Of a stretch of 47,296 nucleotides of DNA, positions 1 through 47,296 are shown piece by piece. How positions within the stretch are numbered: position 1 is the first letter of the stretch; every line of letters begins with the position of its first letter. A program made the position numbers and the translations under genes. The stretch comes from a virus. The stretch is from the IMG/VR virus record IMGVR_UViG_3300030389_003972, positions 1 through 47,296 of that record; one strand, 5' to 3'. Below the pieces are notes generated by a model. The model ran no database searches, was not told where the DNA came from, and saw only the letters and a list, made by a program, of their open reading frames with translations.

Positions 1-101
1 AAAAAGCCGATAAAGACCCCTAAGCATCCAACGAAGAGCCACGCTGTGGTTATTTCTGATCAAGGTAAGAAACGTCTCATAAGGTTCGGCCAACAAGGAG
101 T
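1..101. repeat. Terminal direct repeat / circularisation overlap (left copy)
   Basis: Bases 1-101 match 47196-47296, differing only at base 3 (a here, c at 47198). The gene that starts at 47154 continues in frame through this copy to 237. This is what an assembled circular, or terminally redundant, genome looks like. It is most likely an assembly overlap and not a biological repeat; the one mismatch may be an end error. Confidence 0.9.
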
Positions 102-237
102 CTCAGGCTCTCCAAAAAAACCAGGCGAGAGCGAAGCCCACAAGAAGCGTCGGCTAGCCTGGAAGAAACGCCACGCAAAGAATATCGCTAAGGGGCCGAC
201 ATCTGCGGCTTACTGGGCCAATAAGACGAAATGGTAG
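1..237 (+). CDS. Small basic phage protein, 3' part (gene spans the circular junction)
   Basis: This is the C-terminal part of a 92-residue protein whose start is at 47154, read across the joint. It is rich in Lys/Arg (GESEAHKKRRLAWKKRHAKN) and ends in TSAAYWANKTKW. An in-frame GTG at 46 exists, but the upstream reading frame with a good SD at the other end of the window makes 47154 the true start. Small basic proteins with this kind of ending (SARYW...K.W) recur in aquatic phages, and I recall them as a domain of unknown function. The function is unknown; the charge would fit nucleic-acid binding or virion packing. It heads a run of three small basic genes. Confidence 0.8.
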   Translation, partial: KKPIKTPKHPTKSHAVVISDQGKKRLIRFGQQGVSGSPKKPGESEAHKKRRLAWKKRHAKNIAKGPTSAAYWANKTKW

Positions 238-272
238 TAATTGCATCAACTTACAGCGAATAGGAGAGCATG

Positions 273-455
273 ATGGGACACAAAACAAGCGACCTGCGGG
301 GCCGACTCAAAGATAAGATGAATGGCGAAGGCAAGAACGAGGACCACGAGACCATGAAAGAGGTCATCGAGGAACTCAAAGGAGCTGTAATTGCTCACCG
401 CTCACAGCACGAGCGTCTCTCTGCTATTCTAAAGCGCATGGAGAAGGGTAAGTAA
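273..455 (+). CDS. Small hypothetical protein (60 aa)
   Basis: This is a charged, probably helical protein (DRLK, EVIEELKGAVIAHRSQHERL). Two ATGs are adjacent, at 270 and 273; the AGGAG at 262-266 sits 6 nt before the second, so I prefer 273. The heptad-like pattern EVIEEL..AVIAHR..HERLSAIL suggests a short coiled coil. It lies between two Lys-rich proteins, with 1 nt before the next gene, and is probably co-transcribed with them at the end of the late operon. I recognise no family. Confidence 0.7.
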   Translation: MGHKTSDLRGRLKDKMNGEGKNEDHETMKEVIEELKGAVIAHRSQHERLSAILKRMEKGK

Positions 456-456
456 G

Positions 457-831
457 ATGGGTTATACAAAGCCTGCTCTACGAGAGCGCATCAAAAAGAA
501 AATCATGGCTAGCACCAAAGGCGGTAAGAGCGGGCAGTGGTCCGCACGTAAGAGCCAGATGCTCGCAGCCGAGTACAAGAAAGCTGGCGGTGGCTATACT
601 GGTCCAAAGAAAAAGTCTGCCAAGGCTCTCGACAAGTGGACCAAGCAAGAGTGGCGCACCGAGTCAGGAAAAAAGTCTCGCAAGACTGGTGAAGTGTACG
701 CGCCTAAGAAGACCATCGCTGCTTTGAAGGGCAGCAAGAGGCTGGCCGATGCAAATAAAAAGAAGCGTCAGGCGACTAAGGCGGGTAAGCAATACGCGAA
801 GCACGGCTTACACAAGGGTAAGAAGCGGTAG
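457..831 (+). CDS. DUF5872-like basic protein (124 aa)
   Basis: The protein is very basic. It carries the order SGQWSARKSQMLAAEYKKAGGGY, then LDKWTKQEWRTESGKKS, then TGEVYAPKKTIAAL, then KKKRQATKAGKQYAKH. This matches what I remember of DUF5872, a family common in phages and in giant or aquatic viruses, with no known function. The SARK.Q..A..YK..GG.Y block is the clearest part. Its stop codon shares a base with the GTG start of the next gene, so the two are translationally coupled. Its position, after lysis genes and next to two other small basic proteins, gives no specific role. Confidence 0.85.
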   Translation: MGYTKPALRERIKKKIMASTKGGKSGQWSARKSQMLAAEYKKAGGGYTGPKKKSAKALDKWTKQEWRTESGKKSRKTGEVYAPKKTIAALKGSKRLADANKKKRQATKAGKQYAKHGLHKGKKR

Positions 832-1436
832 TGGATGACATAGCCTATCGCTCTGCCCATCGCGAAGACCGGTGGACATTCAACAAGCTAGAAGTTGGCA
901 TGCGAGCTGGGTGGGTATGCGGACCCTGCGGAGAGGCTGTGCCCCAGGATGGCGAGTACATTATCCGACCCGTAATGAATGTGCATGGCATGGGCCGGGG
1001 TGCCTGGGCTGAACACCTAGAAGAGGGCGACTTCCACGAAGCTCCTGGCTACTTTTGGTGCCTACGCGGCAATGATGACCACCAGATATCTGTTGATTAC
1101 GAGCGCAAGCACGGCCAGTGGATACCAACGCTTGTGGTGCGCGGAGACAAGCCCAGAAACGCCCCTATGCACCGTTTTGAGCGGTGGACTAAGCTACCCC
1201 TGGATGAGGCTATTCCAGCGCCGGGGTGGCTATCAGGATTAGCCCACGATGGCACCCTCAACTTAGAATTTGTTGATGGCAAGGTCATCGAGGTTCACCT
1301 ACGCCACAACCCGGACTTCCAGAGCGGTGAGCAAGTCATTATCCCAATATGGCATGACGATACGCTCGACTGGACTTACGAAGCGGCGGTGGAGTTTGGC
1401 AGGTGCGGCTTTGCTGTCGGGAGAAGGCGCGAGTAA
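831..1436 (+). CDS. Hypothetical protein with MNVHGMG motif (201 aa)
   Basis: GTG start at 831 overlaps the last base of the preceding stop codon. The N-terminal half contains CGPCGEAVP, RPVMNVHGMGRGAW and PGYFWC; the middle contains SVDYERKHGQW and RFERW. This arrangement (RPxMNxxGMG.GA..., PGxFWCE, WxPxL) recurs in phage proteins that I have seen loosely described as ATP-grasp-like, but the similarity here is only an impression. The last 61 bp overlap, in antisense, the 3' end of the transglycosylase gene at 1376-1936. It appears to be the last plus-strand gene of the late block. Confidence 0.75.
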   Translation: MDDIAYRSAHREDRWTFNKLEVGMRAGWVCGPCGEAVPQDGEYIIRPVMNVHGMGRGAWAEHLEEGDFHEAPGYFWCLRGNDDHQISVDYERKHGQWIPTLVVRGDKPRNAPMHRFERWTKLPLDEAIPAPGWLSGLAHDGTLNLEFVDGKVIEVHLRHNPDFQSGEQVIIPIWHDDTLDWTYEAAVEFGRCGFAVGRRRE

Positions 1437-1936
1437 ATTTTTCGTAGCCTCAAAAAGTGCCGCCAGTGCTTTGGTTTTTCTCGACATCGACCACCCGGCT
1501 TTGGGTAGCGCACTGCCGTGACCCACGCCTGCCTCCAGGCAGTCCTTGAGCGACGTGCATAACATCGCCTGTCGGTCTTAGCTTTGATGCGCTGGATGTG
1601 GCTTATCCAGAACCTAGTAGAGCTATCAACATCATTTCTGTCCACATCGTATCGCTCTACCCACGGCCATAACTGCAACACACCGATGGCCTTTGGCTTT
1701 CCACGGCGGCTAAAACGATGATCGCCTTTGGCGGAAGGGTTGAACCCGCTCTCTACGGACGCAGCAGCCACTGACATCCCGAGCATGTAGTCGGGAACGC
1801 CCAGCTCTTGCTCAATCTGCAACATATGCATTGCCGTTGCGATGGCTTGGTCCCGCTCACTTTCCGCTATGGTCGGCGTGGAGTAGATGTACTCCACAAT
1901 AGCTGCATGCCACAGAGCAATTGCTGCGATGCTCAT
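1376..1936 (-). CDS. Lytic transglycosylase (SLT / lysozyme-like fold), 186 aa
   Basis: The protein is predicted to cleave the MurNAc-GlcNAc bond of peptidoglycan. The SLT signature is visible: VESGFNPSAKGD, with the catalytic Glu at about residue 62, and AIGVLQLWPW at about residues 83-92, the equivalent of the G-L-x-Q motif. The N-terminus MSIAAIALWHAAIVEYIY is hydrophobic and could act as a signal anchor. The ATG at 1936 overlaps the upstream stop (ATGA) and has GTGAGG 6 nt before it; the GTG at 1963 is less likely. It is the third gene of a minus-strand cassette and converges on the late operon, overlapping its last gene by 61 bp. Role: host lysis or cell-wall penetration. The separate GH25 endolysin at 43528 makes the lysis assignment less certain. 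Confidence 0.85.
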   Translation of the reverse strand: MSIAAIALWHAAIVEYIYSTPTIAESERDQAIATAMHMLQIEQELGVPDYMLGMSVAAASVESGFNPSAKGDHRFSRRGKPKAIGVLQLWPWVERYDVDRNDVDSSTRFWISHIQRIKAKTDRRCYARRSRTAWRQAWVTAVRYPKPGGRCREKPKHWRHFLRLRKIYSRLLPTAKPHLPNSTAAS

Positions 1937-2157
1937 ACTGGCCTCACGGATTTTACAACCCACTGGCCTTTGCTGCGGTCCTGGTCGGGCCTTCGCATGT
2001 CATTGTTTCGCTTTGGCTCATATGCGTACAGGACTTTGGTTTTGTGCAGCCAGTAGGTGACTGACTGACCACCGTTTTGGGTGACGGTACGGGGCCAAAG
2101 GCAGTAGCTGGTTTTCAGCTTCTGTGTTCCGAACTTAGGCGTTGTCTTTACGATCAT
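1933..2157 (-). CDS. Hypothetical protein of the minus-strand lysis-like cassette (74 aa)
   Basis: The start ATG at 2157 overlaps the stop of the 53-aa membrane protein (ATGA) and has GGAG 7 nt upstream; the longer frame to 2229 lacks this support. The protein is basic, with Tyr/Trp-rich stretches (SYCLWPRTV, SVTYWLHKTKVLYAYEPK) and no obvious membrane segment. Its stop overlaps the transglycosylase start. Coupling on both sides suggests it works with those two genes, for example as a lysis regulator, but no family is recognised. Confidence 0.75.
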   Translation of the reverse strand: MIVKTTPKFGTQKLKTSYCLWPRTVTQNGGQSVTYWLHKTKVLYAYEPKRNNDMRRPDQDRSKGQWVVKSVRPV

Positions 2158-2315
2158 GTGCAATCTCCGAGTGACATAAGTAGCCACCAAATGGGCCATC
2201 CTAAAGAGGCGGCTGCAAAGTATTTCCACGGCATGCCGGTGGCCCGGTTGCTGCTGTAAATTACGCCGCCGGTGGTGGCCATGCCGATAAAGTATGTGCT
2301 GGTAAACAAATCCAT
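2154..2315 (-). CDS. Small two-helix membrane protein, holin-like candidate (53 aa)
   Basis: This short gene begins MDLFTSTYFIGMATTGG and has a second hydrophobic stretch, WKYFAAASLGWPIWWLLMSL (about 30-49). That gives two potential membrane segments (3-20 and 31-50) separated by SSNRATGMP. An AAGGAG lies 6 nt before the ATG. The stop overlaps the start of the next gene (ATGA). It leads a cassette ending in a transglycosylase, so a holin or pinholin role is a reasonable inference. Size and topology fit a small class II holin, but no sequence family is recognised. Confidence 0.75.
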   Translation of the reverse strand: MDLFTSTYFIGMATTGGVIYSSNRATGMPWKYFAAASLGWPIWWLLMSLGDCT

Positions 2316-2319
2316 TCTA

Positions 2320-2335
2320 CGCTCCTTTTGGAGCG
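2320..2335 (-). promoter_or_regulatory. Hairpin that would hide the ribosome binding site of the 53-aa gene
   Basis: On the minus strand CGCTCC-AAAA-GGAGCG forms a perfect 6-bp stem with a tetraloop, and its right arm contains the GGAG Shine-Dalgarno core, 5 nt before the ATG at 2315. Folding would block ribosome access and delay or reduce translation of the whole coupled cassette. Confidence 0.6.
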
Positions 2336-2376
2336 GCGGTATACGTTGCTATTTTTGCATAATCAAGTTTCTCCCG

Positions 2377-2422
2377 TCCGTGTGTGTGCTACTATTTTTT
2401 TCCACAAGAGGCTATCCGTCAA
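2377..2422 (-). promoter_or_regulatory. Leftward promoter and CACACACGGA leader for the lysis-like cassette
   Basis: On the minus strand TTGACG (2422-2417), a 17-nt spacer and AAAAAT (2399-2394, 4/6 match to TATAAT) form a sigma70-like promoter. The -35 overlaps an ACTTGA half site of the palindromic operator found at 12108, 15166 and 16050. AGCACACACACGGA (2390-2377) is the same leader that precedes accessory genes in block 10-16 kb, here about 60 nt ahead of the real start codon. Confidence 0.5.
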
Positions 2423-2477
2423 GTAACTGTGTAAGTATTGGTATTTGCTGTGGTTTTATTTTTTTTGCTACAGGTTG

Positions 2478-2508
2478 TTGACGACTGCATGTTTACCGAA
2501 CTAACAAT
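2478..2508 (+). promoter_or_regulatory. Possible rightward promoter for the replication operon
   Basis: TTGACG (2478-2483) is followed after 17-19 nt by CTAACAAT. The -35 is good and the -10 is weak. It lies in the 244-bp divergent gap 2316-2559, which also holds T-rich stretches (2391-2400, 2454-2466) and the leftward promoter. It is the only reasonable start point for the 2560-9003 operon. Confidence 0.35.
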
Positions 2509-2559
2509 ACTGGCACACATGGACGGCTTGTATGAGCCCACAACTAGCTTGGAGACATA

Positions 2560-3465
2560 ATGGCAACCTACCGCAAGACGCTGGTAGACAAGTGGTCTGG
2601 TACAACCTACCAGTGCCTCGGCAATGACCTCGCGTCGAAGGTGCTAGCTGACTATTTAGTTAGCTGCGCTCGCAGTAATGCGATTGGACTGTACTTTCTT
2701 CCCATCTATCAGATGGCAGGCGAGAGCGGATTGACCGTGAAGCAGGCAGAGGCTGCTTTGAAGAGGCTAGCGAAGTGCGACTATGCGACGTACTGCTACA
2801 GCACCCAGTGGGTGTTTGTTCACCGCATGGGCGAGGTGCAGATTGGCCCAGCCTTGTCGAAAACTGACAAGCGCAGAACGATGGTTTTATGCTTGGTAAA
2901 GACCGCAGGAAAACGCTCGCCTTACCTGTTAGGAAAATGGGCTAAAACATATTGCCCGAAATGGGGGCTTTCCTTTGTGATTCCAAAGGCTTCTAATGCC
3001 CCTTCGATGGGGTATCCCCCAGTAACAGTAGCAGAAACAGTAACAGGAACAGTAGAGAGAACGGATTTTGCCGGGATTGTGAGCCGCTGGAATGAGATCA
3101 CCGGTCAGAGGCTCAAGCCCGGTACCAAGGAAACAAGAGATAAGATTCGGACTCGGCTCAACGAAGGTCACACCGCTGACGAGCTTTTGTTGGTCGTAGA
3201 GTGGGCTTCGAAGGCAAGTGATAGCTGGGCAATCCATCTTAGAGAGGACAGCAGCGGAAAGTGGATGCGTCCTTCGACGGTTTGGAACGGTAAGTTTGAG
3301 GAACGTCTCCAGCTAGCACAACGTTGGAAGGCAGGCTCACCAAAAAGAAAGAAATGGTCTGACCATCCGAACTACGCTGCGTGCCAGATGGCTTGGGTTG
3401 ATGCCGGTGAACCGGGCACACTCAACGAGTTCTGCGAAGCTCACTGCGAGGCTCGGTCATGGTAG
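2560..3465 (+). CDS. Phage replication initiator / replisome organiser (301 aa)
   Basis: The N-terminal half looks like a winged-helix replication protein (LADYLVSCARSNAIGLYFLP, AGESGLTVKQAEAALKRL). The C-terminal part, about residues 172-250, matches what I know of the conserved phage C-terminal domain Phg_2220_C: WNEITGQRLKPGTKETRDKI, RTRLNEGHTADELLLVVEW, then a WMRPSTVWNGKFEERL block corresponding to the YLRPxTLFxxKFExYL motif. Such proteins bind the origin and recruit helicase. The gene has GGAG 5 nt before ATG and overlaps the DnaB-type helicase by 7 nt, which fits this role. No separate helicase loader is visible. Confidence 0.85.
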   Translation: MATYRKTLVDKWSGTTYQCLGNDLASKVLADYLVSCARSNAIGLYFLPIYQMAGESGLTVKQAEAALKRLAKCDYATYCYSTQWVFVHRMGEVQIGPALSKTDKRRTMVLCLVKTAGKRSPYLLGKWAKTYCPKWGLSFVIPKASNAPSMGYPPVTVAETVTGTVERTDFAGIVSRWNEITGQRLKPGTKETRDKIRTRLNEGHTADELLLVVEWASKASDSWAIHLREDSSGKWMRPSTVWNGKFEERLQLAQRWKAGSPKRKKWSDHPNYAACQMAWVDAGEPGTLNEFCEAHCEARSW

Positions 3466-4751
3466 AGCAACGCTGGGAGACGATACCGGTTACGCCAGAG
3501 CACACCGTCTTGGCTATGTGTTGGAAGTATCCCGACAGGGCTTGGCCTATCGCCAGTGAGCATCTTCATAGCGATAGCTTTGCGGACACCCATTGCCGAA
3601 TCCTTTGGGAGTCCATGGCTAATTGTGTGGCGAGCCATGAGCCCATTGATATCGTGAGCGTTGGGATGAGAATACCAGAGCCCGTCTTCCGGTCTATGGG
3701 AGGACCGCAGCAGGTATGGCAGTGGATGCAGTACAACACCGCGCCTTGGATCGAAGAGTCGTTTCGGTTTCATTTGTCAAAGGTCACGTCAGCCGCACGA
3801 CGAAGAGCCTGCAAGCTCGCACTGGAGACTGCATTGCGTAAGCTAGAGCAGGGCGACGACGACTGCATCGAGCAAGTGCAAGCCATTGTGGCCGATGCGA
3901 CTGTCGAAAACATAAAGTCTGGCCTTGTCAGCTACCAGAAGATAGTCGCTGATACCGCAGGCAGGCTTCAAGATATGGCCAAGGCCGGCAATCCACCTGC
4001 CATTCCGCTGGGCATACGCAGCTTTGACGAAAGGTTTTCGCTGGTCCCAACCGAGCCAGATCTCGTGATTATTGCTGGCCGACCGGGCTGGGGAAAGTCG
4101 GCACTGAAGCAGCAGATGGCTGAAGCGCACTCCAAACATGGGCCTACGCTGATGTTTGAGCTGGAGATGGGCTCACAGCAGTCCTGTCTTCGCATGGAGG
4201 CACAGCGAGCCAAGCTGCCTGTTGGATTTGAGCGTCGGCAAGACGTGTCCATCGAGCACGCACAGCGATTGTCTCGGTCGATTGGCTTTGCGGAGACACT
4301 GAACCTGTGGATGGATGACACGCCAAGCCAAACCATTGAGTCGGTCACTGCGGCATCACTAGCTCACCAGATGAAACACGGCAGGCTTAGTGCGGTGTTC
4401 GTTGATTACATCGGCCTTATGAGACAGACAGACCGTCGATGGGACCGAAGACGACACATCGGCCATGTTAGTCGAAACGCCAAGTTGCTGGCTAAAAAGC
4501 TAGGGTGTCCGGTCTACCTCTTGAGCCAGATGAACCGAGGCATTGAAGGCGTCGAAAGACCGCCGCGACTGTCCGATTTACGTGAGTCTGGAGACTTGGA
4601 GCAAGACGCCGACACCGTAATATTTCCCTATCGACCAAACCTCGATGACCCAGAGTGTCAGATAATCGTAGGTAAGTATCGACATGGACCGCCTGGTTCG
4701 GTAAAAGTCGTGTGGGTGGGGCACTTTACGCGGTTCAAAGATGCAATTTGA
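3459..4751 (+). CDS. dnaB: Replicative DNA helicase, DnaB family (430 aa)
   Basis: This is a RecA-fold hexameric helicase that unwinds the fork. The Walker A motif is GRPGWGKSA (about 207-215) and the Walker B-like motif is VFVDYIGLM (about 313-321). LLSQMNRGIE (about 354-363) and LSDLRESGDLEQDADTV (371-387) match the DnaB H3/H4 motifs. The N-terminal domain (about 1-100, with EHTVLAMCW and FADTHCRILWESM) matches DnaB-N. The length is normal for phage DnaB. It overlaps the initiator upstream (7 nt) and RusA downstream (11 nt). No primase gene accompanies it, so host primase is probably used. Confidence 0.95.
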   Translation: MVEQRWETIPVTPEHTVLAMCWKYPDRAWPIASEHLHSDSFADTHCRILWESMANCVASHEPIDIVSVGMRIPEPVFRSMGGPQQVWQWMQYNTAPWIEESFRFHLSKVTSAARRRACKLALETALRKLEQGDDDCIEQVQAIVADATVENIKSGLVSYQKIVADTAGRLQDMAKAGNPPAIPLGIRSFDERFSLVPTEPDLVIIAGRPGWGKSALKQQMAEAHSKHGPTLMFELEMGSQQSCLRMEAQRAKLPVGFERRQDVSIEHAQRLSRSIGFAETLNLWMDDTPSQTIESVTAASLAHQMKHGRLSAVFVDYIGLMRQTDRRWDRRRHIGHVSRNAKLLAKKLGCPVYLLSQMNRGIEGVERPPRLSDLRESGDLEQDADTVIFPYRPNLDDPECQIIVGKYRHGPPGSVKVVWVGHFTRFKDAI

Positions 4752-5169
4752 GTTTACAGTACCGGGTGAGCCGGTTGCAAAGCAGCGACCAAAGGCTCGC
4801 ATGGTTCGTATTGGGGGCGGTCGGATGACCGTGAAGATGCGAACGCCAAAAAAAACACTGGACTACGAGGCCAAGGTCGCGGAGTCGTGTGCTGACATTC
4901 CGCGATTTGAGCCTGGACCCATAAGGGTTGCAGTGGTGTTTGTTTTTGAGCGGCCAAAGCGTCTCATGCGAAAGAAAGACCCGCAGGGTAGAGTCTGGAA
5001 GACCACTCGCAGCGACGTAGACAACTGCTTGAAGGCTTTGCTGGATGGCATGGCCGGACTGTGGACTGACGACGCTGTGGTCTGCGATGTGCGGGCACAG
5101 AAATACTATGCAGCGAAAGGTGAAGAGCCTCACGCTGCGGTGATAATCGAGGCTATAAATGAAGGCTGA
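4741..5169 (+). CDS. rusA: RusA-family Holliday junction resolvase (142 aa)
   Basis: This is an endonuclease that resolves four-way junctions before packaging. Family features are FTVPGEPVAKQRPK at the N-terminus, TPKKTLDYEAKV, and the acidic catalytic stretch RSDVDNCLKALLDGM followed by LWTDDAVVCDVRAQK (Asp residues at about 93, 95 and 111-112). The length is typical. It starts inside the helicase 3' end and overlaps the next gene by 11 nt. With the downstream exonuclease, RecT and SSB it forms a complete phage recombination module. Confidence 0.93.
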   Translation: MQFEFTVPGEPVAKQRPKARMVRIGGGRMTVKMRTPKKTLDYEAKVAESCADIPRFEPGPIRVAVVFVFERPKRLMRKKDPQGRVWKTTRSDVDNCLKALLDGMAGLWTDDAVVCDVRAQKYYAAKGEEPHAAVIIEAINEG

Positions 5170-5413
5170 GCTGGACCCAGAATCGATCCAGTGGATAGCC
5201 ATTTCGCTTAATGACCTGATATGGATTTGCGTCCACGATAGCCTCTACAACCACTTGCGAAGCGAGGGACTTGAGCCAACATATCCGAACAGCCGTTCTT
5301 TTGTGATGCCGATATGGCGAGCCTTTGACTTGCTGGCTGGTCGCGATGACTACGACTGTCGAGCAAGGGTGCAGTTGTACGGTCCACATACGCTTGAGAT
5401 GGATGAACTTTGA
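5159..5413 (+). CDS. Hypothetical protein (84 aa)
   Basis: This is an acidic-to-neutral small protein (ESIQWIAISLNDLIWICVHD, FVMPIWRAFDLLAGRDDYD). It overlaps RusA by 11 nt and the following gene by 4 nt, so it is a genuine member of the replication operon. There are no motifs I can assign. The hydrophobic N-terminal stretch is interrupted by charged residues and is not a clear membrane helix. Confidence 0.7.
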   Translation: MKAELDPESIQWIAISLNDLIWICVHDSLYNHLRSEGLEPTYPNSRSFVMPIWRAFDLLAGRDDYDCRARVQLYGPHTLEMDEL

Positions 5414-5790
5414 AATGCGGCCAGTGCCCAAGGGCACAGCGCAAAGGTGACTGGTTCGACCTGTTGCATAGAAAGCTGTATGTATGTGATATTACAGGGG
5501 AAACAATGAAAGAAGACGACGACTGCATTGTTGAAAAGCCAAGTCACTACGTCCCAGAAGAGGGTGTTGAGTGCATTGATTACTTGCGCCAGGTTTTGAC
5601 ACCCCAGGAGTTTCTTGGTTACTGCCGAGGTAACGTCATCAAGTACCAACACAGGGCAAACCTGAAGGGCACGCCAGAAATTGACTTGAAAAAGTCAGCT
5701 AATTACGCGCTGTTGGCGGCGGGCTATGACTTTCGTAAAGACTTAGTAAAAAACAGCCAAAAAAATGGTAACGTCGAAAAAACAACATAA
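5410..5790 (+). CDS. DUF3310 protein with N-terminal Cys motif (126 aa)
   Basis: The C-terminal two thirds match DUF3310, a family often annotated as nucleotide-kinase-like: KPSHYVPEEGVECIDYLRQV, LTPQEFLGYCRGNVIKYQHR and EIDLKKSANYALLAAGYD (about residues 43-108). The N-terminus carries KCGQC, C26 and C39 (CxxC-x19-C-x12-C), which could bind zinc. This part needs a TTG start at 5410, overlapping the upstream stop by 4 nt; the ATG at 5506 would give DUF3310 alone. Preserved Cys spacing argues for the long form. The biochemical role is not established; such genes sit among phage nucleotide and replication genes. Confidence 0.85.
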   Translation: MKCGQCPRAQRKGDWFDLLHRKLYVCDITGETMKEDDDCIVEKPSHYVPEEGVECIDYLRQVLTPQEFLGYCRGNVIKYQHRANLKGTPEIDLKKSANYALLAAGYDFRKDLVKNSQKNGNVEKTT

Positions 5791-5796
5791 AGTTTC

Positions 5797-5825
5797 GCCG
5801 CACGGTGCGGCCACACACTGGAGAC
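5797..5825 (+). promoter_or_regulatory. Hairpin plus CACACACTGGAGA leader before the exonuclease gene
   Basis: GCCGCA-CGG-TGCGGC (5797-5811) forms a 6-bp stem. CACACACTGGAGAC (5812-5825) contains the GGAG used for the ATG at 5833 and resembles the CACACACGGAGA leader of the minus-strand accessory genes. It is the one plus-strand element of that kind I found. Confidence 0.45.
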
Positions 5826-5832
5826 TAGACAT

Positions 5833-6849
5833 ATGAAATCAGATGCTCTTGCGACACCTACTCTGGGTGGCCGCGCTCGTGTAGTTACATTTGAAAGCAG
5901 GGACGAGTGGCTAAAAAGTCGCGTCAACTACGTGGGCGGCAGCGAAATTGGCGCAGTGGTACATCGCCAGGATGACGAGTGGCCTGCTACTGGCGTTCAG
6001 CCCGGTGGATATGATAGCCCGCTGGATGTCTACCTTAAGAAAGTAAGCCCTGATGACCAGGCAGAACAGGATTCGGAGTCAGAAGCCAGAATGTGGCTGG
6101 GTCGTGAGCTTGAGTCTACCGTAATTGACTTGGTGAACAAGCGATGGGGCATGGGATTTGAAGGCACCCAGCTTATCACCTGCTATGACCCAGAAAACGA
6201 GGCATTTGGCTGCACTCTTGATGGTTGGTCGCCAAGACTTGATGCCAACCTTGAGGTGAAAACCACAGGCAACAAGTGGAAATACCCCAGGCCAACCGAT
6301 GACATACACGAGGTAATGACCGTCACTGGCGAAGACGTAGCCAGCGGAAAGTTTCCCAGAAACACCTATTGGCAGGTGCAATGGGGGATGTCTATTACTG
6401 GCCGTAAGAAGTGTTACGTTGCCGTTCTTGGCGGTGGCAGCGGTGGCCTAGAGCTAAACCTGTACCTTGTCCGCAGAGATGATGCAGACATCTCGCATGC
6501 TCGCAAGACCGTGGGCACCTTTTGGTCGTACCATGTGCAGGGCAAGCTGCCTCCGGCTCCGCAGCTGTCGCACGACTACCGAACAGCTCAGGAGCAGTGG
6601 CCTAACGATGGTGGTGAGCTTCATTGCCCACACCAGGTGGTGCCTACAATGCTAAAAGCTCTGCGATTCTACGATTATTGGTCAAAGCTGGCCGATGGGC
6701 ATAAGGCGCAGCGGGATTTGACCAAGGCGCTGGTGCGCTTTTATGGACGTGGCAAGGCGCTGCGTATCGTAGACCCCGACACAGGCTCGACGTGGCTCGC
6801 CACGTTTCAGAAAAACAACGCATTGAAGGTAAGAGAGATCAAAGCATGA
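5833..6849 (+). CDS. YqaJ-type viral exonuclease (lambda Exo-like), 338 aa
   Basis: The protein is a 5'-3' dsDNA exonuclease of the PD-(D/E)XK superfamily that makes 3' single strands for the annealase. Visible motifs are YVGGSEIGAVV (about 33-43), WLGRELESTVIDLV (89-102), the catalytic FGCTLDGW...NLEVKTT (about 129-148, Asp and E-x-K) and TYWQVQWGMSITG (about 178-190). It is followed by RecT and SSB two genes later, the usual partner set. The C-terminal region (HCPHQVV..., residues about 255-338) is helical. Confidence 0.92.
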   Translation: MKSDALATPTLGGRARVVTFESRDEWLKSRVNYVGGSEIGAVVHRQDDEWPATGVQPGGYDSPLDVYLKKVSPDDQAEQDSESEARMWLGRELESTVIDLVNKRWGMGFEGTQLITCYDPENEAFGCTLDGWSPRLDANLEVKTTGNKWKYPRPTDDIHEVMTVTGEDVASGKFPRNTYWQVQWGMSITGRKKCYVAVLGGGSGGLELNLYLVRRDDADISHARKTVGTFWSYHVQGKLPPAPQLSHDYRTAQEQWPNDGGELHCPHQVVPTMLKALRFYDYWSKLADGHKAQRDLTKALVRFYGRGKALRIVDPDTGSTWLATFQKNNALKVREIKA

Positions 6850-7064
6850 ACATGCCGTGGTGGAGAGGTGGGCCAGAGGGCCAAGTGCAGCTACGCGAAA
6901 GCGATAATGGGTTTGAGCTTGCCTTGCAAGAGGAAGGCGAAGAGAAGTTTCAGGTGGTTTTGACCACTATAGAGTTGATGTTTCTTGGTGACGCCCTGGG
7001 GGTAATCAAGGACAGATGGATAAGCACACACATGGAGGAAGACTATGAGTTCGTTGACAACTAA
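6846..7064 (+). CDS. Hypothetical protein between exonuclease and RecT (72 aa)
   Basis: The ATG at 6846 overlaps the exonuclease stop (ATGA); an in-frame ATG at 6852 is an alternative. The protein is acidic (LALQEEGEEKFQVV, THMEEDYEFVDN). Its 3' end overlaps the RecT start by 20 nt and provides the GGAGG for RecT. Conserved tight packing suggests a role in the recombination module, but no family is recognised. Confidence 0.72.
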   Translation: MNMPWWRGGPEGQVQLRESDNGFELALQEEGEEKFQVVLTTIELMFLGDALGVIKDRWISTHMEEDYEFVDN

Positions 7065-7797
7065 AATAAACCCGGTGGTAGCGGCGCAAAACCGCGATGC
7101 TTACGGGGTCATAGAGGGCCTGAAGGGGCAGCTTATGGCTGCGCTCCCAAAGCAGCTAGGCCCGACCCGATATGCACGCATTTTGGTGACTGAGCTGCGG
7201 CGCAACCCAAAGCTCATGCAGTGCGACCCGGTCACTTTGCTGGGCTCACTGATGCTGTCGGCACAGCTAGGTCTTGAGCCGGGAACAGGCCAGGTCTACT
7301 TGCTGCCGTTCAAGCGCCAGGTGCAGATGATCATCGGCTTCCAAGGCCTTATTAAGCTGGCTCACCAAGCCGGTGTGACCATTCACCCGCCTCGTATTGT
7401 GCGAGAGGGCGACCTATTTGAAGTGGACTACGGCAACATTGACCAGCCGGTAGTGCATAAGCCCGCACTGACCGATGCCCCGATGACTCACGTATGGTGT
7501 GCGGCTACAGGAGAGCACATGATGCCGGTGGTCGAGGTGATGAGCAAGGCACAGATTGATTTGGTGATGCGCTCGTCGCAGAGCAAGGGTAAGTTCGGTC
7601 CTTGGAAAGATCACTACGAAGAGATGGCACGCAAGACAGTAGTTCGACGACTTGCGAAGTACCTGCCAAAAAGCTCCGAGATGCACACCGCAGAGCGTGT
7701 TGACGGCAACGTCGTCACCGCAGAGGACTTTGATGACACTAGCGGTGAGTGGGAAGGCGAAGTGCAGATGATAGAGGGAGAGGGAACTAATGAATAA
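7045..7797 (+). CDS. recT: RecT-family single-strand annealing protein (250 aa)
   Basis: The protein anneals complementary ssDNA and works with the YqaJ exonuclease. Characteristic sequence is present: LLGSLMLSAQLGLEPGTGQV and YLLPFKRQVQMIIGFQGLI (about 66-105), then VWCAATGE and the GPWKDHYEEMARKTVVRRLA block (about 184-203). The C-terminus is acidic, as is usual. GGAGG lies 7 nt before ATG. It overlaps SSB by 8 nt. Confidence 0.96.
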   Translation: MSSLTTKINPVVAAQNRDAYGVIEGLKGQLMAALPKQLGPTRYARILVTELRRNPKLMQCDPVTLLGSLMLSAQLGLEPGTGQVYLLPFKRQVQMIIGFQGLIKLAHQAGVTIHPPRIVREGDLFEVDYGNIDQPVVHKPALTDAPMTHVWCAATGEHMMPVVEVMSKAQIDLVMRSSQSKGKFGPWKDHYEEMARKTVVRRLAKYLPKSSEMHTAERVDGNVVTAEDFDDTSGEWEGEVQMIEGEGTNE

Positions 7798-8182
7798 GAA
7801 CATTGTATTGCTGGCTGGACGTATCGGCCAAGACCCAGAGGTGAGAGAGACGGCCAGTGGAAAGCTGGCAAAGTTTAGTTTAGCCACATCCGAGACGTGG
7901 AAGGGTCGCGACGGAGAGAAAAAAGAGAAGACACAGTGGCATAGATGCGTTGCATTTGGCCGCACGGCTGACTTTATCGCAGAGCGAATGGCTAAGGGCG
8001 CAGGCGTTTTCATCGAAGGCACCATAGAGTACGGCGAGTATACAACCAAGGATGGCGAGGTGAGGAAGACCACGGATATTAAATGCCACCGTCTCGATGT
8101 GTGGAAATGGCCTGAAACAGCAGGCGCACGCCCTGCACAGGCGCACAAGGCCAAGTACGCTGATGACGACATTCCTTTCTAA
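7790..8182 (+). CDS. ssb: Single-stranded DNA-binding protein (130 aa)
   Basis: This OB-fold SSB starts MNKNIVLLAGRIGQDPEVR and contains the expected KLAKFSLATSE, TQWHRCVAFGRTADF and GVFIEGTIEYGEY blocks. The C-terminus DDDIPF is the conserved acidic tip that binds partner proteins. It is short for a bacterial SSB (about 170 aa) but normal for phages. It overlaps RecT upstream and shares one base with the next gene (TAATG). Confidence 0.97.
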   Translation: MNKNIVLLAGRIGQDPEVRETASGKLAKFSLATSETWKGRDGEKKEKTQWHRCVAFGRTADFIAERMAKGAGVFIEGTIEYGEYTTKDGEVRKTTDIKCHRLDVWKWPETAGARPAQAHKAKYADDDIPF

Positions 8183-9003
8183 TGAATGCTAACAAGGAAG
8201 CAAAAGAGCTGCTTGGGATGTCCCCCGAGGGGCTAGAAGAGTACATTGCTGACGAGTTGTCGGCTATCGACACCACCGGGGACCGCAAGCGAAGTGCCTA
8301 TTTGGGCATGGCGCTGCGCGTGCTCCGTGAAATACGCGGTGGCGGGGTCAGGGACGCCAAGGAGCTGGCTACGGCCTTTTCTAAGGTGGCCTCTGACCTC
8401 ATTGAAAGGGCGGCACCGCTTACTCAGAGCCAAGAGGTCGAGGTCGAAGAGTCTTTTTGGCAGTCTATTGCTGGCGACGTGTCGCACAAGCAGCCTAGCG
8501 TAGAAAATCACACCTTTTTAGGCGGTGTCGAGCAACGCGCTAAGAATCTGGAGCTGGACCCTGTCAGCCGAGAGGTCGAGGTAAACGAAAAAGCCAAGGA
8601 ACTGGCTCGCCAGGTGCTCAAAGAGGTACCCAAAGAGGCAAGAAAGGCGGCAGAAAAAAGAAAATATAGGGAAAATGTGAGGTCCGTACCGTTTCGCAGA
8701 GAAAAAGAGCGCGTTGAAAAAGCCAGGAAGTACTTTCAGCTTCGTGTTGATGGCATAGGCCGCGAAGATGCCGCTGCTATGGTCAAAATAAACCGCACTA
8801 CGGCCAGAAAGTACGACACAAATGGTCCAGAGGGCCTGAAAGTGCAGGCTAAGTATGCAGAGCATGAGAATCCAAAGCTCAGAATACAGCCGATAGTGAT
8901 TAGCGGCTGGCCTACGGCTGATGTCGTTGAAAGGCTGCAAATGGACAGCATCAAGCTGGAGCGGAAGATTCGAGCCCAAGAAAAACTGAAGCTGAACCAA
9001 TAA
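8182..9003 (+). CDS. Hypothetical protein with C-terminal helix-turn-helix (273 aa)
   Basis: The start overlaps the SSB stop by one base. The first 190 residues are charged and helical (ARQVLKEVPKEARKAAEKRK). At about 190-215, YFQLRVDGIGREDAAAMVKI followed by NRTTARKYD reads as a helix-turn-helix of the transposase or sigma-region type. It is the last gene of the replication operon and ends 5 bp before a strong hairpin. It may be a DNA-binding regulator or a replication accessory; I cannot decide between them. Confidence 0.75.
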   Translation: MNANKEAKELLGMSPEGLEEYIADELSAIDTTGDRKRSAYLGMALRVLREIRGGGVRDAKELATAFSKVASDLIERAAPLTQSQEVEVEESFWQSIAGDVSHKQPSVENHTFLGGVEQRAKNLELDPVSREVEVNEKAKELARQVLKEVPKEARKAAEKRKYRENVRSVPFRREKERVEKARKYFQLRVDGIGREDAAAMVKINRTTARKYDTNGPEGLKVQAKYAEHENPKLRIQPIVISGWPTADVVERLQMDSIKLERKIRAQEKLKLNQ

Positions 9004-9036
9004 AAAACCCCTGCCACCCATGAAGGGCAGCAGGGG
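9002..9036 (-). terminator. Rho-independent terminator for the leftward integrase operon
   Basis: CCCCTGC-CA-CCC-ATGAA-GGG-CA-GCAGGGG (9008-9036) forms a 10-bp stem with one internal loop. On the minus strand it is followed directly by six T residues (complement of 9002-9007). It ends the integrase transcript and, as a hairpin, may also block the rightward transcript coming from 9003. Confidence 0.85.
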
Positions 9037-9046
9037 CCACACACGT

Positions 9047-9063
9047 GGGGCAGGGAGTGCCCC
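9047..9063. terminator. Second hairpin in the convergent gap
   Basis: GGGGCA-GGGAG-TGCCCC is a perfect 6-bp stem. There is no T run on either side, so it may help rightward termination or protect 3' ends. Beyond these two hairpins the 105-bp gap 9004-9108 shows nothing I can name. It would be a natural place for attP, but no core can be identified from the phage alone. Confidence 0.45.
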
Positions 9064-9108
9064 GAGAAATAACTAGCCGTGACACTATCGCCGGTTAGCG
9101 TGTTTTAG

Positions 9109-10008
9109 TCAACCTATACTGATTAGTTTACTCACAGACAGTGCATCGTTTTTCCTTCGGTCGTCATACAGGCTAACCGTGTCTGACTTGACGTGTCGGC
9201 TAAACCTTTGCACCGTTCTGATATCCCCGTCAGTGGCATCTAAAGCGGCTGTGATGGCTGTGTGACGTATTCCGTGGGGAGTTGCTCGGACATTGGCTTT
9301 TGCGCCCATAGACTTGATTATTCTGCATATACTGCGACCCGTAAGTCTCTTGCCATAGCTCTTAGGGTCTTGGGCAATGAACACTGGCTGGTTTGGCTCT
9401 GGATTGGGGTGTTCGCTTTTCCATTTGTTCAGTGCGTGCATGGTTTTTTCTGTAATGCTTATGCGCTCTGATTGTTTTCTGCCTTTCCCGGTTATCTCAA
9501 TGGACTGACTGCCAAAGTCAACGTGCCTCCAGTCCATTTTTGCTATCTCCCCGCGCCGCAGTCCGTTGTTAGCCATCAAAACAAGCAACGCTCTGTCTCT
9601 GAGGCTGCTGGACGCCTCGTACATGCGCTTGACTGCCTGCAAGCCTGGACCGCGTGTGTCGCGATACGCTTTTGACGGCACGTTTGGTATTTCAATGGTG
9701 TTTGACGACCATCCAAACATTCTAGCGGCCTTCAGTAGACTTTTTATCGACGTCAGCCTGCTGTTTATCGTAGCAGCGGCGAGTCCAGTGCTACTTAGCC
9801 ATGACTTGTAGCGTACTACCACAAGATTTGCTTCGCCCTGTGACCCACGGACCACCGCTTGCACACCGCTAAATGGCTCAGGTTCTGATTGACTCCACCT
9901 TTCAAACACCTCGATGCCTTTGAGGTATGACCGTCTGGTGTTTGCGTCGTGCGATTGCAGCCAGTCGTTTACGAGTGAGTTGCTACTGGTCTTTACTAAA
10001 CTCTGCAC
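9109..10008 (-). CDS. int: Tyrosine-family integrase / site-specific recombinase (299 aa)
   Basis: The enzyme integrates the phage at an att site. The catalytic residues are visible: Arg in NGLRRGEIAKMDW (about R151), Lys in GKGRKQSER (about K175), HGIR in ATPHGIRHTAI (H245, R248), the second His in RFSRHVKSDT (about H272) and the nucleophile Tyr in VSLYDD (about Y281). The N-terminal core-binding domain (NDWLQSHDANTRRSYLKGIE, about 14-33) is present. I choose the GTG at 10008, with GGAGG 6 nt upstream, over the ATG at 10029, which has no SD. It overlaps the HTH gene by 26 nt and is followed by a terminator. This implies a temperate phage. Confidence 0.95.
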   Translation of the reverse strand: MQSLVKTSSNSLVNDWLQSHDANTRRSYLKGIEVFERWSQSEPEPFSGVQAVVRGSQGEANLVVVRYKSWLSSTGLAAATINSRLTSIKSLLKAARMFGWSSNTIEIPNVPSKAYRDTRGPGLQAVKRMYEASSSLRDRALLVLMANNGLRRGEIAKMDWRHVDFGSQSIEITGKGRKQSERISITEKTMHALNKWKSEHPNPEPNQPVFIAQDPKSYGKRLTGRSICRIIKSMGAKANVRATPHGIRHTAITAALDATDGDIRTVQRFSRHVKSDTVSLYDDRRKNDALSVSKLISIG

Positions 10009-10495
10009 GGAGTACCTCCATAGTCGCATCCAGGGGCGGCGGTATGATTGGAGCCCACCGTTGTATCAGTGATTGCAGGCTAAACTTCCTGGCGTTTGGG
10101 CCTTCAAAGTCAGACCGGTCATACACTCCCACTGTCCCAGCTAGAGACTCACCATCTACACCAACCGCTTTTGTGTTCCACCAGACCAGAAAGCCCACGG
10201 CGTTGTCTGGTAGCAGGTCCAGTATGTTTTCTGTCCTCTTGATGGGGCCACGCCACACCGAGCCTGCTTTCGTATGCCTTTCGAGGGATTGCAGGTATAT
10301 CTCGCTAATGGGTGGCACTCCCCCTTTGCGGTATTCTAAAAACCATAGGCTGACTGCCGCACTGGATATGCCTAGCTTTTCTGCAAGACTGGCGCATGGC
10401 CGGTCTACAATATAATCTCCGTATTCGTCTATGTACCTGCCGATTGTGGCCTTTCCAAATCGCTCGCGAGCGTTGGACCCTAGTTTGATTGGCAT
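9983..10495 (-). CDS. Helix-turn-helix DNA-binding regulator (170 aa)
   Basis: Residues about 34-57 (CASLAEKLGISSAAVSLWFL) form a classical helix-turn-helix. The rest (NILDLLPDNAVGFLVWWNTK, VGVDGESLAGTVGVYDRSDF) is unfamiliar. It lies directly upstream of, and overlapping, the integrase, the usual place for a lysogeny repressor or excisionase/control gene. It is preceded by the ACACACACGGAGAA leader 5 nt before ATG. It is the best candidate in the genome for the protein that reads the TCAAGTGACTTGA palindromes, but this is inference. The domain after the HTH is not S24 peptidase-like, so SOS-type self-cleavage is not suggested. Confidence 0.8.
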   Translation of the reverse strand: MPIKLGSNARERFGKATIGRYIDEYGDYIVDRPCASLAEKLGISSAAVSLWFLEYRKGGVPPISEIYLQSLERHTKAGSVWRGPIKRTENILDLLPDNAVGFLVWWNTKAVGVDGESLAGTVGVYDRSDFEGPNARKFSLQSLIQRWAPIIPPPLDATMEVLRAEFSKDQ

Positions 10496-10692
10496 TTTTC
10501 TTCTCCGTGTGTGTCTTCTGAAATTATCAAGTTTACAGGTTTATCGCAATGTGGATCGAAGTCACCACACTGAGGGCAATGTTCGCCAACTGGCACGGGC
10601 TCGCCGCAACATAGGTCGTAGTCCTCCCATTGCGGCGGGGGTGTAGTTTTCCAGTGGTCGTAATTCAACTTCGTTGCTCGAATGTAAGCCAC
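10480..10692 (-). CDS. Small Cys-rich protein, zinc-ribbon-like (70 aa)
   Basis: The protein contains LCCGEPVPVGEHCPQCGDFD with a further PHCDK, a Cys pattern that resembles a short zinc ribbon. The start is GTG at 10692, inside the 3' end of the upstream gene (28-nt overlap), with no clear SD; a shorter form is possible. Its stop overlaps the HTH gene start by 16 nt. The function is unknown; the metal-binding motif suggests nucleic-acid or protein interaction. Confidence 0.65.
   Translation of the reverse strand: MAYIRATKLNYDHWKTTPPPQWEDYDLCCGEPVPVGEHCPQCGDFDPHCDKPVNLIISEDTHGEEKCQSN
10501..10539 (-). promoter_or_regulatory. CACACACGGAGAA leader and operator half site before the HTH gene
   Basis: Minus-strand ACACACACGGAGAA (10514-10501) provides the SD for the ATG at 10495. 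Thirteen bases upstream, TCAAGT (plus strand 10527-10532) is an operator half site, and the minus strand reads CTTGATAAT, which could serve as a -10 (GATAAT). This would give the HTH gene its own, possibly self-regulated, start within the operon. Confidence 0.45.
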
Positions 10693-10856
10693 CGCTCGTA
10701 GTCCGGGTTAGGCTTGCGGTTTGGCGGCTCAATCCACACCTTGTACCAAGAGGGCCATATGGTTTCGACGTAGTCCTCTGCCTGCTGTTGGGTCTCAAAG
10801 TACTCGATGATTTCTTCTGGCTCGTCGATGTCGGTGCGTCCGATTACTGTGTACAT
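10665..10856 (-). CDS. Small acidic hypothetical protein (63 aa)
   Basis: A near-perfect SD (AAGGAGG, 5 nt before ATG) supports this gene. The sequence MYTVIGRTDIDEPEEIIEYF followed by ETQQQAEDYVETIW looks like a short beta-strand/helix protein and is strongly acidic. PSWYKVWIEPPNRKPNPDYE follows. Small acidic proteins of this size in early phage regions often act by binding host proteins; nothing specific can be said here. It belongs to the operon running from 12049 to 9109. Confidence 0.7.
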   Translation of the reverse strand: MYTVIGRTDIDEPEEIIEYFETQQQAEDYVETIWPSWYKVWIEPPNRKPNPDYERWLTFEQRS

Positions 10857-10895
10857 AGTCTCCTCCTTATGCGCTGCGTTGCTCTTCTTCCTCGA

Positions 10896-11456
10896 TTATT
10901 GCGACGGCTCGCACTCGATTACGTCGTACTCAAACTGGAATCCAATGTCGCGGTGCAGGTCCAGAACCTTTTTTAGCTGCCTACAGCATCGCTCGATGTG
11001 GCCATAACTTAGCTCGCCTGCCTCGGTTTTCAGGCTCATAATACTTGCATAACTCGAAAGCTGGTGAATCGAATTTCTCGCATCATAACGCTTCGCTGGG
11101 TAGTCCTTTGTGCGCTTGATAAGTTCTTGTGCGCGCTTCGACGGCTGCTTTGTTAGGAACCCCCTGCCCACGCCGTCCGCATGGGAGACTGGCCTGGCGA
11201 ACTGGCCCTTTGTAGGGTCGTACACCGTGCCGGTGTCTCGGCTTTTCAGAAACCAGTGAGTCACTCCTTCGTGTTTGACGGTGCAAGGCTTTAGGTTTGC
11301 TTCAGGCAGCATGTGATACAGCGCCTCGCAAGCTATGTAGCAGTGACCAGCCAGGGGGTTGCTTCGACCTCGGTACTCTTTCTTTCTAAGGTCATCGCAG
11401 CGCATCAGCGTGGTCTGTATGGTGTCCATTACTTCAAAAATTTCTGAGTCTTCCAT
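10896..11456 (-). CDS. Putative cysteine protease/transglutaminase-like fold protein (186 aa)
   Basis: The region YRGRSNPLAGHCYIACEALY (Cys about 39), KHEGVTHWFL (His about 67) and GTVYDPTKGQF (Asp about 80) shows a Cys-His-Asp order with spacing typical of small papain-like or NlpC/P60-like enzymes. Proteins with NPxAGHCYxAxEAxYHL and a following DPTxxQF recur in phages and are usually left as hypothetical. GGGAGG lies 8 nt before ATG. The C-terminal half is basic and helical. Possible roles are peptidase, amidase or de-modifying enzyme. The fold assignment is inference from motif spacing. Confidence 0.75.
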   Translation of the reverse strand: MEDSEIFEVMDTIQTTLMRCDDLRKKEYRGRSNPLAGHCYIACEALYHMLPEANLKPCTVKHEGVTHWFLKSRDTGTVYDPTKGQFARPVSHADGVGRGFLTKQPSKRAQELIKRTKDYPAKRYDARNSIHQLSSYASIMSLKTEAGELSYGHIERCCRQLKKVLDLHRDIGFQFEYDVIECEPSQ

Positions 11457-11474
11457 CTCTTTGGCCTCCCTTGC

Positions 11475-11804
11475 CTAGAACTTGTACTTGTTTGCGAGCG
11501 CAGCCATACATAGCTCGCGCGCCTCGTCGTGAGTCATTTCATCAAGCGTCCCGTCAACCCATATTTGCTCGCCATCTTCGTGAACCTCGTAGCTAATCTC
11601 GGCTACATGCGGCACCTGATAGCCGTCGAACACGTCGAACTGATCCCAACCTGCCGGTAGCTTCGCGTAATCCGTTCGGGCGTGCTCTGGTTTTCTGCAA
11701 TATAGCAGCACATGACACACATATTTGTCCGGGTTATCAGTCGTAGTGTGCCAGTCCTGTACTACGTGTGGTTCATTTGTTGGCCTGAAGTCTTGCCGGT
11801 TCAT
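11475..11804 (-). CDS. Hypothetical protein (109 aa)
   Basis: The start overlaps the stop of the upstream gene (ATGA). The sequence has DKYVCHVLLYCRKPEHARTD, PHVAEISYEVHEDGEQIWVD and a C-terminal EMTHDEARELCMAALANKYK. The C-terminal pattern (H.EAR..A...L) resembles that of the 104-aa protein at 12205 (SHEQARQWALDDLI), and both start MN, have xxCHVLxx near residue 28 and WVD/DGT-like middle parts. The two may be distant paralogues. No function is known. Confidence 0.72.
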   Translation of the reverse strand: MNRQDFRPTNEPHVVQDWHTTTDNPDKYVCHVLLYCRKPEHARTDYAKLPAGWDQFDVFDGYQVPHVAEISYEVHEDGEQIWVDGTLDEMTHDEARELCMAALANKYKF

Positions 11805-12049
11805 ACCTTCACCATCTCAGTGTTTGTGTAAATTACATGACCGTTGCCGTCGTGTTGTGTTTCCATTTGCCAGTGCTCTGGCATATCAGATCGGATAGAT
11901 TCAATGTCTTTTGAGCTATCGACGTACAGCATTTGGTTTCCATTGTTGTCTACACTCAGTGCCTCGGGTCCAAGGCCGTGCTTGTTGGCAAATTGACCGG
12001 GTGCTAGCTTTTGAAATATGACGTACATTATATCTGATACGTGATTCAT
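11801..12049 (-). CDS. Hypothetical protein (82 aa)
   Basis: The sequence MNHVSDIMYVIFQKLAPGQF continues with NKHGLGPEALSVDNNGNQML and EMVKV. The pattern, with two strands flanking an NxHG...DNNGN turn, suggests a small alpha/beta protein. It is the first gene after the 12.1-kb promoter, with ACACACGAGG 8 nt before the ATG, and is coupled to the next gene by an ATGA overlap. I recognise no family. Confidence 0.72.
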   Translation of the reverse strand: MNHVSDIMYVIFQKLAPGQFANKHGLGPEALSVDNNGNQMLYVDSSKDIESIRSDMPEHWQMETQHDGNGHVIYTNTEMVKV

Positions 12050-12056
12050 TTTTGTT

Positions 12057-12120
12057 ACCTCGTGTGTGTTAAGCGTGGCCGCACAGTATCAACTGCACGC
12101 CACACCGTCAAGTCACTTTA
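12057..12120 (-). promoter_or_regulatory. Leftward promoter with near-perfect operator and CACACACGAGG leader
   Basis: TTGACG (12111-12106), a 17-nt spacer and TACTGT (12088-12083) make a promoter. The -35 lies within TCAAGTCACTTTA (12108-12120), which is the TCAAGTGACTTGA palindrome with one mismatch in a half site. The transcript would begin near 12076 and carry AACACACACGAGG before the ATG at 12049. It is the likely promoter of the 12049-9109 operon, including the HTH gene and the integrase. Confidence 0.65.
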
Positions 12121-12137
12121 TTCAATAGGGTGTACCA

Positions 12138-12155
12138 CCCGCGAGTAAACGCGGG
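12138..12155 (-). terminator. Hairpin downstream of the 12.2-13.4 kb operon
   Basis: CCCGCG-AGTAAA-CGCGGG is a perfect 6-bp GC stem, about 50 bp past the stop at 12205 in the direction of leftward transcription. It lacks a T run and is only a possible terminator. The remainder of the 155-bp gap 12050-12204 holds the promoter above. Confidence 0.4.
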
Positions 12156-12204
12156 GATACCTAGTAATTTCAATGGCTTATAGTAAGCATGAACAGTTAC
12201 TGAC

Positions 12205-12519
12205 TCAGGCCAGTTCATCGTTCAGTACTGCCCACTCATAGGTTTCGATTAGGTCGTCTAATGCCCATTGCCGTGCTTGCTCGTGGCTTTCGGGATGTTC
12301 TGTGTTCGCATGCAATCCCTTACATTCAAGCTCCCCCGTGTCATGTTCCATGTAGCGGACGCACACAACCAATGGCACCGAAGTCCAGTTGCCGTTCATC
12401 TCACGCCATCCCGAGCCTGGGTGACTCACTAGTACGTGACACCGCCACTCGCGTTCGACCTTGTACCAGTCTTTGACGATCAAGAACTCGTCGTCGTCGC
12501 TTAGTTCTAGGTGGTTCAT
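12205..12519 (-). CDS. Hypothetical acidic protein (104 aa)
   Basis: The sequence begins MNHLELSDDDEFLIVKDWYK and contains EREWRCHVLVSHPGSGWREM, VRYMEHDTGELECKG and SHEQARQWALDDLIETYEWA. It is Trp-rich and acidic. The start overlaps the stop of the 200-aa gene (ATGA). Similarities in layout to the 109-aa protein at 11475 suggest a shared fold. It is probably an accessory protein expressed early from the leftward operon. No known domain is apparent. Confidence 0.72.
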   Translation of the reverse strand: MNHLELSDDDEFLIVKDWYKVEREWRCHVLVSHPGSGWREMNGNWTSVPLVVCVRYMEHDTGELECKGLHANTEHPESHEQARQWALDDLIETYEWAVLNDELA

Positions 12520-13118
12520 GCGTTTACTCCCCGTAGGAAATCTTCTATTGCTGCTGCTGCTGATTCACCAAGCCAAACTCGCAAGTCTCGCTCGATGCGT
12601 TCGTTAATCCACTCATGGGCATTCGATGTCGCCTCGCTGATTGCGTCTATCAAGCGTTCCAGCTCTGGCCCGTATTGATCCTGGTACTTCCAAGGTACCG
12701 TGACTGCCCGGTGGCCGTGCCGTTGGGCCTCAGAGCGGTAAACAATTGCGCCAAAGCCGACCTCGTAGCCGCATCGGTTGTACCCGTACCAGTAGTCTGA
12801 GTACCTTTCTCTTTCCACGGTGATGTGGTCGGTGATGTACTCTGGTAGGTGCCGACGCTCGCGCTCACCCGGTGGGGTATTTACCGTACCTAGTTTGTCT
12901 AGCTCTCGGTGTACGGCGTCCTGCCATTCGCTGGCGTACTCTTTTAGTAAATACTCCTTGCCGTCGCTGTAGCCATCGCAGTATTGAAATTTTGTTTCGC
13001 CAGTTCGCAAGCATTGATACGGAAAGCTGAAATCAGTGAATAGATACTCGGTGCTATCGCATAGCACCAAGTGAACCCCGTCCAGCTTGTCCTCTGTCCA
13101 TTTTGTTGCGGCTTCCAT
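12516..13118 (-). CDS. Hypothetical protein (200 aa)
   Basis: The ATG at 13118 shares a base with the stop of the preceding gene (TAATG) and has GGAGG 7 nt upstream; the longer open frame to 13232 is not needed. The protein is rich in Tyr, Trp and charged residues (RERYSDYWYGYNRCGYEVGF, HEWINERIERDLRVWLGES). The C-terminus is helical and may be an interaction surface. There is no signal peptide, no membrane segment and no motif I can assign. Confidence 0.72.
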   Translation of the reverse strand: MEAATKWTEDKLDGVHLVLCDSTEYLFTDFSFPYQCLRTGETKFQYCDGYSDGKEYLLKEYASEWQDAVHRELDKLGTVNTPPGERERRHLPEYITDHITVERERYSDYWYGYNRCGYEVGFGAIVYRSEAQRHGHRAVTVPWKYQDQYGPELERLIDAISEATSNAHEWINERIERDLRVWLGESAAAAIEDFLRGVNA

Positions 13119-13130
13119 TACTTTACCTCC
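13115..13130. repeat. 16-bp start-site repeat, copy 1
   Basis: CCATTACTTTACCTCC occurs here and at 13336-13351. On the minus strand it reads GGAGGTAAAGTAATGG and covers SD, spacer and start codon of two neighbouring genes. An identical ribosome-binding cassette in front of two unrelated coding sequences points to duplication or recombination at gene borders. Confidence 0.8.
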
Positions 13131-13339
13131 TGGAAAGACTCTGGAATTTCTTGCCCCAGAATGAGATACTTTGTGTCCTTTGTTTTGTTGTTGTGAATGT
13201 CCACATGAGTATGCACATCTCTGGTCTGCCAATTTAGGTACACAGCTATGTGGAAGTCCCCAACCTCGATGGTAATCGAGTCCATGGACGGGTAGAAGTT
13301 GGTGACTTTCATACCGTCTTCTATCGTTATGTTTTCCAT
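13118..13339 (-). CDS. Hypothetical beta-rich protein (73 aa)
   Basis: The ATG at 13339 is preceded by GGAGG 7 nt upstream (start-site repeat copy 2). The protein alternates strand-like segments (MENITIEDGMKVTNFYP, SITIEVGDFHIAVYLNW, DVHTHVDIHNNKTKD) and looks like a small all-beta domain. The frame extending to 13447 would need a GTG and overlaps the 29-aa gene, so it is rejected. Its stop is coupled to the next start. The role is unknown. Confidence 0.75.
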   Translation of the reverse strand: MENITIEDGMKVTNFYPSMDSITIEVGDFHIAVYLNWQTRDVHTHVDIHNNKTKDTKYLILGQEIPESFQEVK

Positions 13340-13351
13340 TACTTTACCTCC
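13336..13351. repeat. 16-bp start-site repeat, copy 2
   Basis: This is identical to 13115-13130, 221 bp away, and gives the minus-strand GGAGGTAAAGTAATGG translation start of the 73-aa gene. Confidence 0.8.
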
Positions 13352-13440
13352 TACATGCCGGGGCGGTTGAGCATATCCGCCGCTACAGATAGAACAGCTA
13401 CCAATACATAGAACGAGGTAAGACTTGCTATATACAACAT
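13351..13440 (-). CDS. Single-span membrane microprotein (29 aa)
   Basis: The reading frame begins at the ATG at 13440, which follows the CACACACGGAGAA leader at the same distance as in neighbouring genes. It encodes MLYIASLTSFYVLVAVLSVA and ends ADMLNRPGM, a single hydrophobic helix with short polar ends. The stop (TAG) lies directly against the SD of the next gene. Such microproteins in phages often modulate host membrane proteins. The evidence is the leader, the hydrophobic pattern and gene packing; it is too short for family recognition. Confidence 0.65.
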   Translation of the reverse strand: MLYIASLTSFYVLVAVLSVAADMLNRPGM

Positions 13441-13447
13441 GATTCAC

Positions 13448-13460
13448 TTCTCCGTGTGTG
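13448..13460 (-). promoter_or_regulatory. CACACACGGAGAA leader before the 29-aa gene
   Basis: The minus-strand sequence is CACACACGGAGAA, with GGAG 8-9 nt before the ATG at 13440. It is one of eight copies (one variant) on this strand. A promoter is not obvious upstream, where the region is filled with hairpins. Confidence 0.6.
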
Positions 13461-13474
13461 CTTTGCTAGTTACT

Positions 13475-13557
13475 GCCTTGTCCCCCAAGGCGTACGCCAT
13501 CATTGCAGGCGCGGGGCCGTCTACCATAGACGACTGCCGGGATGTTAGCGCCATCCC
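13475..13557 (-). ncRNA. Cluster of three perfect hairpins in a 126-bp intergenic gap
   Basis: GCCTTG-TCCCC-CAAGGC (13475-13491), CGTCTA-CCA-TAGACG (13518-13532) and GGGATG-TTAGCGC-CATCCC (13539-13557) lie in tandem between the 205-aa gene and the leader of the 29-aa gene. The one next to the stop at 13567 may terminate transcription, although no T run follows. The others could form a structured 5' region or small RNA. The assignment is tentative. Confidence 0.35.
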
Positions 13558-13566
13558 GTTGCGCGT

Positions 13567-14184
13567 CTATTGAAAAAACTCTGAGCCGTCTTGAGTGAAT
13601 ACCGGCGATTCATTCTCGATATACTCCTGCATTGCCTCTTCGCTATACAGGTATTGATACTCTGATTCGAGTATGGTGTAGAACTCCTGCATGACATACC
13701 GAAAGCGATCCTCTAGCGCTTCGGTTAGCTCGTCGCACTCTTCCCCCTCGGAGTCATACGCGGTTATACAAACGGATCGTTCATGCGATTCGCGTGATAG
13801 CCGGTTGCGGGTAATGGAAACGGATATCGGACAGTCGCCAGGTTGCTCGTGCTGTAGGCGGTCTAGCTCCGCTGCTAGCTCCAGAATTTCGGTATTGTTT
13901 GTGTAGCCCGATAGGTTTTTTGTGGCCTTTGCGCAATACTCATATTCTCCGGTAAACGATAGCCCGTAGCCTTGCCCTAGTAGCTGATAGGAAAACTCTA
14001 TGGCGTTTGGGTTCACAAAACCCAAAGCTTGCAGCGTTTCGCGAAAATAGTCTAGGTGGCATTCGCTCCACCAGTGATCCATGATCATGGCGTCACCTCG
14101 TTGCATTCTCGCGGTGTCTTGTGCCTCCGGTGTCAGCTCGTTGTATTTGTAAACGGTCACTGGATTGTTTATTACTTGCGGCAT
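13567..14184 (-). CDS. Conserved phage protein of the 'antitoxin-like' family (205 aa)
   Basis: The opening after the start codon (VTVYKYNELTPEAQDTARMQ, then DHWWSECHLDYFRETLQALG, then EFSYQLLGQGYGLSFTGEYE) follows a pattern common in phage proteins: Y.F.EL...A...A, a W-rich helix, then SFTG.Y. Database entries often call such proteins antitoxins of toxin-antitoxin systems on weak grounds. No toxin gene is visible next to it. The C-terminal half is acidic and helical (LTEALEDRFRYVMQEFYTIL). The start at 14184 follows the CACACACGGAGAA leader. The function is not known. Confidence 0.75.
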   Translation of the reverse strand: MPQVINNPVTVYKYNELTPEAQDTARMQRGDAMIMDHWWSECHLDYFRETLQALGFVNPNAIEFSYQLLGQGYGLSFTGEYEYCAKATKNLSGYTNNTEILELAAELDRLQHEQPGDCPISVSITRNRLSRESHERSVCITAYDSEGEECDELTEALEDRFRYVMQEFYTILESEYQYLYSEEAMQEYIENESPVFTQDGSEFFQ

Positions 14185-14188
14185 TTTC

Positions 14189-14202
14189 TTCTCCGTGTGT
14201 GT
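14189..14202 (-). promoter_or_regulatory. CACACACGGAGAA leader before the 205-aa gene
   Basis: Minus-strand ACACACACGGAGAA ends 4 nt before the ATG at 14184 and supplies its SD. No clear -35/-10 pair was found in the 85-bp gap 14185-14269. Confidence 0.6.
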
Positions 14203-14232
14203 TTTCCGTCCGTCAGTGGGCGGCATATGCCC

Positions 14233-14250
14233 CCGAGTTTCTACACTCGG
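14233..14250 (-). terminator. Hairpin after the 279-aa gene
   Basis: CCGAGT-TTCTAC-ACTCGG is a perfect 6-bp stem, 20 bp beyond the stop at 14270 in leftward transcription. There is no T run, so it is a possible terminator or processing site. Confidence 0.4.
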
Positions 14251-14269
14251 AAGCATAAACAGCTACCGA

Positions 14270-15109
14270 CTAGGCCAGTGCCAATGTGCGACGTTCCGGG
14301 TTATCTCCTACCCACTTTTCTAGCTCTGGAGATAGCGCGGACCCAACGCGGCACGGTGTCTTACCGTCCTTTTGGAACTGCACAAGTAGCTCGTGCGTTG
14401 CCTCTTCTCCGTGCTCTTCTAAAAAGTCTGTCAATTTGCCTTCTGTCTCATGGTTAGAGTGTTCAGAAACAAAGTCCGCGATGCTTTCTAGGTTGAGCGT
14501 TACCCGTACCCGTGTAAGGTGTGATCCGTCTTGGTTATTAGTCCGCAGACCCACCGCCTCAAAGGTTAGATCGACGCCAAAGTCTGACGCACTGTCCAGG
14601 TGAAAGAACCAGCTTCGCGGACCATGATCCACCATCGACCGAAACGCAGACAGAGCATACTCCGACGGGTTTTGGCCGTTCTTGCTGTGCTTCCATGATG
14701 TACCGTTTTCGATGACGTGTTTCAGTAGTCCAGCGGTTGAACCCTTACACAATTCATCCACTAGATCCGCGCACGTTTCCTGTAGATCGGGCTCGTCTTG
14801 GGCTTCGCCGTATATGTCTTGCTGCATTGCCATGTACGCTTGCTGGCATTCGTCGCGTGGAGCCTCGCCAATTTGATCGGCGTAGGCATCCCAGTTATTG
14901 GTCAAAGCTAAAACGGTGCGAGCTTTGCTGTAATAGATGACGTACTCGTGGCTATCAATACGCTCGTGCAGTGCATGGCCCGGATCGTCCACGTCGTACC
15001 CTTCCGAGACAAAGCCCTCGCCGCCCGCGAATAGTGGCCGCGTATCCGCGATCCATTCTGCGGTTGCTCGTACTTCGCTCCAGTATTCTTTTTGTGTTAG
15101 CTGTGACAT
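14270..15109 (-). CDS. Hypothetical acidic protein (279 aa)
   Basis: This is the largest gene of the accessory block after the integrase. It begins MSQLTQKEYWSEVRATAEWI. The middle region is acidic (EAQDEPDLQETCADLVDELC) and the C-terminal half has strand-like segments (SHLTRVRVTLNLESIADFVS). It is preceded by the strongest version of the leader (ACACACACACGGAGAA) and by a promoter whose -35 sits in a perfect palindromic operator, so it is probably well regulated and strongly expressed when derepressed. I recognise no domain. Confidence 0.75.
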   Translation of the reverse strand: MSQLTQKEYWSEVRATAEWIADTRPLFAGGEGFVSEGYDVDDPGHALHERIDSHEYVIYYSKARTVLALTNNWDAYADQIGEAPRDECQQAYMAMQQDIYGEAQDEPDLQETCADLVDELCKGSTAGLLKHVIENGTSWKHSKNGQNPSEYALSAFRSMVDHGPRSWFFHLDSASDFGVDLTFEAVGLRTNNQDGSHLTRVRVTLNLESIADFVSEHSNHETEGKLTDFLEEHGEEATHELLVQFQKDGKTPCRVGSALSPELEKWVGDNPERRTLALA

Positions 15110-15114
15110 TTTTT

Positions 15115-15178
15115 TTCTCCGTGTGTGTGTAACTATGGGGACGTTACCGCCCCCGTTCTACGTTGTCAAGTGACTTGA
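15115..15178 (-). promoter_or_regulatory. Leftward promoter with perfect TCAAGTGACTTGA operator and leader
   Basis: TTGACA (15169-15164), a 17-nt spacer and TAACGT (15146-15141) form the promoter. The palindrome TCAAGTGACTTGA (15166-15178) covers the -35. ACACACACACGGAGAA (15130-15115) precedes the ATG at 15109. The operator and its flank TAGAAA are identical to those at 16050. Confidence 0.7.
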
Positions 15179-15185
15179 TAGAAAT

Positions 15186-15302
15186 TTATAATAAAAAGAA
15201 TAAAACCGCTACAGGGTAAAGCATCGGAGCTAATACCGCCCCGGTCAATATGCCCCGGTATAACTCGTGTTTGTCCTGTTCTGTCAGTGGTCCGTTGTGC
15301 AT
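15186..15302 (-). CDS. Small membrane protein (38 aa)
   Basis: The protein is MHNGPLTEQDKHELYRGI, then LTGAVLAPMLYPVAVLFFLL: a polar N-terminus and one C-terminal membrane helix ending at the stop. The ATG at 15302 is preceded by ACACACACTAAGGGG, a variant of the leader in which AAGGGG replaces GGAG. The longer open frame reaching 15455 overlaps the upstream gene and lacks this signal, so it is rejected. A C-terminal anchor with charged N-tail fits a regulator of host membrane or lysis proteins; the role is unknown. Confidence 0.65.
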   Translation of the reverse strand: MHNGPLTEQDKHELYRGILTGAVLAPMLYPVAVLFFLL

Positions 15303-15315
15303 TTTTGCTAGCCCC

Positions 15316-15329
15316 TTAGTGTGTGTGTC
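15316..15329 (-). promoter_or_regulatory. Variant CACACAC leader before the 38-aa gene
   Basis: The minus strand reads ACACACACTAAGGGG; the CA run is kept but the SD part is AAGGGG. No separate promoter is visible, so it may be read from 16.05 kb. Confidence 0.45.
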
Positions 15330-15400
15330 GCGTTTCTGTCTTTTGACTTCATCAATACCGGCGCACACCGGTAGACGCTGCCCCTGTAGGGGCATTCGTT

Positions 15401-15982
15401 CTATGCGTTCATGGTTTCCGGTTCTGCATATGCCGATTCGATACGCTCGCCGCATTGATCACAGTATAGGTGTGGATCTTCGTAGTTTATAGCGTGCGCG
15501 GTTATTGTCTCGCGATTGTGTGGATCTGGATCGGTAGCGTTTAAGATGTCTGTTCCAACGCATGCCGGACAGACGGCGCAATTATCGCGGTCAATGTAGA
15601 ATAGTGGGTAGCTTCCAAGGTGCGTATACTTTTGCACGTAGATTTGCGAGCTAACATCTCGCATGTATGGGAATTTGCCCCCACCGATCAGGATGTGCTC
15701 GTTTGTGGGGTGTTTTTTCTGTGCGTACGGATCTCGAAACCATAGCGCCGGGTCATTCTGCACTGTGATCTCGGTATCTTCGTCTATCTCGTAGCGTTCG
15801 ACCTCGTCGCCGTTTTCGTCTACGGAGTACGCGACAAGGTACCAGTCATTGCCAGCGGACTGCACCAGAAAGCGCGCCATGTGTGGCCATGACTCGCCCT
15901 TGTGCGGTAGTGTTGTGCCTGTGCGGGGTGCGGTGTGTGTGTCGCATACAATGGACCAATGAATTGTCTTGATGTTCTGCAT
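15401..15982 (-). CDS. Hypothetical protein with two CxxC pairs (193 aa)
   Basis: Near the C-terminus CAVCPACVGTDI and LYCDQCGERIES provide two CxxC pairs about 40 residues apart, a likely zinc-binding fold. The middle contains WYLVAYSVDENGDEVERYEI and HILIGGGKFPYMRD. The ATG at 15982 follows the CACACACGGAGAA leader; the longer frame to 16177 is not supported. It is the first gene behind the best leftward promoter (16026-16053). The function is unknown, possibly an early host-takeover protein. Confidence 0.75.
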   Translation of the reverse strand: MQNIKTIHWSIVCDTHTAPRTGTTLPHKGESWPHMARFLVQSAGNDWYLVAYSVDENGDEVERYEIDEDTEITVQNDPALWFRDPYAQKKHPTNEHILIGGGKFPYMRDVSSQIYVQKYTHLGSYPLFYIDRDNCAVCPACVGTDILNATDPDPHNRETITAHAINYEDPHLYCDQCGERIESAYAEPETMNA

Positions 15983-15988
15983 AGTATT

Positions 15989-16062
15989 TTCTCCGTGTGT
16001 GTTTCGCTCTTTCGAGCTTGTTTCCATCATACCTATGGAATTTGTACTGTCAAGTGACTTGA
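15989..16062 (-). promoter_or_regulatory. Strong leftward promoter with perfect operator and leader
   Basis: TTGACA (16053-16048), a 16-nt spacer and TATGAT (16031-16026) form a near-consensus sigma70 promoter. TCAAGTGACTTGA (16050-16062) overlaps the -35, so a bound repressor would block RNA polymerase. ACACACACGGAGAA (16002-15989) is in the 5' leader, 7 nt before the ATG at 15982. Confidence 0.78.
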
Positions 16063-16287
16063 TAGAAAAAGATTGTAAATGTTTGTATTTTCTGTGCCGT
16101 CTTGCGGTTTTGGTATTGGCTAGGGTGGATTGCCTATGAAATGTGGGTGGGTTGGGGTGGTATTGAATCCATACCAACCGCCCCCATTAGCGCGTACCAG
16201 TGGGGCACGTGTCGCGTTTGCTATGCCTTGAGCGTACATGGTGCCGGTGTTTGTGTCCTGCAATGGCTAATATCGGACACTAAAAAA

Positions 16288-16329
16288 TGGGGGGGGTAGG
16301 GGGTATACCGCCCCCTGGAACATACCCCC
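16288..16329 (-). terminator. G/C-run hairpin region, possible terminator of the 16.5-17.1 kb operon
   Basis: GGGGGTAT (16299-16306) pairs with ATACCCCC (16322-16329); an alternative stem is AGGGGG/CCCCCT (16298-16316). Transcripts coming leftward from 16470 would form it and then read an eight-C run followed by ATTTTTT. The plus strand carries G8 and G5 runs here and G8 at 16397-16404. The gap 16063-16469 (407 bp) otherwise shows only the promoter at its left edge and small hairpins (16441-16451). Confidence 0.45.
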
Positions 16330-16469
16330 CGTCCATATTGCCTACGCAATAGTCTAATAATATCAGTGACTTACGGAATGCGCCGGGGTCTCGGTAGGGG
16401 GGGGTGGCCTTCGAGCGCAGCGCAGGGTACCCATAACCCCACGGCGAAGCCGCCCCTCCGCTACAAAGT

Positions 16470-16679
16470 CTAGGATTTAGAACTTTTCTGCCGCCCAGCG
16501 ATAACGTCGGCATACGTGATTTTGTCATAAGGCTTTGCCAACTTAGCGAGTGCCTGCTGTGTAGCGGTCATGGGTTTTTTGGCTGAATAGCCCTTTTTAC
16601 CCTTTTTTGGCTTTGGCATTGGTCGTTTTGGGGACTTTGGCTTTCCTGGCTTTGATTTTCCGCCCATTGCGTGTTTCAT
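16470..16679 (-). CDS. Lys/Pro-rich small protein (69 aa), possibly a frameshifted extension of the upstream gene
   Basis: As an independent gene it starts at 16679 with AGGAG 7 nt upstream. It has a Lys/Pro/Gly-rich N-terminal half (GGKSKPGKPKSPKRPMPKPK), then a more normal C-terminal part (MTATQQALAKLAKPYDKITY, ADVIAGRQKSSKS). It overlaps the 3' end of the 93-aa gene by 83 nt in the +1 frame. A single +1 shift at the A6 run (16603-16608), just before the upstream stop, would fuse the two proteins smoothly. It may therefore be the C-terminal part of one gene. Confidence 0.55.
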   Translation of the reverse strand: MKHAMGGKSKPGKPKSPKRPMPKPKKGKKGYSAKKPMTATQQALAKLAKPYDKITYADVIAGRQKSSKS

Positions 16680-16878
16680 CTCTAATCTCCTGGATTGCAG
16701 TAAGTAGTAAGTCAGCCTGATCATCACGTAGGGTGGCGACCATGCTGGATTCAGTTCCATAGGTGCCAAATGGCTCGCCATGCAGCACTAACCGCACGGA
16801 CTTTTGACCTATGGGATACACGATAACCTCGGTGAAGTTGATATCGTCTGTGACCATTCTAAGCGTTGGTGCATTCAT
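16597..16878 (-). CDS. Hypothetical protein with basic tail (93 aa)
   Basis: The ATG at 16878 overlaps the upstream stop (ATGA). The protein begins MNAPTLRMVTDDINFTEVIV and has the segments VRLVLHGEPFGTYGTESSMV and LRDDQADLLLTAIQEIRDET. It then turns highly basic (RNGRKIKARKAKVPKTTNAK) up to the stop. An alpha/beta body with a Lys-rich tail suggests nucleic-acid contact. The tail is followed in the +1 frame by the 69-aa reading frame, as noted there. No family is recognised. Confidence 0.68.
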   Translation of the reverse strand: MNAPTLRMVTDDINFTEVIVYPIGQKSVRLVLHGEPFGTYGTESSMVATLRDDQADLLLTAIQEIRDETRNGRKIKARKAKVPKTTNAKAKKG

Positions 16879-17078
16879 TTCAGGATAAGTGCCTCGATAT
16901 GCTCTGGTTGGTCGTGATCTGCGCCTTTTAGCTCTACTGGCTCCTGTACTACAACTGCGGATTTGTAGTCTCCGTTGGGCATTTGCACCAAAACGGGCAG
17001 CCATGGGTCGTGCATTAGACGTGTAGCCAGCTCGCAAGCGACAAGCTGTGGCTCCAGGTCTTTTTTGGTAATAGGCAT
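16875..17078 (-). CDS. Hypothetical protein (67 aa)
   Basis: This is the first gene of a short leftward operon. The sequence MPITKKDLEPQLVACELATR continues LMHDPWLPVLVQMPNGDYKS and AVVVQEPVELKGADHDQPEH. The segment PVLVQMPNGDYKSAVVVQEP has a beta-hairpin look, and similar phage proteins place such a segment ahead of D.E...I.L. No good SD precedes the ATG at 17078. A TATAAA (17145-17140 on the minus strand) about 60 nt upstream may be the -10 box. The function is unknown. Confidence 0.62.
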   Translation of the reverse strand: MPITKKDLEPQLVACELATRLMHDPWLPVLVQMPNGDYKSAVVVQEPVELKGADHDQPEHIEALILK

Positions 17079-17361
17079 GAGCTGGATATTGGTCTAATCG
17101 AGAACTATTGGCAAGAACCGCGCTAAACCCCGCACGTAATTTATACGCCCCTGGGGATAGATACACGTATTGCCTTGCGGGCCGGGGTTTGTGCGTTTTG
17201 AAAACCGGAGGGTGATTGGAATGGAGGGGGGTTCTCAGGGGGGAGGAAACGAGGGAGGCCGTTTCACGGCTCCTTGCGTATCATATTTTTCAGAACCTGT
17301 AAATATGGGGTGCCTGTTTTTCTGAAGGGTACCCATATCGGGGGCAATATACGGTGGCACG

Positions 17362-17379
17362 CGGAGATGGCCGTCTCCG
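17362..17379. repeat. Inverted repeat CGGAGA/TCTCCG
   Basis: CGGAGA-TGGCCG-TCTCCG is a perfect 6-bp stem; TGGCC in the loop is partly self-complementary. It lies 20 bp before the nested cruciform. Confidence 0.6.
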
Positions 17380-17398
17380 ACGCGCCGGTCAGCAGCTA

Positions 17399-17437
17399 GT
17401 AGCCAATGTCCATGTGTTAGTTCCTAACACCGGCTAC
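17399..17437. repeat. Nested inverted repeat (cruciform-like)
   Basis: An outer GTAGCC/GGCTAC pair (17399-17404, 17432-17437) encloses an inner perfect GTGTTAG-TTC-CTAACAC (17414-17430). CAGCAGCTA also flanks it as a direct repeat (17390-17398 and 17436-17444). It resembles a regulator-binding or origin element. Confidence 0.65.
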
Positions 17438-17511
17438 AGCAGCTAACGAATAGAGAGCAAATCAGGCCCAGGTCTCACGGACTAGCCTAGTGGCAGCATG
17501 GTGCCCTGCAA

Positions 17512-17560
17512 TACGAATCTTTGCAAACGGGCCTTCCATATAAGCCATTTTTACGAATCT
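17512..17560. repeat. Two direct TACGAATCTyTGyAA repeats
   Basis: TACGAATCTTTGCAA (17512-17526) and TACGAATCTCTGTAA (17552-17566) are 40 bp apart, i.e. close to four helical turns. Each is flanked by bases that can pair across it (TGCAA/TTGCA; TTAC/GTAA). They could be protein-binding sites (iteron-like or integrase arm-like). Confidence 0.55.
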
Positions 17561-17657
17561 CTGTAAGCTGCCGTTATCAATAGGAAAACCCAGGATTAGC
17601 GCAATTTTTTTTGAACTTTCTTCGCGGGGCAGGCAAATCTGCTACCGTCCGAGCGGC

Positions 17658-17996
17658 ATGAGACACCGCTTTGACCGCAAATGGGGGGACTTCCCCCGAA
17701 CCTGCAAAGATTGTGGGTTTACCGAGCACGGTATGGAGCGGGCTGGGCCTCGGAATGGCAAGCGCATTATGGTGTCGAACACCGCCTGGGGGCCAAAACG
17801 TCCTAGAACGCGCCGTGACCGATTTTGCCGCAGTAAAGAGATGGGGTTTGATGCCGTATCTGCCAGACGGGCGGGCGGTGACTGGGTTGCTTTGAACCTG
17901 GGCAGGGGAGAGTTCATGGTAGGGGCAGAATATGCCGAGCGATTGCTAGAATGCCTAGTGGAGATGTTCGATTCAGAGGAACAACCCGAGGACTGA
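17658..17996 (+). CDS. Hypothetical protein with CxxC motif (112 aa)
   Basis: This is the first rightward gene after the divergent region. The N-terminus has RTCKDCGFTEHGMERAGPRN, a possible half zinc site, followed by a basic GPKRPRTRRDRFCRSKEM stretch and an acidic end (LVEMFDSEEQPED). The SD is weak (GAGCGG). The 3' end overlaps in antisense the gene at 17973. A DNA-binding or terminase-related role is conceivable given its place before the packaging genes, but it is not shown. Confidence 0.6.
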   Translation: MRHRFDRKWGDFPRTCKDCGFTEHGMERAGPRNGKRIMVSNTAWGPKRPRTRRDRFCRSKEMGFDAVSARRAGGDWVALNLGRGEFMVGAEYAERLLECLVEMFDSEEQPED

Positions 17997-18194
17997 AAGT
18001 CCTGTCACCACCCACATCCACCGAAATACCCACCCCATATCGGTGTGTACGTCCAGAAAGTTGCAACTTGTGGTGTATGTGGCGTTTTGGAAGTCTTCTA
18101 TCAGGCATGTCATACGCTCTTGTTCGCCGTCTTGCATGCGCTCCATGTCTTTCAGCTTCTTTTCCATTGCCTCGCACTTTGCACATTCACTCAT
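17973..18194 (-). CDS. Tail-anchored small membrane protein (73 aa)
   Basis: The protein begins MSECAKCEAMEKKLKDMERM and has a short coiled-coil-like region with a CxxC, then SCNFLDVHTDMGWVFRWMWV, ending in VTGLSVLGLFL. A single C-terminal membrane helix is clear (about 52-73). The second of two adjacent ATGs (18194) has AGAGG 6 nt upstream. It is encoded opposite to its neighbours and overlaps the preceding gene by 24 nt at the 3' ends. The layout (cytosolic coil and C-terminal anchor) resembles small regulators of membrane processes. Confidence 0.55.
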   Translation of the reverse strand: MSECAKCEAMEKKLKDMERMQDGEQERMTCLIEDFQNATYTTSCNFLDVHTDMGWVFRWMWVVTGLSVLGLFL

Positions 18195-18208
18195 CATCAG
18201 CCTCTTTT

Positions 18209-18238
18209 TTGTGTTTTATAGCTTACACGGCGTAATAT
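18209..18238 (+). promoter_or_regulatory. Rightward promoter giving a near-leaderless mRNA
   Basis: TTGTGT (18209-18214), an 18-nt spacer and TAATAT (18233-18238) resemble a sigma70 promoter. Only 5 nt separate the -10 from the ATG at 18244, so transcription would begin at or next to the start codon. The gene has no SD. Confidence 0.45.
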
Positions 18239-18243
18239 GACGC

Positions 18244-18528
18244 ATGGACCGAACGCGCAACCAAATGGCTGATCGTATTCTTCGCAGCAAATTTCAGCCA
18301 GACGCTGAAATACCAGGCTATGGAGTCACTGTCAGTGAGTTTATTCACCAGCTAAGGCACGGTGGGGACCAAGCAGAGGACTTTCTTGAGGGTATGTCCA
18401 ATATGGCTGCGGCTCGATTGCGCCTGATACTTCCTAAAAGCGCCGTTTCTTTGGAGCATCCCAAGGGGATACGGGCCGCGATGGTTCGTAAGAAAAAGAA
18501 AAAGTCAAAATATCCCAAACTTTTGTGA
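18244..18528 (+). CDS. Hypothetical basic protein (94 aa)
   Basis: The sequence MDRTRNQMADRILRSKFQPD continues with VTVSEFIHQLRHGGDQAEDF and ends in a Lys-rich tail (AAMVRKKKKKSKYPKLL). The tail and helical body are compatible with DNA binding. There is no SD before the ATG, but a promoter sits directly upstream, suggesting a leaderless message. The place, two genes before the large terminase, would allow a role in packaging, but no family is recognised. Confidence 0.6.
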   Translation: MDRTRNQMADRILRSKFQPDAEIPGYGVTVSEFIHQLRHGGDQAEDFLEGMSNMAAARLRLILPKSAVSLEHPKGIRAAMVRKKKKKSKYPKLL

Positions 18529-18567
18529 TTCGCTGGACATTTCTTTTGGGGTATATACAGTCGGGCT

Positions 18568-19149
18568 ATGCCAAAACCCGCTGAAGATACTAAAAATGCA
18601 CCTTTTACTGCCTCTCGACCTTCGCCGCCCAGAATGGCTGAAGGTGGTTCACCGTGGCCTATAGCCCTTGATTCGGCTTTGCAGCGAGAACTGACCAACC
18701 TGATGAGGGCAACTGGGCTAAAAAGCACCCGACCCATCATAGATTTCGTTGGTGAGCTACTGGTTTCTTGGTGGGAACCGCAAGTTCCCGGCGATGCATA
18801 CAGTCTTACCAAGGCAGAGCGGCAAGACACGGTTACTCTAAGCAATGGAAACGGGCTATATAGCCACGATATGAGTTGGCATGTCTACTGCCGCTTGGAT
18901 AAAATCGCTAAAGCGATAGGCACAACGCCGTCTGCGATGATGCTTATTGCCATGCATACTAATCGCATCCGCACTTTCTTGAGGGCAATACCCCCATCTC
19001 GGACCACTGCGCGCATGAGCGGCATCCGAAACTCAATAGTTGCTACTATGGATGCCATTGATGACGCCGAGATCGCCCGTGAACAGAAGGCAGCAAAGAA
19101 AAAAGTCAGTCGTAAGAAAGCGAAAACGGCAACCCCTGCCACTGCATGA
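18568..19149 (+). CDS. Candidate small terminase subunit or packaging accessory (193 aa)
   Basis: The gene overlaps the large terminase by 4 nt (ATGA), the usual position for the small subunit. The body is helical (LDSALQRELTNLMRATGLKS, RPIIDFVGELLVSWW, CRLDKIAKAIGTTPSAMMLI), and the last 25 residues are a Lys/Ala-rich tail (AAKKKVSRKKAKTATPATA). The segment IAKAIGTTPSAMMLIAMHTN could be a helix-turn-helix. The function is assigned from position and general features only. A TATATA box lies 10 nt before the ATG, so this mRNA may also be nearly leaderless. Confidence 0.55.
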   Translation: MPKPAEDTKNAPFTASRPSPPRMAEGGSPWPIALDSALQRELTNLMRATGLKSTRPIIDFVGELLVSWWEPQVPGDAYSLTKAERQDTVTLSNGNGLYSHDMSWHVYCRLDKIAKAIGTTPSAMMLIAMHTNRIRTFLRAIPPSRTTARMSGIRNSIVATMDAIDDAEIAREQKAAKKKVSRKKAKTATPATA

Positions 19150-21026
19150 GCCGTCGTGGCGACATATGGCTGGCCCTTAGCAAAGACCCCTATCTTTTTT
19201 TTAAGCGTTGCCTAAAGATTCGCGTCAAAACTGACAGCGGAATACAGATGCTGCCGTTTGAACCGAACCGGGAGCAACGCGCAGTCATTGACTGGGTGCT
19301 GCATTGCATCGAGCACAAGAAGCCAGTGCGGGTGATTATCAACAAATGCCGTCGTCTCGGCATGTCTACAGCTATCGAGGCCATTGGTTACTGGTTGTGT
19401 ACTTTCAATCCAAACCTGTTTGCGCTGGTAATAGCCCAGCTAGACCAGGCGACCAGGGAGATTGCAGGCATTGCGCGTAACTTTAAGAATAACCTGGACC
19501 CGCAGTTTGCGCGAATGTTTCCACATTCATTGCCAAAAAGCCGGGGAAACACGCTTGAGTGGTCATCCGATGTCGAGGGCGTGACCTGGGGCTCCAAGTT
19601 TCGAAGCATCACACAGGGCTCAACAGAAGCAAACCGGGGTGGCGACCCCTCATTCATTCACATTTCGGAGCTAGCGGCATGGGACCATTTACGGCGAAGC
19701 ACTACTGCCGAGGCGCAGCTTACATCAACGCTGGCCTCTATGTTATCGGAATCATTTACATTTGTGCTAATTGAGTCCACAGCGAAAGGCGCAAGCGGTA
19801 GCCACTACAACCGATTCAAGTCTGCGTGGCGAGATTGGACGGAAAGCCAAGACCACGCCATCTGGAGGCCTTTCTTTTTTAGCTGGCAAGGAGTTCCCAA
19901 GTATACCACAGGTATCACCGAAGATGAAGCAAGACTGCATGACGAGATGCTGGCCCTGTGGGAGCAAGGCGATATCTTGCGCTCCACCAGCAAAAGTAAA
20001 AAAGAGAACACGTTTCACAGCAAATCCCGTCTTATTGCTAAGGATGAGTTGCGATATTGGCACCGTACAGACGGGTGGGCATGGTTCGACAGGTGCTTTG
20101 AGTACGGTCTTACTCCCAGTGAAATGCGGTGGGGTCTGAATAAACGCCAAGAATTCGGTGACTTAGACGAATTTGACCAAGAGTTTCCGCTGTCTTGGCA
20201 GATGTCGTTTATTGCTTCCGGCTCAAGAGCCATAGACCAGCGTGTTATTTCTGAGTGGGCGGCAAAGCCACTGCCTGATGGGTTCAAACAGTTTAGAGAG
20301 TTTGTTGACGTAGACGACAAGATACAACCTGGTGGCACTGGTCTTGAGTGGCAGATGTACAGGGAGCCGGTGCCGGGCCATGAATACATCATCGGAACGG
20401 ACTCTGCGATGGGCTCAAAGGACGGCGATTGGTCAGCAGCACGGGTTTACGACCGACACGCCAAAGAAATAGTGGCAGAACTCTACTCTAAGTACTCTCC
20501 AGAGTTTCTTGGGGAGCAAGCTGTTCTGGCTGCGAAGTACTATAACAGGGCTTTTATTTCACCAGAGGCAAACAACCACGGCTACTCGACTATCAGCCAC
20601 ATTGTGAACACCATGGGATATCGCCAGATGCAGTTGCGCCGTCCTGGCAAGGCGATACGCCCTGGCAAAGATGCCTCTCAGATATATGGCACAATCATTG
20701 GCAGCTATAATAAGGCCAGGATTATTGACGAGCTGCGCCGAAGAATACGAGAGAAGGCATATACCGAGCACTCTCGGCGCTTTTGCCATGAGTGTACGAC
20801 GTATGTTCGCACTCAATCTGGACGCTATGACCACATGCCAGGGGAGCATGATGACCTGATTGACTGCACGGCTCTTATATTTGAAGCGGACAATAGAATG
20901 CGCCCTGTGCTAGAAGTGTCTGATAATTTGACTAAGGCTAAAGAGATGAACGACATTGCACCACGCGGCGGTCGCAGGCGGGGTGTTCGTCCTCAGAAGC
21001 GATTTTACCGTGGAGGTGGCCGATGA
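19146..21026 (+). CDS. terL: Terminase large subunit (626 aa)
   Basis: This is the ATP-driven DNA packaging motor with headful or end-cutting nuclease. A Walker A-like motif is NKCRRLGMST (about 66-75), the Walker B region is FIHISELAAWD (about 170-180) and the coupling motif is IESTAKG (209-215). The RNase H-fold nuclease shows GTDSAMGSKDGD (Asp about 419), SPEANNHG (Glu about 474) and GEHDDLIDC (Asp about 569/570). The C-terminal tail is Arg-rich (RGGRRRGVRPQKRFYRGGGR), a likely DNA or portal contact. The length is at the upper end of the family. It is followed directly by small head-operon genes and the portal. Confidence 0.96.
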   Translation: MSRRGDIWLALSKDPYLFFKRCLKIRVKTDSGIQMLPFEPNREQRAVIDWVLHCIEHKKPVRVIINKCRRLGMSTAIEAIGYWLCTFNPNLFALVIAQLDQATREIAGIARNFKNNLDPQFARMFPHSLPKSRGNTLEWSSDVEGVTWGSKFRSITQGSTEANRGGDPSFIHISELAAWDHLRRSTTAEAQLTSTLASMLSESFTFVLIESTAKGASGSHYNRFKSAWRDWTESQDHAIWRPFFFSWQGVPKYTTGITEDEARLHDEMLALWEQGDILRSTSKSKKENTFHSKSRLIAKDELRYWHRTDGWAWFDRCFEYGLTPSEMRWGLNKRQEFGDLDEFDQEFPLSWQMSFIASGSRAIDQRVISEWAAKPLPDGFKQFREFVDVDDKIQPGGTGLEWQMYREPVPGHEYIIGTDSAMGSKDGDWSAARVYDRHAKEIVAELYSKYSPEFLGEQAVLAAKYYNRAFISPEANNHGYSTISHIVNTMGYRQMQLRRPGKAIRPGKDASQIYGTIIGSYNKARIIDELRRRIREKAYTEHSRRFCHECTTYVRTQSGRYDHMPGEHDDLIDCTALIFEADNRMRPVLEVSDNLTKAKEMNDIAPRGGRRRGVRPQKRFYRGGGR

Positions 21027-21247
21027 CGATTGCAATTATCGCTGCGGCTTTGGTTGTAGGCATTTGGATTGGCTGGACAGCGAGAGATTGGATGCACGAT
21101 TTACTTGTGAAATACAGCGAACTGCCTGATTTTCCAGACGCACCTGAAGAGTCAAATGCGCTATATTGGTCGCAGGTGCCAGTGCATCAGAAGCGACAGC
21201 TTTCTATCGCCTTGGCTAAACGCGATAGGCAGAACGGCGAGGGTTAG
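21023..21247 (+). CDS. Small membrane-anchored protein (74 aa)
   Basis: It overlaps the terminase stop by 4 nt (ATGA). The N-terminus MTIAIIAAALVVGIWIGWTA is a clear membrane segment, followed by a polar domain (RDWMHDLLVKYSELPDFPD, VPVHQKRQLSIALAKRDRQN). It sits in a place where many phages carry small holin- or Rz-like or head-associated proteins. A virion or membrane role cannot be distinguished. Confidence 0.68.
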   Translation: MTIAIIAAALVVGIWIGWTARDWMHDLLVKYSELPDFPDAPEESNALYWSQVPVHQKRQLSIALAKRDRQNGEG

Positions 21248-21248
21248 G

Positions 21249-21680
21249 ATGGATTACGGCAAAAAAGACAAAAAGCCTGTAGCAGGGTTTGGTGACATAG
21301 CAGGGCTACCGGGCGGTGCTTTTGAGCCCTCGACATCGGATGACATGGCTTTGCTTGAGAAAATGATTGGACCATCGGTAGGCATGTTTCAGCGGTTAGC
21401 GCCCGTAAATAGTTCTGAACAAGACAGGGCTCGACGACTAGCAAACGAAATGGCGGCGAGAGACCTGGAGCGCTCGGAAATCATGAAGCTGGTTAGAGGA
21501 TTTAAGGGCATACCGAAGGTATCATTCGAGTTTATGCGAGAGGTGTCAGAAGACCCGTTTGGAGTAGCCGCAAAGAGCGTCATGGTGAAGACGCCTAAGT
21601 CTGTGGAAGAGCTTTTTGGGATAGATGATGATTCTAGCTCAATGCCTACCAAGTTTGAAAAAATCATCGGAGATATGTAA
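21249..21680 (+). CDS. Hypothetical protein of the head operon (143 aa)
   Basis: The ATG at 21249 follows the previous stop by one base, with GAGGG upstream; the longer frame to 21156 is rejected. The sequence begins MDYGKKDKKPVAGFGDIAGL and is helical and charged (NSSEQDRARRLANEMAARDL), ending with VKTPKSVEELFGIDDDSSSM. It may be a minor structural or assembly protein. Its stop shares a base with the next start (TAATG). No homology is recognised. Confidence 0.7.
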   Translation: MDYGKKDKKPVAGFGDIAGLPGGAFEPSTSDDMALLEKMIGPSVGMFQRLAPVNSSEQDRARRLANEMAARDLERSEIMKLVRGFKGIPKVSFEFMREVSEDPFGVAAKSVMVKTPKSVEELFGIDDDSSSMPTKFEKIIGDM

Positions 21681-22120
21681 TGCCGGTAGACCCAATAAGC
21701 TTAGGACTAAGCGCAGCCGTTGGTGGGGCTGGAACTATAGCTGAAGCAATAGCAAGCGCCCCTAGTTTCGATGATCGAATGAAGGCGCATGCTCGGCGGG
21801 CAAGGGGCCTCAATAAAAAGAAACAGGCCCTGGGTTATCTTGATGAGAACTTTAGGCCGTATGATTTTTCAAAAATGACGCCAGAAGAAAGAGAGGCTGT
21901 TGAAGCAAAACGAGCCGCTGCGGAAACTCGATACCGAAGTGGTGCCTTTGATATTGATGGTAACTTTATTAAACAGGAGAATCCGGCTTTTGAAGAGGCT
22001 GCCCCAATGGGCAGGGCAGTGTCTTCAATGATGTCATTTGACCCAGGCCCCGGACAAACATTATCGCAGCCTGTTTTAGTGAGACTGGGCAGAAACGCCG
22101 CGCAAACAATGTTTGATTAG
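21680..22120 (+). CDS. Hypothetical structural-operon protein, paralogue A (146 aa)
   Basis: It starts MPVDPISLGLSAAVGGAGTI and is Ala/Gly-rich at first, then helical and charged (PEEREAVEAKRAAAETRYRS). Near the end it has SSMMSFDPGPGQTLSQPVLV. The next protein (22146) starts MPIDPTAFTSAILQSVLG and carries RSYDPGPGPVVQM, so the two share the ends of a common plan. It is probably a minor head or connector component. A DUF assignment is not possible from the sequence alone. Confidence 0.68.
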   Translation: MPVDPISLGLSAAVGGAGTIAEAIASAPSFDDRMKAHARRARGLNKKKQALGYLDENFRPYDFSKMTPEEREAVEAKRAAAETRYRSGAFDIDGNFIKQENPAFEEAAPMGRAVSSMMSFDPGPGQTLSQPVLVRLGRNAAQTMFD

Positions 22121-22145
22121 TCACGATTATTAGGGAGATTCCGAC

Positions 22146-22493
22146 ATGCCGATAGATCCAACAGCTTTTACTAGTGCTATTTTGCAAAGCGTGCTTGGGC
22201 CTGCTGTTTCCTCATCGCTTCAGCCAGACAATGACGAGGGAATAATCGGGGTTGCGGACAGTGATGACTTTGAGGTGTATTTCACTGATGAGTTTGGAAA
22301 CAAATCATATCGCAGAAAAAAACCAGAGGACTCGATGTTATCGGCTTCTATGTCCCGGTCATACGCTGGACAAAGAAGTTATGATCCGGGGCCAGGGCCA
22401 GTAGTGCAAATGAGGCCAATTTCACTATCACAGAACCAGCTAGCAATCGCTAGCGCATTTGATGAGCAGCCAAAATTCGATATGGAGGCGTAA
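22146..22493 (+). CDS. Hypothetical structural-operon protein, paralogue B (115 aa)
   Basis: Its N-terminus (MPIDPTAFTSAILQSVLGPA) and late motif (YDPGPGPVVQMRPISLSQNQ) mirror those of the preceding gene. The middle (DSDDFEVYFTDEFGNKSYRR) is different and acidic. GGGAG lies 7 nt before the ATG. Together with the preceding protein it may be the product of a tandem duplication that diverged. The function is unknown. Confidence 0.68.
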   Translation: MPIDPTAFTSAILQSVLGPAVSSSLQPDNDEGIIGVADSDDFEVYFTDEFGNKSYRRKKPEDSMLSASMSRSYAGQRSYDPGPGPVVQMRPISLSQNQLAIASAFDEQPKFDMEA

Positions 22494-22494
22494 T

Positions 22495-22758
22495 ATGTAC
22501 GGGATGATGGGCAAAGACAATCCGCTTAGCGAGACGGCTCAAGAGCTTCAGGACCGAAGAAAGATGAGCCAGGAAGAAATTAATGAGCAAATGATGGAGC
22601 TTTTGAGGCAAGACCCTCGCAGCATGAAGCCCTTGGTAATGAATGCGGCAAAGCGATTCAAGCTTACAAGACCCCAGATAGCTGCAATTTCTATGTTTGC
22701 TGAGCCATCGCAGGCACCCAATCTAATGAAGACAGGCCCTGGAATGGGACGAGGCTAA
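22495..22758 (+). CDS. Hypothetical protein before portal (87 aa)
   Basis: The ATG at 22495 has GGAGG 6 nt upstream. The sequence MYGMMGKDNPLSETAQELQD is followed by a helical, Met-rich part (SQEEINEQMMELLRQDPRSM) and then AAKRFKLTRPQIAAISMFAE, which could be a helix-turn-helix or simple helical pair. It lies 3 nt before the portal start and may be an assembly chaperone or minor head component. Confidence 0.68.
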   Translation: MYGMMGKDNPLSETAQELQDRRKMSQEEINEQMMELLRQDPRSMKPLVMNAAKRFKLTRPQIAAISMFAEPSQAPNLMKTGPGMGRG

Positions 22759-22761
22759 ATA

Positions 22762-24978
22762 ATGCCATCCTCTGCAATAACTGACCAGTATACTCGGTTC
22801 GACAGTCAAAGTGGCGAAAGCTGGTCCCCCACTGCGGAGGAAATCAAGCTTGTAAACTACGTCACTAAGCAGTTCGAGCTATGTGAGCGTTTTAAGAAGC
22901 CCCATGTGCGCTCTGCGTACTATACTATTTCGTTTTATCTGGGCCAGCAGTGGCTTCGGTATGACCGGGCCTCCGAGACGCACGACTCTATAAAATTTGA
23001 AGAGTGGGAAGAGCAGCCAGTTACCAACTACATGAAGCGAGTGATTGACGATGTAACCGCTAAGGTTACTGAAAACCGCCCTGCTGTGACTGTAGTTCCT
23101 GCCACATCTGATGAAGATGACCAAGAAGCAGCTCGTGCGAGCGAGAAGCTGCTTGACCACTTGTGGATGGAGCTGGATTTTGGGGATGGCATCGAAGAGG
23201 CAGTGAAGCTGGCTACGCTCACAGGACTTTCTGCTATTAAAGTATACTGGGACGCGGCAGGCGGCGAGCAGTATCAACCAAGCCAGATGGAAATGCAGGT
23301 AGGGGCAGAGGTCGAAAACGCTGTTGGCGACCTTGGGCCAAGAATGACAGGCATTCCTGACTGGGATGTGCTGTCTCTCATGGAGTTTGGCTTCGACCCA
23401 GGGGCTCGGCGTTGGTCGAAATGCCGCTGGGCATACAGTCGAAACACTGTCCATATTGATGTTTTGCGACAAACTTACGATAAAGCCAAGTACATCAAAA
23501 GCAATCGTCGCATGGACTTCGACCATTTTCAGGTCCAGCTAATGGACAAGCTGCGAGGCGACCGCCAAAACAGCGCACAGAGCCTTACTGAGCACGTTGA
23601 GGTAATCGAGTATTACGAGCGCCCCTCGCCTCGGCACCCTAACGGCATGTTTACCGTTATTGCTGGTGGGCTAGTTATGTACCACCAGGAGCGCCTGCCA
23701 TTTGGCAAGCTGCCATTCTACCCCATACGGGATGGCAAGATACCCGGACGCATGATTGGGCATGGGCGCGCAGTGTCTTTGCTAGACCCGCAGCACGAAG
23801 TAAACAAACGTGATAAGGACATTCGCGAGCACGCCAACCTGATGGCTCAGGCCAAGTGGATTGTGGCCGAGGGCTCGCTCAAGAACGGTAACTACATCAG
23901 CAATGAACCCGGTGAGATTGTAGAGTATAACCCAGGATTCCCGGCTCCACGACCAATGGTAAACCCGCCGCTTCCCCAAGAGCACTTAGTCATTAAGAAT
24001 GGCGCGGTCGAGACAATATTTGAGCTATCTGGGCTGTCCTCTCTTACTCGTGGTCGCATCCCGTCGAATATGTCTGGTCGTGCAATCGGAATGGCGACAG
24101 ACCTTGAGGCGACTTTACTTGGACCGTTGGTCAAAGAGGTTGAGAAAGCTATTTGTGGCGTTGGTTCAATGCTGCTAACAATGTGGCGGGAGATGATGCC
24201 CGTTGCCTACACCGTTCCAGTGATGGGTAAAAACTCGGTTAGCGAACTGATACGGTTTTTTTCAAGCGATATTTCTTCTACAGACGTTCGTATGCAAGGC
24301 GGCTCAATGCTGCCGAAGCTGCTGTCGTTTCGTCAGGAGCGTTTGCTGATGATGTGGGAGCGTGGTGTATTCGGCAATCCGCAAGACCCAATGAATCAAA
24401 TCAAGTTCCGCAAGATGCTTGAGTTTGGCGATACGGACGTTATCGACGGAGACAACAGCCGTGAGCGCAGATACGCACGCGAAGTCAACGAGATGCTAAA
24501 GGTTGGTGCGTTCGTGCATCCTAACCCAGCTATTGACTCTATGGAGATACAGATAGACGAGCGGACTGACTATATGCAGTCAGCCGAGTACCGCCGCCTT
24601 GCTCCAGAAATACAGAATATGTTTATGCGTAATCTGGCGTGGTGCTACTACTACGCTTCGCAATCTCAGCAAGGTGTGCCTTGGTGGACTCACGTAGATG
24701 AACAAGCCATACAAGTTGAGGCATGGCCGCCGTTCATGCAGGAGCCACCACCGCAGGAAGGCCAGCCGGGTCAGCCGCAGATGCCACAGCCTGAGCCAAT
24801 GGACGCCTTTGGCATGCCTCCAGAGGCAGGTCCGCAGATGCCGCCAGAGCTTATGGAGCAGATGGCCGCACTATCCCGTGGCAACACCGGAACTCAAATC
24901 GCCATACCCGAAGAGGATGCTGGAGTAATGGGTCCAGGAGTTGGCGAGTTTGACATGGTGCCATCAGAAGGAATGTAA
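22762..24978 (+). CDS. Portal protein (738 aa), P22/SU10-like
   Basis: This protein forms the 12-mer vertex through which DNA enters and leaves. Support comes from RSAYYTISFYLGQQWLRYDR near the N-terminus, EEQPVTNYMKRVIDDVTAKV followed by TENRPAVTVVPAT (about 77-110), KLATLTGLSAIKVYWD (about 147-162), PDWDVLSLMEFGFDP (about 193-207) and GRIPSNMSGRAIGMATDLEA (about 430-450), all typical of podovirus portals. The C-terminal 80 residues are Pro/Gln/Met-rich, a feature often seen in the barrel end. The length fits. The scaffold and capsid follow. Confidence 0.93.
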   Translation: MPSSAITDQYTRFDSQSGESWSPTAEEIKLVNYVTKQFELCERFKKPHVRSAYYTISFYLGQQWLRYDRASETHDSIKFEEWEEQPVTNYMKRVIDDVTAKVTENRPAVTVVPATSDEDDQEAARASEKLLDHLWMELDFGDGIEEAVKLATLTGLSAIKVYWDAAGGEQYQPSQMEMQVGAEVENAVGDLGPRMTGIPDWDVLSLMEFGFDPGARRWSKCRWAYSRNTVHIDVLRQTYDKAKYIKSNRRMDFDHFQVQLMDKLRGDRQNSAQSLTEHVEVIEYYERPSPRHPNGMFTVIAGGLVMYHQERLPFGKLPFYPIRDGKIPGRMIGHGRAVSLLDPQHEVNKRDKDIREHANLMAQAKWIVAEGSLKNGNYISNEPGEIVEYNPGFPAPRPMVNPPLPQEHLVIKNGAVETIFELSGLSSLTRGRIPSNMSGRAIGMATDLEATLLGPLVKEVEKAICGVGSMLLTMWREMMPVAYTVPVMGKNSVSELIRFFSSDISSTDVRMQGGSMLPKLLSFRQERLLMMWERGVFGNPQDPMNQIKFRKMLEFGDTDVIDGDNSRERRYAREVNEMLKVGAFVHPNPAIDSMEIQIDERTDYMQSAEYRRLAPEIQNMFMRNLAWCYYYASQSQQGVPWWTHVDEQAIQVEAWPPFMQEPPPQEGQPGQPQMPQPEPMDAFGMPPEAGPQMPPELMEQMAALSRGNTGTQIAIPEEDAGVMGPGVGEFDMVPSEGM

Positions 24979-25013
24979 TAGAGTTCGACAGCGGCAAATA
25001 AGTTTACAATTTT

Positions 25014-25043
25014 TTGACAGCGAAATTTGTCCGCTTGTAGTTT
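25014..25043 (+). promoter_or_regulatory. Possible internal promoter before the scaffold gene
   Basis: A perfect TTGACA (25014-25019) is followed after 18 nt by TAGTTT (25038-25043). It lies in the 144-bp gap 24979-25122 between portal and scaffold, where extra transcription for capsid proteins would be useful. The -10 is weak. Confidence 0.35.
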
Positions 25044-25046
25044 AGG

Positions 25047-25070
25047 CACACAGGCCAACGGGCCTGTGTG
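25047..25070 (+). promoter_or_regulatory. Strong 10-bp hairpin between portal and scaffold genes
   Basis: CACACAGGCC-AACG-GGCCTGTGTG is a perfect stem without a following T run. It probably acts on the mRNA as a processing or stability element, or as a partial terminator. A smaller GCGCT/AGCGC stem is found at 25094-25110, just before the SD of the scaffold gene. Confidence 0.6.
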
Positions 25071-25122
25071 TGGTTATCCCAAATAATCGGGTGGCGCTCC
25101 GTCAAAGCGCAGGGAGAAAACC

Positions 25123-25881
25123 ATGTCAGCAGAAGGCGTAACGAGCACAGACTCCGGTACGGAATCGCAGGCCGTAGGTGGTGAGGATTTGGCAAGCACT
25201 CCAGCAGTGGAGGTTGCCGCGACATCGGCAGATACTAGTGTAGCCAGCGAGGGCGATACCTCGTCTAGTCCAGGCCCGGTGCCGTATGACCGTTTTCAAC
25301 AGGTAATAGCGCAGAAAAACGACTTTCAGACGAAGGCGAGCGAATACGAAGACCAGATATCTCAACTAAGAAATTATATTGAGTATCAAAACCAGCAGGC
25401 CCAGCAAACGGTTGACCCAGTTGAGGCACTGCGAAAGGCATTGCAGCCAGAGCCAGAGCCAGAATATGTGGACCCACTTGAGCGAAAAACGCAAGAGCTG
25501 GAGAAGCAACTGTCAGAACTGGCTCAATGGAAGCAGTCGCAGGTTGAGCAGGTAGAAACTGCACGTCTGCGTACTCACTTCCGGTCAATGGCTGACTCGG
25601 CACTTGCGGACTATCCGAATGCAAGTAAGCACGAGATTGCAATGCACCTGTTCCAGAACCCGAATCTCACCGCATCTCAGGTGCGGGACATTGCTCGTCA
25701 ATCGCACGAGCGAGAGACTTCGACCTGGAAAGGGCGGTTTGCTCCAGCGGCTCCGGCTCCTGGCACTAACAGCCCACCCGTTCTGCCACAAAGCGGGATG
25801 GGCGGCGTTGGCGAAAAGCAGCGTATTACCTCGATTTCTGATGCACGAGAGGCGTTCCTTCAGCGCATGGGAATAGATTGA
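25123..25881 (+). CDS. Scaffolding protein (252 aa)
   Basis: The position directly between portal and major capsid protein, the acidic Ser/Thr-rich N-terminus (STDSGTESQAVGGEDLASTP), the long coiled coil (about 60-150: EYEDQISQLRNYIEYQNQQA, ERKTQELEKQLSELAQWKQS) and the C-terminal helical part ending ISDAREAFLQRMGID are what podovirus scaffolds show. It should guide capsid assembly and then leave the procapsid. The SD AGGGAG is 6 nt before the ATG. Confidence 0.85.
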   Translation: MSAEGVTSTDSGTESQAVGGEDLASTPAVEVAATSADTSVASEGDTSSSPGPVPYDRFQQVIAQKNDFQTKASEYEDQISQLRNYIEYQNQQAQQTVDPVEALRKALQPEPEPEYVDPLERKTQELEKQLSELAQWKQSQVEQVETARLRTHFRSMADSALADYPNASKHEIAMHLFQNPNLTASQVRDIARQSHERETSTWKGRFAPAAPAPGTNSPPVLPQSGMGGVGEKQRITSISDAREAFLQRMGID

Positions 25882-25919
25882 ACTGCTGACGCCCGTGAAT
25901 GGGCAGCGAGGAATAAAAG

Positions 25920-27209
25920 ATGAGTGAAGGTATCGAAACAATAACGTCGTTCACAAACGCTCTTAAGGAGACGTATGAGGACGGCATTAAGGACCAGCTT
26001 AATCGAGACGTTGTGTTGTATGACGCACTTCAGAGTGGCACCAAGAAGGTAAAGCTTGAAGGCTCAGACTTGGTGTTTTCCACCAAGCTTGGTCGAGCTT
26101 ATGGCGCTCATGCTATTGCGGAGAATGGCAAGCTGCCTGATGCTGGAAGTGCTACTCGTGCAAAGGGCCGAGTAAAGCCAAAGGACGTTTGGGGTCGCGC
26201 ACAGCTTACGAAGCGCCTCATGGCAGTATCTAAGAGTGACCGTGGTGCTTTTGCTGATGCTCTTGCCGACAAGATGGACGACCTACAGGAAGACCTGAAG
26301 TACGAGGTTGCTCGTGCATTGGTTGGCAACAAGGTAGCCGCAAATGACCCAGATGGCACGGCTCTTAACTTGAAGACCGGGATCCTGGGGCAAGTAAAGG
26401 CAGGCGCTTCCGGCACGACAGTTACGGTGGAGAATATTTCCTCATGCGTACAGTTGCGACCTGGCATGCCCATTGCCATCGGCAGTGTTGCTGACCTAAC
26501 TGCTTCCACATCTACCGCAGTTCACGCTAAGATTGCTAGCATTGACAACACCGGGCAGATTACGCTTGATGCTAACTCTGCTACGTTTGAGACTGGTGAC
26601 GCTATTGTTCGTGGTGGAGCCAACGCAAATGCATATGACGAAGAGTTTACTGGCATTGCTCATATTGTTGATGATGTTGGTGAGCTTTATGGCATTGACC
26701 CTGCGTCAAGCCCACAGTGGGCTGCTTTTGTTGATGACAACAGCACCGTATCTCGTCCGTGGTCGCACGACATTATGAACAAGGTGTTTCGCAGCATCAA
26801 GACTAAATCTGGCAAGCGTCCTGACTACGTGACTGGTCACGATGCTCAGGTTGACGAGATTGCTAACACTCTCGTTAGCGATGTCCGATATGAGCCTTGC
26901 AAGTTCAAAGGTGGGTACGAGCGTTCGTTCCTAACTTGGAATAATGGCGAGCGCGACATTCCTATCGTTCCTGACGATATGTTCGAGCCCGGCAAGCTTG
27001 TATTCCTAAGCATGGATTGCCTCGCAATGTGTGAGACTGTGCCTATGGGATTCGATGAGACGGACTCGCTTCTACAGCGAGTTACTGATCGAGTGTCTTA
27101 CGAAATTGTCTACGGAACTATCGGAAACCTGGTCTGCTACCAGCGCAACGCTCACGGTGTGTTGGAAGACTTGCAATTCGACGAGACAAACTTCGCATTT
27201 GCTTCATAA
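25920..27209 (+). CDS. Major capsid protein (429 aa)
   Basis: The gene follows the scaffold and has the expected size. The opening region (TSFTNALKETYEDGIKDQLN, RDVVLYDALQSGTKKVKLEG) and GRVKPKDVWGRAQLTKRLMA resemble HK97-fold major capsid proteins of podoviruses. A middle segment rich in Thr/Ala/Val (TTVTVENISSCVQLRPGMPI, TASTSTAVHAKIASIDNTGQ) looks like an inserted beta domain on the capsid surface. It then continues with the P-domain-like C-terminal half (GNLVCYQRNAHGVLEDLQFD). A GC hairpin and the tRNA-like element follow directly. Confidence 0.9.
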   Translation: MSEGIETITSFTNALKETYEDGIKDQLNRDVVLYDALQSGTKKVKLEGSDLVFSTKLGRAYGAHAIAENGKLPDAGSATRAKGRVKPKDVWGRAQLTKRLMAVSKSDRGAFADALADKMDDLQEDLKYEVARALVGNKVAANDPDGTALNLKTGILGQVKAGASGTTVTVENISSCVQLRPGMPIAIGSVADLTASTSTAVHAKIASIDNTGQITLDANSATFETGDAIVRGGANANAYDEEFTGIAHIVDDVGELYGIDPASSPQWAAFVDDNSTVSRPWSHDIMNKVFRSIKTKSGKRPDYVTGHDAQVDEIANTLVSDVRYEPCKFKGGYERSFLTWNNGERDIPIVPDDMFEPGKLVFLSMDCLAMCETVPMGFDETDSLLQRVTDRVSYEIVYGTIGNLVCYQRNAHGVLEDLQFDETNFAFAS

Positions 27210-27222
27210 TTGAAGTAGTCTG

Positions 27223-27238
27223 GGGGCCGCTTGGCCCC
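27223..27238 (+). terminator. GC hairpin after the major capsid gene
   Basis: GGGGCC-GCTT-GGCCCC is a perfect 6-bp stem 13 nt past the capsid stop. No T run follows, so it may protect the 3' end of the capsid mRNA or cause partial termination. It stands 11 nt before the tRNA-like element. Confidence 0.55.
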
Positions 27239-27249
27239 TGGGCGCATCA

Positions 27250-27302
27250 GTCAGTCTAGCGGCAGGGCTACAGGAGAGGTTCGACCCCTCTGATTGACTC
27301 CA
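27250..27302 (+). ncRNA. tRNA-like element without anticodon arm
   Basis: A 7-bp acceptor stem, GTCAGTC (27250-27256) with GATTGAC (27292-27298, one G-U pair), encloses U8 A9, a short D-arm-like hairpin TAGC-GGCAGG-GCTA (27257-27270) and a perfect T-arm AGAGG-TTCGACC-CCTCT (27275-27291) with consensus T-loop TTCGANN. The discriminator is T and CCA is encoded (27300-27302). Only 18 nt lie between acceptor and T-arm, so there is no anticodon arm and it cannot decode. It may be an RNase P substrate that separates capsid mRNA from downstream mRNA, or a tRNA remnant. Confidence 0.72.
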
Positions 27303-27331
27303 GAAGATACAGCACCCTGGGAGGGGCAAAC

Positions 27332-27964
27332 ATGGGAATTCGTAATAACAATATTGAGCTTGAGTATCAGTGTCTATTTATACCGGCCACCGCGTTTACT
27401 GGCGTTGGTCTTATTGACGGGGCACAAGATGCAGAAGAGCTTAGTGCGGCAGGTAATGGGATTGCAAAACTTAAGCAGGCAGGCAGCACTGGCCTCTTAG
27501 GCCTTGAGTTTCAAAATGGCGACCGGGTTCAAACGCTTCTATCTCAGCCTACGTCGATGGACGTGGACTCTGAAATTTTTGTTCGTTGCTTTTGGTACTC
27601 TACTGCTTCTACCAATGGCAGCAACACGTTTACTCCAGTTGTTTCGTATTCTCAGATAGGGGACTTTAGCGACATACCTGATGACTCTGACTCGAAGACA
27701 GCGTTAGACATTACTATTCCTGCGGACACAGCCAATACAGGCAGTACGTTCTATGCAACAAGCGCCGGAACAATCAACGCAGGTAGCATTGCAGTGTCAG
27801 ACGATCAGTACGATGCTTTAGTCCTACAAGTACAAGCAACTATTGCCGGCTCTTTGCCCGACTTTCGGTTCCTTGGTCTTGAGCTTTGGTTCCTGCCAAA
27901 GCTTACACCAGGCGCTCAAAAGGCAAAAAATGCACTTCCCGAAAAGGTAGTAGTGGCTGAGTAA
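27332..27964 (+). CDS. Structural protein, possibly head decoration or tail-completion (210 aa)
   Basis: It is a beta-rich protein (IELEYQCLFIPATAFTGVGL, SSYSQIGDFSDIPDD-like middle, LDITIPADTANTGSTFYATS, LPDFRFLGLELWFLPKL) with few Cys/Lys, which fits a virion jelly-roll. GGAGG lies 8 nt before the ATG. Directly after the capsid gene, a head decoration or head-completion role is the simplest inference. It shares one base with the next gene (TAATG). Confidence 0.65.
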   Translation: MGIRNNNIELEYQCLFIPATAFTGVGLIDGAQDAEELSAAGNGIAKLKQAGSTGLLGLEFQNGDRVQTLLSQPTSMDVDSEIFVRCFWYSTASTNGSNTFTPVVSYSQIGDFSDIPDDSDSKTALDITIPADTANTGSTFYATSAGTINAGSIAVSDDQYDALVLQVQATIAGSLPDFRFLGLELWFLPKLTPGAQKAKNALPEKVVVAE

Positions 27965-28524
27965 TGGGTAACATTATCCTCGATACACGCGGTGACTTGC
28001 GGCCATCTCTCGACCAGGAGATGTACCGCAAGGTCACTGGCATCAACTGGAAAACAGCGCACAGCCGTCGATTGCAACGGCTTTGCGGCAACCCCAAGTT
28101 GGTCGTTGGTTATGACGGTGATGCCAAGGCATGGGCAATCGCTCACGTCCAGTCCACCGTAGTAAAAGACGACTTTGGTTCGCGAGAGCGCACCCATATC
28201 GAGGAACTACCCAATATCTGGTCACACTGGCGGCGAGGGATTTTTGAAGACGTTGAGCCGGGGGAGCTTGATACTCCGCTGTGCATCAACGACCCTCGCT
28301 TGCCAACTTACATTCTTGCCTGTGACCGCACCCAAGGAGGTGCCCAGGCAGCAGCCGAGCTAAAGATGAAGCGAGAAAAGACTCGCGCTATGGCTAAGGC
28401 TGCATTACGCAGGGAGCGCCGCGCACTGGCGTATGACCTGCATGGTAAGGCTGTGGGCGCTGCGAACGCCCTGGGCATTAGTTACCACCGCCCAGTCTCG
28501 CAAAGGGTGTTTGCACGTGGGTGA
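27964..28524 (+). CDS. Hypothetical structural-operon protein (186 aa)
   Basis: The sequence begins MGNIILDTRGDLRPSLDQEM and contains KLVVGYDGDAKAWAIAHVQS, IEELPNIWSHWRRGIFEDVE and NDPRLPTYILACDRT. The second half is a long basic helix (AAAELKMKREKTRAMAKAAL). It lies between a head protein and the adaptor. It may be a head-tail connector or an assembly factor; no family is recognised. It overlaps the next gene by 8 nt. Confidence 0.65.
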   Translation: MGNIILDTRGDLRPSLDQEMYRKVTGINWKTAHSRRLQRLCGNPKLVVGYDGDAKAWAIAHVQSTVVKDDFGSRERTHIEELPNIWSHWRRGIFEDVEPGELDTPLCINDPRLPTYILACDRTQGGAQAAAELKMKREKTRAMAKAALRRERRALAYDLHGKAVGAANALGISYHRPVSQRVFARG

Positions 28525-29224
28525 GACGCGGGCTGACGTAAGAACTACTATCCGAGACTTGCTGGATGATCCACGCAAGGACTTCTTTAGCGATGCCGTA
28601 GTCAACCGTGCAATTTCACGCGCCAACCAGATTGTTTACAACCTGCTGGCCAAACGCGACCCAAGCATATTTTCTACGGAAGGCTCGGTTACTTTGCCTG
28701 CCGATACCAAGTCAATAGACCTTAGCCAGTCTGCACCGGACGGCCTTGGTGAGATACCTATGGTCATACAACGGGTTTGGGAGACGGATGAGAGCGGCGC
28801 GGTGGGCACTAATAATGAGCCGCAGGAAGTGCTACCTACATCTCAGACCGCGTTGGTCGATGCGTACTGCAACGGCTCTGGATATCATAGCGCCCGTGGT
28901 TTGAGCCAGTTGTACTATTCTATGCGCGGCAAGTTCATGGACATAGCCCCTGTGCCTGGTGACGAGCGGTTTCTGAAGATACTTTATGTGCCTGCGAATC
29001 CCACTCCCCTGGCAGATGATATTGAGGTTCTAAGCGGTACGTTTCCTCATATGCATCAGGCAGTTGCTTACTGTGGTGCATACTTGTTGCTGTCGAAGCA
29101 GGAAGGGCAGAACGCAGCCAGCATCACGCAGCTATGGAGCGCCGCACAGTCTGAGCTGATTTCATTCGGCAACTTCCAGCAAGCCCAGAGAAATAACCGA
29201 GTACGCAGCTACCGGAGAAAATAA
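28517..29224 (+). CDS. Head-tail adaptor protein (235 aa), gp4/SU10-like
   Basis: The start is taken as the GTG at 28517 (AAAGGG upstream), which gives VGETRADVRTTIRDLLDDPR; the longer frame runs through the previous gene. The pattern R..IRDLLDDP.KDFFSDAVVNRAISRANQIV matches the adaptor that attaches below the portal in podoviruses. The C-terminal half (FPHMHQAVAYCGAYLLLSKQ, AAQSELISFGNFQQAQRNNR) is helical, as expected. It is coupled to the next gene by a one-base overlap. Confidence 0.78.
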   Translation: MGETRADVRTTIRDLLDDPRKDFFSDAVVNRAISRANQIVYNLLAKRDPSIFSTEGSVTLPADTKSIDLSQSAPDGLGEIPMVIQRVWETDESGAVGTNNEPQEVLPTSQTALVDAYCNGSGYHSARGLSQLYYSMRGKFMDIAPVPGDERFLKILYVPANPTPLADDIEVLSGTFPHMHQAVAYCGAYLLLSKQEGQNAASITQLWSAAQSELISFGNFQQAQRNNRVRSYRRK

Positions 29225-31296
29225 TGGCAAAGGCGAGGCCCCGGCACTTTCCCCCACCCCTGAAGGGCCTTGAATGGCGCGATGTTTTTCAAGACACTGA
29301 GGGCGAGGCCATCACCGCCGACTGCATGCTCAATGTAGAGACTTCGTATGGCGAGCTGCGGGAGCGCAAAGGTTTCGAGCACTTTACCACCTGCCCCGCG
29401 TTTTCTCAGATTCACGTTACGGATCACCCGGACAAACACAAAAGGCTTATTACCGTAGGAAAGTCTACCTCGGGAGACGATGTTGTAGCCGAGGTACACA
29501 ACTTGGTTACTGGCGATACCGTGACCACAAATATTACGGATATAGGTATTGCAGCTCGCAACGCGCAACTTTCAGCATCCGAATCGAGCGATGCGGCAAA
29601 CCTAATAGAGCCAGATCATTACTTTGATGGTTTCCGTTGCTCATTTATTCCCGTGCGATTACCGGGTGGTCCAGATTTAGCTTTTGACGCCACCTTAATA
29701 GTTGCCCCCTCTGCGACCTATTGCGTGCTGCCTGACGGAACGGTGCGAGTTGCGAATATGGATGACGCCCTTGATGGCGGCGATGTTCTTCGAGACAATG
29801 CGGATAACGTTTCTTACATTGCCAGTGTGCCAAAAGGCCCAATAGCAGTGTCTCATGCAGACAAAGTTTTTTACATGGGCTGGGGGGCGGACACTAAGTT
29901 TCACTTTACTAGTGTGCTGGAAGACGCGCAAGTGCTGGTGCCGGGGGTGATTTTAGACCCCGGAGGCGGAAGTTACAGGCTGGGCAGCGATTGGTTTATA
30001 TTTAGTGATGAGTTCTCTTCGCTAGACATTCAGGCCCCTCACTGCCGACGCACTGACAATAGAGAGGAAATTACAGGCGCTGCTAGCTTCAAGGATGTGC
30101 TTGTCGTTTTCACGGACGTGTCCATGTACGTCCTTCTAGGAAGCTCTGCATTGGACTTTCAACTTCGTAAGATTGACGGCGGCGTGGGGTGCATTTCTCA
30201 TTGGTCAATAGTCGAGGCTAATGGGCTGCTGTATTGGATGGCCAGAGATGGAATCTATGCTTTTGATGGGTCAAAGGCAACCAAGGTTTCGGTGGGCATA
30301 GACCAGTTTTGGTCTAAAGAGTTAAGAAGCGACTTTGTGCCGTCTACATTTAAAGAAGCTGCAAGGTCATTGGGTTGGCCGTTTAAGGCACACAAGCAGT
30401 CATTAGGCTTAGTAAACTGTGTTCATTATAGAGAAAGGAGCTTGTTGCTTTGGTCGATACCCTCACTTGGCAGAGATGAGGATTACCTCTCCGCTGGCAA
30501 AAGCTCACTGCCAGTTACCCTAGTGCATGACTACAAGCATGGCGGTTTTTATTTTTGGGCGATGCCAAACTTTAGAGAGGGTTCGTCTTCCGTACCAGGG
30601 ACTTGCATGTACGATGGGGTTAGCGTGGTTCAGGGCGCAGAAGAAACCTTGTATACCACAGGCTTTACTAAAGACGGCGGATCGATACGGGAGTATGGCA
30701 GGTATTGTGATTTGCCAGCTCCAAACAAAGATTTTAATATAGCTTTCCTGTGGATAACTGGCCGTATTGATAAAAATGTCATGGGGACTGCTCGTATTCA
30801 GTCTACACGGTTTTCTATAAAATCTCGTGGTGCGACACTGTTGACAGACATAGACAGCGATGTTCGATGGTCTGTTTTTGATAGCACCACAATACATCAA
30901 TTAGACCTAGACGATTTTTCCGGCCCATTGCCGATGTTTCCGGTCGAGTTGCTAGAAGACATGGACACCAACACATCGCCGTTGCTGGGCGACGCTGGTG
31001 GCACTGACGAAACTCTTACCACGGCATTTTCCGATGGTAGTGGAAACCTAACAGTGAAAGCAGGCACTCTTGACAGCATGTTTTTGGTTGGGCGGGAGTA
31101 TTTCAAGTCCAAAGGCGGTGGATGCAGGTCAACGGATGGCTCACTGCGTGTCGCGCTTTATAGCAATGGTGGATTTTCATACCATGGCACAACATCGACT
31201 ATCGACGTAAGCGATACGATTGGGGATGTTATGGGAGAGGCAAGGCTTAGGATGAACGCCTGGGCCTTTGAAATTGATCGCGGTGATACAAGATGA
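29224..31296 (+). CDS. Tail hub / nozzle-like protein (690 aa)
   Basis: This long beta-rich protein begins with the segment ADCMLNVETSYGELRERKGF, similar to podovirus nozzle, stabilisation or tubular-B proteins, which open with a statement of 'loss of slack' strands and a G-E-R motif. Blade-like repeats (YWMARDGIYAFDGSKATKVS, DVLVVFTDVSMYVLLGSSAL) suggest a beta-propeller. Its place after the adaptor and before the tail spike supports the nozzle. It overlaps the next gene by 4 nt. Confidence 0.72.
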   Translation: MAKARPRHFPPPLKGLEWRDVFQDTEGEAITADCMLNVETSYGELRERKGFEHFTTCPAFSQIHVTDHPDKHKRLITVGKSTSGDDVVAEVHNLVTGDTVTTNITDIGIAARNAQLSASESSDAANLIEPDHYFDGFRCSFIPVRLPGGPDLAFDATLIVAPSATYCVLPDGTVRVANMDDALDGGDVLRDNADNVSYIASVPKGPIAVSHADKVFYMGWGADTKFHFTSVLEDAQVLVPGVILDPGGGSYRLGSDWFIFSDEFSSLDIQAPHCRRTDNREEITGAASFKDVLVVFTDVSMYVLLGSSALDFQLRKIDGGVGCISHWSIVEANGLLYWMARDGIYAFDGSKATKVSVGIDQFWSKELRSDFVPSTFKEAARSLGWPFKAHKQSLGLVNCVHYRERSLLLWSIPSLGRDEDYLSAGKSSLPVTLVHDYKHGGFYFWAMPNFREGSSSVPGTCMYDGVSVVQGAEETLYTTGFTKDGGSIREYGRYCDLPAPNKDFNIAFLWITGRIDKNVMGTARIQSTRFSIKSRGATLLTDIDSDVRWSVFDSTTIHQLDLDDFSGPLPMFPVELLEDMDTNTSPLLGDAGGTDETLTTAFSDGSGNLTVKAGTLDSMFLVGREYFKSKGGGCRSTDGSLRVALYSNGGFSYHGTTSTIDVSDTIGDVMGEARLRMNAWAFEIDRGDTR

Positions 31297-32135
31297 CGTT
31301 GCTGCCAAGAATTGGATGGGACACCAAGCTGGGTTCCTTGAATGCGTTTTATGGAATTGAGCGCAGCCTAAGCGCCAGGGACCGCGTTATTACTCCAGCG
31401 GAGTCCATAAGCAAAGCCATCAGAGAGTCAAGCGCAGGGGGGCTGGACCCAGACGGCGTAAGACTGTACCTAGCGCCGGGCAAGTACTTCATAAAGAAGA
31501 CTATAGATATATCAAGAAGCAAGATTCACCTGATAGCCGCTGTGCCTGGGCAGTCTGTTATTATATATAACTGCACTCCGCTTGGCATTTCTTCTAGCAG
31601 CACTGCCAATGACCCTGCCTTAAAAATTTCAGGCGATGAGTGCTCTTTGAGAGGTCTTAAGTTTGAAGAGTCCGTAACGGCATCGCAGATTAATGCTGCC
31701 GGGATAAGAAGTGCTACTGGCGTAGAGGGCATTATTCAAATCACCGGACATGGATGCGTAATAGATGACTGTCATTTTGGTTTCCAGACAACGAGGGAAT
31801 TCGGAATTCAAATAGTTGCATCAAACTTTACGCGAATCACAAATAACGTGTTTGAGAATTACTTGACTTACGCTGTACAAATAAAGAGCGCATCGCAGCT
31901 GGGCATTGTAAGCGGTAACAGCATAAGGAACTCACCAGCATCATCTACCGCAATATACGCAGAAGATGATGTTGGGCAGCATGTATTTTTAGGCAATGTG
32001 GTGTCTCCTACGGTTGCCTCTAGTTCGGTCATAGGAACCTCTAGGCCAATGACTTCTTCACGAAACTCAATCTCTTACAAAATTGGACAAGAGAACGTGA
32101 ATGCGGGAAATGTGGGAACGGTGACAGAAAGGTAA
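31293..32135 (+). CDS. Right-handed beta-helix tail protein (280 aa)
   Basis: Repeated short strands with Asn/Asp turns (VRLYLAPGKYFIKKTIDISR, IIQITGHGCVIDDCHFGFQ, FTRITNNVFENYLTYAVQIK, LGIVSGNSIRNSPASSTAIY) form the pattern of pectate-lyase-like tail spikes. There is no separate head-binding domain, and it is short for a spike, so it may be one of several tail parts. It may bind or cleave host polysaccharide; catalytic residues cannot be picked out. Confidence 0.75.
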   Translation: MTLLPRIGWDTKLGSLNAFYGIERSLSARDRVITPAESISKAIRESSAGGLDPDGVRLYLAPGKYFIKKTIDISRSKIHLIAAVPGQSVIIYNCTPLGISSSSTANDPALKISGDECSLRGLKFEESVTASQINAAGIRSATGVEGIIQITGHGCVIDDCHFGFQTTREFGIQIVASNFTRITNNVFENYLTYAVQIKSASQLGIVSGNSIRNSPASSTAIYAEDDVGQHVFLGNVVSPTVASSSVIGTSRPMTSSRNSISYKIGQENVNAGNVGTVTER

Positions 32136-32145
32136 AGGAAGTGGT

Positions 32146-32676
32146 ATGAGTTTATCCCTAAATAATTACACAACAGGTGATGTCCTTACCGCAGATCAGT
32201 TGAACGCGGATAACACGGCAATCAAAAACAAGTTTGACAACCTGGGCGTCAACGACCTCGCAGAAAAATACGTGCTCATAGCGTATCCGTTTTTTTTCCA
32301 GCAGATATCTTCTGAAACTCCAAGGTTTATAGTCCGCATCAACACTGAATCAATCATCACCAAGATAGACTTTCATGTTAATGATCGCGACACTGGATCG
32401 GATTTGTTGAATCTGACCGTCAAAACAGCAAGCTCATTTTCTGAGACTGCCTTTACCAACGCAACTCAAATACATTCACTTAATGTTACTGGAGAGGCCG
32501 TTGCCGTAGCGGGTTCGGGCCATACTGACTCTGCTGTGGAACTAGATGCAGGCGAAAGTGCAGCAAACCTAGCTGCCAACAGCTTTGTTATTTTCAATTT
32601 ACAGAGAACCGGGTCAACCTCTACGTTTTCGAACATTAACGTCACCCTTACCATCAAGACGCTGCTACAGGCATAG
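32146..32676 (+). CDS. Tail fibre or needle-like structural protein (176 aa)
   Basis: The N-terminus MSLSLNNYTTGDVLTADQLN resembles the attachment segments found at the start of many phage fibre proteins (xxGDVLTAxxLNxxNxAI). The rest consists of Thr/Ser-rich strands (SLNVTGEAVAVAGSGHTDSA, STSTFSNINVTLTIKTLLQA). It probably forms a trimeric beta structure at the tail. It lies directly after the beta-helix gene and has no enzyme motifs. Confidence 0.65.
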   Translation: MSLSLNNYTTGDVLTADQLNADNTAIKNKFDNLGVNDLAEKYVLIAYPFFFQQISSETPRFIVRINTESIITKIDFHVNDRDTGSDLLNLTVKTASSFSETAFTNATQIHSLNVTGEAVAVAGSGHTDSAVELDAGESAANLAANSFVIFNLQRTGSTSTFSNINVTLTIKTLLQA

Positions 32677-32685
32677 GAGCTTCAA

Positions 32686-34938
32686 GTGATACCGCGCAAA
32701 CGACAAGCAGCACCACAGGCACCAGCAAGAGACTTCAAGCCGCGTAAGAATGGCACCCCTGCTGTGCCCGCGACTCCCCCGGCTAACATGCCAAGCCCGG
32801 CCCCTGCGCCGCAGATGCAACAGCCGCCTATGCGCGGAGCGGCTCAATCAGTAGGTCGGGCACCGCAGCAGGAGCAAAGGGCGCCACAGCGAGCGCCACA
32901 GCGAGCACAGGGCCGATTCAACCCGATGCAAGGGCCAATGGGCGCTGACATGGACCGAGCGCGACAGGCAGCGGCTACCATGTTTATGGACCGCGCACCA
33001 AAGCCGATGCAGCCCAGCATGCCGCAGCAGCCAAAAACACCACCGCCAGCGATGCCCCAAGCAATGCCTCAAGGGCAGATGCAGTCAGCAGCGCAATCGG
33101 CTATGCAGCGGGCACCGCAGGAAGCGCCAAAGCCACAGCAGACTTCGCAGCCCCAGGACTTTAGCCCAGCCCAGAAGGCTGCGTTTGATATTGCAGATAT
33201 GGGGCCTGGGTCGATGTTTATAAAGTTCGGCGCTGTGCCTGATGCCGACCCGCCGCCCGACTCAGGGCAAATGGAGATAAGCGGCGACGGAGTTGACCCG
33301 GCACCTTCAACGCAGGAGGCGATTCTCGAAGAGGACGATCAGCAGGCGACCCCGCAGGGCCAGCAAGCTGCAAAAGCACAGGAGCTAAACACAGAGCGCG
33401 AAGCGGCTCTGCAAGCAGATAGCATAGCGTTTCTGGAAGCCTTGGGCCAGGGAGGCTCAGCCGCACAAGGCTTTGCGAATTCATATATCGAAAAATACGG
33501 CATAGGTGGCTTTGTTAAGTCTTTTGGGGCTGACGCCTATCTTGATATTTTTGGTGTCACGTTAAACGAGCTTGAGGGCTTGATGCAGGAAGAGAGCTTC
33601 TTTTCCAACCAGGCTGGGGAAATGGATCGGGAAGAGTCTCAAGCTGAGTTTTATGCCAAGCAAAATATGCAGCAAATACTATCTGCTATGCCTCCCGTGG
33701 ATACTGGTATTGATGCGTCAGCGCTTGGCGTCGCCACCCCTGAGCTTATGCAGTCGTTGCTTGGCGTGGGTGATGGCAGCTATGACATGGAGAATTTAGA
33801 CCAGAACTTGGTCAATGCCATTTTGGGTGGCCTCATAGGGGAAACCGAGGGGCTGTTTACTGACGATGAGATGTCAGCACAGGCTCAGGCTCTGAAAAAA
33901 GAGGCTGACGCGGCAAAACAAAAGCTAGCTATGCAGATGGCAATGCGGGGTATGGGAGCATCTGGGCTAGCAGGCGCTGGATTTGGCAACATTGATTCAA
34001 AGCTAGTGGATGCAATAAACGAGCTTGCTATATCTAGCAAAGCGCAGGGCGCGGAGCTTGGGCTAAACAAGGCTCAGATAGCGGCTTCGTTGTTTAGCGC
34101 ACTACAGTCTGACGACACTCGAAGGTTCATTGCGACAGAGGCTCTTGACTACGAGAAAGAGCAAGACGCACTAGCAAATGCTGAGATATGGATGCAGCAT
34201 GCAGCGGCGTTCACAGGAGCTGACTCTTGGTCCCCTGCTTCGATGGGTGCGGCACAGGAGATGCTAGCCAACGGTGTTCCTTGGTGGGAGATTAGCAGCC
34301 GACTAGGAGTAACGGATGGCGTGGTTACGTTTGGCCTGACCCCAGCAGAGAAGCAGGCATTGATAGACAAGTACGCAGACGGGGCGAGCACCGTGCAACC
34401 TGGGACTACCAGCGCTGACGGTCGCATGTTCCAAAACCCTGACGGCACGTTCTATCTTGATCTTGAAGGCAACTTTATGGACTTAGACGACCTAGAGAGC
34501 CTGTATAAAACGGATGATCCGATAGTAAAGAGCAAGGTCAACAAGGCAATAAAAACCTTTGAGAACATCAAAGGGGGCAGCATTGGCCCGACAGGTGCCA
34601 CCTGGGATGCTTTGACAGACCCAGCGCATCCAGCATACGCAGAGTTTAGCGACTCACAGCGTAGGGAGTTGTTGTCGTTTGTTGCACAAGAGCTTGGGTT
34701 TAGTTTTGCGCCTCCGGGGGTGGACTACGAACAGTGGCACTCAATGCCAGAGAACTTGCGCCGAGACTACTGGAATAAATATGCAGACGGTAAGGGGCCG
34801 TTATGGAAACCATATGGCTCCAGCGAGTTCGGGCCAACCACGGGCCAACAGCAGCAGCAGCCTGCTCAGCAAGGAGACGGGCAGGATGCCCAGGGAGGCC
34901 CAACGCAAGCTGAAGCCGATGAAGGGCCAGATTTTTAG
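32686..34938 (+). CDS. Internal virion protein candidate, Pro/Gln/Met-rich N-terminus (750 aa)
   Basis: The GTG start at 32686 has AGGAG 6 nt upstream. Residues 1-160 are low-complexity Pro/Gln/Ala/Met/Arg (PAPAPQMQQPPMRGAAQSVG, PQRAPQRAQGRFNPMQGPMG). The remainder is helical with Ala/Gly/Met stretches (MAMRGMGASGLAGAGFGNID), and the C-terminus is again Gln-rich. It is the first of three very long proteins, the region where podoviruses code for ejection proteins. No enzymatic motif is seen. Confidence 0.65.
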   Translation: MIPRKRQAAPQAPARDFKPRKNGTPAVPATPPANMPSPAPAPQMQQPPMRGAAQSVGRAPQQEQRAPQRAPQRAQGRFNPMQGPMGADMDRARQAAATMFMDRAPKPMQPSMPQQPKTPPPAMPQAMPQGQMQSAAQSAMQRAPQEAPKPQQTSQPQDFSPAQKAAFDIADMGPGSMFIKFGAVPDADPPPDSGQMEISGDGVDPAPSTQEAILEEDDQQATPQGQQAAKAQELNTEREAALQADSIAFLEALGQGGSAAQGFANSYIEKYGIGGFVKSFGADAYLDIFGVTLNELEGLMQEESFFSNQAGEMDREESQAEFYAKQNMQQILSAMPPVDTGIDASALGVATPELMQSLLGVGDGSYDMENLDQNLVNAILGGLIGETEGLFTDDEMSAQAQALKKEADAAKQKLAMQMAMRGMGASGLAGAGFGNIDSKLVDAINELAISSKAQGAELGLNKAQIAASLFSALQSDDTRRFIATEALDYEKEQDALANAEIWMQHAAAFTGADSWSPASMGAAQEMLANGVPWWEISSRLGVTDGVVTFGLTPAEKQALIDKYADGASTVQPGTTSADGRMFQNPDGTFYLDLEGNFMDLDDLESLYKTDDPIVKSKVNKAIKTFENIKGGSIGPTGATWDALTDPAHPAYAEFSDSQRRELLSFVAQELGFSFAPPGVDYEQWHSMPENLRRDYWNKYADGKGPLWKPYGSSEFGPTTGQQQQQPAQQGDGQDAQGGPTQAEADEGPDF

Positions 34939-34965
34939 GCACAAACACGAGGGCAGGAAAACAAA

Positions 34966-37182
34966 ATGGCTATAACACCACTAGCATCCGGGTACTTCAA
35001 CCAGGTTCGTGCAGCTAAAGACCGCGAAAAGCTACAGCAGCAGCAGTTCGAGCAAGAGCGCAAGCTTCGCAAAGAGCAAGACGAGCGGCGATTTGGATTG
35101 AGCATTGCGGAGGGCTTGGTTGGCGGGGCAATTAAGTTGGGCGCGGGCGCTGCTGGCCTCGCAATAGAAGAGGCGTTTGCGGACCCGTTTGCGGGCCTAA
35201 AGGGACTTGAGGCGTATGAGGCTTTTCGCGGCATTGCGCCTGATGTTTCATACGGGGGACAAGCAAAAAGCACTGGCTCGACCTCGTCAACCACCCCTGG
35301 TGTGCGGCCTGCTGTCCCGACATACGATGACCCGGACGAGCTAGAGATTGGACTCACGCAACAGCAACGTGACCAGTATGAAGCTCCAGGTTTTGCACAA
35401 ACTAATATCGACACCAGAGCTAAATACAGTCAAATGCCTGGTGCTACGCCTAAAGTGCAGGCGGGCTCTCAAACTGTAGTTTCACCAACAGCCCAGCCCG
35501 CAGACACTGATAGCAAGCTGGCAAGAGTTGCGCGCAAGAAACGTGGTATTGATTTGTCAGGGGCAGCTCCCGCCCAGCCGCCTACAGTGCCAGTAAGTTC
35601 ACTAGATACTGACCCAAAGGAACAAAGAATCGCGGAATATCGTGATCTGCGCGAGGGGATAAAATCCGATGTTGATAAAGAGTACCCGGCCCTTCCCAGT
35701 CTAAACAGAACACAGCTCAAGGCTTTAGCAGAGCGCACCGGCTATGACGAAGATGACCTCGCCAAGCTCTATGCAAGGGCCAAGGCTGGCAGAATGGCAC
35801 TGAGGGAGCAGGCAATCACAGCGCGGACGCAAAACCTTATGGCAGAGCAGCAGTTCGCAGCATACGGAAGGCCAACCCCGAGCCAAATTCAAAGCAGCCA
35901 AAGGTTTGCATACAACGCTACTAAAGACTACAGCCTCAACAAGCCGCTGTTGATGGTTGACTACATACTTCGGCAGGGGCAACTGGCGGTTCCTACTAGC
36001 GCCCAGACAGCCTTGCGCCGGGACATCTCGCCAGAGGCCAGAGAGGCAGTATTTGCCACGATGAACCGACGCGACAGAGAGATGGTTGCATATGGTGGAG
36101 ATGCTGTTGTGCAATCTGCCATCACACCGGACCAACTAAACGCTTTGTACGCAGTCTTGTTGTCTCAAGGTAAAACAGGCAGGGCCAGGGCCCTCAAGGG
36201 GCTGGCTACCAGTAAAGGTGGTTACAGAAGCATAGGCAAGGCTTTCGTGCCGAACATTTTGGTAACTGTTCCTGCAAGAGTTATATACGCCAATTCGGCT
36301 GGCGTAGACGAAAACCTGCTCGACCCAAGGACATTAACAGCGTTGCAAACCAACAAGGTAGGCAGCATCATTGAAGCCACCGATGGGGGTAAGTATCAAA
36401 GACAAGCAAAGAATCTTGCTAGTAAACTGGAAAAGCAACTCGGCCAAGTAGCAAGGGCAAGGACCGTACAAGAGCAAAACAGGCTTGCGGCAGAAATTGC
36501 CCGTACTGGTAAAATCCTTAAGAGCGTTATTAGCAACCACTCCGTACTAAGAGCCGATTCGCCAAGAGACACAGAGAAAAAGCTACAGAGATCCGGTGCA
36601 ACTTATGATGGGTACATTGCAAAATTCAATGCGGCTGCTCAAATAGTAGATGCTGCACGATCAGCCCGAGTAGACCTTGCGAATGATAAAAAAGATGATG
36701 CACTTCTCAATAGATTCAAGCCCGCTGGAGTAGATAGCCAGCACCTGAAAGATTACAAGCAGGGGAACAATCGGCTCATTCCACCGAAAAAACTAGATGC
36801 AATCAAAACCAAATTTAGTGCGTTCAAAAATTCTGAAATCGGTAGATTAGACGGCTTGATACGAAAAAAAAATCTAGAAATTGACCGCGCCACAGGCACA
36901 ATGCAGCGTCAATACAACAACATCAAGGAGCTTCGCAAAGCTTTTCCAAAGCAGGAGTTTAAGCTTCCCTCGATAAAGGACTATAACATTCAGGCCAAGG
37001 CCACAACAAGAGACGATGGCCTGCTTAGGGCAGTATACGCTCAAGCGGTGCAAATGCGCGATGCTGGGGCAAGCCAGCAACAGGCAAACGATTACATCGT
37101 TCGCACACTTCGTTCCTATGACGTTGACCCTGGCATATTACGTCAAGTTCAACAAGCCGCAGCCGCATCGAGGACAGCATAG
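34966..37182 (+). CDS. Internal virion protein candidate (738 aa)
   Basis: A coiled-coil N-terminus (AAKDREKLQQQQFEQERKLR), followed by a hydrophobic Ala/Gly segment (EGLVGGAIKLGAGAAGLAIE), suggests membrane interaction. The rest is basic and helical, with many Lys/Gln/Arg (KLEKQLGQVARARTVQEQNR, IRKKNLEIDRATGTMQRQYN). This fits an ejected inner-core protein. It shares one base with the next gene. No lysozyme motif is visible. Confidence 0.65.
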   Translation: MAITPLASGYFNQVRAAKDREKLQQQQFEQERKLRKEQDERRFGLSIAEGLVGGAIKLGAGAAGLAIEEAFADPFAGLKGLEAYEAFRGIAPDVSYGGQAKSTGSTSSTTPGVRPAVPTYDDPDELEIGLTQQQRDQYEAPGFAQTNIDTRAKYSQMPGATPKVQAGSQTVVSPTAQPADTDSKLARVARKKRGIDLSGAAPAQPPTVPVSSLDTDPKEQRIAEYRDLREGIKSDVDKEYPALPSLNRTQLKALAERTGYDEDDLAKLYARAKAGRMALREQAITARTQNLMAEQQFAAYGRPTPSQIQSSQRFAYNATKDYSLNKPLLMVDYILRQGQLAVPTSAQTALRRDISPEAREAVFATMNRRDREMVAYGGDAVVQSAITPDQLNALYAVLLSQGKTGRARALKGLATSKGGYRSIGKAFVPNILVTVPARVIYANSAGVDENLLDPRTLTALQTNKVGSIIEATDGGKYQRQAKNLASKLEKQLGQVARARTVQEQNRLAAEIARTGKILKSVISNHSVLRADSPRDTEKKLQRSGATYDGYIAKFNAAAQIVDAARSARVDLANDKKDDALLNRFKPAGVDSQHLKDYKQGNNRLIPPKKLDAIKTKFSAFKNSEIGRLDGLIRKKNLEIDRATGTMQRQYNNIKELRKAFPKQEFKLPSIKDYNIQAKATTRDDGLLRAVYAQAVQMRDAGASQQQANDYIVRTLRSYDVDPGILRQVQQAAAASRTA

Positions 37183-40100
37183 TGAGTGACTTTGTTGAAG
37201 AGCTAGTTGGACTAATGCTCCCCGAGTCTATGAGAGACAAAAGGCAGCAGAAAAAAATAGATGCTTTGGGTCTTCCCAAGGCAAAGCCCGGTGGAGTGCT
37301 GGACTCATTTGCTGAGTTTTTTCAACCTGATGTCGAGCTTACACCGGCCATCCCTAGCATTATTCAAAATATAAAGCCATCTGTTGAGAAAGCCGCCAGG
37401 GAACAAGGTTTTCCGACTGCCCCTAAAATAGATCGTTTTGATGCGGTTACGGGCGCTCTGGACAGACTGGAAAGTAAAGAGTTTGAAGACAGACTCAATT
37501 TTGTACCCAAGTCTGAGCGCGGCAAGGTTGGCTCTACAAGCGACAGGTTGACGGTCGGCAAAGTTCGTTCGCCGCAGTTTCGCGCAAAAGACTACTTTGA
37601 TGAAAAGCTAGGAAGGGTTGTAACAGGTGGAGACGAGCTGGCAAGGCGGGATATATTAAAAAGAATAGAGCAAGCCGAAGCCGAAGGCAGTGTCGCAGAT
37701 TTGCCCAGTTTGGTGGAGAAAGCTGGAAGGCTCGTGCCGCAAGGCTCAGAGCCGCGCAGGCTTTCAGAAATAGACTCTAATCCATTCAACTTGCGTATTA
37801 CTTCGCGAGTCCCCAGAAAGGGCAGCGGGGATATTATCAAATTTGAAGTTGGAGATGCATTATACGATACCCCTCCCCAGCCTTCTGGACTTGTGACCTC
37901 AAAGCAAGTTAGTGACGCTCGGCAGCAAGGCATGAGCCCTGCATTTGTGGGGTTTGAGGACGAGACTATAGGCGACCTTGTAGGCATCAAGGCGTCAACA
38001 GCTTTGGATCTTAACCCTGTTGCTGCCGTTTTGTCCTTTATGCAAAACATGCCCACGTTGAGTCCTTTTGCAATGGATGAAGGTCAACGAGGCACGAGCT
38101 TTATGGACCCGTCGAAAAAACCGGACAGGCCTACGGTTGGCGGGGCTCCGTCATTTATGGTTGGCGTTGGTCAGAAGCTGGCCGAGCTGTACCGTGGAGA
38201 GGGCAATGAAGAAATACGTAGCACGCTTAAATATTTGATTACTCCAGCCGCGTACTTTGATGAGCAAGCAAGGGTCTACCAGATGGGCGACAGGGACTAT
38301 AACGACCCTATGCGACCAGATGTCGTCAAGTTATTGCAAGAGGGCAAGACATACGAGCAAATAGACGATGAAATAGGTATGCCTGCTGGATCTGCCGAGT
38401 CCATTCACCTTGGCAAGTACAACCCGAAGAAAGAATACACAGCGTTTGACCAATACAGTGATTTCCTAGATTCAGTGACAGATGGGATGGATCATATTGG
38501 TGACAATATGGCAGCACTTGTCTTTGGCATCCCGAGCCTTATTGGAACAGCATACGAAGGCATTGCTAAACAACAGCCAGTTGGTGACGCTTTAGGCGGC
38601 GCTGGCGATGTCGTAACAGATATGGTTGAAAGCGTGTCTGCTGCTTTCACTGAGCCTGGAAAGCTAGCCAGAGATCAAGGCACCCTGCTGATGTTTGGCA
38701 ACATGATGATTCCTTTTGTTAAATCTTACGGCAGGGCTCGTAAAAGCATAAAAGCGAGAGGCAAGTCACTTAGAGATGAACTGGTAAAAAACACTAACGA
38801 GCTAGCCAAAAATCTTAAGCAAAAGCCAGTGTCATCATCGGCGGGACTGCCTGCGGCCCTGTCTGGCATAAACAAGGCGTTCAATAGAGATAGTCTGCTA
38901 CGGGCGCACACTAGAATAAAAAAGCAGTTGTTGCAAAATAGAGCGGCTACAGCCGCTTTGGTTGCTGCCGACTTGGGCTTGCTTATGGCAGGGCACCCTC
39001 TTGGATTGTACGACCTTGCCACGTCGCTAATTAGATACAGGGCATTGTCAAAACCAGGAACTGTTGAGGGCGTAAACAAGCGAGCATGGTGGCTAGACTC
39101 TACAGACAGAGTGCCTATTCAGTTTCAAGACCTCGTAAGAGAGCGTATGGGCATCGACAATGCTGCTACATTGGCTATGCACGATGCGTTTGCTCAAATA
39201 CCAGAGGGGCTAAGGCCAACTGCTCAAGTACACTTGCACATGGAGCATATGGACTCACCGCAGGTGGTGTTGCCAAGCGGTCGGAGAATCTATGCAAATA
39301 ACCCTGAAAAGAATCTTATGGATTACTTTGAGGGCAAAGACGGGAATCCTGGGGAATACAGGCTAACGGCTCTTGGGGAGAAGTATATAAAGTCTGCCGA
39401 GGCAAATAAGATAATTAATAACAGCTCTGACGCAATACAGCTTCGCAACCAGATTGAGCTTGCCAACAGCTTTAACAGGCCGCTTGCAGACATGCTGGTA
39501 GACACGTCGCGGAGGGCTCGCGAGCTTGGGCTCATTGGACCAGACACTTTGAGTGTCTACTATCCAAACCTTTGGCGGAAAGGCTCAAAGGCGTCCGAGA
39601 AAGGAAGGAACCTTGATGAAGCCGCTCAAGTCTACTTGAACCAACCTCTGGAAAGCCTTGGCGACTCAAGCGCATTGCGGATAAACACATACCGAAGGGC
39701 TGCAAAGAAATGGGAAAAAGATAACCCAAATGCCAACCCAAGCGATAACCCGTTTCGTCTGGAGGCCAGAATACAGGCAGGCATGGTTTCTGATATGTCG
39801 CAGGAGCTGTTTTCCGGCGCAGCAAAGCACATGGAGCAGGTCACAACTTTCGAGTTCTACAGGGATATGGCTAAGAGCGAGATAGCCCTGACAAGAAGCG
39901 AGCTTCAGGGCATTCGTGAACTTGCAGCGAGTAAGCTAAGTGAATCAAAACGCCCAGGACTTTCTAGTAGGCAGAAAAAAGACCTAGAGATGCAATCTCG
40001 CTCGCTCGTAGACATTGCTGACACATATGTGAAGATGGATGATTACAGCACGCTCAACACTGGGGCTCCGTCTCCCGTGCCTACATATGGACACTTGCAA

Positions 40101-42119
40101 GGCATTCTTGAGACTAAAGCTGATGGCACAAAGACTTGGAGAAGACGAAAGCCAGACGAAGAGCTGTTTATACAGGGCGATGTGCTGCTTGAAATGAAAA
40201 ACATTGAAAAGTTCAAGAGCGACATGGCTGGCAAAGTAGCAAAACTTTACACTGGCTGGAAAGGTTACAAGACTGTTGGCTCCCCAATGGCCCATGTGCG
40301 TAATGTCGCTGGTTTGGTTCTTTATCTTGCGCCGATGGCAGGAATAAGCCCGTTCAATCCTAAGAACTTCAAGTACTGGCAGATGGCAATAAAGGATTTG
40401 TCTCTGCCGGTTTCGCAAAGGTCAGCATACTTCAAAGAGGCGTATAAGTATGATGCTCTGGGCGCAACAGTGACAAAAGCAGAGCTGCCGGTGTACGCGA
40501 ACGAGCTAGCGCCCCTACAGGGAGGTGTGAAGAACGCATCTGACCTAATGAGGGCCTACATGGAGGTTATTACAAACCCACGTCTCGCTGCTGTCGGGGA
40601 TAACGTAAAAAGTGCAGGGAAAAACACCTACGAGGGAGCACGTCGTCTGTACTCAGCAACTGATGATGTAGGGAGATTGGTTTATTTCTATAAGAACTTG
40701 GACTTTATGAAGAAAGCCAAGAAAGAGACTGTTGCAGGTAAAAAAGCATTAGGGGCTACTACCAAATACAGGCTCTTGGACTACTCAAATCTTCCTAACT
40801 ACGCTCAGGTGATGCGAGCGCCCGTAAACCCACTTAGGCTTGCTCGTGAAGCTGGAGTCACGGCGCTTGCTCCAATGGGCGGGCTTGGAGCGGGAATATT
40901 AGCATATTTCTTAGGCAAGCCATTTATTGCATTTACGAGACAGGCGCTAAGACAGGAAAGAAATTATCGCAGAAATCATCCGATCAGAAATGCGATGTAT
41001 ATGAACCTGTATGACGCACTGACAAGGCAAAATCAGTTGGCCGCTAACCTTGACCCAGACCTGGAAGACGCTGGGATGAGGCTTGCGCCCGACTTTATAC
41101 GTGGCCAAATAACACCAATGGCTGCGTTTGGCTCATCGTTCGCAAAGGGCGACAGGCCAGGACAAACTCAGTTCGGCGGTAAAGACCCAGAGTCGCTTTT
41201 TAGCAAGATTACGAATGTCATGCCCTATGCCTCAATCATGCCTATTGGAATGCGTGCAACAAACAACGATGCCGCAAGCGTTGCAAATTTCCTAGCAGAT
41301 AAAGTGGTAGGAGACTTCCCCTTGGTGTCTACAGCGATAAACTTGCTCAGAAATCGCGATCCATTTTACAAGGGTCCGATTATGGATACCGAGGGCAGGG
41401 GCGCGAACACGATAGCGCAGGCGGTGAACTACGCTGTCAAAAAAGACTTCCCGACATTCACTCCACCGCTTGAGCTTATATTTGGACCTGCGTTTGATGC
41501 TGCCTATGAGGCTTATTATGGGGACAAGAGAGGGTTTGGGGATGTGAAGCTTGGCGGCGGCACGCTTACTAACAGGCTGATGGATGCATCAAAAGGCAGG
41601 GTTCTTAGGACTGGCGATGAGATGACTATGGACCGGATGCAGACGGAAATGATGACCGGCATACGGACAGAAGCTCTCACTAAGCGCAGATCGCTAATGA
41701 ATCGCGTTGGAGCTATGCTTGGCGCAATCCGAGGGCTTCCAAAGGCATTCCTCAGAGCAGAGCGCCTCCCAAGACTGGCAGGTCAAAAGTCGAGAGGTGT
41801 AGAAGAGGTTATAGACGCGCTATCTACAAAACAGGTTCAAGTGGCGTCGGACAGGATGCCAGAGCTTATTAGGACACTCAGCAGCTTTGAGAAGGCCGAG
41901 AATGAAGACGGGCTAATGTACCCCGAGGCGGTGCGGCTCAACGCGCTAGCAAAGCAGTTTTATGTTGCATCGAAAATGCAAAAAGACATGCCTTTGGCAA
42001 AAAGCCTACTGGCTAGGTTGATGAAAACCTATCGACAGCAGAACGACCTGCTGCTTGACTACGATGCATCAAGGGTAAGAGAGACACTGGAAAAAAGGCG
42101 CGGTGGCATTGCAGAGTAA
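37182..42119 (+). CDS. Very large internal virion protein (1645 aa)
   Basis: This is the largest gene, more than 10 % of the genome. The start is GTG, overlapping the previous stop. Long helical regions alternate with hydrophobic segments (ATAALVAADLGLLMAGHPLG, about residue 590; LAPMGGLGAGILAYFLGKPF, about 1230). GWKGYKTVGSPMAHVRNVAG and DYSNLPNYAQVMRAPVNPLR (about 1025 and 1200) resemble motifs of the large polyvalent or giant virion proteins of podoviruses. It probably crosses the host envelope during ejection. No catalytic motif is identified. Confidence 0.68.
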   Translation: MSDFVEELVGLMLPESMRDKRQQKKIDALGLPKAKPGGVLDSFAEFFQPDVELTPAIPSIIQNIKPSVEKAAREQGFPTAPKIDRFDAVTGALDRLESKEFEDRLNFVPKSERGKVGSTSDRLTVGKVRSPQFRAKDYFDEKLGRVVTGGDELARRDILKRIEQAEAEGSVADLPSLVEKAGRLVPQGSEPRRLSEIDSNPFNLRITSRVPRKGSGDIIKFEVGDALYDTPPQPSGLVTSKQVSDARQQGMSPAFVGFEDETIGDLVGIKASTALDLNPVAAVLSFMQNMPTLSPFAMDEGQRGTSFMDPSKKPDRPTVGGAPSFMVGVGQKLAELYRGEGNEEIRSTLKYLITPAAYFDEQARVYQMGDRDYNDPMRPDVVKLLQEGKTYEQIDDEIGMPAGSAESIHLGKYNPKKEYTAFDQYSDFLDSVTDGMDHIGDNMAALVFGIPSLIGTAYEGIAKQQPVGDALGGAGDVVTDMVESVSAAFTEPGKLARDQGTLLMFGNMMIPFVKSYGRARKSIKARGKSLRDELVKNTNELAKNLKQKPVSSSAGLPAALSGINKAFNRDSLLRAHTRIKKQLLQNRAATAALVAADLGLLMAGHPLGLYDLATSLIRYRALSKPGTVEGVNKRAWWLDSTDRVPIQFQDLVRERMGIDNAATLAMHDAFAQIPEGLRPTAQVHLHMEHMDSPQVVLPSGRRIYANNPEKNLMDYFEGKDGNPGEYRLTALGEKYIKSAEANKIINNSSDAIQLRNQIELANSFNRPLADMLVDTSRRARELGLIGPDTLSVYYPNLWRKGSKASEKGRNLDEAAQVYLNQPLESLGDSSALRINTYRRAAKKWEKDNPNANPSDNPFRLEARIQAGMVSDMSQELFSGAAKHMEQVTTFEFYRDMAKSEIALTRSELQGIRELAASKLSESKRPGLSSRQKKDLEMQSRSLVDIADTYVKMDDYSTLNTGAPSPVPTYGHLQGILETKADGTKTWRRRKPDEELFIQGDVLLEMKNIEKFKSDMAGKVAKLYTGWKGYKTVGSPMAHVRNVAGLVLYLAPMAGISPFNPKNFKYWQMAIKDLSLPVSQRSAYFKEAYKYDALGATVTKAELPVYANELAPLQGGVKNASDLMRAYMEVITNPRLAAVGDNVKSAGKNTYEGARRLYSATDDVGRLVYFYKNLDFMKKAKKETVAGKKALGATTKYRLLDYSNLPNYAQVMRAPVNPLRLAREAGVTALAPMGGLGAGILAYFLGKPFIAFTRQALRQERNYRRNHPIRNAMYMNLYDALTRQNQLAANLDPDLEDAGMRLAPDFIRGQITPMAAFGSSFAKGDRPGQTQFGGKDPESLFSKITNVMPYASIMPIGMRATNNDAASVANFLADKVVGDFPLVSTAINLLRNRDPFYKGPIMDTEGRGANTIAQAVNYAVKKDFPTFTPPLELIFGPAFDAAYEAYYGDKRGFGDVKLGGGTLTNRLMDASKGRVLRTGDEMTMDRMQTEMMTGIRTEALTKRRSLMNRVGAMLGAIRGLPKAFLRAERLPRLAGQKSRGVEEVIDALSTKQVQVASDRMPELIRTLSSFEKAENEDGLMYPEAVRLNALAKQFYVASKMQKDMPLAKSLLARLMKTYRQQNDLLLDYDASRVRETLEKRRGGIAE

Positions 42120-42173
42120 ATCAACTGCAAATGACGTGTTATCTTACAAAAGCTTCTACAAACTAACTGAAAT

Positions 42174-42201
42174 TTTGGCTCAAGTTTTTACTTGGGCTAA
42201 A
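42174..42201 (+). promoter_or_regulatory. 12-bp stem-loop with TCAAGT/ACTTG core before the 108-aa gene
   Basis: TTTGGCTCAAGT-TTTT-ACTTGGGCTAAA forms a stem of 12 bp (two G-U pairs). No T run follows, so it is not a normal terminator. The top of the stem repeats the half sites of the TCAAGTGACTTGA operator with a wider gap. In the 104-bp gap 42120-42223 nothing else is apparent apart from AAGGAGG before the ATG at 42224. Confidence 0.55.
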
Positions 42202-42223
42202 GTCCGAACCAAGGAGGCCACGT

Positions 42224-42550
42224 ATGGCTATTGCAAGTGGAGTAACAACGCTAACGCTGGATGTTAACAACAGGGTAAAGTTGCCAGATGGGGCTAAGTA
42301 TCACAAGCATGTGATTTTCTTGGACCTAGATGGTGCCGACAACGCAGAAATAAATTTTTCCGCTGATGAGACTGATACTACGCTTTTCCCCTTTGGCGAT
42401 GTGTTCACCAAAGAAGATGACGACCAGAGTTGCATTATCCATGAGGGCGTGGCCCCGCGAGGCGGTAGTCTTTGGCTGCAATGCGATGGAACTGCCACTA
42501 CAATCAAGCACTACGCCTACGACCGGCGACTTTTGGGACTTTCAAAGTAG
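42224..42550 (+). CDS. Small beta-rich structural candidate (108 aa)
   Basis: The sequence MAIASGVTTLTLDVNNRVKL continues HKHVIFLDLDGADNAEINFS, CIIHEGVAPRGGSLWLQCDG and ends YAYDRRLLGLSK. It has the look of a compact beta-sandwich without Cys pairs, such as head decoration or fibre-tip proteins. A strong SD (AAGGAGG, 6 nt) and the upstream hairpin suggest high expression, in line with a virion part. The function is not established. Confidence 0.6.
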   Translation: MAIASGVTTLTLDVNNRVKLPDGAKYHKHVIFLDLDGADNAEINFSADETDTTLFPFGDVFTKEDDDQSCIIHEGVAPRGGSLWLQCDGTATTIKHYAYDRRLLGLSK

Positions 42551-42581
42551 TGGCTATGCCACCTAAGCGGAGCGCAGACTA

Positions 42582-43520
42582 ATGAAAAGTGGATTTGGCC
42601 GTGGGTTGAGCCGCCGTAGCGTAAGAGCAGAGATTGACACAAGGGCCGTCAAGACTGGGACTAACTCATATACTAGGCTTTTGTCTCACATCGCCGCGAA
42701 CGCACAAAGCTTGACTGCGGACCAGACTACTGCGCTAAACAACGTGTCTCTTGGCGACATCACTGACTTCACCGGTACGCTAAATAACTACTGGCAGTTT
42801 GGAATCCCAGATCAGCAGCGTAGCGGCTCATACGCCGTGACTACTTACACGCCCACCAGCAACGGCCTTACGATGGTCACTTCGCACGCAGACACTAAGT
42901 TCAATGGCAGTGGCGTTGCCAAGCCGGTCGGTTTTTGGCGAATGATACACTCGCCAAATTTTGATATCGCCATTGACATCGACCAAATCGCAAATCAAAC
43001 CAGCTTCCACTCTGACGAATGGCATGTTCACCTAGCCGTGTGTGTTGGTAGCTCATTCCGACATAACTCAATGTTTGCTGCTCGTTTGGAAAACAAAGGC
43101 GGTGACTGGACCTGTGCCCGTGTAATCAAGCCAAGCTACCAGGAGCAGTGGACTGGCGGTTACATTGATTCGATGGATGAGGGCCTGACATCGTTTGATG
43201 CCAGCTCGCCACCAACATATGTACGGCTTCGTATCCAGCATTCAAACGCCGACAGCGGATACAAAGCTTACTACCAAACTAACCACGGTAGTGCATACAC
43301 AACGCTGGAAGATGGTGGCTCTACAACCCACCCTGGCGGCGTGACTGGCGGCACTGGTTTCTTTCAGATGCACACTAAAGACAGCAATGTGGGTGGCATG
43401 TATAACAGGTATGCAGTCGGTGGGCCTCACTGTGTGATTGTGGCAGTCGGAAGAAACAACAGCCAGACCCTTTCCAGTAAACAGGGTAGCTGCCGAGTGC
43501 GATTCGTAGACTTAAGCTAG
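42582..43520 (+). CDS. Putative tail/receptor-binding protein with lectin-like fold (312 aa)
   Basis: Residues about 60-300 are beta-rich with many Trp, Gly and aromatic residues (NNYWQFGIPDQQRSGSYAVT, FWRMIHSPNFDIAIDIDQIA, PTYVRLRIQHSNADSGYKAY, GTGFFQMHTKDSNVGGMYNR). The order F.I...I..Q, L.V......F, W.R.RI....GY..YY resembles concanavalin/LamG-like sandwich domains. It lies between virion genes and the endolysin, where receptor-binding proteins are common. The fold is inferred from pattern only. Confidence 0.6.
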   Translation: MKSGFGRGLSRRSVRAEIDTRAVKTGTNSYTRLLSHIAANAQSLTADQTTALNNVSLGDITDFTGTLNNYWQFGIPDQQRSGSYAVTTYTPTSNGLTMVTSHADTKFNGSGVAKPVGFWRMIHSPNFDIAIDIDQIANQTSFHSDEWHVHLAVCVGSSFRHNSMFAARLENKGGDWTCARVIKPSYQEQWTGGYIDSMDEGLTSFDASSPPTYVRLRIQHSNADSGYKAYYQTNHGSAYTTLEDGGSTTHPGGVTGGTGFFQMHTKDSNVGGMYNRYAVGGPHCVIVAVGRNNSQTLSSKQGSCRVRFVDLS

Positions 43521-43527
43521 GTGATAT

Positions 43528-44394
43528 ATGTATGTCTGGAGTCGAAAGAGGGGAGCCCCGAGGGACCAAGAAGTTGCGAGAGTTCAGGCCGCACTCGGCA
43601 TTGACTCTGACGGACTTTTTGGACCAGCCACCGAAGCTGCCGTAAAGCAATACCAGTCTGATGTGTTGGGCGTGGATCGCAAGTACATTGACCAGGCCAT
43701 GATGGAGTCTCTAGGGATGCCGGTTCATATGGGCATCGACGTATCGGCTTATCAGCTAGACACCGACTGGAAGGCGGTTGCCAGCGCAGGCGTGAAGTTT
43801 ATGTGGCGTAAGGCTACCGAGGGCCAGACCCACGTTAACTCTGAGCGCGGCGATGACCCCGGTGACGGCATTGCGTTCGCCCGTGACGCAGTACGGGCTC
43901 AAAACCAGGGCATCCTTACCGGCTTCTACCACTTTGGCCGACCAGATACTGGCAGCTCTAATCCAGAGAAGGATGCACAGGCAGAGGCAGGACACTTCCT
44001 GCGATGGGTGTTTTCTGACTTGTCTGACTTACCGCCAGTAGTTGACTTGGAAAAAGGCCGCAAAAACGACCCTAACTACAACGCTAAGTGGCTGGTGAAA
44101 TTTTGCGATATCGTCGAACAGTCGTTTCATAGACGATGCGTAATTTACACGGCGTCATGGGCATACGATCTGTACTTGAAGGGCGCTGACCCTGCTCTCA
44201 TAGAGTACATCAAGCGCCGCCCACTATGGCTCGCAGACTACGACGGCAAACCCGACAATGAGACTCGCATCTGGGACGAATACAGCGTACACCAATTCAC
44301 TGGAACAGGTTCTATTCCTGGCGTAAAAGGCAACTGCGATGTCAACTGGTCTGCCGGTGGCTGGATTGAGCGTCTCACTGGGTGTGCAGAATGA
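43528..44394 (+). CDS. Endolysin: peptidoglycan-binding domain plus GH25 muramidase (288 aa)
   Basis: The enzyme cleaves the beta-1,4 bond between MurNAc and GlcNAc. Residues about 13-63 form a PG_binding_1-like unit (QEVARVQAALGIDSDGLFGP, ATEAAVKQYQSDV). Residues about 68-285 form the GH25 barrel: MGIDVSAYQ (Asp about 71), FMWRKATEGQ, GILTGFYHFGRP, PPVVDLEKGR (Asp 173, Glu 175, catalytic), PLWLADYDG and EYSVHQFTGTGSIPGVKGNC with DVNW. There is no signal peptide, so a holin is needed. Holin and lipoprotein candidates follow. Confidence 0.95.
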   Translation: MYVWSRKRGAPRDQEVARVQAALGIDSDGLFGPATEAAVKQYQSDVLGVDRKYIDQAMMESLGMPVHMGIDVSAYQLDTDWKAVASAGVKFMWRKATEGQTHVNSERGDDPGDGIAFARDAVRAQNQGILTGFYHFGRPDTGSSNPEKDAQAEAGHFLRWVFSDLSDLPPVVDLEKGRKNDPNYNAKWLVKFCDIVEQSFHRRCVIYTASWAYDLYLKGADPALIEYIKRRPLWLADYDGKPDNETRIWDEYSVHQFTGTGSIPGVKGNCDVNWSAGGWIERLTGCAE

Positions 44395-44645
44395 AAAACC
44401 TGCTGCACTTGCAGAGTGAGCGACAGGCCCTGATTGAGAGCCTGGAAGAGACTTTGCGCCTGGTAGAAAGCGGCGATTTAGATTCTGTATGCTGGGTCGC
44501 GTGCGGAAAGGAACTGACAATGCGTGGCGCTGGGGGCAGGGGCAATGTGCCTACGCTGCTCGGTGAACTGCGTCGGCTTGAGTTTAGCCTGCTGACAGGT
44601 GACTACCCAGGCGAGGACGAAGACGATGACCAGCTTGTGCATTAG
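44391..44645 (+). CDS. Hypothetical protein after endolysin (84 aa)
   Basis: The ATG at 44391 overlaps the endolysin stop (ATGA). The sequence MKNLLHLQSERQALIESLEE continues TLRLVESGDLDSVCWVACGK, then GNVPTLLGELRRLEFSLLTG and an acidic end (DYPGEDEDDDQLVH). It is helical and soluble. It may be a lysis regulator; nothing in the sequence shows this. Confidence 0.68.
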   Translation: MKNLLHLQSERQALIESLEETLRLVESGDLDSVCWVACGKELTMRGAGGRGNVPTLLGELRRLEFSLLTGDYPGEDEDDDQLVH

Positions 44646-44668
44646 TGTGGGCTTTATTCCAGATATGG

Positions 44669-44824
44669 ATGTCTTCGATAAGCAATGCCTTGTTGGAGGC
44701 TCTGCTCGACGGCTACAAGCCTCGGTGCAAACACTGCGGTCGGCCCTGGTGGCATCACACCTACGACCGCTGCCCAGTTGGAGATACGTGGTATGAGCGA
44801 CGAGATGAGAATACAGGCGCTTGA
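44669..44824 (+). CDS. Cys-rich microprotein (51 aa)
   Basis: The frame begins MSSISNALLEALLDGYKPRC, then KHCGRPWWHHTYDRCPVGDT and ends WYERRDENTGA. CKHCG with His-His and a later Cys (C20, C23, H29/H30, C35) makes a plausible zinc-binding site. It fills the otherwise empty 147-bp gap between the 84-aa and 77-aa genes and overlaps the latter by 32 nt. The SD is weak. The competing frame 44665-44796 lacks such a motif. Conservation tests are needed to be sure. Confidence 0.5.
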   Translation: MSSISNALLEALLDGYKPRCKHCGRPWWHHTYDRCPVGDTWYERRDENTGA

Positions 44825-45026
44825 GGTCAAAGTTGACCAGGTGCTGGAGTGTCAGCGCCGCATAGAGCAAATTTTGATTGGCGACCCAACAGACCAAGAT
44901 AAAGTTGGACTACTGGTCCGAATCGACCGGCTTGAGCGCACTTCAAGCGGCTGGGTACGATTTCTTTGGCTAGCAACCGGTGTCGTGCTAACTGCTGTTG
45001 TCGCATCACTCATAAACGGAGCATAG
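44793..45026 (+). CDS. Coiled-coil protein with C-terminal membrane anchor (77 aa)
   Basis: The sequence MSDEMRIQALEVKVDQVLEC continues QRRIEQILIGDPTDQDKVGL, then LVRIDRLERTSSGWVRFLWL and ATGVVLTAVVASLINGA. The layout, coil plus one C-terminal helix, is common among phage lysis proteins (XhlA/holin-associated type). GGAG is 9 nt before the ATG at 44793; the longer frame to 44685 is not supported. It is a likely part of the lysis module. Confidence 0.68.
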   Translation: MSDEMRIQALEVKVDQVLECQRRIEQILIGDPTDQDKVGLLVRIDRLERTSSGWVRFLWLATGVVLTAVVASLINGA

Positions 45027-45028
45027 AC

Positions 45029-45289
45029 ATGACACCAACAAAAGCAGCCACGCTAGCAGCAGCCATCGGCACGCTTGCCACGTTCGCACTTAGTTACCTG
45101 GTAGACCTTGATGACACCCAAGCAATCGGCAGCGCCATTACCACTGTGGTAGCAGCCTTGATTGCGTTGTTTGTGCCTGCGCCTAAGTCGGCTGAGCCGG
45201 TCGCCTCCGAAGGCATCTCGGTATCACCGCGATATCACAAAGGCCCGGTCGAAGAGGTAAAGGTTATTGTGGAGGGCGACGATGCGTAA
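45029..45289 (+). CDS. Holin candidate, two membrane helices (86 aa)
   Basis: The sequence MTPTKAATLAAAIGTLATFA then LSYLVDLDDTQAIGSAITTV and VAALIALFVPAPKSAEPVAS gives two membrane spans (about 5-25 and 34-53), separated by a short DLDDTQ loop, with a soluble charged tail. This is the profile of a class II holin. GGAG lies 7 nt before the ATG. It sits after the endolysin and before the lipoprotein gene. It would release the GH25 enzyme through the inner membrane. Confidence 0.75.
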   Translation: MTPTKAATLAAAIGTLATFALSYLVDLDDTQAIGSAITTVVAALIALFVPAPKSAEPVASEGISVSPRYHKGPVEEVKVIVEGDDA

Positions 45290-45515
45290 ACGAAATTTGC
45301 TACTGCACCTAGCGGTCGCGGTATTTTGGGCAATTCTTGTGCTTTTTCCTGTCGGATGTGTAACGACCTGCGACACGCTTCAGATGCGTCGGGATACCCA
45401 GCCAGACGGCAAGGTAAAGCTCACGTACAAGTGCGGCGACAAAAGCGTTGAGCACCTTGTGAAAAAGCTGCCAACGTGCTTAGAGAAGTGCTTTGACGCA
45501 GCGGAAGCACCGTGA
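45282..45515 (+). CDS. Small lipoprotein, o-spanin-like candidate (77 aa)
   Basis: The N-terminus MRKRNLLLHLAVAVFWAILV then LFPVGC is a basic, then hydrophobic signal, ending in a G-C lipobox-like site (C about 26; the -3 residue is Pro, which is unusual). The mature part is short and Cys-rich (TTCDTLQMRRDTQPDGKVKL, LPTCLEKCFDAAEAP). It overlaps the holin candidate by 8 nt. An outer-membrane lipoprotein in a lysis cluster suggests a spanin; no clear i-spanin partner is adjacent except the 77-aa coil protein. This indicates a Gram-negative host. Confidence 0.6.
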   Translation: MRKRNLLLHLAVAVFWAILVLFPVGCVTTCDTLQMRRDTQPDGKVKLTYKCGDKSVEHLVKKLPTCLEKCFDAAEAP

Positions 45516-45715
45516 ACGAAGAGCTACTAAAAGACGTTACTGGCGTGGCATTAGATGTTGTCCAAGGCTGGGTCGAGGACCAAGACCTACCTATACCTGG
45601 GTCCGCGTGGACGCTGCTTGGAGAGCTATTGTCCATGGGCTTCTCTGAGGCCTTTGTTGACAAGTTTGAGTCGGACGACATTAGGTTCGTCGATGGCGAC
45701 AAGAGTGATAGCTGA
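45512..45715 (+). CDS. Hypothetical acidic protein (67 aa)
   Basis: The GTG start overlaps the stop of the lipoprotein gene by 4 nt. The protein is acidic (MNEELLKDVTGVALDVVQGW, VEDQDLPIPGSAWTLLGELL, FVDKFESDDIRFVDGDKSDS). It has an amphipathic helical N-terminus with no membrane segment. It is overlapped at the 3' end by the next gene (23 nt). The function is unknown. Confidence 0.6.
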   Translation: MNEELLKDVTGVALDVVQGWVEDQDLPIPGSAWTLLGELLSMGFSEAFVDKFESDDIRFVDGDKSDS

Positions 45716-45905
45716 CCCAATTACCCTATCTCAAAGAGTCGTAGATCGTCAGATAAAGTTTGCAAAAGCCAGAGGCATGAAAGAGCTGGCAAAAATTCTT
45801 GACGAGGCCGCAATGGTCGGTATGGTTCACGAAATGGCTGAAACCGTCCACAAGTACCTGGAAAAACAGGGCATTTCTGTTCACGACTGGCAGGACTGGG
45901 AGTGA
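45693..45905 (+). CDS. Hypothetical helical protein (70 aa)
   Basis: The ATG at 45693 gives MATRVIADPITLSQRVVDRQ, then IKFAKARGMKELAKILDEAA and HKYLEKQGISVHDWQDWE. The longer frame (to 45555) runs antisense to sense in the previous gene and is rejected. The protein is helical and soluble, possibly a small regulator. It overlaps the following gene by 4 nt and the previous gene by 23 nt. Confidence 0.6.
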   Translation: MATRVIADPITLSQRVVDRQIKFAKARGMKELAKILDEAAMVGMVHEMAETVHKYLEKQGISVHDWQDWE

Positions 45906-47143
45906 GCAAGTACGACGCGATACGGGATGACGTGTTGCGTCGTCTACAAGACGGAGAAAGCTACTCTGCAATCGGTAGGCACTACGGTATCCACCGCAAC
46001 CAGGTCCGCCGCATACATCTAGGGAAGGCTGAGTCAGACTACGTCGAGGGCAACGGCACCCCGAAAGAAGTGATGGCTCGCCATGGGCTCGACCCTGAGC
46101 ATTGGCACGCAGTCAAGGTAAAAGACTGGGAAGCCCAGACTAAGAACGGCATACAAAACCTATGCTCGACGGAGCTGCGGCGTAAAGACCCGGTCATTGA
46201 GGCTTTCAAGGACATCAAATGGAAGACTATACCCCGTAAGCCATTTGAGACTGAGCCTGCCACAAAGTGCATACTAGTTATACCGGACAGCCAGTGCGGG
46301 TTTCACCGACAGCTTGATGGAACGCTCGTTCCGTTTCATAATCGAGCAGTCTTGGATGCATGCCTGAAGGCAGCAAAAATGCTTGCTCCGCAGCTAGACA
46401 CCATACTGCTACAGGGTGACATGCTGGACCTAAACCAGAGCACTCGGCGCTTTCCGAGGCCAGAGTCGTTTTCTGCTACCACATGGCCTGCGCTTCTAGA
46501 AGTGCGATGGCTGCTTGAGAAGTTGCGAGAGTGCGGAAAGCATAGCAATATCGTTTGGTTAGAGGGCAATCACGAGGCTAGGCTACACAAGGTCATGGTG
46601 GAGTCAGCCAGTGAGTGGGCGTGGATACCGCCCGTAGACGACCCCGATGGACCACCGATGTTGAGTCTGGAGCGCATACTAGACCTAAAGTCTATCGACG
46701 TTGACTATAGAGGTCCATATGGCTCACCGAAAGGCGAGTACTGGCAGTGGGGGGTTCGCTTCGACCATGGCGACAAGGTCGGGGCAAAGAGCGGCACCAC
46801 TGTGTCTAAAATGGCCGATGGGCGCACGTCTCGTTGTGTTGGTCATGTACACCGTGCGGAGCTTTGCTGGACGCGCAGAGTAGAGCGCGATGGTGTTGAG
46901 CGCGACTGTTTTTACCTAACTCCCGGCTGCACATCGCATATAGACGGGGATCGCGTTCCGAGCGCAGCAGCACGTCTAAATTGGGCAAACGGCTTTGCAG
47001 TGCTATGGTTAGCTCCAGATGGCTGGGTTGAGCCCACCTTGGTGCGAGTACGTCCCGATGGACGTGCTATGCTCAATGGGGTAGAGATCCAGGGAGAGGA
47101 CTACACCAAGGACTTACGGGAGCAAACCGGCTACCCGTACTAG
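45902..47143 (+). CDS. Metallophosphoesterase with N-terminal helix-turn-helix (413 aa)
   Basis: The start is GTG, overlapping the previous stop. Residues 1-40 form an HTH (LRRLQDGESYSAIGRHYGIH, RNQVRRIHLGK). The calcineurin-like catalytic motifs follow in order: IPDSQCGFH (127-135), LLQGDMLDLNQS (169-180), LEGNHEAR (220-227), FDHGDKVG (287-294) and VGHVHRAE (313-320). The pattern D-x(n)-GD-x(n)-GNHE-x(n)-H-x(n)-GHxH is complete except that D-S-Q replaces D-x-H in motif I, as in some phage members. It probably hydrolyses phosphodiesters, with DNA as a possible substrate given the HTH. Confidence 0.9.
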   Translation: MSKYDAIRDDVLRRLQDGESYSAIGRHYGIHRNQVRRIHLGKAESDYVEGNGTPKEVMARHGLDPEHWHAVKVKDWEAQTKNGIQNLCSTELRRKDPVIEAFKDIKWKTIPRKPFETEPATKCILVIPDSQCGFHRQLDGTLVPFHNRAVLDACLKAAKMLAPQLDTILLQGDMLDLNQSTRRFPRPESFSATTWPALLEVRWLLEKLRECGKHSNIVWLEGNHEARLHKVMVESASEWAWIPPVDDPDGPPMLSLERILDLKSIDVDYRGPYGSPKGEYWQWGVRFDHGDKVGAKSGTTVSKMADGRTSRCVGHVHRAELCWTRRVERDGVERDCFYLTPGCTSHIDGDRVPSAAARLNWANGFAVLWLAPDGWVEPTLVRVRPDGRAMLNGVEIQGEDYTKDLREQTGYPY

Positions 47144-47153
47144 GGAGCTAGAT

Positions 47154-47296
47154 ATGCCAAAGATAAAGCGCGGCGGGCACGAGTTTGACGGGCTGAACAA
47201 GCCGATAAAGACCCCTAAGCATCCAACGAAGAGCCACGCTGTGGTTATTTCTGATCAAGGTAAGAAACGTCTCATAAGGTTCGGCCAACAAGGAGT
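47154..47296 (+). CDS. Small basic phage protein, 5' part (continues at base 1)
   Basis: ATG at 47154 follows GGGAG by 6 nt. The frame MPKIKRGGHEFDGLNKPIKT continues across the circular joint and ends at 237, giving 92 residues. See the entry at 1-237 for the rest of the protein. It is the first of three small basic genes after the metallophosphoesterase. Confidence 0.85.
   Translation, partial: MPKIKRGGHEFDGLNKPIKTPKHPTKSHAVVISDQGKKRLIRFGQQG
47196..47296. repeat. Terminal direct repeat / circularisation overlap (right copy)
   Basis: This copy equals 1-101 except for base 47198. See the left copy. It shows that the window holds slightly more than one full genome. Confidence 0.9.

Follow-up and report, generated by a model that had tools for sequence, protein, structure and literature searches.

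An anticodon-less tRNA-like element at the capsid-gene junction of a podovirus-like phage and comparable elements in T7-like phages

A tRNA-like element between two late genes

The podovirus-like phage IMGVR_UViG_3300030389_003972 carries a tRNA-like element without an anticodon arm (27250-27302) between its capsid gene and the late gene that follows. This locus raises the question of which parts of a tRNA are kept there, whether they are conserved, and what they may do within a late transcript. The window is the whole stretch of 47,296 nucleotides analysed from this virus record; the element, its parts, and the genes that directly flank it lie on the plus strand.

The acceptor-like stem is formed by a 5′ strand at 27249-27256 and a 3′ strand (GAUUGACU) at 27292-27299. 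GTCAGTC (27250-27256) and GATTGAC (27292-27298) form 7 bp, one of which is G-U, and addition of the A27249:U27299 pair extends the stem to 8 bp. The T-arm (27275-27291) consists of the stem AGAGG/CCUCU (27275-27279/27287-27291) and the loop UUCGACC (27280-27286), and it is followed, after the acceptor strand, by a CCA trinucleotide (27300-27302). The acceptor and T-stem are separated by 18 nt comprising a D-like hairpin, UAGC-GGCAGG-GCUA (27257-27270; 4 bp with a GG-containing loop), and CAGG; since one 4-bp hairpin fills this spacer, there is no anticodon arm. The 7-bp acceptor, the T-arm with its TTCGACC loop, the 4-bp D-like hairpin, and the 18-nt gap can thus be read directly in the letters of the window, as the initial annotation had proposed. 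The acceptor and T-stem make up a stack of 12 bp (7+5, or 8+5 with A27249:U27299) beside the UUCGACC loop, which bears out the minimal RNase P substrate layout also claimed there. Its U8/A9 assignment probably does not hold, because the D-like hairpin spans 27257-27270 and these bases are probably paired within TAGC-GGCAGG-GCTA.

The upstream neighbor is the major capsid protein gene (25920-27209; PHROG 14242 major head protein, E = 2e-51). The downstream late gene (27332-27964) has no family match and is preceded by the Shine-Dalgarno-like sequence GGAGGGG (27320-27326), about 20 nt past the tRNA-like element; it is followed by an SU10-adaptor-like gene (28433-29224). The portal of the phage matches PHROG 156, and its other proteins include a tyrosine integrase, DnaB, RecE/RecT-like proteins, and a GH25 lysin. 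Since the proteins scanned include no RNA polymerase, late transcription probably relies on the host enzyme, and no T7-like promoter was seen upstream of the element on reading 26900-27700. Farther along, 37182-42119 encodes a late protein of 1645 aa with no Pfam or PHROG match.

A search with the capsid protein returned 10 related contigs. Nine of them extend beyond the capsid gene, and all nine carry the element after it, so that its place is kept among relatives with capsid identities of 73-84%. A covariance model (R2) finds a single copy per genome. The conserved unit is a non-coding block of about 86 nt (27217-27302) that is near-invariant in the nine relatives and 87-97% identical to the window, against only 37-66% identity at 4-fold sites of the capsid gene. 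In the relatives, an invariant 26-nt hairpin comes first and is joined to the tRNA-like part by a short linker that varies. The hairpin, GUCUGGGGGCC-GCUU-GGCCCCUGGGC (27218-27243), has 11 pairs, all of them invariant. The 53-nt extent initially given therefore describes the tRNA-like part, while the unit itself is longer, since it takes in the invariant 11-bp hairpin that precedes this part. An intrinsic-terminator U-run behind this hairpin is absent in the window, which has GCAUC there; in three relatives (L007-L009), the hairpin is directly followed by UUUU.

Loss of stem pairing or of the T-loop in related phages had been named in advance as grounds for rejecting the element. Both are conserved: pair cells are 100% paired across the 8 distinct sequences, and the T-loop UUCGA is invariant. 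One T-stem pair shows a compensatory change, from G-C to C-G in L007, and there are two one-sided changes. The acceptor shows one U-A to U-G variant. Covariation within the family is thin, with the observed score reached by 61 of 500 shuffles, a weak control because these sequences hardly vary. The 3′ NCC(A) with which RNase P RNA could pair begins with an invariant UCC. The encoded CCA is present in the window as reported, and its CC is kept; the trinucleotide as a whole is not conserved, reading CCG in six of the nine relatives (L001, L003, L005, and L007-L009) and ending in A in 4 of the 10 sequences, window included.

A scan with a descriptor requiring a perfect 7-bp acceptor (G-U allowed), a perfect 5-bp T-stem, a TT[CG]RANN loop, and a gap of 8-35 yields exactly one site in the window, compared with 0.08 expected from 100 Markov-1 shuffles on both strands. 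Folding energy by itself gives the element no support (z = +0.62). The minimum-energy fold of the window element has a rod-like interior, slightly preferred over the tRNA-like interior; the tRNA-like fold lies within about 0.2 kcal/mol of the minimum in the window and is itself the minimum-energy fold in L007. Among the minimum-energy folds, those of L007 and L008 contain the D-like hairpin, and every one contains the upstream 11-bp hairpin.

A full or intron-split tRNA is rejected, as ARAGORN calls no tRNA in the window and Rfam reports nothing there, including no match to the tRNA family (RF00005). ARAGORN returns an 88-nt "tRNA-???" in L007-L009 only, taking the 11-bp hairpin as an arm and using a second, upstream AGTC; this call was not adopted, as its acceptor pairs incompletely in the window's clade. 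The block is not coding, because its indels are not multiples of 3, and readthrough of the capsid stop is rejected given two nearby in-frame stops and stop surroundings that are not conserved in L007-L009. Farther from the family, the distant capsid relatives Jasmine (Arthrobacter), Shocker (Microbacterium), and the Manatee Spring phage (25-28% identity) have ordinary GC hairpins after the capsid gene and no tRNA-like element. The window element gave no match as a DNA query against the phage collection, and a scan of genome contigs with the capsid protein gave one distant, uninformative Microbacterium locus. Positions 27250-27302 are confirmed as a real, conserved, structured tRNA-like element that lacks the anticodon arm.

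Leaders of T7-like phages and elements in other viruses

A pattern scan led to an intergenic cloverleaf in an actinophage-like contig (L020:9085-9146), upstream of an ORF, in which a UACG tetraloop replaces the anticodon loop. About 0.4 chance matches to its pattern are estimated for the collection, whose size was assumed, and no relatives were found; the element, which lies in an unrelated contig, is accordingly treated as independent. Its T-arm matched unannotated DNA of T7-like phages, at the φ9 leader in the gap between genes 8 and 9.

The φ9 leader starts at +1 of the φ9 promoter and contains an acceptor, a single hairpin, and a T-arm, with no anticodon arm. The layout is present in T7, T3, KP32-type phages, JA10, and phages of Przondovirus, Ningirsuvirus, and Berlinvirus; in Berlinvirus P483, the leader precedes gene 10, the capsid gene. 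The KP32-type leader reads GGGAGACAC-AU-CCAGA(UUGAAUGAGG)UCUGG-UCA-GAAGG(UUCGAGU)CCUUC-GUGUUUCCC, and the T7 and T3 leaders follow the same layout with the T-loop UUGGAGU. In T7, the leader (L030:1866-1921, about 21865-21920 of NC_001604) can fold into an 8-bp acceptor, a hairpin, and a T-arm-like stem, and it is not annotated as tRNA-like. Blast finds the EG1/HZ2R8-type leader in 286 phage records and the T7 leader in 270, two lists that may overlap and in which some matches cover the element only partly. The initial annotation knew of no named family with this layout between capsid and tail genes, which agrees with the lack of an Rfam match at threshold; the layout itself is not unique, since the φ9 leaders share it.

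Across 13 distinct φ9 leaders, 97.8% of cells are paired and double-sided changes affect 9 of 22 pairs; none of 2000 shuffles reaches either figure. The hairpin-loop motif is conserved, and its final base goes with T-loop position 56: a G there accompanies C at 56, and a C accompanies G. When position 56 was left free in a scan, 16 contigs were returned, and all those read have G with the C-type loop. This G/C swap fits the 19-56 elbow pair of tRNA, a presumed contact between D-loop and T-loop, and it may reflect a single evolutionary event. With a covariance model of the T7-type leader, the L001 member of the window's family ranks second among the 7 matches found in 142 kb and is placed exactly (E = 0.053); the copies in L008 (E = 1.0) and L007 (E = 1.6) follow, and the window copy is not listed.

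K1F, gh-1, SP6, and phiKMV have different sequences at equivalent places, which are plain hairpins in SP6 and gh-1, and in gh-1 the corresponding 8/9 site carries the annotation of a putative RNase III stem. The tRNA shape is thus not indispensable, as K1F, gh-1, and SP6 have other 5′ structures at such places. Two irregular copies were also observed. Yersinia phage vB_Yep_9 (L023:1985-2070) lacks the φ9 promoter and the 5′ acceptor strand and keeps the hairpin and T-arm, making it a natural broken copy. In Klebsiella phage K10PH82C1 (L084), the gene 9 leader and promoter appear to be duplicated in tandem.

Reading the structural-gene gaps of five other Autographiviridae revealed an element in Syn5 (L073:1843-1883, about 19842-19882 of NC_009531) between the scaffold and capsid genes. 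Its form is GGUAG-AGCUGGUGCGCA-GCAGGG(UUCGAUU)CCCUGC-CUACC, and it is kept in cyanophage S-TIP28. Against the mascRNA-menRNA model (RF01684), the Syn5 and L020 elements fall below the gathering score, Syn5 at 23.4 bits (E = 0.016), and the window is not listed. Minimal intergenic acceptor/T-arm elements also occur in archaeal pleolipoviruses, namely His2 virus (L074:1492-1524) and L077, and Streptomyces phage Endor2 (L075:1403-1443) has GGGUG and CACCC enclosing a T-arm before a small ORF, in nearly the layout of Syn5. The His2 and Endor2 cases are selected, as they were found through Blast matches to T-arms. A GC-rich hairpin with the T-loop-like GUCGAGU in the tape measure/gp44 gap of phiBT1 (L022:2001-2030) was set aside, having no clean acceptor/T-arm closure.

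Possible functions of the block

From sequence comparison, the best supported of several readings, held at about an even chance, is that the block is a host RNase P site separating the capsid mRNA from the downstream mRNA. RNase P acts as a ruler for the stack of T-arm and acceptor, and besides tRNA precursors it cuts tmRNA, 4.5S RNA, and the MALAT1 and MEN-β RNAs (PMC4919913). The block would then be a cis-acting punctuation mark of the late transcript. Its acceptor-like stem, D-like hairpin, and T-arm would together form the upper half of a tRNA fold, and host RNase P, gauging the stacked acceptor and T stems, would cleave the read-through mRNA either near 27249/27250 or immediately before 27249. 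The capsid mRNA would thereby end a few bases past the 11-bp hairpin, which could shield it against 3′ exonucleases. The downstream mRNA would begin with the tRNA-like fold, which may protect its 5′ end and which shortly precedes the ribosome-binding site of the next gene. Such cleavage may influence the lifetimes of the two messages. For T7-like phages, cleavage at +1 or close to it would make read-through RNA begin about where the primary transcript does.

Counted in favor of RNase P are the 12-bp stack, conservation in place, the invariant UUCGA and CC, and the covariation of the φ9 leaders. Counted against it are the preference for a rod-like fold, the thin covariation of the window's family, and the unconserved CCA. 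The T7-like phages also weigh against it: their elements begin at the transcription start, so primary transcripts would offer RNase P no leading segment to take off and cleavage would be confined to read-through RNA, and K1F, gh-1, and SP6 have other 5′ structures instead. In T7, a number of RNase III sites are found directly behind promoters.

The position at +1 suits a structural cap that works without RNase P, in which the hairpin and tRNA-like fold would only keep exonucleases or RNase E off the RNA or make the polymerase pause: as T7-like leaders begin at +1, a cap needs no cleavage. The plain hairpins of other T7-like phages such as SP6 and gh-1 point the same way, and the UUUU behind the upstream hairpin in L007-L009 hints at weak termination. 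A cap, however, needs neither a UUCGA T-loop, nor a 5-bp T-stem with a 7-nt loop, nor contact between the loops, and these are among the best conserved features; this explanation is judged unlikely, with an appreciable share of the probability. Another reading is an excised RNA of about 53 nt, released by RNase P and a 3′ enzyme to act in trans as a tRNA mimic that would, for example, inhibit a toxin or a tRNA-binding enzyme or serve as its decoy. The outline resembles eukaryotic mascRNA, itself excised from a long RNA and approached below threshold by Syn5, and the window copy has a terminal CCA. This CCA is not conserved, though, and the window's family is always found at the late-gene junction, while T7-like copies lie inside a leader that includes a ribosome-binding site, so that a trans-acting product is improbable. 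No more probable is control of translation of the downstream gene, whether by mimicry of tRNA toward the ribosome or EF-Tu or by a structure that opens to expose the ribosome-binding site. The strong Shine-Dalgarno-like sequence about 20 nt downstream and the place of the T7-like copies in the leader of gene 9 (gene 10 in P483) would fit such control, but the structure does not include the ribosome-binding site, around which the sequence is variable. EF-Tu binding requires an aminoacylated 3′ end, which is absent within an mRNA.

Tyrosine integrases often use tRNA 3′ ends, and the window phage and three relatives encode such an enzyme, which would agree with a phage attachment site or the remnant of a host tRNA gene. 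In the window, however, the integrase is 17 kb from the element, and the block is near-invariant while the integrases are only 44-52% identical. The 5′ acceptor strand and the D-like and upstream hairpins, which an att core does not need, are kept, and the T-stem has been altered by a compensatory pair. This origin is disfavored and very improbable. Equally slight is the chance that the resemblance is fortuitous in a block conserved for another reason, such as a packaging or origin site; little covariation within the window's family would allow it, but a window holds 0.08 such sites by expectation, and the layout recurs independently, with strong covariation, at late-gene junctions of T7-like phages.

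If RNase P does cut here, a near-indispensable and universal host enzyme would be a switch point of phage late expression, and this would explain how one late transcript can give rise to a capsid message and a tail message, each with its own protected ends. Since the T7 gene 9 leader has the same layout, the idea is testable at once in the best-known laboratory phage. More tentatively, and at somewhat below an even chance, anticodon-less elements may form a recurrent, unnamed class of processing sites at capsid-region junctions of dsDNA phages including T7, where host RNase P, alongside RNase III, would separate and cap late messages, with several unrelated origins. A T-arm and acceptor without an anticodon arm is a search image that tRNA callers and Rfam miss.

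Comparison with known systems

A tRNA-like RNase P substrate is a known kind of RNA; its anticodon-less variant at phage late-gene junctions, the gene 9 leader of T7 among them, appears to be new to the databases and papers that were searched. Outside the older T7 literature, where an earlier description may exist, the search found no paper that treats the φ9 leader or a capsid-junction element as tRNA-like. The non-tRNA substrates of bacterial RNase P, of which several come from phages or are mRNAs, include phage M3 RNA, the C4 RNA of P1/P7, tmRNA, 4.5S RNA, T4 gene 32 mRNA, and other, polycistronic mRNAs; in the accounts of them considered here, none takes the form of a tRNA lacking its anticodon arm and placed between capsid and tail genes (PMC11143913). 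The mascRNA and MEN-β RNAs (RF01684) have a tRNA-like fold with a reduced anticodon region, lie inside a long transcript, and are RNase P substrates (PMC4919913). Unlike the window element, which does not match their model, they are eukaryotic and are cut from noncoding RNA.

The element of Syn5 and S-TIP28 resembles that of the window in its acceptor, small GG-loop hairpin, consensus T-arm, missing anticodon arm, and capsid-gene junction. It differs in having a 5-bp acceptor, a 6-bp T-stem, and a 12-nt linker, and it stands before the capsid gene, whereas the window element stands after it. The φ9 leaders share an acceptor-like stem (8-9 bp), a single internal hairpin, a T-arm, and the lack of an anticodon arm, and they too are intergenic and beside a head-assembly gene. 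In contrast, they lie at a start site of the phage RNA polymerase, before the scaffold gene (the capsid gene in P483), with a larger internal hairpin and no CCA. The likeness of the window, T7-type, Syn5-type, and other elements is one of layout, which does not establish common descent. A functional parallel to the proposed RNase P site is found in T7 late mRNA, where RNase III sites separate co-transcribed genes: in both cases, a host endonuclease would act between phage genes, at a double-stranded stem in T7 and at a tRNA-like fold in the window phage.
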